Shown here: positions 1-34,210 of the stretch, piece after piece
How positions within the stretch are numbered: the first letter of the stretch is position 1
How the letters are laid out: every line of letters begins with the position of its first letter
From: a virus
IMG/VR virus record: IMGVR_UViG_3300048921_000583
Span: 1 to 34,210 of that record
DNA length: 34,210 bases
Direction: 5' to 3' (one strand)
Made by a program: the position numbers and the translations under genes
Notes under the pieces: model-generated
The model's input: only the letters and a program-made list of their open reading frames with translations
What the model was told of the DNA's origin: nothing
Databases searched by the model: none

Positions 1-360
1 ATGTCGACCAAGCGTAAGTTTCATATCCCGTCGGACGCCGAAGACGCGGCACTGACGCGAGCTGCGGAAGGCGATGCCGACAACCCGCCCCTTACCGATG
101 CGCAACTGAACCACATGCAGCCGGCTCGGGATGTTCTGCCGTCCCTCGTCGGCGACCAGACCGCCGAAGTCTTGCTGAAACGTCGCGGCCGGCCCGCAAC
201 GCCGACCGGTCAACATAAAGTGCATACGACGATTCGCCTCGATCCCGACCTGCTCGACGCGTTCAAGGACACGGGAGCCGGCTGGCAATCACGCATGAAT
301 GACGCCCTGCGCGAGTGGGCGAAATCACATGGCATGCTTCGCGGTCGCAAGCAGGTTTAA
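1..360 (+). CDS. BrnA-family antitoxin-like protein
   Basis: 119 aa, beginning at the first base of the window. The C-terminal part (about residues 75-112) has the BrnA/ribbon-helix-helix pattern: a beta strand (TTIRLDPDLLDAF), then KDTGAGWQSRMNDALREW. In known BrnTA type II toxin-antitoxin pairs BrnA binds and neutralises the RNase BrnT and represses the operon. BrnT normally lies immediately upstream, which is outside the window, so I cannot tell whether this is a full pair or an orphan antitoxin. The N-terminal ~70 residues are polar and include a basic KRRGRP segment. It is followed by a frameshifted small gene, the same type of neighbour that follows hicB near 32236. Domain assignment is good; function as a working antitoxin is inference. 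Confidence 0.75.
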   Translation: MSTKRKFHIPSDAEDAALTRAAEGDADNPPLTDAQLNHMQPARDVLPSLVGDQTAEVLLKRRGRPATPTGQHKVHTTIRLDPDLLDAFKDTGAGWQSRMNDALREWAKSHGMLRGRKQV

Positions 361-385
361 GAGCGTTAATCACTTGGGCGGCGCT

Positions 386-632
386 ATGGATCTGCCACAA
401 GCAGATGATGCAGACCCCGCCAGTGTATTCACGGCCGCGCTCGGTGTGCTGTTTCCAAACTTACATAGACAAGGCTGCACAACTCGCGGCCTGGGAGCCG
501 ATCACGGTCTTCATGTGGCTCATGATCGCGACAGACGTAGCGGGTAACGCCAGACACCTCCGTATCGGCCAATGGCTACAGTCAATGACCGAGGCGCCGA
601 CGCAGGTCAAACTAGCGGCGATTCAGGCGTAA
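386..632 (+). pseudogene. Frameshifted small phage-associated gene, copy 1
   Basis: Starting at ATG 386 the sequence reads MDLPQADDADPASVFTAALG and then leaves frame near 451-456. The rest of the protein continues in another frame as DKAAQLAAWEPI and runs to 632. A diverged copy lies at 32236-32465. Comparing the two shows an extra C in copy 1 (TTTCC at 452-456 against TTTC in copy 2), while copy 2 lacks a C elsewhere. Repairing both gives one ~76-82 aa protein with the same start in each. The family is unknown. The last third of copy 1 also diverges from copy 2. It sits between a BrnA-like gene and the tRNA-derived attachment core. Confidence 0.55.
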
Positions 633-640
633 TTTAGGTG
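631..640 (+). repeat. Possible integrase arm-type site, left side
   Basis: AATTTAGGTG, found again at 852-861. The wider match is AATTTAGGTGnAGTnC. The two copies flank the tRNA-Arg fragment at 696-740 in the same orientation. Repeated ~10-bp motifs on both sides of a tRNA-derived core are typical of arm-type binding sites of tyrosine integrases. The role is inferred from position only. Confidence 0.4.
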
Positions 641-695
641 AAGTTCGAAGGTAGCGGGGCCAGCAGCTAAAATCGCTGAAACCCTTACCAATAAT

Positions 696-740
696 TGGTG
701 CGCCCGGCTGGGATCGAACCAGCAACCCCTGCCTTCGGAG
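696..740 (-). other. Attachment-site core: 3' half of tRNA-Arg(CCG)
   Basis: Read on the minus strand this is the anticodon loop CTCCGAA (anticodon CCG, 740-734), the 3' anticodon stem GGCAG, a variable loop, the T arm GCTGG-TTCGATC-CCAGC, the 3' acceptor strand CGGGCGC, discriminator A and CCA (698-696). The 5' half is absent: the bases before the loop do not pair with the anticodon stem, and no D arm or 5' acceptor strand follows. The break falls exactly at the anticodon loop, a standard crossover site for tyrosine integrases. The element whose end this marks should extend to the right of 740, with an intact tRNA-Arg at its far end beyond the window. A perfect CCAAT-A-ATTGG dyad (688-698) overlaps the CCA end. 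Confidence 0.8.
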
Positions 741-844
741 GAGTAAAACCGTGAGCAACTCCCTTTAAAATCAAAGCCTTACACGACTCGCGCAATCCAA
801 AACCAAGGCTGTACACGGGCATTCAAGCTGAAACCGGCCTACTC

Positions 845-861
845 TAGGTGCAATTTAGGTG
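845..861 (+). repeat. Possible integrase arm-type sites, tandem pair
   Basis: Two TAGGTG motifs (845-850 and 856-861) lie 11 bp apart, about one helical turn. The second is part of AATTTAGGTG (852-861), identical to 631-640 on the other side of the tRNA fragment. Tandem arm-type integrase sites often have this spacing. The rest of 741-1017 holds no gene that I can support. It contains a GTGTACAC palindrome (964-971), which may be part of the promoter or operator of the operon starting at 1018. Confidence 0.4.
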
Positions 862-1017
862 TAGTACCTGCACAACGCGATCGGTCGCTAAGCCTTCTCC
901 AGCAGTTTTCATGAGCGTCGGCCCCGCATAGGGAACTCCCGACGACATAGACTGTCCACTTTTGTGTACACTAAACGTTAACTTGCTAGCACCCAAGACT
1001 TTTACGGAAATGAATAG

Positions 1018-1806
1018 ATGACTACTGCAACGCTCGGCACATGGCGTAATCCCCCACTCGCCTACGTTGTTGCTGAGCTGGTGATTTCGCCCCATTATTC
1101 GATCGGAACCGCAATCCCGGCGATCCAAGACGCCCTGAGGTCGCAGTATCCGCGAACTGTAGAGGCCACCGAGCTATATCTAGACGGCAGTGCGACGCCG
1201 ACACCATCCCCTGCGTGGCGCCTTCTCTCTGAAGATCAAACGAGAGGCGTTCAAGTTGGGGCGAGGGCGCTTAGCCTTCATGCGACCAGCTACAGCGGTT
1301 CGGGGAGTTTTATGGAGCAGTGGAACCAAGTTCTGAATGCGCTCGGCATGGCTAATTTGCGCCCCTTCGCCGAGCGAGCAGGCCTTCGTTTCATCGATCT
1401 CATAGTCCCGAGCGAGGGTCAATCTACGCATGAATACCTTGCATCGCCGCTACAGGGTATGGCTTCGCCGACGGGTGCAGAAACCCAGCATTGCATGTGG
1501 ATTTCCTCCTACCAAATCGATGGCGTAACAGTTAACATCCGAACAGCGACTCCATCCCCAGCTGGGGCGCTATGGCCACCGAACTTCAACGCATTACCAT
1601 TACAGAAACCTACGGTACTATCGGCTGCGGAAAACGCGCTGCAAAATGGCCAGCGAATTGGTTTCATCGACACTGATTGTCTTTCCGAAATACAAAAGGT
1701 GTTCGATCCAGCCGAGGTGGGAACTGTCTATTCCAAGCTGCACGAGAAGATGTCCAAGACATTCGGGACTTTGATATCCGACTTGGCGAAAAAGGAGTGG
1801 ATGTGA
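1018..1806 (+). CDS. TIGR04255 family protein
   Basis: 262 aa. The N-terminal half matches the sporadically distributed TIGR04255 family: a proline-led start (PPLAYVVAELVIS), then a helix ending in LRSQYPR, a W-x-L-S segment, VQVGARALSLHATSY, a SFMEQWNQVLNAL helix and the family's GLRFIDLI motif (residues about 120-130). No catalytic residues are known for the family, whose function is undetermined; members are often found in accessory islands. ATG 1018 follows a GGAAA that can serve as ribosome-binding site. It is the first gene of a tight three-gene operon: its stop overlaps the GTG start of the next gene (ATGTGA). GC content is clearly lower than in the phage structural genes. A role in phage or plasmid defence is conjecture. 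Confidence 0.75.
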   Translation: MTTATLGTWRNPPLAYVVAELVISPHYSIGTAIPAIQDALRSQYPRTVEATELYLDGSATPTPSPAWRLLSEDQTRGVQVGARALSLHATSYSGSGSFMEQWNQVLNALGMANLRPFAERAGLRFIDLIVPSEGQSTHEYLASPLQGMASPTGAETQHCMWISSYQIDGVTVNIRTATPSPAGALWPPNFNALPLQKPTVLSAAENALQNGQRIGFIDTDCLSEIQKVFDPAEVGTVYSKLHEKMSKTFGTLISDLAKKEWM

Positions 1807-2570
1807 GCCACACCAATAGCATCATCACAGATGGGCGAGAACGGAGCACCAAGGCCATGTTGCACACCCGGCCCGTCACCCATTTGATCCAATCGACGCC
1901 ACTGGCGCAACGCGATCGAATTGAGTTAGATGATCCGTGGGCAAGACAGATCGTCTCGACGCACCAGAGAACGGCAACGTCTAAATTCGAGATATTTGAC
2001 GCCCAGTGGGGTACTGCGTCAAACCAACGGGTGTTTGTCGCGAAGGACAACCATATTTACGTACGGTGGTTCGAGTTTTGGTCGCGTGCGACCGGCGGCA
2101 TTCACACAGGTAATGTACGAGCGGCCCTGCCGAGAAAAGCGATGTCGGCGGCGCAGCTGCGCATCAATCAATTGACGTTGATTCAATCAGCATTTGGCCT
2201 CCCGATCCAGACCTTGGCCGAAGTTCTTTCCGTTTCCCGAGCACAGATTTATAAATGGCTGGATATATCAAACAACCTCACTTTGCAGGAAGGTAGCCAT
2301 CAGCGCATGTCGATCATCGGTCGACTTGCAACCAAGTGGAAAGAGCTTTCGAATACACCGTTGAGTCGGCTGGCGCGCGAACCGCTGGCGGACGGCAGCA
2401 CTGTCCTTCAGCGATTGTGTGGCGAAACGATAGACGAAGCGGCCGCTGGAAAGGCATTCGTTGAGCTGGCGCACCGGTTGGTGGGACTTCAGAAGTCCGC
2501 GAGCCGGCAAATGGTTGAGAAGGGCTACACGCGTCGACCTTCACGCCGATCGCTACCCTCGGATGAGTGA
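1803..2570 (+). CDS. Helix-turn-helix protein of the TIGR04255 operon
   Basis: 255 aa from GTG 1803, which overlaps the stop of the preceding gene and so suggests translational coupling; an upstream in-frame start at 1677 would overlap that gene by 130 bases and is less likely. The N-terminal ~110 residues resemble no family I know. Residues about 133-155 form a clear helix-turn-helix (LPIQTLAEVLSVSRAQIYKWL), followed by a helical region with PLSRLAREPLADGSTVLQRL, which resembles the ligand- or partner-binding tail of Xre-like antitoxins and regulators. It may regulate the operon or act as partner of the TIGR04255 protein. HTH assignment is firm; role is inferred. Confidence 0.75.
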   Translation: MSHTNSIITDGRERSTKAMLHTRPVTHLIQSTPLAQRDRIELDDPWARQIVSTHQRTATSKFEIFDAQWGTASNQRVFVAKDNHIYVRWFEFWSRATGGIHTGNVRAALPRKAMSAAQLRINQLTLIQSAFGLPIQTLAEVLSVSRAQIYKWLDISNNLTLQEGSHQRMSIIGRLATKWKELSNTPLSRLAREPLADGSTVLQRLCGETIDEAAAGKAFVELAHRLVGLQKSASRQMVEKGYTRRPSRRSLPSDE

Positions 2571-2579
2571 GGACGCAGA

Positions 2580-3419
2580 TTGTCGACAACACCGATCGGC
2601 TTTCAAATTGCAGCTCGCGGCTGGAGCTCCGGATCAGTGCTTCCTCACGAAGCTGCTGAGGAACTGAAGAAGTATCTCGCCCACCCTGGCGTTGGCTATA
2701 TGCCCTGCATAGGGAAAGACGACTGGCTCGTGGTCGTGTCTCAAACTTGCGACGTGCTTGCCCGCACGTTGTCAGCCGAACCGTTCGTGGAAATCCTCCA
2801 CTGTCGCTCCCCGGACGGTGGAAAAGTCAGATCCCAGTATGCGAGATTCAGGTCCACTCGGCTCATCGACTTTCGTCCAAATCGCACGACCCACGCTGAG
2901 CTGGTCCTGAGTGCTCACGCAACAGCTAATAGATACGTCGTCCCGCGTGAAACTCTTGTCGGCATAGATCCGGATCCAGAAAGGCGACTCGACAACGTTG
3001 CGGTACAAAAGCTTGCAGCGTGGTATGCGTTGCGTTTCTCCCGTCCGGCATGGCCCGACAACTTCGTCACGCGCATATCGAAGGATGCAAAGGAACGGCT
3101 CGAACAGATCGTCAGCGACCTCGGGGATGATCTCGAAATCCGAATAGCAATCGCTCAAAGAGATGAGGAGCTTCCCTCAACCACGCACTATAGGGTCGCA
3201 GTGTGGTTCGTCGTCGACGCGGTGGTCTGGGAGGACGATCCAGCAATGCGAGCAAATGCGACATCTTCCTTCGGCAAATTCACGTCCGAACTCGCCTCAT
3301 GTCACGGCATCGAAATCGATTTCGACGTCAGCAATGTCGCGTCCGGTGACGACTTCACTTGGCAGCAGCGGGAGTCGACAGACGAATGGAATTTCGCAAA
3401 CCTGAGCCATGCGGAATAG
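2580..3419 (+). CDS. Unrecognised protein, third gene of the TIGR04255 operon
   Basis: 279 aa from TTG 2580. The start is supported by GAGG at 2569-2572, seven bases upstream and partly within the previous stop region. The gene begins 9 bases after the HTH gene ends. The N-terminus holds a hydrophobic strand followed by SQTCDV (residues about 54-59) and EPFVEILHC (67-75); the Cys and Asp in the first motif look like conserved functional positions, but I cannot name the family. The remainder is mixed alpha/beta with many acidic residues. There is no signal peptide or membrane segment, so it is probably cytoplasmic. Codon use and GC resemble the two upstream genes, implying transfer as one unit. 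Confidence 0.7.
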   Translation: MSTTPIGFQIAARGWSSGSVLPHEAAEELKKYLAHPGVGYMPCIGKDDWLVVVSQTCDVLARTLSAEPFVEILHCRSPDGGKVRSQYARFRSTRLIDFRPNRTTHAELVLSAHATANRYVVPRETLVGIDPDPERRLDNVAVQKLAAWYALRFSRPAWPDNFVTRISKDAKERLEQIVSDLGDDLEIRIAIAQRDEELPSTTHYRVAVWFVVDAVVWEDDPAMRANATSSFGKFTSELASCHGIEIDFDVSNVASGDDFTWQQRESTDEWNFANLSHAE

Positions 3420-3782
3420 CTGTACGTCTGCAAATTGCAATTAGACAGTGCATTAGCCAGATGCCTGAACGATGTATCCAAATTCTTCGAAACCGAGCAA
3501 GTTCAGGGGCAGGTTGCTAGATCAACTAACGCTTGAACCTACACGCAGTCGTTACGCGGCATGCATCAAAACGCATCTATTTTCGATGCGATGAACCTCT
3601 CGGAAGGCCTGACACCACGGGCAACAGGCCGGTGGAATAGGCGCGTGAAAACCGAAGACCTAAGAGAATGGGCTAGGCGCGGAGGGGACTGCAGTTCGGA
3701 TCAGCTCGGCGCCACCTCAGATGGTCAGCGGCCGCTCCTTCCACTCAACGTTTCTGGTTTATCAAGCAGGCGCTGAAAACTG
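3420..3782 (+). other. Intergenic stretch without a supportable gene
   Basis: Between the TIGR04255 operon and the methyltransferase promoter. The one open frame of note (3561-3776, 71 aa) has no domain, no good ribosome-binding site and a protein-unlike composition, so I do not call it. No repeat or RNA gene was recognised. Confidence 0.5.
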
Positions 3783-3815
3783 TTGGTAACGGGACAGACC
3801 TGGGTCATAATGTCC
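3783..3815 (+). promoter_or_regulatory. Methyltransferase promoter with CCTGG and a GGACA/TGTCC inverted repeat
   Basis: TTGGTA (3783-3788), 17 bases, CATAAT (3806-3811) makes a good sigma70-type promoter 32 bases before the methyltransferase start. The spacer contains CCTGG (3799-3803), the predicted target of the enzyme encoded downstream. An inverted repeat GGACA (3792-3796) and TGTCC (3811-3815) overlaps the promoter, and a second dyad GACC-TG-GGTC lies at 3797-3806. The related enzymes M.SsoII and M.EcoRII repress their own genes through an N-terminal HTH; for M.SsoII the operator is, from memory, an inverted repeat with GGACA/TGTCC arms. Autoregulation here is therefore a reasonable inference. 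Confidence 0.6.
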
Positions 3816-3843
3816 GCTAGTTTACCCAGCGAGACCTAAATAC

Positions 3844-5109
3844 ATGACCCAAGCGGAACCCCTAGAACTTCTAAAACAAGCCCGAAATCGTTTCAGTCAG
3901 CGGGAAATTGCTGAACGAGTCGGTAGAAACGCGAAGACGATCGGTCGCTGGGAAAATGGGAAGACACCCTGTCCGGCTATGTTGGAACCGGCGTTACGCG
4001 ACATGCTTGACACCCCAACATTGATCCGGCCTGCAACGGAGCAAAGATTTCGCGTAGTTGACCTCTTCGCTGGAATAGGCGGAATCCGAATGGGATTTGA
4101 GACCCACGGAGCCGAATGCGTCTTTACCAGCGAATGGAACGATTTCTCCAAGAAAACTTACCTAGAGAACTATGGAGAGCGGCATCCGTTCGTAGGCGAC
4201 ATTGTGCCCTTCCCGGCAGAGCAGGTCCCCTCGCATGATGTGTTGCTTGCGGGGTTTCCTTGCCAGCCTTTCAGTATTGCAGGCGTTAGCAAGAAAAACT
4301 CGCTAGGTCGGCCACACGGTTTCGAATGCACCACCCAAGGGACGTTATTTTTTGACGTAGCGCGAATCATTGCGACGAAGCGACCCGCTGCTTTCCTCTT
4401 GGAAAATGTTAAAAATCTCTTGTCCCATGACAAGGGCAACACTTTCAAAGTGATTCTCCAAACGTTGCGCGAGGAGCTTGGTTATCACGTTCACTATAAG
4501 GTAGTGGATGGCCAGCACTTTACGCCGCAGCACCGTGAGCGAATCATCATCGTCGGATTTCGGGAGAAGGTCGGATTTTCTTGGGACGATTTACGTCTGC
4601 CAGTAGAGGGTCCGCTGCTGAGATCGATATTGCATAAGACTGACGGCAGCGAGCCCGTGTTGCCGTGGGATGAGGAACGTTTCTTTGCGCACAGCAAACA
4701 ATCAGTGCAGGCCAAATACACGCTGACGCCAAAACTGTGGGAGTACCTCAAGGGTTACGCCGACAAACATAAGGCAGCTGGAAACGGGTTTGGGTTTGGT
4801 ATGGCGTACGAAGACAGTGTGACGCGAACCCTATCCGCTCGCTATTACAAGGACGGTTCCGAAATTCTCGTGTTCCGAGGCAAAGGCAAGCGCCCACGTA
4901 GGCTTACGCCGAGGGAATGTGCTCGATTGATGGGCTTCCCTGATACGTTCAAGATCCCTGTCAGCGACACCCAAGCCTACCGACAATTTGGCAATAGCGT
5001 CGTCATGCCGGTAATGCGGGAGGTCGCACGGATTATGGTCCCCCATGTCCGCGAACTGATTGAGCTTCAGCGCGAGGGCACTCAACAAACACTACCGCTT
5101 TTTGCCTGA
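3844..5109 (+). CDS. Dcm/EcoRII-like DNA (cytosine-5) methyltransferase with N-terminal HTH
   Basis: 421 aa. Residues about 18-45 form an XRE-type HTH ([20 protein letters not shown]). The catalytic domain starts with motif I DLFAGIGG (73-80), then motif [10 protein letters not shown] with catalytic Cys140, motif VI LLENVKN (186-192), motif VIII QHRER (229-233), and near the C-terminus [16 protein letters not shown] and QFGNSVV (motifs IX-X). Long stretches match E. coli Dcm ([32 protein letters not shown]), so methylation of the inner cytosine of CCWGG is the best prediction. It protects the host and prophage from the EcoRII-like nuclease encoded at 6748. The stop overlaps the vsr start by one base. 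The HTH probably represses its own promoter. GC is lower than in the phage genes. Confidence 0.93.
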
Positions 5110-5594
5110 TGGTAGACATTGTGGACGCGGCCACCCGTAGTCGGATGATGTCTGGCATACGGGGCCGCAACACTAAACCAGAGATCCTCGTCCGAAGCTT
5201 GCTGCACCGTGCGGGCTTTCGCTTTCGGCTTCACGCGGCAGCTCTACCCGGCAAACCAGACATCGTGATGCCGCGCCATCGAGTAGTTGTCTTCGTGCAT
5301 GGATGTTTTTGGCATGGGCATTGTTGCGCACTGTTCAGGTGGCCGAGTACCAGACCGGATTTTTGGCAAAAGAAAATCGGTCGCAATCGCGAAAATGACG
5401 ATCGAGCGCTGGATGCGCTGCTAGTCGCCGGTTGGCGTGTCGCAATCGTGTGGGAGTGCGCCCTGAAAGGGACCCGGAAATTGGACGACGCTGAGGTGAC
5501 GGCGCGTCTGTCTGAGTGGGTCCGCAACAGCCAAGACGCGTTCTACGAGATACGCGGAAACGAAGGCGCTCTGCGGTTAAAAAGCGAAACGTAA
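5109..5594 (+). CDS. vsr: Vsr: very short patch repair endonuclease
   Basis: 161 aa. It nicks DNA 5' of the T in T:G mismatches that arise when 5-methylcytosine deaminates, starting repair back to C. The family start is present (RSRMMSGIRGRNTKPE, where the N-terminal helix enters DNA), followed by PGKPDIVM with catalytic Asp51 and HGCFWHGH with His64 and His69, at the same positions as in E. coli Vsr. The WxxxI/WxVxIVWECAL segment is also typical. It is translationally coupled to the methyltransferase (ATG overlaps its TGA), as in dcm-vsr of E. coli. The 3' end overlaps a convergent gene by 52 bases; the last ~20 residues are variable in the family. Confidence 0.95.
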   Translation: MVDIVDAATRSRMMSGIRGRNTKPEILVRSLLHRAGFRFRLHAAALPGKPDIVMPRHRVVVFVHGCFWHGHCCALFRWPSTRPDFWQKKIGRNRENDDRALDALLVAGWRVAIVWECALKGTRKLDDAEVTARLSEWVRNSQDAFYEIRGNEGALRLKSET

Positions 5595-6685
5595 TCCATG
5601 CTTGGAGCATTATGCATTGTTCCATGCAAAAGTAGTTCAACCAGCTGTGCACGCCCTGCTTCACTCAAGCTCAACCCCTCGTTCAAAAGACGAATCTTTT
5701 CCCATTTGATGCTGGACTGCGTCCGCTCACCCACACGGTGGCCGCTGTCAGACCCTACGGTGCGAAGCGAAGCTCGTTCAAAGGCGTCACCATTGAGGTC
5801 TGCCGCGAGCCAAGTCCAATACGGATCCAGTCGACTATCGTTCAGCCAGGTGACCGGTGATTCAACCTTGTCCCATTTTGGCCCCACCAAAATGATGTGC
5901 AGGGTATTTATGTTCATCTGGCCCATTGTTTCGACCGTTGCAACATGTGGACGTTTATCCAAACCAAAGGACTTATTGGCTCCCATCGCAGGGTATTTTC
6001 GTTTGAATTCGACGCATCGGACGTCGCCGCTGGGTGTTAGGACAACCGCGTCCAAGTCCGTCCCGTCCATTCCGAGCCCTGGTCCCAAAACGCAGTTCAT
6101 AAATCGCCGTTGAATGGAAAGACCCACCAGCTCCTGGTGTAAGTCGGACTTGCGCAGCCAATCAAACGCAGTCGAGGCGCTTGCGGGATCAATGTTATCC
6201 ATAGGGCGCACCGGCCGGGCGCCTTTTCTAAGGGGAAGACGCGCAATAACCGTTTCCAGCTTCTCCCAATCTTTCCACGCGGAGCCCGTGTACCTAGAGG
6301 CGATGAATTCGTTGTGAACGGGCTCGTAGCGAACTCGAAAAACAACCGTTTCTCGTTTATACGGTTCAGCTCGAAAAGCCACCAGCCGCGCAAGCATCGC
6401 ATCGTCGCAAGCGTTCCAATCATCGTCATGGTCCATAACGCGGAACCAGAACAGCGGGTTGCGATATTTGTTGTAACCTAGATGCCACCCGAATGACACC
6501 GTCAGCCCTAAAACATTGTTGGCGATAGTCTTCAATCTAAATTTGAACATCATTTCAAAAACAAAAGCATCTATGCGTCGCTTACCTTCAGCAGCCAACT
6601 GTTCAATGACGTGCTCCGTGTTGTAGTGGGAAAGCTGCCCTGCTTGTAGTTTTTCGCAGATCGACAGCATGCGATTTTCTTGCAT
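5543..6685 (-). CDS. Putative PD-(D/E)XK nuclease-like protein in the RM locus
   Basis: 380 aa from ATG 6685, preceded by a GGGA-containing purine stretch; the frame also stays open to a TTG at 6742 (399 aa), but that would leave only 5 bases to the divergent restriction gene. The key region is DGTDLDAVVLTPSGDVRCVE followed by FKRK: a D, then ExK after ~13 residues, the usual arrangement of a PD-(D/E)XK metal site. Upstream lies a helical region with LHQELVGLSIQRRF. No sequence-specific family is recognised. It lies between vsr (convergent, 52-bp overlap) and the EcoRII-like gene (divergent), so it may be a second nuclease, a specificity or control factor, or an unrelated passenger. Nuclease activity is inferred only from the motif. 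Confidence 0.7.
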   Translation of the reverse strand: MQENRMLSICEKLQAGQLSHYNTEHVIEQLAAEGKRRIDAFVFEMMFKFRLKTIANNVLGLTVSFGWHLGYNKYRNPLFWFRVMDHDDDWNACDDAMLARLVAFRAEPYKRETVVFRVRYEPVHNEFIASRYTGSAWKDWEKLETVIARLPLRKGARPVRPMDNIDPASASTAFDWLRKSDLHQELVGLSIQRRFMNCVLGPGLGMDGTDLDAVVLTPSGDVRCVEFKRKYPAMGANKSFGLDKRPHVATVETMGQMNINTLHIILVGPKWDKVESPVTWLNDSRLDPYWTWLAADLNGDAFERASLRTVGSDSGHRVGERTQSSIKWEKIRLLNEGLSLSEAGRAQLVELLLHGTMHNAPSMDYVSLFNRRAPSFPRIS

Positions 6686-6747
6686 CTTTGGTCCCGTTTT
6701 TCCTTTGAGCGCCGCTACAATAACAGCATTTTCCAAAGACAAAGAAA

Positions 6748-7998
6748 ATGAAAAGAGGCTACCTTTCCGAGTACTTCGATGGCATTGCCGCGAAACGGTT
6801 GAGCGCGGTCGAAGCGGATGTATTGCTCTCCAACCAACATGAGTTCAACGGCGTTGAGGGACTGCGAGCGATCTTGGGCGAGCCAGACGGGAAAAGCCGC
6901 TACGACGCCAAGCTCCTATATCTTAACGATCAAGACGACGATCCCATCGTAGAAGATGCCGTTTTCACCTGGTACGATGCACGTCAGCGGGCTCGAATTG
7001 AGAGGGGAGTGATGCGGTGGGAGTACCGTCTGTATTTCCCGACAACCAATGTATCGCTCAATGCAGTTGCGGGCGACCTACTCGTGATTGCCAAGCGGCG
7101 CGAGGGCGGATTGTTGGTCGTGATCGCGGAAAACGGATCGAGCATCGCTCGACAAATCGAATGGCTGTTCGGCTTTAACGACCTTGCCCATCCGGGTTTT
7201 TCTGTTAAGTCGGAGCTTGAAACAGAGCAAGATCGCATCGAGTTTGCTTCCCGCTTCATTTTGGAAAGTATTGGCGTCGTAGTCGAAACATCTGAGGTGA
7301 GTTTCTTAGATGCCATGCTGGAGCAATTCGAAGGAAAATTTCCGACCACCCGGGTATTTTCCGCCTATGCGCGCTCTACATTGAACGATGTACACGCTGC
7401 TGACTCACCGGACTCGGTCCTCATGGCCTGGATGGAGCGCGAAGAAATCCTCTTTAGAACACTGGAACGCCATCTGATCGCAGATCGACTATCCGCGGGC
7501 TTCAGCGGCGAGGTCGACGCCGGTGTCGACGTCGACGGCTTCTTATCCTTTTCACTCTCGGTGCAGAACAGACGTAAGAGTCGTGTTGGCTTGGCATTGG
7601 AAAACCATCTAGAGCACATCTTTCTCGGCTGCGGGATTCACTATTCACGGACGGCTATAACAGAGAACAAGGCCAAACCTGATTTTCTGTTTCCTGGGAG
7701 CGCGGCCTATCAAGATGCGGCGTTCGACGTTTTGAGGTTGACAATGCTGGGCGTCAAATCAACTTGTAAGGATCGATGGCGTCAGGTTCTTGCCGAGGCC
7801 GACCGCATCCAGGACAAGCATTTGCTAACGCTCGAAACTGCGATATCGACTCATCAAACCGACGAGATGGCTGACAAGCGGCTTCAACTTGTTTTGCCCA
7901 AAGGTTTACACGGCACCTATACCGACGCCCAGCAAGGATGGCTAATGGATCTCTCGACCTTCACCGCGTTGGTGCTCGAACGCCAACAGGCGCTTTAA
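6748..7998 (+). CDS. EcoRII-C-type type II restriction endonuclease
   Basis: 416 aa. Residues about 273-410 match the EcoRII catalytic domain: QNRRKSRVGLALENHLEHIF, TENKAKPDFLFPG (311-317 holds the acidic metal ligand) and MLGVKSTCKDRWRQVL with catalytic Lys337. EcoRII cleaves at CCWGG, the sequence methylated by Dcm-like enzymes, and the paired gene here is Dcm-like. The N-terminal ~250 residues do not resemble the EcoRII effector-binding domain that I know, so subtype (need for two sites) and exact target (CCWGG or a relative such as CCNGG) are uncertain. The gene diverges from the PD-(D/E)XK-like gene and would need its own promoter in the ~60-bp gap. It cuts unmodified incoming DNA. Confidence 0.9.
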   Translation: MKRGYLSEYFDGIAAKRLSAVEADVLLSNQHEFNGVEGLRAILGEPDGKSRYDAKLLYLNDQDDDPIVEDAVFTWYDARQRARIERGVMRWEYRLYFPTTNVSLNAVAGDLLVIAKRREGGLLVVIAENGSSIARQIEWLFGFNDLAHPGFSVKSELETEQDRIEFASRFILESIGVVVETSEVSFLDAMLEQFEGKFPTTRVFSAYARSTLNDVHAADSPDSVLMAWMEREEILFRTLERHLIADRLSAGFSGEVDAGVDVDGFLSFSLSVQNRRKSRVGLALENHLEHIFLGCGIHYSRTAITENKAKPDFLFPGSAAYQDAAFDVLRLTMLGVKSTCKDRWRQVLAEADRIQDKHLLTLETAISTHQTDEMADKRLQLVLPKGLHGTYTDAQQGWLMDLSTFTALVLERQQAL

Positions 7999-8165
7999 TC
8001 TTTACCGTGCGCGGACGGTCGCCAAAATTGCCACACGGATCTCCCTCAAAAACCTGCAATTTGTAAGGCTGGTCGAAAAGCACGTCCAACCGTATACCCC
8101 GGCAAAAGACAAAGCAATCGCGTCCTGAATCGTGAGAAGCCCCCTTTAAGGACCTCCCAACTCGC

Positions 8166-9209
8166 TCATGCGGAGGCCTTCGGCGACTTAATCGAGTACG
8201 TATTGAAGCGCAAGACCTCATCACCAAGCCACTCGTTGATCTGCGAAAATCGACGTTGCAGAGGTTCGATTTCGTTTGCGCCGAATACCTCGGCCGCCGT
8301 GTCGGCCGCACCGAAACCGCCGGTATTGCTCGGCACGATGCCCATGAGCTGCGGCGGTACGCGGTGCGCTGCGAGCAAGTCGTCGCGCGTCACGTTCTTG
8401 ATGTTAAAAAACTCATCCTTCGCCGTGACCTCTGACACGGGTATGAGTTGGATGCCGTCTTTCTTCCCATTCGGCGCGTACATGAACAGGTTTCGGAAAT
8501 TGCCCGGACCCTTGCTGTTCTTCAAAGCCTCACGCATGTCGTCGATATCCCTCTGACTCTGCGCGGCATCCGTCATGTACAGGATGAAACCGGCGTGCGA
8601 ACCGTTCTCGTAATACCGCCGGCGAAAGAGCGTCGCCGACTCATTCAACCAGGCTGCGTGCAGGGCGCCCAGGTATTCGGGCAAGCCGTACACCTCTTGA
8701 TTAATGTCCGGTTCCATCAAGTGATGGATCGAGCCGGCCTCGAACTCGTGTTCCTGTTGCCATCCGTTGACCTGGTAGAAGCGCTGCAAGTCCGTCGACC
8801 GTCGCATGTATTTCGATGGCGCACGTTTGAGCGCGAGCGTACCGCCGAGGCGGTTCTTTTGCCGTTCAAGGTATCCATTGCCGAACACCAGGAAATCGAG
8901 CGACCACTTATCGAACTCTTCGCGAGTGAGCAACTTGTGCGGTATGAACGTCGCCGATAGCACATTGCGTTTGAAGTAAATCGCCGAGCTGTGATGCACA
9001 CCAGCTCGAAACGACTTCGCTAGGCCTGACGTCGACACCGGCGGCTCGAACCATTTGCCGGCCGCCCACGTCTCGACGTAATCGAGTATTTCCGCGCGAT
9101 CCATCACCGGCATGGCATCGCCGAACGTGAAAGCCTCGGCCCTGGGCGCCGTCGACGGGGCGGCCGGCTCCGGCGGTGCGGCGTGCATGTGCTGTTTGCG
9201 CTTGCTCAA
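8166..9209 (-). CDS. Q: Portal protein (P2 gpQ-like)
   Basis: 347 aa, close to the usual ~344. Forms the dodecameric ring at the capsid vertex through which DNA is packaged and to which head-completion proteins attach. Family features include EPPVSTSGLAKSFRAGVHHSSAI near the start, FGNGYLER, the EPDINQEVYGLPEYLGAL segment, FRRRYYENGSHAGFILY, and the C-terminal HRVPPQLMGIVPSNTGGFG. The start overlaps the end of the terminase gene (ATGA, 9206-9209), so the two are coupled in one leftward operon, as in P2. The gene is the leftmost of the morphogenesis block. In P2 the cos site lies just beyond its 3' end, but I could not identify one in 7999-8165. Confidence 0.95.
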   Translation of the reverse strand: MSKRKQHMHAAPPEPAAPSTAPRAEAFTFGDAMPVMDRAEILDYVETWAAGKWFEPPVSTSGLAKSFRAGVHHSSAIYFKRNVLSATFIPHKLLTREEFDKWSLDFLVFGNGYLERQKNRLGGTLALKRAPSKYMRRSTDLQRFYQVNGWQQEHEFEAGSIHHLMEPDINQEVYGLPEYLGALHAAWLNESATLFRRRYYENGSHAGFILYMTDAAQSQRDIDDMREALKNSKGPGNFRNLFMYAPNGKKDGIQLIPVSEVTAKDEFFNIKNVTRDDLLAAHRVPPQLMGIVPSNTGGFGAADTAAEVFGANEIEPLQRRFSQINEWLGDEVLRFNTYSIKSPKASA

Positions 9210-10987
9210 TTTGAGAACTCCATAAAGCCGGTATTGTTGGCGTTAATGCCTTCTAACGGTTCATTGCCGAGCGCATGCAGACACGCCCAAGCCAAATCCG
9301 CGTGTCCTGTTTCCTCGCTGCGACCGGCCTCGTATGTGACCTTCTTACCGCTCGCTGTCATCGTCTTGCGGATCGCCATAAACGATTGGGCTAGATCGGT
9401 CCAACCGGCATCGAATTCGAGCCGACCCTTGCCGATGACATTTAAGCCTTTGAGCACCAAGCGGCCTTTCACTTCGGGCGAGTAATTGAGCGCGACCGCG
9501 TTCGGGTAGAACTGACGCACGAGTTGATACACGCCTTGGCCGATGCCTGTCGTATCGATCGCCATATACGTGACGTTGTATTGCTGCGTGACCTGGCGAA
9601 TCGCCTCGGCCTGGGCCTCGAAATCCATGCCGCGCCATTGGCACTTGTACAAGACCCGAAACTTTCCACCCGGCACCGCCGGCGGTGCGACGACGATAAG
9701 GCCGGCCGAGTCGCCGGATAGGGCAGGGTCATAACCAACCCACACGGGGCGATATCCGAACGGCCGAGCGGCGAACGGTTTGAAATCGCCGGCCCACTCA
9801 TCCCACGAATCGACCATGCAGCGCTGCAAGTCCGCAAGCGGAAATATCGACGCCGTGTCGTCGATAAACTGGCACATCAACAGGTTTGCGTATTCCTCGG
9901 CGCTGTATTCAAGGCGCAGCTCTTCAATATCGAACAAGTCGCACCCGCCGGCGACGGCATCCTCGACCGTCACAATCTGGCGCCATTGCCTGTCCTCGCC
10001 AAGACGGCCGCCGGCGAGCGCCTTGTGCGTCACGTCCATATGCAAGTGATCGACCTTCGCGCGGCCCCGGTTGAAATGCTCGCCGGTCCAAAAGGTATAG
10101 GCCTCGTGTTGCATGCTCGACGGCGTAGAGAAATATGTCTTTCTCCAACGCTTATGCATCGCCATGCCCGAGGCGACTTTGTTGAGCTGGCGAAACCCGC
10201 TCACCCAAAAATATTCGTCGAAATAAAAGTTACCGTGATAGCTCTGCGCGGTGCGTGAATTCGTGCCGAGAAAATAAAGGATCGACTCATTCGGCAAGAT
10301 GATCGGCTCGCCGGTCAATTCAACGTCGGCCGACTCGCGTGCGAACTGGCATATGTACTGCCTGAAAACGTGCGCCTGTGCCTTGCTGGCCGACAGAAAG
10401 ATTTGGTTGCGGCCCGTGTTTATGGCGTCGTCTAGGGCTTCGCGTGCGAAATACCAGGTAGCGCCTATCTGGCGCGATTTGAGGATGTTGCGGGTTCTCT
10501 GCTGGCCTTGGCGATACCAAACCTTTTGATAGTCGAACAGCGAATCAAGAAAGGCCTCGCGGAGCTGTTGCGCCTGTTCGTCACTGAACGAGTTACGGGC
10601 GGCCTTCTCTTTGCGCGTCGCCGTGTTGCGGGCCTCGATGTTCGGGTTTAAGTCGCTCTCTTTCCCCGTTTCGCCGTACTTGCGCACGCGGGCGAGCTGC
10701 GCGACCTGGCGGCCGAGCAAATCAATCTCTTTGAAGTCGCGACCGTCTTTCTGATCCTTCGCAATGAGCACCGCCATACGCGTTTCGAGCGATGCCTCGA
10801 TGCGCTCGATAGCGGGCGCCTCGGCCCACTTGTCGCGCTGTTTCCATGCCTCGATGGTCGGCCGTTTCTCGTTCAAATGACGGGCGATCGACGACACACG
10901 CCAACCCTGCCAGTAGAGCGCGCGGGCTATACGGCGAGGATCGGCATTCGAATCGAGCACGGGGGCAATGTCGGCAGTTTCTAGCAT
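9206..10987 (-). CDS. P: Terminase large subunit, ATPase (P2 gpP-like)
   Basis: 593 aa from ATG 10987, matching the usual ~590; the frame stays open to 11086, but the extra 33 residues are unlike the family. It is the packaging motor. The N-terminus has an HTH-like segment (SSIARHLNEKRPTIEAWKQRDKW) that fits recognition of cos or the small subunit. A Walker A-like SRQIGATW follows the RNILK segment, then FLSASKAQAHVFRQY and YFDEYFW (Walker B region). The C-terminal nuclease-like domain has VGYDPALSGD and AIDTTGIGQG with acidic metal ligands. Leftward operon with the portal; divergent from the scaffold gene. Confidence 0.95.
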   Translation of the reverse strand: MLETADIAPVLDSNADPRRIARALYWQGWRVSSIARHLNEKRPTIEAWKQRDKWAEAPAIERIEASLETRMAVLIAKDQKDGRDFKEIDLLGRQVAQLARVRKYGETGKESDLNPNIEARNTATRKEKAARNSFSDEQAQQLREAFLDSLFDYQKVWYRQGQQRTRNILKSRQIGATWYFAREALDDAINTGRNQIFLSASKAQAHVFRQYICQFARESADVELTGEPIILPNESILYFLGTNSRTAQSYHGNFYFDEYFWVSGFRQLNKVASGMAMHKRWRKTYFSTPSSMQHEAYTFWTGEHFNRGRAKVDHLHMDVTHKALAGGRLGEDRQWRQIVTVEDAVAGGCDLFDIEELRLEYSAEEYANLLMCQFIDDTASIFPLADLQRCMVDSWDEWAGDFKPFAARPFGYRPVWVGYDPALSGDSAGLIVVAPPAVPGGKFRVLYKCQWRGMDFEAQAEAIRQVTQQYNVTYMAIDTTGIGQGVYQLVRQFYPNAVALNYSPEVKGRLVLKGLNVIGKGRLEFDAGWTDLAQSFMAIRKTMTASGKKVTYEAGRSEETGHADLAWACLHALGNEPLEGINANNTGFMEFSN

Positions 10988-11069
10988 GGCCCCAAGTTTG
11001 TCGCGCCGCGCGCGCGCAAGCACGTCCAAGCGTTTGTATCCAAAGCGCAAACAATCGCCGACCGTTGAG

Positions 11070-11095
11070 ACATAGCGTGCACGCACGCACTATGT
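11070..11095. promoter_or_regulatory. Candidate late-promoter activator site between P and O
   Basis: An inverted repeat ACATAG (11070-11075), 14 bases, CTATGT (11090-11095) sits between the divergent late operons. CTATGT occurs again upstream of V (17604-17609). After each rightward CTATGT the pattern TGT-N12-AAC follows, which resembles but does not equal the TGT-N12-ACA site of P2 Ogr. An activator site for the Ogr protein encoded at 33545 is plausible. Spacing to a start point could not be fixed. Confidence 0.4.
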
Positions 11096-11140
11096 GAACT
11101 CACGTTGAACCCCTTATCGAACCCTGTTGGAGACCTAACG

Positions 11141-12154
11141 ATGCAATCTCGCAAGCTGTCGCTTATGTCGTTCGCCGTTGCGGCGATCGCGTTCGCTTTC
11201 ACGATGGACGCACACGCGGCGACGCTCGCCGTGAGCACCGTTCTCCATTCCGCTGACTTCGCAGCTCACGGCCTGGGCGCCCTGGGTATCGGCTCTGTTG
11301 CACTGGCCGGCGCCAACGCCGACACGGTGAAGCATGCGGCGACGAAGTTTTTCCGCATCGCTGTCGAAGGCGCTACCACGGACGGCCGCAACATCTCGCG
11401 CGACTGGCTCACACAGATGGCAAAGAACTACAGCCCCGAGCTGTACGGCGCACGCCTGAACCTCGAACACTATCGCGGCATCATTCCCGATGGTCCGTTC
11501 AAGGCATACGGCGACGTGCTGGCGCTCGAAACCCGCGACGAAATCGGCGTGCTGTCGGGAAAGCTCGGCCTCTATGCGCAAATCGCGCCGACGCCTGAAC
11601 TCGTCGCACTGACGAAGGCAAAGCAAAAAATCTATACCTCGTGCGAAGTCGACCCGTCATTCGCCGACACCAAGCAAGCCTATCTCGTCGGCCTGGCGAT
11701 CACCGATAGCCCGGCAAGCCTCGGCACTGAAATCCTTTCCTTCGCAGCTCAGAACCCGGCGGCCTCGCCCTTCGCTGGCCGCAAGGTGAGCGCAACGAAC
11801 CTTTTCACCGTAGCCGACGAAACCGTGATCGAGTTTGAACCGGAAGCGCCCCAGGCCGCGCCGTCGCTGTTCGCCCGTGTTGCCGAGCTGCTCGGCCTGG
11901 CGAAAGAGAAGGGCGCCAAAGACGACACCCGGTTCGCCGATGTAACGCAAGCGGTCGAAGCGATCGCCGCGCACGGCAACGCCCAGGACAAAGCATTCGC
12001 CACGCTCGAACAGACCGTCGCCGATCTGATCGCGGCCGGCGAGCGCGATCGCCAAGCGTTCGCAGAGCTGCAAACGCAGCTCTCGACTACCGGCAACGGC
12101 CAACCCCGGCCGGCTGCAACCGGCGCCGGCGCGGCGGCTAAAACCGACTGCTAA
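11141..12154 (+). CDS. O: Capsid scaffolding protein/maturation protease (P2 gpO-like) with unusual N-terminus
   Basis: 337 aa from ATG 11141, with GGAG eight bases upstream. Residues ~68-275 match P2 gpO, which guides capsid assembly and cleaves itself and the capsid protein. The catalytic triad is conserved: Asp81 (TTDGRN), His110 (NLEHYRG), Ser167 (KIYTSCE), with spacing like P2 Asp19-His48-Ser107. The helical C-terminal scaffold part is Ala/Glu-rich and ends in DC. The oddity is ~62 extra residues at the N-terminus: basic start, hydrophobic stretch SFAVAAIAFAFTM, then DAHAA, which looks like a Sec signal peptide with a cleavage site, followed by Gly/Ala-rich sequence. An internal GTG near 11328 could give a standard-length protein but has no ribosome-binding site. 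Confidence 0.92.
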   Translation: MQSRKLSLMSFAVAAIAFAFTMDAHAATLAVSTVLHSADFAAHGLGALGIGSVALAGANADTVKHAATKFFRIAVEGATTDGRNISRDWLTQMAKNYSPELYGARLNLEHYRGIIPDGPFKAYGDVLALETRDEIGVLSGKLGLYAQIAPTPELVALTKAKQKIYTSCEVDPSFADTKQAYLVGLAITDSPASLGTEILSFAAQNPAASPFAGRKVSATNLFTVADETVIEFEPEAPQAAPSLFARVAELLGLAKEKGAKDDTRFADVTQAVEAIAAHGNAQDKAFATLEQTVADLIAAGERDRQAFAELQTQLSTTGNGQPRPAATGAGAAAKTDC

Positions 12155-12202
12155 CTCGACCCCCTCGGCCATCCCTCGACCCCTTCGGAGCAAGACACAA
12201 CC

Positions 12203-13207
12203 ATGCAGAACAAAACCCGCCTGGCTTTCAATTCCTACTTGGAAGCAATCGCGCAGCTCAACGGCGTGCCGAGCGCGGCCGTCAAGTTTGCGGTCGACCC
12301 GAGCGTGCAGCAAACGCTCGAAACGAAGATTCAAGAATCGAGCACGTTCCTCACGAAAATCAACGTCATGCCCGTGACGGAACAGCAAGGCGAAAAGCTC
12401 GGCCTCGGCATCGGCGGCCCGATCGCGAGCACGACCGACACCAAGGTTAAGGACCGCGAAACCACCGACCCGACCGATATCGATTCGAGCAAGTATTTCG
12501 CCTCGCAAACGAACTTCGATTCGCATATCCCGTATGTGAAGCTCGATGCCTGGGCGAAATTCGCCGACTTTCAAACGCGCCTTCGCGACGCGATCGTGCA
12601 GCGCATGGCGCTCGATCGCATCACGATCGGTTTCAATGGCACGTCGCGTGCGGCAACGTCAAACCGCACGGCGAACCCGCTGCTGCAAGACGTGAACATT
12701 GGATGGCTGCAAGCGTATCGCGCCGAGGCGGCCGAACGCGTGATGGCCGAGGGCAAGGCCGCCGGTAAGGTAGGCATCGGCGCCGGCGGTGACTATGCCA
12801 ACCTCGACGCGCTGGTGTATGACGCGGTGAATCAACTGGTCGACCCGTGGCACCGTGAAGATACGGCGCTCGTCGTGATCTGCGGTCGCGAGCTGTTGCA
12901 CGACAAGTATTTCCCGATCCTGAACCAGGAAAACAAGCCGACCGAGCAAGCGGCGGCCGACATGATCGTGAGTCAGAAGCGCATCGGCGGTTTGCCGGCC
13001 GTGTCCGTTCCTTACTTCCCGGCCAATGCCTTGATGGTTCAACGCCTCGATAACCTGTCGATCTACTGGCAAGAGGGCGCACGCCGTCGCACCATCGTCG
13101 ACAACGCGAAGCGCGACCGTATCGAGAACTTCGAATCCTCGAACGATGCGTATGTCGTCGAAGATTTCGGCGCCGGTTGCGTGGTCGAAAACATCGCGGC
13201 GGTGTAA
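12203..13207 (+). CDS. N: Major capsid protein (P2 gpN-like)
   Basis: 334 aa, slightly shorter than P2 gpN (~357). HK97-fold capsid protein that builds the icosahedral head; its N-terminus is usually removed by gpO. Family features include the start (LAFNSYLEAIAQLNGV), VQQTLETKIQESSTFL, a NFDSHIPYVKLDAWAKF block, GFNGTSRAATSNR, and the C-terminal IENFESSNDAYVVEDFG. It follows the scaffold after a short spacer with a near-repeated CTCGACCCC-N-TCGG motif. It ends two bases before the small terminase gene, in one operon with it. Confidence 0.95.
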   Translation: MQNKTRLAFNSYLEAIAQLNGVPSAAVKFAVDPSVQQTLETKIQESSTFLTKINVMPVTEQQGEKLGLGIGGPIASTTDTKVKDRETTDPTDIDSSKYFASQTNFDSHIPYVKLDAWAKFADFQTRLRDAIVQRMALDRITIGFNGTSRAATSNRTANPLLQDVNIGWLQAYRAEAAERVMAEGKAAGKVGIGAGGDYANLDALVYDAVNQLVDPWHREDTALVVICGRELLHDKYFPILNQENKPTEQAAADMIVSQKRIGGLPAVSVPYFPANALMVQRLDNLSIYWQEGARRRTIVDNAKRDRIENFESSNDAYVVEDFGAGCVVENIAAV

Positions 13208-13209
13208 CG

Positions 13210-13899
13210 ATGAAAAGCCCCGCTCAACGTCACTTTCAACGCGTCACGGCCGAAAAGGCTGCGGCATCCGCCGCGCCTGGTGAATCCCTCGCTGGCGCGA
13301 ACGCATACGAGCTGATGCTCGTGAAGCTGTCGACCGATCGGCGACGCTTGAAGTCGATTGCCTCGATCGAACAAAAGATCAAGGTGAAACGCGACGAGCT
13401 GTTACCCGAATACGTCGACTATGTGGCCGGCGCGTTGAGTGGCGGGCGGGGCGCCCAGGACGATGTTTTAACGACCGTGATGATTTGGCGTATCGATGCG
13501 GGCGACTTCGCCGGCGGCCTCGATATCGCCCGGTACGCGATCGAGCACCGCATGACATTGCCCGACCAATACGACCGGCCGCTCGCGACCGCGATCGCCG
13601 AGGAATTCGCCGAGGCGGCACTCGCCGCGTTCAAGAAAGGCGACGCGACGAAACATGTGAGCGCCGCGCAGCTCGGCGAAGTCGCGCAGCTCACGGCCTC
13701 GGCCGACATGCACGACCAGGTGCGCGCGAAGCTGCACAAAGCGCTCGGCTACCTGGCCGAAAAGAGCGGCGACGGTATGGCCGCACTCGATCACCTGTGC
13801 CGTGCGCTCGTGCTCGACTCGCGCGCCGGCGTGAAACAAGACATTGCTCGGCTTGAAAAAGCCGGCTTTGCGAGCGGCGAGAAAGCCGCGCGCACGTAA
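13210..13899 (+). CDS. M: Terminase small subunit/endonuclease (P2 gpM-like)
   Basis: 229 aa from ATG 13210, two bases after the capsid stop. The family cuts at cos and delivers DNA to the large subunit. The typical pattern is a basic start (SPAQRHFQRVTAEKAA), YELMLVKLSTDRRRLKSI, KVKRDELLPEYVDYV, DDVLTTVMIWRIDAGDF, then DQYDRPLATAIAEEFAEAAL and a helical C-terminus. Length is close to P2 gpM (~247). A strong RNA hairpin follows the gene (13914-13981). Confidence 0.93.
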   Translation: MKSPAQRHFQRVTAEKAAASAAPGESLAGANAYELMLVKLSTDRRRLKSIASIEQKIKVKRDELLPEYVDYVAGALSGGRGAQDDVLTTVMIWRIDAGDFAGGLDIARYAIEHRMTLPDQYDRPLATAIAEEFAEAALAAFKKGDATKHVSAAQLGEVAQLTASADMHDQVRAKLHKALGYLAEKSGDGMAALDHLCRALVLDSRAGVKQDIARLEKAGFASGEKAART

Positions 13900-13913
13900 C
13901 GAGCCCCCCCGGC

Positions 13914-13981
13914 TGGGCGGCGCCGGCCGACGAAACGCAACGCCTGACGGATACGCGTTTCCGAAGCCGGCCCACCGCCCA
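13914..13981 (+). other. Large three-part RNA hairpin between M and L
   Basis: TGGGCGG (13914-13920) pairs with CCGCCCA (13975-13981), GCCGGC (13922-13927) with GCCGGC (13966-13971), and GAAACGC (13932-13938) with GCGTTTC (13955-13961), leaving a 16-base loop. That is 20 base pairs in nested order with small internal loops. No T-run follows, so it is not a classic intrinsic terminator. It could tune mRNA processing or stability between head genes. The function is unknown. Confidence 0.6.
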
Positions 13982-14000
13982 CATTTTCAGAGCTGAAACC

Positions 14001-14492
14001 ATGAATAGCTTTAACGCTATCGCCTCACCATCCCTTTCGCCCGAGCCGACCCCGCCGGCCGAATCGATGACAGTGACTAACGCGAGCTGGTTTCCCTCGA
14101 TCGACCTGGCCGCGATGCGTGAAGCCGTGCGCCTGGTCGGAACCGTGACACATGCGCGCTTGCGCGACGCCGTGATCGCCGCGTGCGACGAAGTGAACCG
14201 CGAGCTGTCGTCCTGGCGAGCTGCGCACCAGGCCGCCGGCGTCACGAGCCTGGCCGATCTGCCGGCCGACGATATCGGCGGCGAAAGCGTGCAGCTCTCG
14301 CGCTATCGGCGTGCGGTCTATTTCCTCGCGCGTGCGGACCTCACCGAAAAGTATCGCGACTTCGATAGCACGAAGTCAGGCGCCAATGACGCCGACGAGC
14401 TGGTGACGACGATCGACGCCGATCGACGCAACGCGCGCCACGCCATCAACGATATGCGCGGCCTAGCGCGCACGACGATAGAGCTGATCTGA
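14001..14492 (+). CDS. L: Head completion/stabilisation protein (P2 gpL-like)
   Basis: 163 aa, against ~169 in P2. Binds below the portal after packaging and stops DNA leaking out. Family marks are NASWFPSIDLAAMREAVRL near residues 28-46, HARLRDAVIAACDEVNREL, SVQLSRYRRAVYFLARADLTEKYRDFDS, and the C-terminal RRNARHAINDMRG. Its last base pair overlaps the start of gpX (ATG at 14492), so the two are coupled. The first ~25 residues are low-complexity and could reflect a late-starting true N-terminus. Confidence 0.92.
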   Translation: MNSFNAIASPSLSPEPTPPAESMTVTNASWFPSIDLAAMREAVRLVGTVTHARLRDAVIAACDEVNRELSSWRAAHQAAGVTSLADLPADDIGGESVQLSRYRRAVYFLARADLTEKYRDFDSTKSGANDADELVTTIDADRRNARHAINDMRGLARTTIELI

Positions 14493-14698
14493 TGCGCGTC
14501 TATGCACAACAGGGCGATACCGTCGATTCACTCTGTTTTCGCCACTACGGCCGCACGCGCGGCGTCGTTGAGGCGACGCTTGAAGCGAACGCGGGGCTTG
14601 CCGACCTCGGCCCCGTGCTGCCTCACGGGCACCCCGTCGACTTGCCAGAAGCCCCGAACGATCAACCGACTATCTCACTCGTCAACTTGTGGGATTAA
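14492..14698 (+). CDS. X: Tail protein X (P2 gpX-like)
   Basis: 68 aa, the standard length. A LysM-like small tail protein needed for tail assembly. The family pattern is VYAQQGDTVDSLCFRHYGRT near the start and LPHGHPVDLPE in the second half. It is translationally coupled to L and followed after 16 bases by a holin-type gene with an AGGAG ribosome-binding site. Confidence 0.92.
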   Translation: MRVYAQQGDTVDSLCFRHYGRTRGVVEATLEANAGLADLGPVLPHGHPVDLPEAPNDQPTISLVNLWD

Positions 14699-14714
14699 CC
14701 AGGAGTGCGCCGCC

Positions 14715-15056
14715 ATGGCCGAACCGAGTATCACCGCGCTTGCCGTTGCATCGGCCGGCATTGGCTTTGCGAGTCTCTTTCCTGGCGTCGACGGTAACGC
14801 GTTGATTGGCGCATTCACGGGCGCCGCGCTCGTCGTCGTCACGTCGAAAGACCTGTCGCTCGCCAAGCGCTTCGCCTACCTGGTGATTTCGCTTATCGCG
14901 GGCTACCTGGCCGCCTCTGACGTGGTGCATTGGACCCCGATCAAGAGCACGGGCGTCGCCGCGTTCTTTGCCGCTGCGCTCGCGATCACGGTCACGCTTC
15001 AATTGATCGAACGCGTCAAAACGTTCGATCTGTTGGCGCTGTTCAAAAAGGGCTAA
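14715..15056 (+). CDS. Putative holin, first of two small membrane proteins
   Basis: 113 aa from ATG 14715, with AGGAG at 14701-14705. Three hydrophobic segments: about residues 5-23, 28-43 with FTGAALVVVTS, and 50-68 or 80-97 (YLVISLIAGYLAAS; VAAFFAAALAITVTLQL), with a basic C-terminus (LLALFKKG). Such proteins in this position of P2-like phages of Burkholderiales are annotated as putative holins, which open the inner membrane for the endolysin. The second small membrane protein directly downstream may be an antiholin or the real holin. Topology is seen; role is by position. Confidence 0.75.
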   Translation: MAEPSITALAVASAGIGFASLFPGVDGNALIGAFTGAALVVVTSKDLSLAKRFAYLVISLIAGYLAASDVVHWTPIKSTGVAAFFAAALAITVTLQLIERVKTFDLLALFKKG

Positions 15057-15060
15057 CGCC

Positions 15061-15327
15061 ATGCACAACCCTCTCGCACTGATCGCGCTTGTCGCCTACA
15101 CCGTCGCGGCGCTTCGCATCCTGGCGTATCGCCGCGACGGCTCGCGCCATCGGCATCACGTTTCATGGTTCGCCTGGCTGTTGCTGGTCGCATTGGGCGG
15201 CTCGGCGATCGAGTTGGCGATACACGCGAAGGCGGTCGGCATCTTTGAAGCTGCCCGAGCGCTTCTTTTCACAGTCCTAGTTTTCGGCGCACGCGGCAAC
15301 GTCGCGCGCCTTCTGCGGAGCGAATGA
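15061..15327 (+). CDS. Phage holin-family membrane protein
   Basis: 88 aa. Three predicted transmembrane segments (about residues 5-21, 33-53, 63-79) separated by short charged loops, including RRDGSRHRHHVSW, matching the small three-TM holin family seen beside endolysins in P2-like phages (PF05449-like). It starts four bases after the previous gene ends and its stop overlaps the muramidase start region (AATGACATG), so the lysis genes form one unit. Works in the inner membrane to time lysis. Confidence 0.82.
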   Translation: MHNPLALIALVAYTVAALRILAYRRDGSRHRHHVSWFAWLLLVALGGSAIELAIHAKAVGIFEAARALLFTVLVFGARGNVARLLRSE

Positions 15328-15328
15328 C

Positions 15329-16129
15329 ATGATTTTGCGATTCGGCGATATCGGCGATGACGTTGCATTGCTGCAAAGGCGCCTCACGCGCGCCGGCTTT
15401 CCTGTCGCGGAGACGCACGTTTATGACCGCGAAACCGAATCCGCGGTGATGGCGCTGCAACGCGCTCGCGGCCTCGTCGTCGACGGCATCACCGGCCCGA
15501 AAACGCTTATCGCACTGCCAGGCTTGGCGATGCCGATACACCTGAAAGACGACGACCTCGTGAAAGCGGCGGCCGTGCTCGGCGTGTCTGTCGCGGCGAT
15601 TCGTGCGGTCAATGAAGTCGAATCGCGCGGTCAAGGTTTCTTACCTGACGGGCGGCCCGTGATCCTCTTTGAGCGGCACAAGTTTTTCAAGGCCCTGGCC
15701 GAGCGCAAGATCGACCCGGCGCCGCTCGCGGCGAAGTACCCGAACATCGTATCGAGCACCGAGGGCGGATACATGGGCGGGGCGGCCGAATACATCCGCC
15801 TCGCCACGGCCGAGCGCATCAACGCCGACGCCGCACAAGAGTCGGCGAGCTGGGGCGCGTTTCAAATCATGGGCTTTCACTGGAAACGCCTAGCGTATTC
15901 GAGCATCACCGATTTCGTCGCGCGCATGCAGCAAAGCGAAGGCGATCACCTCGACGCGTTCGTGCGCTTTATCGCGGCCGACACGGCCTTGCTGGCCGCG
16001 TTGAAGGGTAGGAAGTGGGCGGCCTTCGCCAAGGGCTACAACGGCCCGGATTACGCCCGCAACCTGTACGACGCGAAGCTCGCCCAAGCCTATACGAAAT
16101 ATGCCGGTGCCGACAAGGCGGCGGCATGA
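15329..16129 (+). CDS. Endolysin: peptidoglycan-binding N-acetylmuramidase
   Basis: 266 aa. Residues 1-~65 are a peptidoglycan-binding domain (FGDIGDDVALLQRRL, VDGITGPKTLIAL). Residues ~85-262 match the N-acetylmuramidase domain (DUF3380/PF11860): AVNEVESRGQGFL with the likely catalytic Glu (96 or 98), ILFERHKFF, SWGAFQIMGFHW, and FAKGYNGPDYARNLYDAKLA. It cuts the glycan backbone of peptidoglycan. P2 itself uses a different endolysin (gpK), so this lysis module differs from the type phage. No signal peptide is seen, so export depends on the holin. Stop overlaps the spanin start (ATGA at 16126). Confidence 0.93.
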   Translation: MILRFGDIGDDVALLQRRLTRAGFPVAETHVYDRETESAVMALQRARGLVVDGITGPKTLIALPGLAMPIHLKDDDLVKAAAVLGVSVAAIRAVNEVESRGQGFLPDGRPVILFERHKFFKALAERKIDPAPLAAKYPNIVSSTEGGYMGGAAEYIRLATAERINADAAQESASWGAFQIMGFHWKRLAYSSITDFVARMQQSEGDHLDAFVRFIAADTALLAALKGRKWAAFAKGYNGPDYARNLYDAKLAQAYTKYAGADKAAA

Positions 16130-16560
16130 TCTCGATAGCCGCTCGCCTGGTTGCGTGCCTCGTGGCGGGCCTGGCGCTCGTCGCTGCATGGTTCTATGTC
16201 CAAGCCTTGCGCGGCGACCTGGCGGCCGCCCAGGACACCGCACGCACGGCACAAGAGGCGGTCGGCCGGCGCGACGGTCAAATCGTGGATCTCCAAAAGA
16301 AAGAGCGCGAGCACGCGACGCAGCTCGCGCAGCTCGAAGGCAAACGCCAGGCGGTCGCCGCGTCGCTCTCGGCCCGTGAATCCGAACTTGAGGCTTTGAA
16401 ACGTGAAAACGAAACCGTGCGCGCCTGGGCTGATGGCGCTTTGCCTGATGACGTTGTGCGCCTGTACGCAAGCCCCGCGCTTACCGGAGCCGACGACTAC
16501 CTTTCTCACATGCGCGCCGGTCACACGCTGCTCGATGCCGGCAACGGCGCCGCGCAGTAA
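16126..16560 (+). CDS. lysB: i-spanin, Rz-like (P2 LysB position)
   Basis: 144 aa from ATG 16126, overlapping the endolysin stop. One N-terminal membrane anchor (residues ~4-24, ARLVACLVAGLALVAAWFYV), then a long periplasmic coiled coil rich in Ala, Gln, Glu and Lys (about 28-105). This is the classic inner-membrane spanin layout, which pairs with an outer-membrane o-spanin to fuse the membranes at the last step of lysis. The o-spanin gene lies embedded in its 3' part in the +1 frame. Confidence 0.9.
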   Translation: MISIAARLVACLVAGLALVAAWFYVQALRGDLAAAQDTARTAQEAVGRRDGQIVDLQKKEREHATQLAQLEGKRQAVAASLSARESELEALKRENETVRAWADGALPDDVVRLYASPALTGADDYLSHMRAGHTLLDAGNGAAQ

Positions 16561-16699
16561 TGGCGACCTGGGCAAAGCGCTCGACGTGGCGCGTGCGGCC
16601 TGGGGCGAGTGCGCTGCTCGCGTCGACGTGATCGCGGATTGCCAGGCGAAGGCCCTGGCCGCCCCTTTGGCCGATCACCAGGGCGACGCCCATGAATAA
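16403..16699 (+). CDS. lysC: o-spanin lipoprotein, Rz1-like (P2 LysC position)
   Basis: 98 aa from GTG 16403, starting inside the i-spanin gene in another frame, as is typical for Rz/Rz1 pairs. Residues 1-~20 form a lipoprotein signal (GLMALCLMTLCAC); the lipobox Cys lies in LMTLC or the next Cys. A proline-containing mature part follows (APRLPEPTTTF). The C-terminal half (DVARAAWGECAARVDVIADC) is longer than in minimal Rz1 proteins and runs 139 bases past the i-spanin stop to overlap the R start. It spans to the i-spanin from the outer membrane. Confidence 0.85.
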   Translation: MKTKPCAPGLMALCLMTLCACTQAPRLPEPTTTFLTCAPVTRCSMPATAPRSNGDLGKALDVARAAWGECAARVDVIADCQAKALAAPLADHQGDAHE

Positions 16700-17126
16700 G
16701 GCCGCCAGTTTCCGCCAGGCGATCGCCTCGGCCGTTCCCTCGCTCAAGGACGATCCCGACAAGCTGCTCGTTTTCATCGATCAAGGGCATATCGTCGCGA
16801 CGGCCACGCCCTCGCTCTCGTTCGAATATCGGTTCGTGCTGAACGCGATCCTGCTCGACTTCGCCGGCGACGCCGACACCGTGTTCGTCGCGCTGATGGC
16901 CTGGGTTCAACGCAATCAATCCGACCTCGTATCAAACGACGACTCGCGAAAGAACGGCATCACGTTCGAAGTCGATCACCTGACGCAAACGACCTTCGAT
17001 CTATCGATCAAACTGACGCTCACCGAAAGCGTCGTCGTCGGCACCGATCCCGCCGGCGTGCAGACAATCACGCACGTCGACGAGCCTGTGAACGAGTGGA
17101 ACCTCGGTAGCTTTGTCGGCCTGTGA
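16692..17126 (+). CDS. R: Tail completion protein (P2 gpR-like)
   Basis: 144 aa (P2 ~155). Needed to finish the tail tube and join it to the head. The family pattern is KAASFRQAIASAVPSLKDDPDKL at the start, HIVATATPSLSFEYRF, VFVALMAWVQRNQSDL, and the C-terminal TITHVDEPVNEW. It overlaps the o-spanin gene by 8 bases and the S gene start (GTGATG at 17123), so it is translated in step with both. Confidence 0.92.
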   Translation: MNKAASFRQAIASAVPSLKDDPDKLLVFIDQGHIVATATPSLSFEYRFVLNAILLDFAGDADTVFVALMAWVQRNQSDLVSNDDSRKNGITFEVDHLTQTTFDLSIKLTLTESVVVGTDPAGVQTITHVDEPVNEWNLGSFVGL

Positions 17127-17587
17127 TGGACGATCTAACGGCACTCGAAGCATGGGCGGGCGGCCTTCTCTCGCAGCTCCAAGCGCCCGCCAGGCGTGCG
17201 GCCCTGCGTGATATCGCGCGCGAGCTGCGGCGTAGTCAAACGGCGCGCATCGCGCAGCAAAAGAACCCCGACGAAAGCGCCTATGAGGCGCGCAAGCCTC
17301 GCCACGTCAAGAAGCTGCGCGGCAAGCAAGGCCGCATCAAACGCGCGGCGATGTTCGCGAGGCTGCGTCAGGCCCGCTATCTGCGCGCCGAGTCCGATGC
17401 GAACGGCCTGGCGATCGGGTTTGTCGGGCGCGTCGCGCGTATCGCTCGTGTCCACCAGTACGGCGAAAGCGATCGCGTCGCACCTGGCGGCGTCACATAC
17501 AAATATCCGGCGCGCGTGCTGCTCGGCTTTACCGACGCCGAGCGCGACATGATTCGCGATATGTTGCTCAAACACATCGTCAAATAA
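17126..17587 (+). CDS. S: Tail completion protein (P2 gpS-like)
   Basis: 153 aa from ATG 17126; a GTG three bases earlier is also in frame. Matches the phage virion morphogenesis family (PF05069): a helical start (LTALEAWAGGLLSQL), LRRSQTARIAQQKNPDESAYE, RKPRHVKKLRG, RLRQARYLRAE, then ARIARVHQYG and the C-terminal RVLLGFTDAERDMIRDMLL. Very basic middle region. Ends the R-S unit; a hairpin and a separate late promoter region follow before V. Confidence 0.92.
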   Translation: MDDLTALEAWAGGLLSQLQAPARRAALRDIARELRRSQTARIAQQKNPDESAYEARKPRHVKKLRGKQGRIKRAAMFARLRQARYLRAESDANGLAIGFVGRVARIARVHQYGESDRVAPGGVTYKYPARVLLGFTDAERDMIRDMLLKHIVK

Positions 17588-17603
17588 TCGATTGGCTTCC
17601 TAA

Positions 17604-17636
17604 CTATGTACCCAAGGTGCGAACAAACGCGCCTTG
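17604..17636 (+). promoter_or_regulatory. V-operon promoter region: CTATGT box and hairpin
   Basis: CTATGT (17604-17609) is identical to the arms of the dyad between P and O. It is followed by a hairpin: CAAGGTGCG (17613-17621), loop AACAAA, CGCGCCTTG (17628-17636), nine pairs with one G-U. P2 has a late promoter at this place (PV). The hairpin may end S-side transcripts, although it has no T-run. V starts at 17672. Confidence 0.4.
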
Positions 17637-17671
17637 ATGACTCGTGCGCGCGTGCTCGGCAACATGAGCGC

Positions 17672-18328
17672 ATGAACTCAAACGAATCCACACGCCAATT
17701 TCTGAACGGGTTACGCAAAGGCACCGTGATAGGTCTGTCCGGCGCGTTGTGTCGCGTGGAAAGCGGCGACTTAACTACCGACTGGATTCAATGGTTCGTG
17801 CCTTTTGCCGGTGACACCATCGAGTGGCTTGCGCCCTCGATGGGCGAAGGCGTAATGCTGCTGTGCCCGAGCGGCGACCCGGCCCAAGCCGTCGCACTGC
17901 GAGGTTTCTATTCCGAAGATTTCGAACCGCCGAGCCTCGACCCAAACAAGCATTTGCGCCTCTATCGCGACGGCGCAATTCTCGAATACGACTTTAAGAG
18001 TCATGTTCTCAACGTTGTCTTGCCTGCCGGATCGACGATCAACGTAACCGCGCCCGATGCGGTCAACGTCAACACGAAAGCCGCCAACGTCAAGGCCGAC
18101 ACGATCACGCTCGATGGCGATACGACCGTCACGAAATCGCTGACCGTGAAAGGCCCCTTCGCTTTCCTCGACGGCATGAGCGGCAAGACCGGCCCGAGCG
18201 GCGGCGATGCCGGCGTGATCGTCGGAATCGTCCGCGTGAGCGTTGACGTGATCGCCGGCGGCAAGAGCGGGGCGCACCACTCGCACAAGGAACAAGGCGA
18301 CGGCAACAATGTGAGCGAACCGCTATGA
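17672..18328 (+). CDS. V: Baseplate spike protein (P2 gpV-like)
   Basis: 218 aa from ATG 17672; the frame is open from 17606, but the extra residues are unlike the family. Trimeric membrane-piercing spike at the tail tip. The N-terminal OB-like part contains RKGTVIGLSGALCRVESGDL and WLAPSMGEGVMLLCPSGDP; then a beta-helix region with repeated short V/N/T strands (INVTAPDAVNVNTKAANV); the C-terminal tip ends in GAHHSHKEQGDG, whose H203-S-H205 matches the iron-binding HxH of the P2 spike. The stop overlaps the W start (ATGA). Confidence 0.93.
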   Translation: MNSNESTRQFLNGLRKGTVIGLSGALCRVESGDLTTDWIQWFVPFAGDTIEWLAPSMGEGVMLLCPSGDPAQAVALRGFYSEDFEPPSLDPNKHLRLYRDGAILEYDFKSHVLNVVLPAGSTINVTAPDAVNVNTKAANVKADTITLDGDTTVTKSLTVKGPFAFLDGMSGKTGPSGGDAGVIVGIVRVSVDVIAGGKSGAHHSHKEQGDGNNVSEPL

Positions 18329-18687
18329 AAGGCATGAACGCATCGACCGGCCGCGCAACGTCAGGCCTCGACCAGCTCTATCAATCGATCACGAAGATTC
18401 TGACGACACCACTCGGCACGCGCATCGCTCGCCGTGAGTTTGGTTGCGAGCTGACCGACCTGGTGGACGCGCCGAACAATGGCGCGACCCGCGTGCGCCT
18501 GTACGCCGCTGCCGCGACCGCGCTGATGCGATGGGAACCCCGCTTGAAGCTCTCCCGCGTACAGCTCTCGACAGACGTGAGCGACACCGGCGCCGGCGTG
18601 CAAGTGCTGGACATTGAAGGGTCGACGACAGAATCGGGCGACCAGGTATCGACAAGCGTGCGCCTCATCAATGGCGGTGCGGCATGA
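18325..18687 (+). CDS. W: Baseplate wedge protein (P2 gpW-like, gp25 family)
   Basis: 120 aa (P2 ~115). Member of the gp25/lysozyme-like baseplate family that forms the wedge with J. Key parts: LDQLYQSITKILTTPLGTRIARREFG, the family signature with the conserved EFG, then DLVDAPNN and ALMRWEPRLKLSRV. It overlaps V upstream and J downstream by four bases each (ATGA), giving a tightly coupled V-W-J-I series. Confidence 0.94.
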   Translation: MKGMNASTGRATSGLDQLYQSITKILTTPLGTRIARREFGCELTDLVDAPNNGATRVRLYAAAATALMRWEPRLKLSRVQLSTDVSDTGAGVQVLDIEGSTTESGDQVSTSVRLINGGAA

Positions 18688-19592
18688 GCGCCACCCCGAT
18701 TGATCTGTCGCAACTGCCCGCGCCCGATATCGTCGAAACGATCGATTACGAGACGTCGCTTGCCGAGCGCAAGGCGAAACTCGTGTCGCTGTATCCCGCC
18801 GACCAGCAAGCCGATATCGCCGCTGCGCTCGAACTCGAGTCGGAGCCGATGAACATTCACCTGCAAGAGAACGCTTATCGCGAAGTCGTCTTGCGCCAGC
18901 GCGTGAACGATGCCGCGCGTTCGGTGATGCTCGCCTATGCCAAAGGGGGCGACCTCGAACAGCTCGCCGCACTGCTCGGCGTTAAGAAACTCACGCTTGT
19001 CGAACCGGATCCGGCGAACGATATCGAGGGCGTTTATGAAAGCGACGACGACTTGCGCAAGCGCACGCAGCTCGCCCCGCAAGGCTATTCCGTCGCCGGC
19101 CCCGAGGGCGCCTATATCTCGCATGCGCTCGGCGCCGATGGTCGCGTGCTCGACGCCTCGGCCGTAAGCCCCGCGCCGTGCGAAGTCGTCGTTACGATCC
19201 TGTCGCGCGATGGCGACGGCACGGCCGCCGACGATCTGCTCGACAACGTGACGGCCGCGCTGCAAGCCGACAACGTGCGCCCGCTCACCGACAAAGTAAC
19301 CGTGGAGGGCGCCGAAGTGCTGCGCTACCAGGTGCGCGCGACGCTCAAATTTTTCGCCGGCCCCGATCGCGCTGTCGTGCTCGCGGAATCGCAAAAGCGC
19401 ACCAAGCAATACACCGACGACATGCACCGCATGGGCATGGAAGTTACTGAAGATGGCTTGTTCGCCGCGATGCGTGCGCCAGGCGTGCAAAAGGTGTTGC
19501 TCGCCTCGCCGGTCGGCGGCATTCCCGTATCGAAACAGCAAGCGGCCTTTTGCGAGTTGATCGAGCTGCTCGACGGGGGCGTTTATGAGTAA
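18684..19592 (+). CDS. J: Baseplate protein (P2 gpJ-like)
   Basis: 302 aa, the same as P2 gpJ. Baseplate_J family: PIDLSQLPAPDIVETIDYE at the start, LESEPMNIHLQENAYREVVLRQRVNDAARSVMLAYA, GGDLEQLAALLGV, DDDLRKRTQLAPQGYSVAGP and a C-terminal VGGIPVSKQQAAFC. Forms the outer wedge of the baseplate with W and I. It overlaps I by 8 bases (19585-19592). Confidence 0.95.
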   Translation: MSATPIDLSQLPAPDIVETIDYETSLAERKAKLVSLYPADQQADIAAALELESEPMNIHLQENAYREVVLRQRVNDAARSVMLAYAKGGDLEQLAALLGVKKLTLVEPDPANDIEGVYESDDDLRKRTQLAPQGYSVAGPEGAYISHALGADGRVLDASAVSPAPCEVVVTILSRDGDGTAADDLLDNVTAALQADNVRPLTDKVTVEGAEVLRYQVRATLKFFAGPDRAVVLAESQKRTKQYTDDMHRMGMEVTEDGLFAAMRAPGVQKVLLASPVGGIPVSKQQAAFCELIELLDGGVYE

Positions 19593-20127
19593 CTTGCTCG
19601 CCCCGAATTCGACGGCGACCGAGCGCAACCTCGCGACCGTCAACGCCCGCATATCGGACATTGCGACGCCGCTCGCGACGTTGATGAACCCGGACACGAT
19701 CCCGCTCGCTTTGCTTCCCTGGCTCGCTTGGCACCTGGGCATTGACGCCTGGAAAGACTATTGGCCCGAGCAAACGAAGCGTGCTCGCGTCAAGGCCGCT
19801 ATCTCGATCGCCCGCAAAAATGGCACCGCTGCGGCCGTGCGCGAAGTCGTCGCCGCGTTCGGCGGAAACCTCGCGCTGCGCGAATGGTTTCAGATGGACC
19901 CGCCAGGCGTGCCCGGTACGTTCGATGTTGTGCTCACTGTCAGTTCACGAGCTGGCGAAGCGCCGACCGCCGAGCTCATCGCCGACATCATCGCGGAAAT
20001 CGATCGCACAAAGCCCGTGCGTGCTCACTACTCATTCACCCAGGGTTTCGCCGTGCAGGGTAAGCAGAGCGTCGCGGCTGCCGTGCGGCCGGCCCTGTAT
20101 CGCCGTCTTTCTTTCACGGGTATCTGA
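19585..20127 (+). CDS. I: Baseplate/tail protein I (P2 gpI-like)
   Basis: 180 aa (P2 ~176). Tail_P2_I family: LLAPNSTATERNLATVNARI, PLALLPWLAWHLGIDAWKDYWPE, RARVKAAISIARKNGTAAAVREVVAAFGG, and REWFQMDPPGVPGTFDV. It anchors the tail fibres to the baseplate. It overlaps J and lies three bases before the fibre gene H. Confidence 0.95.
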   Translation: MSNLLAPNSTATERNLATVNARISDIATPLATLMNPDTIPLALLPWLAWHLGIDAWKDYWPEQTKRARVKAAISIARKNGTAAAVREVVAAFGGNLALREWFQMDPPGVPGTFDVVLTVSSRAGEAPTAELIADIIAEIDRTKPVRAHYSFTQGFAVQGKQSVAAAVRPALYRRLSFTGI

Positions 20128-20130
20128 CAC

Positions 20131-21594
20131 ATGGCCGGAACCATCATTCACGTTACCCAGGCCGGCCGAGCTGCGCTCGTCGCCGCCGGCAACACGGGCA
20201 CCAACGGCCGCAAAGTCGTCTCGATCGGCGTGAGTACGGCGCCGTTTGATGACACCGACGACACGCTTACCGTGCTGCCTGGTGAGCGCAAGCGAATCGC
20301 CACGATCGCCGGCGAGAACGTCGCACCTGACACCATCCATGTGACGTTGAAAGACGACACGACCGATCAATACTCGCTCTATGGCCTGGGCCTGTATCTC
20401 GATAACGGCGTGCTGTTTGCGGTGTACAGCCAGGCGACGCCGATTATGGAAAAGTCGCCGGCGGCAATGCTCATGCTCGCGGCCGACATGCAGTTCACGA
20501 AGATCGACGCGGCGCAACTCTATTTCGGCGATGCGACTTTCACGAACCCGCCGTCGACGACTGAACGGCAAGGCGTCGTCGAACTGGCGACCAACGCCGA
20601 GACGATCGCCGGCACCGATACGCAGCGCGCGGTGACACCGGCGGGCTTGCAAGCCACGATCGGCCCCGCCCTGGCGTTGAAAGCGAATGTCGGGCACAAG
20701 CACGCAATCGTCGAAGTCGACGGGCTGCAAGCGGCGCTCGATGGCAAGCTCAATCTCACCAGCGGGACGTTGAGAGGGAACCTGAACCTTAACGCGGCGC
20801 TGCTCTTTCAAAGCGGCGCTTACAGCACTCTCATGCGCGCCGATCCTAGCGGCATGGTTGGACTTATCAACCAGGCACAAACGCAATGGAACTTGCAGGT
20901 CAATGACAATGGCGTTGTCAGTTTCCCGCGCGCCCGTCCGACCTGGGCCGGCGTCACGCCCTGGGACACGGGCAACTTTGACCCCGCCACCAAGGTAACG
21001 AACCGGAACTACAACACGACTTCGGGCCTGAACTTCGCATCGGGCACACAAGGCGGTATCTCTGGCATCACGGCGGCCGGTCAACAAACCGCACTCACGG
21101 TTTCAAGCGGTAACAACCCCTCTGCCTCGGCCGTGATTTCGTTCCTGCGCGATGGCGCCTACGGCGCGCACTTCGGCCTCGATGTTGACAATCAATTCGC
21201 GGTCGGCGGCTGGTCATTTGGGAACGTGCGTTACCGCATCTGGCACGAAGGCAACCTCAACCCCGTTCCGGTTCGTCCTGGCCTGGGCGGATACGGCTAC
21301 GTGCAAACCGACAGTGGCAACCGAATCAATATCAATTGGGACGGCAATTTTCGTATCTGGGTCGACGGTCAATACGGCTCGGCTTTGTGGGGTTCGCACA
21401 ATTTCGACCCGAACTCTAAGGCTGTCGTCGGCGCCCGCGTGCAGTGGGATAGCGGCGTGCAGGAAGTCGGCCCCATCGGTAACGGCACCATCGGCGACAC
21501 CGCGCCTTATGTCTGCGTAGGCGGGCGCTCGTGCGGCAATAGCTCGACGGCTAACTGTATCTGGCTGCATCTCGCAGTCTTGAGGAATCAATAA
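20131..21594 (+). CDS. H: Tail fibre protein (P2 gpH-like)
   Basis: 487 aa, shorter than P2 gpH (~670). The N-terminal ~150 residues are the conserved collar/baseplate-binding domain (ATAG-type start, TDQYSLYGLGLYLDNGVLFAVYSQ, PAAMLMLAADMQF), then TERQGVVELATNAETIAGTDTQRAVTPAGL, a repeat-like module common in tail fibres. The distal half is Gly/Asn/Asp-rich beta structure with RIWHEGNLNPV and ends in a likely receptor-binding head (YVCVGGRSCGNSS, WLHLAVLRNQ). The C-terminal part determines host range and is expected to differ most between relatives. No invertible segment is visible. Confidence 0.92.
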   Translation: MAGTIIHVTQAGRAALVAAGNTGTNGRKVVSIGVSTAPFDDTDDTLTVLPGERKRIATIAGENVAPDTIHVTLKDDTTDQYSLYGLGLYLDNGVLFAVYSQATPIMEKSPAAMLMLAADMQFTKIDAAQLYFGDATFTNPPSTTERQGVVELATNAETIAGTDTQRAVTPAGLQATIGPALALKANVGHKHAIVEVDGLQAALDGKLNLTSGTLRGNLNLNAALLFQSGAYSTLMRADPSGMVGLINQAQTQWNLQVNDNGVVSFPRARPTWAGVTPWDTGNFDPATKVTNRNYNTTSGLNFASGTQGGISGITAAGQQTALTVSSGNNPSASAVISFLRDGAYGAHFGLDVDNQFAVGGWSFGNVRYRIWHEGNLNPVPVRPGLGGYGYVQTDSGNRININWDGNFRIWVDGQYGSALWGSHNFDPNSKAVVGARVQWDSGVQEVGPIGNGTIGDTAPYVCVGGRSCGNSSTANCIWLHLAVLRNQ

Positions 21595-21596
21595 CC

Positions 21597-22010
21597 ATGT
21601 ACATGACAAACGACGACCTTTGGGCGGTGTTGAAACTGAAGTACCCCGACCTCGAAGGCGGCCGGGATTACCTCATGGGCTGCAAAGTCCCGAAGGAAGG
21701 TTTCGCGCAACAAGAGCACGCATACATTTTTCGCTGGAATGCGACGGATGTTCCCCAACCGGCTCAAGCCGACCTCGAAGCGTTTTGGAACGAGAACATG
21801 TCAGGCGTGCTGGCCGCGCAAATCGCCGAGGCTACACGCGTCGAACGTGACAAGCGGCTGACCGAGGCTGATGCGCTCGTAGAACGTGCGATCGACCAGG
21901 GCGACGCCCAAGCCGAGCGCGCAGCTCGCGACTACCGCCAGGCGTTGCGTGATGTTCCTCAACAGCCGGGTTTCCCTGACACCGTGGATTGGCCTCTCTT
22001 ACCGCAATAA
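21597..22010 (+). CDS. Tail fibre assembly/tail assembly chaperone-like protein
   Basis: 137 aa. Begins MYMTNDDLWAVLKLKYPDL; a second ATG two codons in is equally possible. The C-terminal half (RDKRLTEADALVERAID, ARDYRQALRDVPQQPGFPD, VDWPLLP) is the pattern of the phage tail assembly chaperone family (PF16778-like), found directly after tail fibre genes. It probably helps fold or trimerise the fibre. It starts two bases after H. P2 gpG occupies this position but is a different family. Confidence 0.82.
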   Translation: MYMTNDDLWAVLKLKYPDLEGGRDYLMGCKVPKEGFAQQEHAYIFRWNATDVPQPAQADLEAFWNENMSGVLAAQIAEATRVERDKRLTEADALVERAIDQGDAQAERAARDYRQALRDVPQQPGFPDTVDWPLLPQ

Positions 22011-22035
22011 CACTCATTCACCAGGAGCACACGAA

Positions 22036-22365
22036 ATGCCTTTGAAGAAAACCATTCGCATCGCCTCGATAGGCGTGCCGGCCTCGCATCACGTTGTCCG
22101 TAGCGTGTCGCTCGACTTCGAAATGAAAACGGCATCCGTCTCGATCGCAAGTTTCTACGATGCCGAGGCTGCGGCCGAGGGCGCGCAATCGATCGGTATG
22201 GCGCTGGTCAATCTCGACACCACGCCCGCACCTGGCGAAGACCCGCGCGCCTTCTGCGAGCGCCAGCTCGTCGCGCCGGCACCGGCCGAAGCGCTGAACC
22301 CGGCGACGGCCGAGATCGGCAACCCGAACCGTTACCTGTTCGCCGGCGCTGAAATCGTCGACTGA
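22036..22365 (+). CDS. Hypothetical phage protein between fibre assembly and sheath
   Basis: 109 aa from ATG 22036, with AGGAG upstream. I do not recognise a family. Mixed beta/alpha N-terminal half (TIRIASIGVPASHHVVRSVSLDFEMKTA), then Ala/Pro-rich sequence ending in NRYLFAGAEIVD. No signal peptide or membrane segment. Codon use and GC match the neighbouring tail genes, so it is a resident phage gene rather than late cargo. Its position among tail genes hints at a structural or fibre-related role, without direct evidence. Confidence 0.75.
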   Translation: MPLKKTIRIASIGVPASHHVVRSVSLDFEMKTASVSIASFYDAEAAAEGAQSIGMALVNLDTTPAPGEDPRAFCERQLVAPAPAEALNPATAEIGNPNRYLFAGAEIVD

Positions 22366-22420
22366 CACGCCCCGCTTCTCGTTCCCCGTTTCCCCTCACC
22401 TTCAACGGACTAGGAAAACC

Positions 22421-23596
22421 ATGCCGACCGAATATCACCACGGCGTAAGAGTGCTCGAAATCAACGAAGGCACACGCCCGATTCGCACCGTATCGACGGC
22501 CGTGATCGGCTTTATCGCGACGGCCGAAGATGCCGACAAAACCGCGTTTCCCCTCGATACGCCCGTGCTCATCACGAACGTCGTCGCGGCCCAAGCGAAG
22601 GCCGGCACGCTCGGCACGTTGAGCAAGACGCTCAAGGCGATCGCCTCGCAAACGAAGCCCGTATGCGTCGTCGTGCGCGTAGCGGCCGGCACTGACGCCG
22701 CGACGACTTCGAGCGCCATCATTGGCGGCGTAAGCGAGGATGGCAAATACACCGGCATGAATGCGTTGCTGACCGCACAAGCGAAGCTCGGCGTAAAGCC
22801 CCGCATTCTCGGCGTGCCAGGCCTCGACACCCAGGAAGTCGCCGTGGCGCTCGCCGCGATCGCGCAAAAGCTGCGCGGCTTCGCCTACGTGTCGGCCGGC
22901 GGTGCGACCACGAAGGAAGAGGCGACCACGTATCGCAAGCAATTCGCACAGCGCGAAGTCATGGTTATCTGGCCGGACTTCCAAGCTTTCGATACGGTCC
23001 TGAGCGTGACGACCGACCTACCGGCGACCGCGATCGCGCTCGGCATGCGGGCGAAGATCGACGAAGAAACGGGCTGGCATAAGACGCTTTCAAACGTCGC
23101 GGTCAATGGCGTCACGGGCATTAACAAGGACGTGTTTTTCGATCTGCAGGACCCGGCGACCGATGCGGGCTATCTGAACGAACAGGAAGTCACGACGCTG
23201 GTGAACCCTGGCGCTGGCTTCCGGTTTTGGGGTTCGCGCACTTGCTCGTCTGACCCGTTGTTCGCATTCGAGAACTACACGCGCACCGCGCAAGTGCTAG
23301 CCGATACGATGGCCGAGGCACATCTCGAATACGTCGACAAGGGCATGCACCCGTCGCTCGTGCGCGACATGATTGAAAGCATCAATCAGAAGTTTCGCGA
23401 GCTGATCGCGAACGGCTACCTGCTCGGCGGCTCGGCCTGGTACGACCCGGAACCGAACACGGTCGATTCGCTCAAGAGCGGGCAGCTCTATATCGATTAC
23501 GACTACACGCCCGTCCCGCCGATCGAAAACCTGATGCTGCGCCAGCGCATCACCGACCGTTACCTCGCCGACTTCGCCTCGCGCATCACGGCGTAA
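22421..23596 (+). CDS. FI: Contractile tail sheath protein (P2 gpFI-like)
   Basis: 391 aa (P2 ~396). Forms the contractile sheath. The family start is clear (YHHGVRVLEINEGTRPIRTV, then STAVIGFIATAEDAD), with GFAYVSAGGATTKEEATTYR, VMVIWPDFQAFD, NPGAGFRFWGSRTCSSDPLFAFENYTRTAQVLADTMAEAH in the middle and the C-terminal VPPIENLMLRQRITDRYLADF. It should be among the most highly expressed late genes. The tube gene follows 39 bases later with an AGGAG ribosome-binding site. Confidence 0.96.
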   Translation: MPTEYHHGVRVLEINEGTRPIRTVSTAVIGFIATAEDADKTAFPLDTPVLITNVVAAQAKAGTLGTLSKTLKAIASQTKPVCVVVRVAAGTDAATTSSAIIGGVSEDGKYTGMNALLTAQAKLGVKPRILGVPGLDTQEVAVALAAIAQKLRGFAYVSAGGATTKEEATTYRKQFAQREVMVIWPDFQAFDTVLSVTTDLPATAIALGMRAKIDEETGWHKTLSNVAVNGVTGINKDVFFDLQDPATDAGYLNEQEVTTLVNPGAGFRFWGSRTCSSDPLFAFENYTRTAQVLADTMAEAHLEYVDKGMHPSLVRDMIESINQKFRELIANGYLLGGSAWYDPEPNTVDSLKSGQLYIDYDYTPVPPIENLMLRQRITDRYLADFASRITA

Positions 23597-23635
23597 CGCG
23601 GCCTCAATCTGCGGATCAACCAGGAGCAAGAAAAC

Positions 23636-24145
23636 ATGGCATTGGCTAAGAAGCTCAAGGCGTTCAACCTGTTCCACAACGGCGAGAATTTCGTCGGCCA
23701 GGTGGCCGAAGTAACGCCGCCGAAACTCACCCGCAAGACCGAGGACTATCGCGGCGGCGGCATGAATGGCCCGATCGCGATCGACTTCGGACAAGAAAAG
23801 ATCACGCTCGAATGGACGTGCGGCGGCATCATGCGCCCCGTGCTCGAACAATGGGGCATCACGAAGCACGATGGCGTGCAGCTCCGTTTCGCGGGCGCCT
23901 ACCAGGCCGAGGACGCAACCAAGCCCGACGCCGTTGAAATCGTCGTGCGCGGCCGTCACACCGAACTCGATTTCGGGAACGCCAAAGGCGGTGACGACAC
24001 CGCTTTCAAAGTCACGACCACATGCAGCTACTACAAGCTGACGATCAACGGCACGGACGTTATCGAGATTGACTTTATCAACATGGTCGAAAAGGTGAAT
24101 GGCGAGGACTTGCTCGCCGCTCTGCGCACCGCGATCGGCCTGTAA
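23636..24145 (+). CDS. FII: Tail tube protein (P2 gpFII-like)
   Basis: 169 aa (P2 ~172). Forms the inner tail tube. Family features are KLKAFNLFHNGENFVGQV, VTPPKLTRKTEDYRGGGMNGP, a LEWTCGGIMRPVLEQWG segment, VVRGRHTELDFGNAKGGDDT, and the C-terminal YYKLTINGTDVIEIDFINMV. It is followed by a perfect GC-rich hairpin (24174-24199) before the E gene. Confidence 0.96.
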   Translation: MALAKKLKAFNLFHNGENFVGQVAEVTPPKLTRKTEDYRGGGMNGPIAIDFGQEKITLEWTCGGIMRPVLEQWGITKHDGVQLRFAGAYQAEDATKPDAVEIVVRGRHTELDFGNAKGGDDTAFKVTTTCSYYKLTINGTDVIEIDFINMVEKVNGEDLLAALRTAIGL

Positions 24146-24173
24146 TCCCTCAACGCATCACCGCACCGCCCTC

Positions 24174-24199
24174 GCTCGCCTGGTCCGCACCAGGCGAGC
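24174..24199 (+). terminator. GC-rich hairpin after the tail tube gene
   Basis: GCTCGCCTGGT (24174-24184), loop CCGC, ACCAGGCGAGC (24189-24199): 11 perfect pairs. There is no T-run downstream, so it is more likely a partial terminator or 3'-end stabiliser that keeps sheath and tube mRNA more abundant than E/T mRNA. Each arm carries a CCWGG site (24179-24183 and 24190-24194). Confidence 0.55.
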
Positions 24200-24232
24200 A
24201 CCTAAACCCTAGAACCTCAAGCCGAGAACACA

Positions 24233-24514
24233 ATGACCCAAGCCAAGCCGCACACCGTTACCCTCGACACGTCGATCACGCGCGGCGAACAAACCATCAC
24301 CGAAATCACCTTGCGTAAGCCCGCATCCGGCGAGCTGCGCGGCACGTCGCTCAATGCCCTGGTCAATCTCGACGTGGATGCGCTCGGCAAAGTGTTGCCG
24401 CGCATTTCCTCGCCCACGCTCACCGAATTCGACGTGCAGCAAATGGACCCGGCCGACCTCGTGCAATTGGGAGTCGCGTTCGCTGATTTTTTGTTGCCGA
24501 ATCGGGCGCGCTAG
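24233..24514 (+). CDS. E: Tail assembly chaperone gpE (unshifted product)
   Basis: 93 aa (P2 91). Tail assembly protein E family: TLDTSITRGEQTITEITLRKPASGELRG, LTEFDVQQMDPADLVQLGVAFADFL. It works with the frameshifted form to load the tape measure protein during tail assembly. Near its 3' end it contains the slippery heptamer T_TTT_TTG (24487-24493), in the same frame relation as in P2 and other tailed phages. Confidence 0.94.
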   Translation: MTQAKPHTVTLDTSITRGEQTITEITLRKPASGELRGTSLNALVNLDVDALGKVLPRISSPTLTEFDVQQMDPADLVQLGVAFADFLLPNRAR

Positions 24515-24660
24515 AGCACGGCATACCCGATGAAGTAGAAGAAGCAATGGCCGATATCGCGACCGTCTTTCACTGGACGCCTCGCGATATGGATGGCCTT
24601 TCACTCGCCGAGCTGGCGAACTGGCGCGAGCGTGCGCGTGTCCGAAGCGGGAATAAATAG
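24233..24660 (+). CDS. E': gpE+E' by programmed -1 frameshift
   Basis: A -1 shift at T_TTT_TTG (24487-24493) lets ribosomes leave the E frame after its 87th codon, re-read G24493 and continue as VAESGALEHGIPDEVEEAMA to the TAG ending at 24660. The product is 142 aa. The E' extension contains FHWTPRDMDGLSLAEL and WRERA, the expected C-terminal pattern for this protein in P2-like phages. It ends three bases before the tape measure start. The site and both frames are visible; shift efficiency is not. No gene caller that ignores frameshifts will report this form. Confidence 0.88.
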
Positions 24661-24663
24661 ACG

Positions 24664-27258
24664 ATGGCGAACGATCTGAAATTGCGCGTGCTGTTCGATA
24701 TGGTCGACGGTGCGACGAAACCGATTCGAAACATTCTGAACGGTAACAAGGGGCTGGCGAAGTCGCTGAAAGAGTCGCGCGACGAACTCGGCAAGCTCCA
24801 AAAAACGCAAAAGGACGTGGCCGCGTTTCGGGAGATGCGCGCGGGCCTGGCGGGCACCTCGCGCAACATGCGCGACGCCCAAGCACGCGTTACGCAGCTC
24901 GCCGGCGAGATTCGTGCGACCGATTCGCCGACCAAGGCGATGACCGCGGAATTCGAGAAGGCGAAGCGCACGGCCGCGCAGCTCGCCATTACTCACGAAG
25001 CCCAGGCGAACAAGGTGCGCGAGCTGCGCACGCGCCTCACCGGCGCCGGCGTCGACACGCGCAATCTGTCGCAGCATGAGCGGACCTTGCGCGCGAGCAT
25101 GGCCGCGACTACTGTGACGATGACCACGCAGCAAAACCGCTTGATCGAGCTGACGCAACGCACGAAAAGGCTGTCGGAAGCGCGCGAGAAAATGAATACC
25201 CTGAAAGACCGCGCCGGCGCAATGGCGGGCACGGGCGCGAAGATGATGGCGGGCGGGGCTGTCGTGGGCGCTGCAACGCTCGTTCCAATCGCGGCCTATG
25301 CCCAGGCCGAGGACGCGGCGACGCAGCTCTCTAGCGCCCTGATGCGCGCGGGCGGCGTAGTCCCGCCGGAATTCGAGAAGATCAACACCCTTGCGATGAA
25401 ACTCGGCGATCGACTGCCAGGCACGACCGCCGACTTCCAAAACATGATGACGATGCTTACCCGCCAGGGTATCAGCGCTGAAACGATCCTAGGCGGCATG
25501 GGCGAGGCGACCGCCTATCTCGCCGTGCAGCTCAAAAAGACGCCCGAGGAAGCGGCCGAATTCACGGCCAAGCTACAAGACGCCACGCGCACGACCGAGA
25601 AAGACATGCTCTCGCTGACTGACGTTATCCAAAAGACGTTCATGCTCGGCGTCGACGATAACAACATGCTCGAAGCCTTTTCGAAGCTCGGCCCCGCGAT
25701 GGATACGATCAAGCAAAAGGGCCTCGACGGCTCGAAAGCGCTCGCCCCCTTGCTGGTGATGGCCGATCAATCGGGCTTGGTCGGCGGCTCATCCGGCAAC
25801 GCGTTCCGAAAGGTGTTTCAGCTCGGCATGGATAAGACCAAAGTCGCCAAGGCAAACAAGGAACTCGGCGCCGGTCAACAGCTCGATTTCACCAACGGCA
25901 AAGGCGAGTTTGGCGGCCTCGACAATATGTTCAAGCAGTTCGCTAAATTGAAGTCGCTTGATACGCAAAAGCGCGACGGCGTTCTCAAGAAAATCTTTGG
26001 CGAAGACTCCGAAACGCTCCAAGCTATTTCCGTGATGATGGAGAAAGGGAAAGCCGGCTATGACGAAGTGCAGGGCAAGATGGCCGCACAAGCCTCGACG
26101 CAAGAGCGCGTCAATAAGCAGCTCGGCACGCTCAAAAACTTGTGGGAAGCGGCCGGCGGCACCTTCACAAACGGACTGGTCGCGTTCGGCGAATCAATCG
26201 CGCCGGAAGTCAAAGGCGTCGTGACCTGGCTTGGCGACATGGCGCGAAGCATGGGCGCATGGGCGCGCGAAAATCCCGTGCTCGCCAATGGCCTGATGAA
26301 AGTCGCGGCGGGCGTGGCGCTCTTACTCACGGCCGGCGGCGCCCTTATGGTGATGCTCGCTGGCGTGCTCGGCCCGCTCGCTATCGTCCGATTCAGCATG
26401 ACCGCGCTTGGCCTACAGGGCGGCATTCTGGCCCGCGTGCTCGGCCTGGGCGCTTCGGCCTGGCGCGTGTTCGGCTCGGCCGCGATGTTCGCCGGCCGTG
26501 CGATGTTCGCGAACCCGATCGGCCTGGCAATCGTCGCTATCGCTGCCGCTGCGTTCGTGATCTACCAGTATTGGGAGCCGATCAAGGCGTTTTTCGGCGG
26601 CCTATGGGACCAGGTGCGCCAGGCGTTCGCCGGCGGCTTGGCCGGCATCGGCGCGCTTGTGCTCAACTGGTCGCCGCTTGGCCTCTTTTACCAGGCGTTC
26701 GCGGCCGTGCTGCAATGGTTCGGCATCGACATGCCGGCGAAGTTTTCCGAGTTTGGTTTGAACTTGGTCGCGGGCCTGGTCAACGGCATCACGAGCGGGC
26801 TAGGCGCGGTCAAAGACGCCATCACCAACGTCGCCGGCTCGACGGTCGGATGGTTCAAGGAAAACCTCGGCATACATAGCCCGTCGCGCGTGTTCGGCGA
26901 GCTGGGCGGCTTTATCACCCAAGGCGCGGCGATCGGCATGGAAAGCGAGCAAGGGCGCATCGCAAAGGCCGCGATCGGCCTGGCGACGCTCGCCGCGACT
27001 TCATTCACCGCACCTGGCGCACAAGCGGCCGGCACGCCGTTCGGCGCCCCTGTCGTGCCCATTGACACCCGCGCACCGCTCGCGGCCCGCCAGGCGGGCG
27101 GAAATTCGGCCGGCGGGGCATCGGCGGCGGGCGGTGACACCTACATTTTCCAAATCTCTGGCGCCGACCCGAAAGCGATCGCCGACCAGGTGCGCGCGGA
27201 AATCCAGAAAATCGAGCGCGCCAAGCAAGCGCGCACCAGTTCACGCCTCACCGACTGA
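24664..27258 (+). CDS. T: Tail tape measure protein (P2 gpT-like)
   Basis: 864 aa (P2 ~815). Sets tail length and later helps DNA enter the cell. Residues ~30-200 are a long coiled coil; ~205-500 match the TP901-type tape measure core (AQAEDAATQLSSALMRAGG, GTTADFQNMMTMLTRQGIS, MLEAFSKLGPAMDTI, VTWLGDMARSMGAWARENP). Hydrophobic segments at ~545-575 and ~615-640 could span a membrane. A C-terminal FKENLGIHSPSRVFGELGG is the conserved tape measure motif. Large antisense frames over this gene are GC-driven shadows. Confidence 0.95.
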   Translation: MANDLKLRVLFDMVDGATKPIRNILNGNKGLAKSLKESRDELGKLQKTQKDVAAFREMRAGLAGTSRNMRDAQARVTQLAGEIRATDSPTKAMTAEFEKAKRTAAQLAITHEAQANKVRELRTRLTGAGVDTRNLSQHERTLRASMAATTVTMTTQQNRLIELTQRTKRLSEAREKMNTLKDRAGAMAGTGAKMMAGGAVVGAATLVPIAAYAQAEDAATQLSSALMRAGGVVPPEFEKINTLAMKLGDRLPGTTADFQNMMTMLTRQGISAETILGGMGEATAYLAVQLKKTPEEAAEFTAKLQDATRTTEKDMLSLTDVIQKTFMLGVDDNNMLEAFSKLGPAMDTIKQKGLDGSKALAPLLVMADQSGLVGGSSGNAFRKVFQLGMDKTKVAKANKELGAGQQLDFTNGKGEFGGLDNMFKQFAKLKSLDTQKRDGVLKKIFGEDSETLQAISVMMEKGKAGYDEVQGKMAAQASTQERVNKQLGTLKNLWEAAGGTFTNGLVAFGESIAPEVKGVVTWLGDMARSMGAWARENPVLANGLMKVAAGVALLLTAGGALMVMLAGVLGPLAIVRFSMTALGLQGGILARVLGLGASAWRVFGSAAMFAGRAMFANPIGLAIVAIAAAAFVIYQYWEPIKAFFGGLWDQVRQAFAGGLAGIGALVLNWSPLGLFYQAFAAVLQWFGIDMPAKFSEFGLNLVAGLVNGITSGLGAVKDAITNVAGSTVGWFKENLGIHSPSRVFGELGGFITQGAAIGMESEQGRIAKAAIGLATLAATSFTAPGAQAAGTPFGAPVVPIDTRAPLAARQAGGNSAGGASAAGGDTYIFQISGADPKAIADQVRAEIQKIERAKQARTSSRLTD

Positions 27259-27272
27259 GCGGAGAAAAAAGC

Positions 27273-27692
27273 ATGCTGGCATCCCTCGGACAATTTGTAT
27301 TCTCGCTGTCGACCTTGGCCTATCAAGAGCTGCAACGGCGCACGAGCTGGCGCCACCCGAGCACGTCACGAGTCGGCGGCCGGCCGGCTCGGCAATTCCT
27401 CGGCGCGGGCGACGACTCGATCACGCTGACCGGGCTACTCGCGCCCGATCAAATCGGTAAACTCGCATCGCTTACCGAGCTGCGCAAGATGGGCGACGAA
27501 GGCGAGGCGTATGCCCTGGTCGACGGCGCCGGCTCTGTCTATGGCGCCTTTGTGATTGAAGGCCTCGACGAGTCGCAATCGCTGCACCAGAAAGACGGCA
27601 CGCCGAGGCGCATCGAATTCACGATCACGCTTACCCGTGTCGACGATGGCCTCGTGCAGTCCAAAACCAAGGCGAAAGGGGCGAGCGCATGA
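27273..27692 (+). CDS. U: Tail protein U (P2 gpU-like)
   Basis: 139 aa (P2 ~159). Caps the tail tube and aids its completion. Family signatures: LASLGQFVFSLSTLAYQELQR at the start, RTSWRHPSTSRVGGRPARQF, DDSITLTGLLAPDQIG and GVVVIEGLDE-like FVIEGLDESQSLHQKDG. A purine-rich CGGAGAAAAAAG precedes the start. It overlaps D by four bases (ATGA). Confidence 0.94.
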   Translation: MLASLGQFVFSLSTLAYQELQRRTSWRHPSTSRVGGRPARQFLGAGDDSITLTGLLAPDQIGKLASLTELRKMGDEGEAYALVDGAGSVYGAFVIEGLDESQSLHQKDGTPRRIEFTITLTRVDDGLVQSKTKAKGASA

Positions 27693-28723
27693 AACAGCCA
27701 ACGCCCGAATATCACATCACGCTCGACGGCCGCGACCTGACGAGGAAAATCGCCCCGCGCCTGGTGAGCCTGTCGCTTTCCGAGTCGCGCTCGGACGAAG
27801 CCGATACGCTCGATATCACGCTCGACGATAGCGACAACAAACTCGCCATTCCGAAACGCGGCGCCGTGCTGCGCGTCGCGTTTGGATGGTCCGATACAGG
27901 CGTCGTCGACAAGGGTAGTTATACGGTCAATGAAGTGGAGCACGCGGGCGCCCCTGACGTGCTCACGATCCGCGCTCGATCGGCCTCGATGACTAACGCA
28001 ATGGGCGAGCGCATAGAGCGGAGCTGGCACGGCGAAACGCTCGGCGCGATCGTTCGAAAGATCGCCGGCAAACATAGCCTCAAGCCGGCGATCGGCGACG
28101 CGCTCTCGAAACTCGTGATCTCCCATATCGATCAAACGCACGAGTCGGATATGTCGTTTCTCACGCGCCTGGCGAAGCGTTACGACGCGGTAATGAACGT
28201 GAAAGACGCCAACTTGCTTTTCATGCCCATCGGACGCGGTACTACCGCGAGCGGCAAGAAACTCGACTCGATCGAGCTGACACGCGCCGAGGGCGACTCG
28301 CATCGTTACCATGTATCCGAGCGTGAGAACTATGCGGGCGTGCGGGCGTTCTACCATGCAACCGGCCGAGCGAAACGCAAGTCTGTCGTCGTGGGCGGGG
28401 GAAACAATCACAGCCTCAAAGTGCTGCCCGAGACGTATGCGACTGAAGCTGACGCGCAAGCTGCGGCGATGGCCGAGCTGAGCCGTACGCAACGCAGTCA
28501 GGCGACGATGGATTACACGCTCGCCCTCGGCCGCCCCGACCTTTATCCCGAGCTGCCGGTCTATCTCAGTGGGTTCAAGCCCGATATCGACGATGAATCA
28601 TGGCTTGCGAAGCGAGTACGGCACACGATCGCCGATGGCGGATACACGACCGCGCTCGAACTCGAAATGCGCGACGACCCGACAAGCGACCGGCACCGCA
28701 ACCACTTTCGAAACGGCGGATAA
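27689..28723 (+). CDS. D: Late control/baseplate hub protein (P2 gpD-like)
   Basis: 344 aa (P2 ~387). gpD forms the baseplate hub beneath the spike; the name late control is historical. Features are YHITLDGRDLTRKIAPRLVSLSLSE, ADTLDITLDDSD, an RAGA-type segment RRGAVLRVAFGWSD-like (KRGAVLRVAFGW), SHIDQTHESDMSFLTRLAKRYDAV and LPVYLSGFKPDIDDESWLAKRVRH. It is the last gene of the F operon. Downstream there is a short GGGGTCCCC palindrome (about 28730) but no clear terminator. Confidence 0.95.
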   Translation: MKQPTPEYHITLDGRDLTRKIAPRLVSLSLSESRSDEADTLDITLDDSDNKLAIPKRGAVLRVAFGWSDTGVVDKGSYTVNEVEHAGAPDVLTIRARSASMTNAMGERIERSWHGETLGAIVRKIAGKHSLKPAIGDALSKLVISHIDQTHESDMSFLTRLAKRYDAVMNVKDANLLFMPIGRGTTASGKKLDSIELTRAEGDSHRYHVSERENYAGVRAFYHATGRAKRKSVVVGGGNNHSLKVLPETYATEADAQAAAMAELSRTQRSQATMDYTLALGRPDLYPELPVYLSGFKPDIDDESWLAKRVRHTIADGGYTTALELEMRDDPTSDRHRNHFRNGG

Positions 28724-29159
28724 CTCGGGGTCCCCTCAAGATTTACCCGTCAGTCATTGCCGGAAACGACTCTAGTCTGACGCATTTGTCACGATGATCT
28801 GACGTGCGGCTGCAGTACATCTCGGGCTGAAAGGCATTTGGTTGTCGGCGCCGGGACGGACTTGGCGTTGTCGAAAGGCCGGGTCGCCCAAGAAGCGTCA
28901 TTGCCCGCGGCGCGGGTCGAACATTCAGGCGTCGACTCCGCGCTCAGCAAACGGTCATTCACTCCTGAATGATGAACGCCGCTGATTAGCTTTTTGCTAT
29001 TGTTGGGGTGTCCAAGGTACCAACGATACCTTAACCAACGTTAGTCGAGCCGTCGGCGAACACCTGCGTTGACATCGCAACTTATCTATCCCGAGGATTT
29101 CGAGGTCATCCGGAACGGATAGATATTGTGAAAGGGGCTGCCGCTTCGCCCTGCCGTCA
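28724..29159 (+). other. Intergenic stretch after D, no gene
   Basis: 436 bases with no open frame that looks like a gene. It contains a GGGGTCCCC palindrome just after D and an ATTCA-n4-TGAAT inverted repeat near 28960-28975. The mosaic look and the flanking accessory gene on the other strand suggest a recombination junction at the end of the morphogenesis block. Confidence 0.5.
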
Positions 29160-29864
29160 TCAGTGTCGCCTCCATCCCCACTTGACGGCGGCCCGCCCGT
29201 CGCTAAACGTAATCACGCCCTCGAGCTTTTGTTCGTCCTGCGAAAGCTGCATATTCACCGTATTCCTGCCGGCGAACTGACTCCCATTGGCGAGGAAGAG
29301 CGTCCCTTCAAGATTGCCCGCTGTGATCACACCGTCAACGTAGTCAGTTTCTTGCCCGGAATCGTTATACATGATGGCATGAAGCGCCGACCCGTGAACC
29401 ACGACGTTGATAAAGCTGTTATCGTTATCTTCAGGGAGACCTGCGTCGTTTTCTCTCCAACGACCAGCAAATTTCGCTGCTGAAGGGTCGACCACAGCGG
29501 CGGGTATCAGCGTGCTCTTCAGGGTGTCGAGGACATGCAAGCGACATTTGTTCGTGTCTTGATACGACTGTGCCAGATCTTTCTGCAGAACACCTTGCGT
29601 TTCTGAATCGAGGTGCCGTGCAGATCCACCCACATCAATCGTTGCTACCTTCGAAATGAGTGTGTTGAGTTTGGCTTTGGCTTCACCGGATAGCTCGGTC
29701 GACGAACTGGTTGAAGTCGAGCCCGCCGTCACGCAGAAGTCCTGTGCAAACTTGCCAATCGCGGATAGGGCGTCGCTCATTTTCTGTTGATCTGTCTGTG
29801 CGTTGGCGACGCCAACGAATGCCAATGCGGCAATCACAGCACAGCACCGTGGATGCAGACCCAT
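29160..29864 (-). CDS. Predicted secreted/periplasmic protein, unknown function
   Basis: 234 aa from ATG 29864, preceded by a G-run; a GTG at 29876 is also possible. Residues 1-~22 form a Sec signal peptide (short basic start, hydrophobic CCAVIAALAFVGVA, then ANA-Q as signal peptidase I site). The mature N-terminal half is helical with an STSTSSST low-complexity stretch and two Cys that could form a disulphide. The C-terminal half (FAGRWRENDAG onwards) is beta-rich with repeated N/D-G turns and ends in WGWRRH. I recognise no family. It has its own promoter and lies between phage modules, so it looks like a lysogenic-conversion gene (moron). Confidence 0.7.
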   Translation of the reverse strand: MGLHPRCCAVIAALAFVGVANAQTDQQKMSDALSAIGKFAQDFCVTAGSTSTSSSTELSGEAKAKLNTLISKVATIDVGGSARHLDSETQGVLQKDLAQSYQDTNKCRLHVLDTLKSTLIPAAVVDPSAAKFAGRWRENDAGLPEDNDNSFINVVVHGSALHAIMYNDSGQETDYVDGVITAGNLEGTLFLANGSQFAGRNTVNMQLSQDEQKLEGVITFSDGRAAVKWGWRRH

Positions 29865-29915
29865 GACGCCCCCCACTCTAAGGCACCAGACCGTTCTCTG
29901 AGTTCTGTGGATTGA

Positions 29916-29944
29916 ACATTAACCGCTCGAACTGACTGGGTCAA
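29916..29944 (-). promoter_or_regulatory. Promoter of the secreted-protein gene
   Basis: On the minus strand TTGACC (29944-29939), a 17-base spacer and TAATGT (29921-29916) lie ~52 bases before the start codon. The -35 matches sigma70 at five of six positions, the -10 at fewer. An independent promoter fits expression of a moron in the lysogen. Confidence 0.45.
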
Positions 29945-30243
29945 TATATTGCGACCGCGGCAAACTCCTCCCCTAGCATTCGCGATTAGAGATGATCGAG
30001 CAACCGGAAAGCACCCTCTAGCCGTCTGATGAAAGCAGTCCTTCAAATGTTCGGTATGAACCACCGGGTCAGTCAATTATCCCGCCGTTGCGCTCGCGGC
30101 AGCACAACCGTCAGAAACGGGTGGACTTCTGCCCGACGCGGACCGATCATTGGCGGCCGACTCTGCTCGATCAACGTCGGGCCAGTTGCGGACCTTCGGC
30201 TTAGAGGCGAAGATCGTTGACGACTCGTGACCCCGCAGCGGCT
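29945..30243 (+). other. Intergenic stretch between moron and IS630-like fragment
   Basis: No convincing gene on either strand. The DDE catalytic part that should follow an IS630 OrfA on the minus strand is not readable here in any frame, so any such element has been deleted. Confidence 0.45.
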
Positions 30244-30651
30244 TCACTCCCGTGGGCGCCGCGCGAGTCGCGGACCGAGTCCAAGATTGAGGACGATCTG
30301 TCGGACATACACGCGCGAATATTTCACGCCAAACTGGCGCTCGATCAATTGTCCGAGCGTGCCCGAGGTCCAGCGCGCTCCAGGAAAGCCATGCGTCTGG
30401 GGGTCGCCTCGAAGGGCAGCCGCGATCCAATCGAACGCTTCCTGACTTAACGCGGAGGGTCGTCCCCCGACTGACATGTTCTCAAGCGCGGCAAGGCCGC
30501 CGGCCGCGACCAATTCCTGATACCGTTTGGCTGTGTTAAACGATATGCCGACGTCTTTACAGACAGTGGCGATCGCCTCCCCGCGCAGAAGCATTTGACC
30601 GGCAGCCATGCGGATCCGGACGCTGGGCAACTTGGATTTTTGCGGAGGCAT
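30244..30651 (-). CDS. IS630 OrfA-like helix-turn-helix protein, orphan
   Basis: 135 aa from ATG 30651 (a TTG at 30729 is in frame upstream). The pattern is that of the N-terminal DNA-binding half of IS630-family transposases: RMAAGQMLLRGEAIATVCKDVGIS, NTAKRYQELVAAGGLAAL, GGRPSALSQEAFDWIAAAL and a winged-helix part GARWTSGTLGQLIERQFGVKYS with YVRQIVLNLGLG. The DDE catalytic half is missing, so it cannot transpose by itself. It may be an insertion-sequence relic or a domesticated DNA-binding protein; standalone proteins like this are common in Burkholderiales. No inverted repeats were identified. Confidence 0.65.
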   Translation of the reverse strand: MPPQKSKLPSVRIRMAAGQMLLRGEAIATVCKDVGISFNTAKRYQELVAAGGLAALENMSVGGRPSALSQEAFDWIAAALRGDPQTHGFPGARWTSGTLGQLIERQFGVKYSRVYVRQIVLNLGLGPRLARRPRE

Positions 30652-31043
30652 TTGGGTCAGCGGCCTAGATTGATTCTGTTGTATCTTAAACGTGCGCCGA
30701 CTGGAATGTCTCTTGTCGGGAAAATCCAAGGGCTGCGGCGGGTCAGACTAAGCCGACCGCGTCAGGCAGGGCCCGGCCAGAACGAGCGTTCGACCCAGCC
30801 GGCCAGATCATTGACAATGACGTCTATTATTGCACCGGAATTCAATTCGATGAGGGCGCTTGATGTTTCGATTCTCTTGATGCTCTCTGCTTCTCATTTT
30901 GGCTTTGGGCAAGTTCCGAACACTGATTCCTCGATCTCGCGATTTCCTGAATTGCCTGGTACGGGCGTGAACTCCGATCTGGCGCGGAATGATTCCGTCC
31001 TCCGGCAGACGACCGGCAGTCCGGAGGTGATCGTCGTGCGATT
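30652..31043 (+). other. Intergenic stretch, possible gene remnant
   Basis: No gene that I can support. On the plus strand a short frame from ATG 30850 to 31095 begins like a signal peptide (MRALDVSILLMLSASHFGFG) but continues without recognisable structure and overlaps the better-supported minus-strand gene at 31044. It may be the remnant of a secreted-protein gene. Confidence 0.35.
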
Positions 31044-31307
31044 TCACACTCTGTTTGACGATCGTAGCTCGGTCAGTAACCGAATTGCGCGCTGACGCTG
31101 TGAATCGAGTAAGCCGCTGCAGTAGATCATCGAGTTGATTCGGGACGTCCAATACTTAAGGTCCATCCCCTGAATACGCTCAACTCGACCGGGGCCACCT
31201 GTAGCGCGCACCATGCGTTCCAAATGATCGAGTGCACCATCAGCGGCCCGGGCAGAAAGTACCGGTACATCCTCATCTTGGCTAGAACTATCGACCATAC
31301 AATTCAT
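31044..31307 (-). CDS. Small hypothetical protein
   Basis: 87 aa from ATG 31307. The start is supported by GAGG seven bases upstream on the minus strand. The C-terminal part (MDLKYWTSRINSMIYCSGLL, then DSQRQRAIRLLTELRSSN) is amphipathic helical and looks like a genuine protein with a Trp and regular charged spacing. The N-terminal half is acidic and Ser-rich. No family is recognised and there is no operon partner. It lies in the patchwork region before HicAB. Confidence 0.45.
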   Translation of the reverse strand: MNCMVDSSSQDEDVPVLSARAADGALDHLERMVRATGGPGRVERIQGMDLKYWTSRINSMIYCSGLLDSQRQRAIRLLTELRSSNRV

Positions 31308-31525
31308 TTAAGATCCTCAGAACATTGCGGAGACATCCATTGCGCAATCATTGTTCCTGGCTTTAGATTTGCTCGGTTTGTGCATGGATCGATGCGATGC
31401 GCTGGCACAGTCAACATATATCGATCTTCTGCGGCACGCGAGTCACCGTCTCACGCGATGGCGCCCTCAGCGTGGATAATCGGCGACCTCGCGTGGAAGA
31501 CAAAACGCTGCAAAAACCGCCCTAC

Positions 31526-31723
31526 ATGCAATCTTACGGACACGGCCTTACCGCCTTCGAACGTAAACGATGGCTTGCCCGACAAGGCGCGGTTTTCTCG
31601 GAAGGATCGAACCATACGAAAATCAAGCTGAACGGGCGACAAAGCGTCATGCCGAGGCATCCGAGTGCAGAGGTACGCGAGGGGCTCAGGCGGCCAATCC
31701 TGAAACAACTAGGCATCAAATAA
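31526..31723 (+). CDS. hicA: HicA toxin (mRNA interferase)
   Basis: 65 aa from ATG 31526. From residue ~10 it aligns with E. coli K-12 HicA: FERKRWLARQGAVFSEGSNH, then KIKLNGRQSVMPRHPS and LRRPILKQLGIK. The GSNH His is the likely catalytic residue of the dsRBD-like RNase fold, which cleaves mRNA when free. The first nine residues (MQSYGHGLT) differ from the family and no strong ribosome-binding site is visible, so the 5' end may have been replaced by recombination. hicB follows after 63 bases. The HicAB pair probably stabilises the prophage or gives abortive infection. Confidence 0.85.
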   Translation: MQSYGHGLTAFERKRWLARQGAVFSEGSNHTKIKLNGRQSVMPRHPSAEVREGLRRPILKQLGIK

Positions 31724-31786
31724 CAGGCCGGCCCCGCGAGGGGCTTGCCCTTCGCTTTCACCCTGCACCCCGCACCAGGAGCAAAC

Positions 31787-32209
31787 ATGTTTCGATACCC
31801 TGCCCGCATCGCAAAAGACGGCGACGGCTTTCTCGTCACGTTCCGCGATATCCCCGAGGCGATCACCGGCGGCAACACCCGCGACGAAGCGATCGAGATG
31901 GCCGCCGACGCGCTCGTGACCGCGATGGATTTCTATTTTGAAGATAAGCGCCCCGTTCCCACGCCCAGCGAAAGCAAGCGCGGTGACGTGCTTATCGAGT
32001 TGCCGGCGAGCGTCGCCGCGAAAGTGCTCTTGCTCAATGCCATGCTTTCGCAGAACGTCACGCCCTCGGAACTGGCGCGGCGACTCAACAAACCGCGTCA
32101 GGAAATTAATCGCGTGATCGACCTCGGACACGCGACGAAGATCGACACCATTGCGGCGGCCCTGTCGGCCCTCGGCATGCACCTTGAAAGCAACGCGACG
32201 CCGGCGTGA
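31787..32209 (+). CDS. hicB: HicB antitoxin
   Basis: 140 aa from ATG 31787, with AGGAG upstream. Residues 1-~55 are the HicB partial RNase H fold (RYPARIAKDGDGFLVTFRDI, PEAITGGNTRDEAIEMAADAL, DFYFED) that binds HicA; residues ~90-135 form an HTH (TPSELARRLNKPRQEINRVI) that represses the operon. Length and sequence agree with E. coli K-12 HicB (138 aa). It is followed by the second copy of the frameshifted small gene at 32236. Confidence 0.95.
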   Translation: MFRYPARIAKDGDGFLVTFRDIPEAITGGNTRDEAIEMAADALVTAMDFYFEDKRPVPTPSESKRGDVLIELPASVAAKVLLLNAMLSQNVTPSELARRLNKPRQEINRVIDLGHATKIDTIAAALSALGMHLESNATPA

Positions 32210-32235
32210 GCTGGTGCCCTTCCTTCGGAGGCGTT

Positions 32236-32465
32236 ATGGACTTGCCACAAGCAGACAACGCGGACCCGCCAGCGTATTCACGGCCGCGCTCGGCGTTCTG
32301 TTTCAAACTCACCCAGATAAGGCCGCACTCCTCGCGGCATGGGAGCCGATCGCGGCGTCGATGCCACTCATGATGCTGCAGAACGGCGCGACCGAAGTAG
32401 CGAGCAATGCCAACGTTGTGATTGCTCAAGGCCTCTTGCACATTGCTCGCATGGGCGTCGGATGA
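32236..32465 (+). pseudogene. Frameshifted small phage-associated gene, copy 2
   Basis: ATG 32236 starts the same protein as copy 1 (MDLPQADNADP), but a missing C in the run at 32265-32267 (CCC, against CCCC at 415-418) shifts the frame. The rest continues in another frame as ASVFTAALGVLFQTHPDKAA, then LLAAWEPIAASMPLMMLQNG, and ends at a TGA at 32463-32465. Restoring one base gives a ~76 aa, helix-rich protein. It lies 26 bases after hicB with a GGAGG-like ribosome-binding site (TTCGGAGG), so it was probably cotranscribed with the toxin-antitoxin genes. The two copies are clearly homologous over about 180 bases. Confidence 0.55.
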
Positions 32466-32471
32466 CCGGTT

Positions 32472-32491
32472 CCGAAAACGACCGTTTTCGG
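32472..32491. terminator. Bidirectional hairpin between convergent genes
   Basis: CCGAAAACG (32472-32480) and CGTTTTCGG (32483-32491) form a perfect inverted repeat in the 57-base gap between the small gene and the convergent repressor gene. The AAAA/TTTT tracts inside the stem and the convergent position suit a two-way terminator, though no long T-run follows. Confidence 0.5.
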
Positions 32492-32522
32492 TACTGTTCG
32501 GATTTAGGGCGCCCGGCATCTC

Positions 32523-33191
32523 CTAGCAGGCGCTCCGTAGCTGCCCGAAACAATATCCGATGAATTCGACGGTTTCGACCTGATTGGCCTGTATGACTTC
32601 GCTCGGATAGGCCGGATTATCGTTTATCAGATTCAGACCGCCCGAATGCAAGCGTTGCACTCGACGCACCCGAATCGCATCGCCAATGCGCACGATGAAC
32701 ACGCCGTCGATATCCCTCGCGCGGCGATCAACGAACAGCACGTCGCCGTCGCGTATCGCCGGTGACATATTGTTTCCGGCAATGCGCAACGCGAACCAGT
32801 CGACATTCTGCAAACCCTCTGCATCGATCCAATCACGCGGCATGCGTAGCCACTTTTGCGACGCATCGCCGTCGACATAGCTCGGAAGTTCGAACGCCGG
32901 TACGTCTACGTATACCGCCGCACCGTCACGCGGACATTTACTAGACGGCTTTATGTCGGCTTCCTCAATGTTCGACTGCCCACGGCCTAGCACCAACCAA
33001 TCAAGGCTAACGCCGTGCTCCTGGGCGATCGCCACGCACTCATTAAGCGGCAACCGATCGCGGATTTTCCAGACCGCGACTTGGCTTTTCGACACCCCGA
33101 TCGCGTTCGCCAATTCCACGTCTTTTTTGACGCACAGAACAGCCTTCATTCTGTCGACCATGCCTTGAATAAGCACCTTTTTGTCGTCCAT
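32523..33191 (-). CDS. CI-type phage repressor with inactive S24 peptidase-like domain
   Basis: 222 aa from ATG 33191, chosen for the nearby GAAG; in-frame starts at 33212 and 33248 are possible. Residues ~8-70 are the phage CI repressor HTH (MVDRMKAVLCVKKDVELANAI, GVSKSQVAVWKIRDRLP, GVSLDWLVLG). Residues ~95-220 have the S24/LexA-like fold (FALRIAGNNMSPAIRDGDVLFVDRR, IDGVFIVRIGDAIRVRRV). The catalytic Ser (GxSM) is replaced by Asn141 and the catalytic Lys (VKRL) by Arg176, so self-cleavage on DNA damage is not expected. It should hold lysogeny by binding the repeats at 33225-33261 and repress the divergent gene. Confidence 0.88.
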   Translation of the reverse strand: MDDKKVLIQGMVDRMKAVLCVKKDVELANAIGVSKSQVAVWKIRDRLPLNECVAIAQEHGVSLDWLVLGRGQSNIEEADIKPSSKCPRDGAAVYVDVPAFELPSYVDGDASQKWLRMPRDWIDAEGLQNVDWFALRIAGNNMSPAIRDGDVLFVDRRARDIDGVFIVRIGDAIRVRRVQRLHSGGLNLINDNPAYPSEVIQANQVETVEFIGYCFGQLRSAC

Positions 33192-33224
33192 TTCTTCGCT
33201 TAAATATTTCATTAAAGTATGTGC

Positions 33225-33261
33225 GTTAGCTAACAGTAAGGTATACAATTACAAACAGTAA
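33225..33261. promoter_or_regulatory. Candidate operator region of the lysis-lysogeny switch
   Basis: Between the repressor and the divergent gene lie GTTAGCTAAC (33225-33234, a perfect palindrome) and two direct copies of AACAGTAA (33232-33239 and 33254-33261), 22 bases apart. ATAGTTAC nearby (about 33276-33283) is a partial inverted copy. TATACAAT (33242-33249) could be a rightward -10. Repressor or RHH binding here is inferred from position and symmetry. Confidence 0.5.
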
Positions 33262-33285
33262 CCTTTTAGTGCAGATAGTTACACG

Positions 33286-33483
33286 GTGAATCCAATGATG
33301 ACAACGACAGATGCAAGCCAATCGGCGCCGAAACGCGTGCCGATCACCATGAGTGCCGACGAAATCCAAGCGCTGCAACAACTGGCGAAGGCCGACCAAC
33401 GCAGCGCCGCATCAATGGCGCGAAAGATATACCTCGAAGGATTAAAGCAGTTTGCCTCAGACCCTCACGCCGGGATGAAATAA
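33286..33483 (+). CDS. Ribbon-helix-helix DNA-binding protein, divergent from the repressor
   Basis: 65 aa from GTG 33286; ATG 33295 or 33298 would shorten it by 3-4 residues. Residues ~17-55 fit a CopG/Arc-type fold: strand KRVPITMSADEIQALQQLA, then helix DQRSAASMARKIYLEGLKQF. It lies where P2-like phages encode Cox or a Cro-like regulator, head to head with the repressor gene, so it probably promotes the lytic state by blocking the repressor promoter. The fold is reasonably clear; the role is by position. Confidence 0.72.
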   Translation: MNPMMTTTDASQSAPKRVPITMSADEIQALQQLAKADQRSAASMARKIYLEGLKQFASDPHAGMK

Positions 33484-33544
33484 ATAGCTGACCGATAAGG
33501 AACAGGCCGGGGGCGGATACCTTTTCTCGATCGGGATTGAAAAC

Positions 33545-33793
33545 ATGCGAATCACCCTGTGTTGTCCGCATTGCAGAAGCCGAGTTATAGCGCGTACATC
33601 GCGCGAGTTGTCGACGACGATGCGTGAAATTGTTTTCGTTTGTAACGACTACATGTGCGGGCACACCTTCGTGGCACAACTCGAAGCAGTCAGAACCCTG
33701 TCGCCCAGCGCGAAACCTAACCCGGCGATTGATTTGCCGTTCTCGCCGCATGTGCGTGAGCGTGTGATGCGTCAACTTCAATTGCTGGACTGA
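33545..33793 (+). CDS. ogr: Ogr/Delta-type zinc-finger late transcription activator
   Basis: 82 aa. The Ogr_Delta family pattern is clear: CPHCRSRVIARTSRELSTTM, then REIVFVCNDYMCGHTFVA, giving the C-x2-C...C-x4-C zinc site, followed by a basic, variable tail. In P2 this protein binds upstream of late promoters and contacts RNA polymerase alpha to switch on the Q-P, O-N, V and F operons after replication begins. Likely targets here are the CTATGT boxes between P and O and before V. Unlike P2, where ogr lies next to D, it sits here in the early/control region. Confidence 0.92.
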   Translation: MRITLCCPHCRSRVIARTSRELSTTMREIVFVCNDYMCGHTFVAQLEAVRTLSPSAKPNPAIDLPFSPHVRERVMRQLQLLD

Positions 33794-33817
33794 GAGAATC
33801 CACGGGAAAGACCAATC

Positions 33818-34210
33818 ATGATTACGCACGAACAGACCTTGCATTACAGCGCACTCGCTTACCTGGTGAAGCACCAGGCCGAACACCTGGAACACGATCG
33901 TATCTTGCTAATCGACCGATGCGTGACTCACCTGATGGACACGCGAAATATCTCGCAACGCGAGGCGGAAGTTGCCACCCTGCAATCCTATGGCGAGCAC
34001 GAGTCGCGTGAATGCAAGGCCTACGTCGATATGTCATTGACGACAAGCCACACCGTTTTTATTCGTGACGTCAGAACCGGCCGGCTTCGCGTCTTTACGG
34101 TTTCTGAATTGATCGCGCTGGTCAAAACGCCGGCGCTTTCCAGTGTGCCTGTCCCGAGCACCCGGCGCATGCTCGCCAATGGCATCACCGAGACTCTGCT
34201 CTCAAAGTAA
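33818..34210 (+). CDS. Hypothetical phage early-region protein
   Basis: 130 aa, ending on the last base of the window. I recognise no family. The N-terminal half is helical (ALAYLVKHQAEHLEHDRIL, ISQREAEVATLQSYGEHE); the C-terminal half has strands (HTVFIRDVRTGRLRVFTVSEL). No signal peptide or membrane segment. It follows ogr by 24 bases and is probably in the same early transcript, upstream of the replication gene A expected just outside the window. GC and codon use are phage-like. Confidence 0.75.
   Translation: MITHEQTLHYSALAYLVKHQAEHLEHDRILLIDRCVTHLMDTRNISQREAEVATLQSYGEHESRECKAYVDMSLTTSHTVFIRDVRTGRLRVFTVSELIALVKTPALSSVPVPSTRRMLANGITETLLSK

Follow-up and report, generated by a model that had tools for sequence, protein, structure and literature searches.

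A TIGR04255 protein, an HTH protein and an SQTCD-motif protein form a recurrent three-gene cargo unit, a proposed toxin-antitoxin-like defence system

The interval between the replication gene and the portal gene of P2 phages is a defence hotspot (hotspot #1) that houses tin, old and other systems (PMC9519451, PMC9122126). The 2022 paper by Rousset et al. reports an unnamed three-gene system of this hotspot that is active against P1 (PMC9122126). CmdTAC is a toxin-antitoxin-chaperone system whose chaperone senses a phage capsid protein (PMC11618068). Here we describe a three-gene unit at positions 1018-3419 of a 34,210-nucleotide stretch of viral DNA (IMG/VR record IMGVR_UViG_3300048921_000583; hereafter the window), encoding a TIGR04255 family protein, an HTH protein and a protein with an SQTCD motif. 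No paper in the PMC literature was found under the name TIGR04255, and no title or abstract among PMC articles on three-gene, tripartite and P2-hotspot systems described this gene set. It appears to be a widespread gene set without a description in the literature and libraries searched.

The window is a Burkholderia-type prophage whose structural genes are ~79% identical over 88-90% to those of Burkholderia phages KS14 and FLC5, and the three-gene operon belongs to its cargo. The cargo forms a low-GC block between an attachment-core remnant and the P2-type portal gene. The initial annotation was right to place an attachment core beside the unit, because positions 696-741 on the minus strand are 83-87% identical, where they align, with the 3' portion of tRNA-Arg(CCG) genes, roughly half of the gene, in genomes of one bacterial order; neither ARAGORN on the whole window nor Rfam on positions 560-1020 reported a tRNA, and both miss this remnant. 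The cargo slot (1018-7998) additionally carries a Dcm-type cytosine methylase, Vsr and an EcoRII-type endonuclease (EcoRII-C), which adjoin the unit at 3844-7998; a 399-aa protein at 5543-6742 on the minus strand could not be credibly assigned to a family with Pfam, NCBIfam or PADLOC. The lower GC content first noticed for the unit stands (0.545, 0.555 and 0.558 for genes 1, 2 and 3 vs 0.622 across O to D), but low values also occur in the neighbouring restriction-modification genes (0.51-0.57) and at the right end (0.56). Elsewhere in the window, a BrnA antitoxin gene (match at 2.2e-24) occupies 1-360, its first base being that of the window, and a candidate HicB-like antitoxin was noted by eye at 31745-32209. 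The copies of a 43-base direct repeat (416-458 and 32265-32307) are 91% identical and lie 31.8 kb apart. In phage KS14 (L306, 737-4578), DNA partitioning and replication initiation genes precede the portal gene in place of this cargo.

All three genes of the unit lie on the plus strand. Gene 1 (1018-1806, ATG start) encodes a 262-aa member of TIGR04255, which scores 98.5 bits over residues 9-261 against a curated cut-off of 30 and keeps the family-invariant residues R120, G122, R124, P131, D218 and D220. Gene 2 (1803-2570, GTG start) encodes a 255-aa protein whose match to HTH_23 (E 3e-4, residues 119-154) falls below Pfam's cut-off. The 279-aa product of gene 3 (2580-3419, TTG start) carries the SQTCD motif at codons 54-58 (2739-2753), which reads [ST][QH]xCD in most relatives; its C and D are invariant in 62 aligned relatives. 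The protein keeps the family-invariant G18, C57, D58, W148, R155, Y204 and S276, and has WSSG in the window vs WRQG in relatives. Verified base by base, the genes are intact and as tightly coupled as originally reported: genes 1 and 2 overlap by 4 bases, and a 9-base gap with GAGG at 2569-2572 separates gene 2 from the TTG start of gene 3. Searches of Pfam, NCBIfam, PADLOC and PHROGs gave nothing for gene 3 at E ≤ 1e-3, and PDB sequence searches with the profiles of all three proteins returned weak HTH matches, for gene 2 only. The PADLOC search that the initial annotation had proposed as a check (PADLOC-DB 2.0.0) gave no match to genes 1 and 3 of the window and weak matches only to gene 2 and its relatives; genes 1 and 3 of two E. 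coli copies and one Klebsiella plasmid, and gene 3 of locus L021, were equally without a match. A hydrophobic stretch above the hydropathy cut-off occurs in 53 of 122 distinct gene 2 proteins. As a chaperone-addiction signal it was dropped for the window because the window's own protein (L001) stays below the cut-off, its best stretch lying in the HTH region.

The proposal of a functional unit had been staked on the three families occurring together in other genomes. Profile scanning found them in the same order and on the same strand in 166 of 178 records from several phyla, a proportion that is not a population frequency because the queries favour complete units. Contigs recovered by both viral scans enter the 178 records twice, and L001 is the window's own unit; the non-redundant set has 73 representatives with less than 90% gene 1 identity. 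Scanning genomes with gene 1 returned 80 loci; the viral scans returned 45 loci with gene 3 and 42 with gene 1, mostly on identical contigs. Single-sequence scans of viral contigs with gene 2 or gene 3 found no relative, and subset alignments were used because the full-family alignments have no stretch conserved enough for scanning. By tblastn, 12 plasmid records matched gene 1. In the 11 inspected, the TIGR04255 gene is followed by one for a smaller protein, often annotated as HTH, and in 10 then by a third gene for a protein of ~235-305 aa; on a Rhodococcus plasmid genes 1 and 2 are followed by insertion sequences instead. Leave-one-out profiles against the plasmid relatives showed homology to the window's proteins for each of the three families (gene 2 at 4e-11, gene 3 at 1.7e-25). 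The unit is also present on many chromosomal contigs.

In all 122 distinct units a start codon for gene 2 is present no more than 30 nt from the stop codon of gene 1, and the estimated distance from gene 2 to gene 3 has a median of 10 nt. Between an E. coli and an Escherichia sp. copy, codon differences are mostly third-position in all three genes. Incomplete cases among the 178 records are mainly contig ends. Genes 1 and 2 are kept where gene 3 is absent or shortened (L004, L049, L076, L084, L089 and L137/L148), a direction that loci fetched by gene 1 are biased to reveal, and the reverse loss was seen only at contig ends or in a fragment (L136).

A portal gene lies downstream of the unit in 55 loci (16 non-redundant, including the window) and directly beside it in 54 fetched loci, which comprise 15 non-redundant relatives. 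The distance is 27-344 nt outside the window and 4753 nt within it, because the restriction-modification genes intervene. In annotated E. coli copies a replication endonuclease gene lies on one side and the portal gene on the other. The relatives thus sit at hotspot #1, between gene A and portal gene Q; the window matches this position on the portal side only, its other side being the tRNA-Arg attachment remnant and not gene A. The relatives' place in a known defence hotspot (PMC9519451, PMC9122126) lends weight to the defence role suggested in the initial annotation. We claim no enrichment of defence genes around the unit, because each PADLOC family matched at most two of 150 neighbour proteins; methylase and SoFic matches had two members each.

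A candidate operator precedes gene 1. In the window, pattern matching located the direct repeat TGTCCAC-N5-TGTACACTA at 953-973 on the plus strand, starting 65 bases upstream of the gene. Relatives have TGTCAAC-N5-TGTAAACT, from which both half-sites of the window differ by A to C at the same position. A looser pattern, TGTC[AC]AC-N5-TGTA[AC]ACTA, was derived from the E. coli copies and the window and admits the window's variant; with up to two mismatches it occurs in 92 of 117 distinct module upstream regions vs 0 of 539 background stretches. The element sits 37-100 nt before gene 1 in most units, and base counts over 112 regions show its half-sites to be strongly kept. Against the strict pattern the window's best match has 2 mismatches, a level reached by 2 of 5000 simulated upstreams, and no shuffle of the window sequence gives a match; the window's match is supportive but not independent, because the looser pattern was drawn up with its copy in view. 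The element belongs to one branch of the family, since TIGR04255 loci from random genomes, those with divergent genes of the gene 2/gene 3 type included, lack it at up to three mismatches. The 160 bases before gene 1 of the window contain no exact 7-base inverted repeat whose loop is shorter than 12 bases. A conserved candidate element at this site supports the earlier suggestion that the HTH protein controls the unit.

The structure of gene 3 was modelled by AlphaFold2 on the relative L021 (pLDDT 87.6), which is 25% identical to the window's protein. In this predicted model residues 4-138 match the MazF, Kid and CcdB toxins; mapped onto the window, the domain would span approximately 2610-3047 on the plus strand. 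Foldseek matched the model to MazF-mt9 with a probability of 1.00, and MazF, Kid and CcdB toxins dominate the VIA-align matches listed, with Z up to 8.9, slightly above the 7-8 that the tool usually gives as the top score when a model lacks a clear match. Sequence comparison did not extend this to MazF itself: hhalign of gene 3 against the MazF profile gave a non-significant probability of 0.0-0.3%, and PF02452 (MazF/PemK) was absent from the Pfam scans of the window's protein and of 10 aligned members. The N-terminal half of gene 3 thus has, in the predicted structure, a MazF/CcdB-like fold, a resemblance in fold only; the identification of gene 3 as a true MazF was dropped because sequence profiles do not support it. 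This half may also occur as a stand-alone protein, since two Acinetobacter phage records (CAKLQH020000048 and CAKLQF020000006) match L021 gene 3 in residues 5-148 only.

The TIGR04255 model in NCBIfam names no function. In evenly drawn genomes the family was found in 30 of 398 (phylum of G001), 26 of 296 (G005) and 13 of 146 (G003), the centres coming from loci titled Methylomonas, an Acidothermus MAG and Fischerella. Of the 57 random-genome loci with enough flank, 44 have the TIGR04255 gene followed by two or more genes in operon spacing, and only 13 have an upstream gene in such spacing; TIGR04255 thus usually opens such an operon in random genomes. Third genes at these loci are exchanged. 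Those above Pfam cut-offs are MazF (1.1e-18), PIN (6.8e-11) and HEPN (4.7e-8), one each; a second HEPN and a HicA match fall under the cut-offs, and many third genes match no known family. One unrecognised family with an ExLxR...AF...LSV signature recurs (L199:581-991, L289:2702-3106 and L276:2520-2978); the two members scanned (L199 and L276) had no Pfam match, and the PDB returned only an MHC chain at E 0.017. Fold searches with gene 1 returned guanido kinase, TBP and AdoMetDC-like rows at Z ≤ 8.9, along with a single unnamed protein of BFVD at 8.5e-6; they were set aside as a functional clue because the fold is uninformative, and the role given to gene 1 below is therefore a guess.

On sequence and predicted structure, the balance of evidence tips towards the unit being a modular three-component toxin-antitoxin-like prophage cargo, most likely an anti-phage system of the abortive-infection type. 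Gene 3 would be the toxin, as is suggested by its MazF/CcdB-like predicted fold, the loss of gene 3 alone in degraded loci and mainly, from few recognised cases, the exchange of third genes with toxin families, all in line with the effector role initially envisaged for the third protein; it probably acts on RNA or on some other central target. The HTH protein may bind the 953-973 element, act as repressor of the operon and contribute to neutralising gene 3, and would then be the likely antitoxin and autoregulator. The TIGR04255 protein, the constant component of many such operons with exchanged third genes, would most likely keep the system inactive, sense infection and release the toxin, as a sensor or antitoxin partner. 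We regard as evenly poised the broader reading in which TIGR04255 is the hallmark of a superfamily of toxin-antitoxin-like defence systems, each of three genes, that extends across bacterial phyla and has one branch in P2-type hotspots. Its constant protein would sense or restrain, and its toxins would be interchangeable, among them SQTCD proteins with a MazF/CcdB-like fold, true MazF, PIN, HEPN and an unknown family.

Other readings were weighed against these data. The roles could instead be reversed, with the constant TIGR04255 protein acting as effector enzyme and the third, variable protein as trigger or sensor: TIGR04255 has invariant R, D and G residues and is the constant part, and variable partners can be sensors. 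We consider this reversal unlikely, since some of the variable partners belong to toxin families recognised by Pfam and degraded loci lose gene 3 and not gene 1, though loci fetched by gene 1 favour that direction. It is similarly improbable that the unit acts in lysogenic conversion, addiction or prophage maintenance without action on phages. Its presence on plasmids and many chromosomal contigs speaks for such a role, as addiction would serve plasmids; the repeated occupation of P2 defence hotspot #1 speaks against it, and the methylase and SoFic matches among the neighbours decide nothing.

There is also a small probability that the unit is the unnamed three-gene system of Rousset et al. 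(PMC9122126), with which it shares the hotspot, the number of genes and their hypothetical products. Arguing against this identity, the unit is rare in E. coli, where the Escherichia sp. copy had matches in 19 of 5426 genomes. PADLOC, which we take to hold models of the 2022 system, gave in its 2023 database no match to genes 1 and 3 of the two E. coli copies tested.

If the preferred toxin-antitoxin-like reading is correct, TIGR04255, named without a function by NCBI, gains a testable role, and the proposed rule is one of a constant protein combined with several interchangeable toxins. Should the constant protein sense infection, one component could explain how phages trigger unrelated toxins. 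E. coli MFDS1001074 and CX08 carry the unit, and a copy in an E. coli food isolate makes the system testable in laboratory strains.

The unit can be set beside four known groups. Like the hotspot #1 systems of P2 phages (tin, old and others; PMC9519451, PMC9122126), it sits next to the portal gene, in the same slot, in 15 non-redundant relatives; unlike them, genes 1 and 3 of the window are without a PADLOC match. With the type II modules MazEF, Kid-Kis and CcdAB it shares the predicted fold of the gene 3 N-terminal part, a DNA-binding partner gene and an operon with a candidate operator, whereas it has a TIGR04255 gene in front, and its gene 3 carries an additional C-terminal part and does not match MazF at the sequence level. 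Its first gene is a member of TIGR04255 (NCBIfam), here set within a recurring three-gene operon. CmdTAC (PMC11618068) resembles it in having three genes and a toxin restrained by two partners; the CmdTAC toxin is an ADP-ribosyltransferase, whereas the candidate here is MazF/CcdB-like, and the chaperone there is SecB-like, whereas TIGR04255 had no SecB-like match among the fold matches listed, which excludes nothing.
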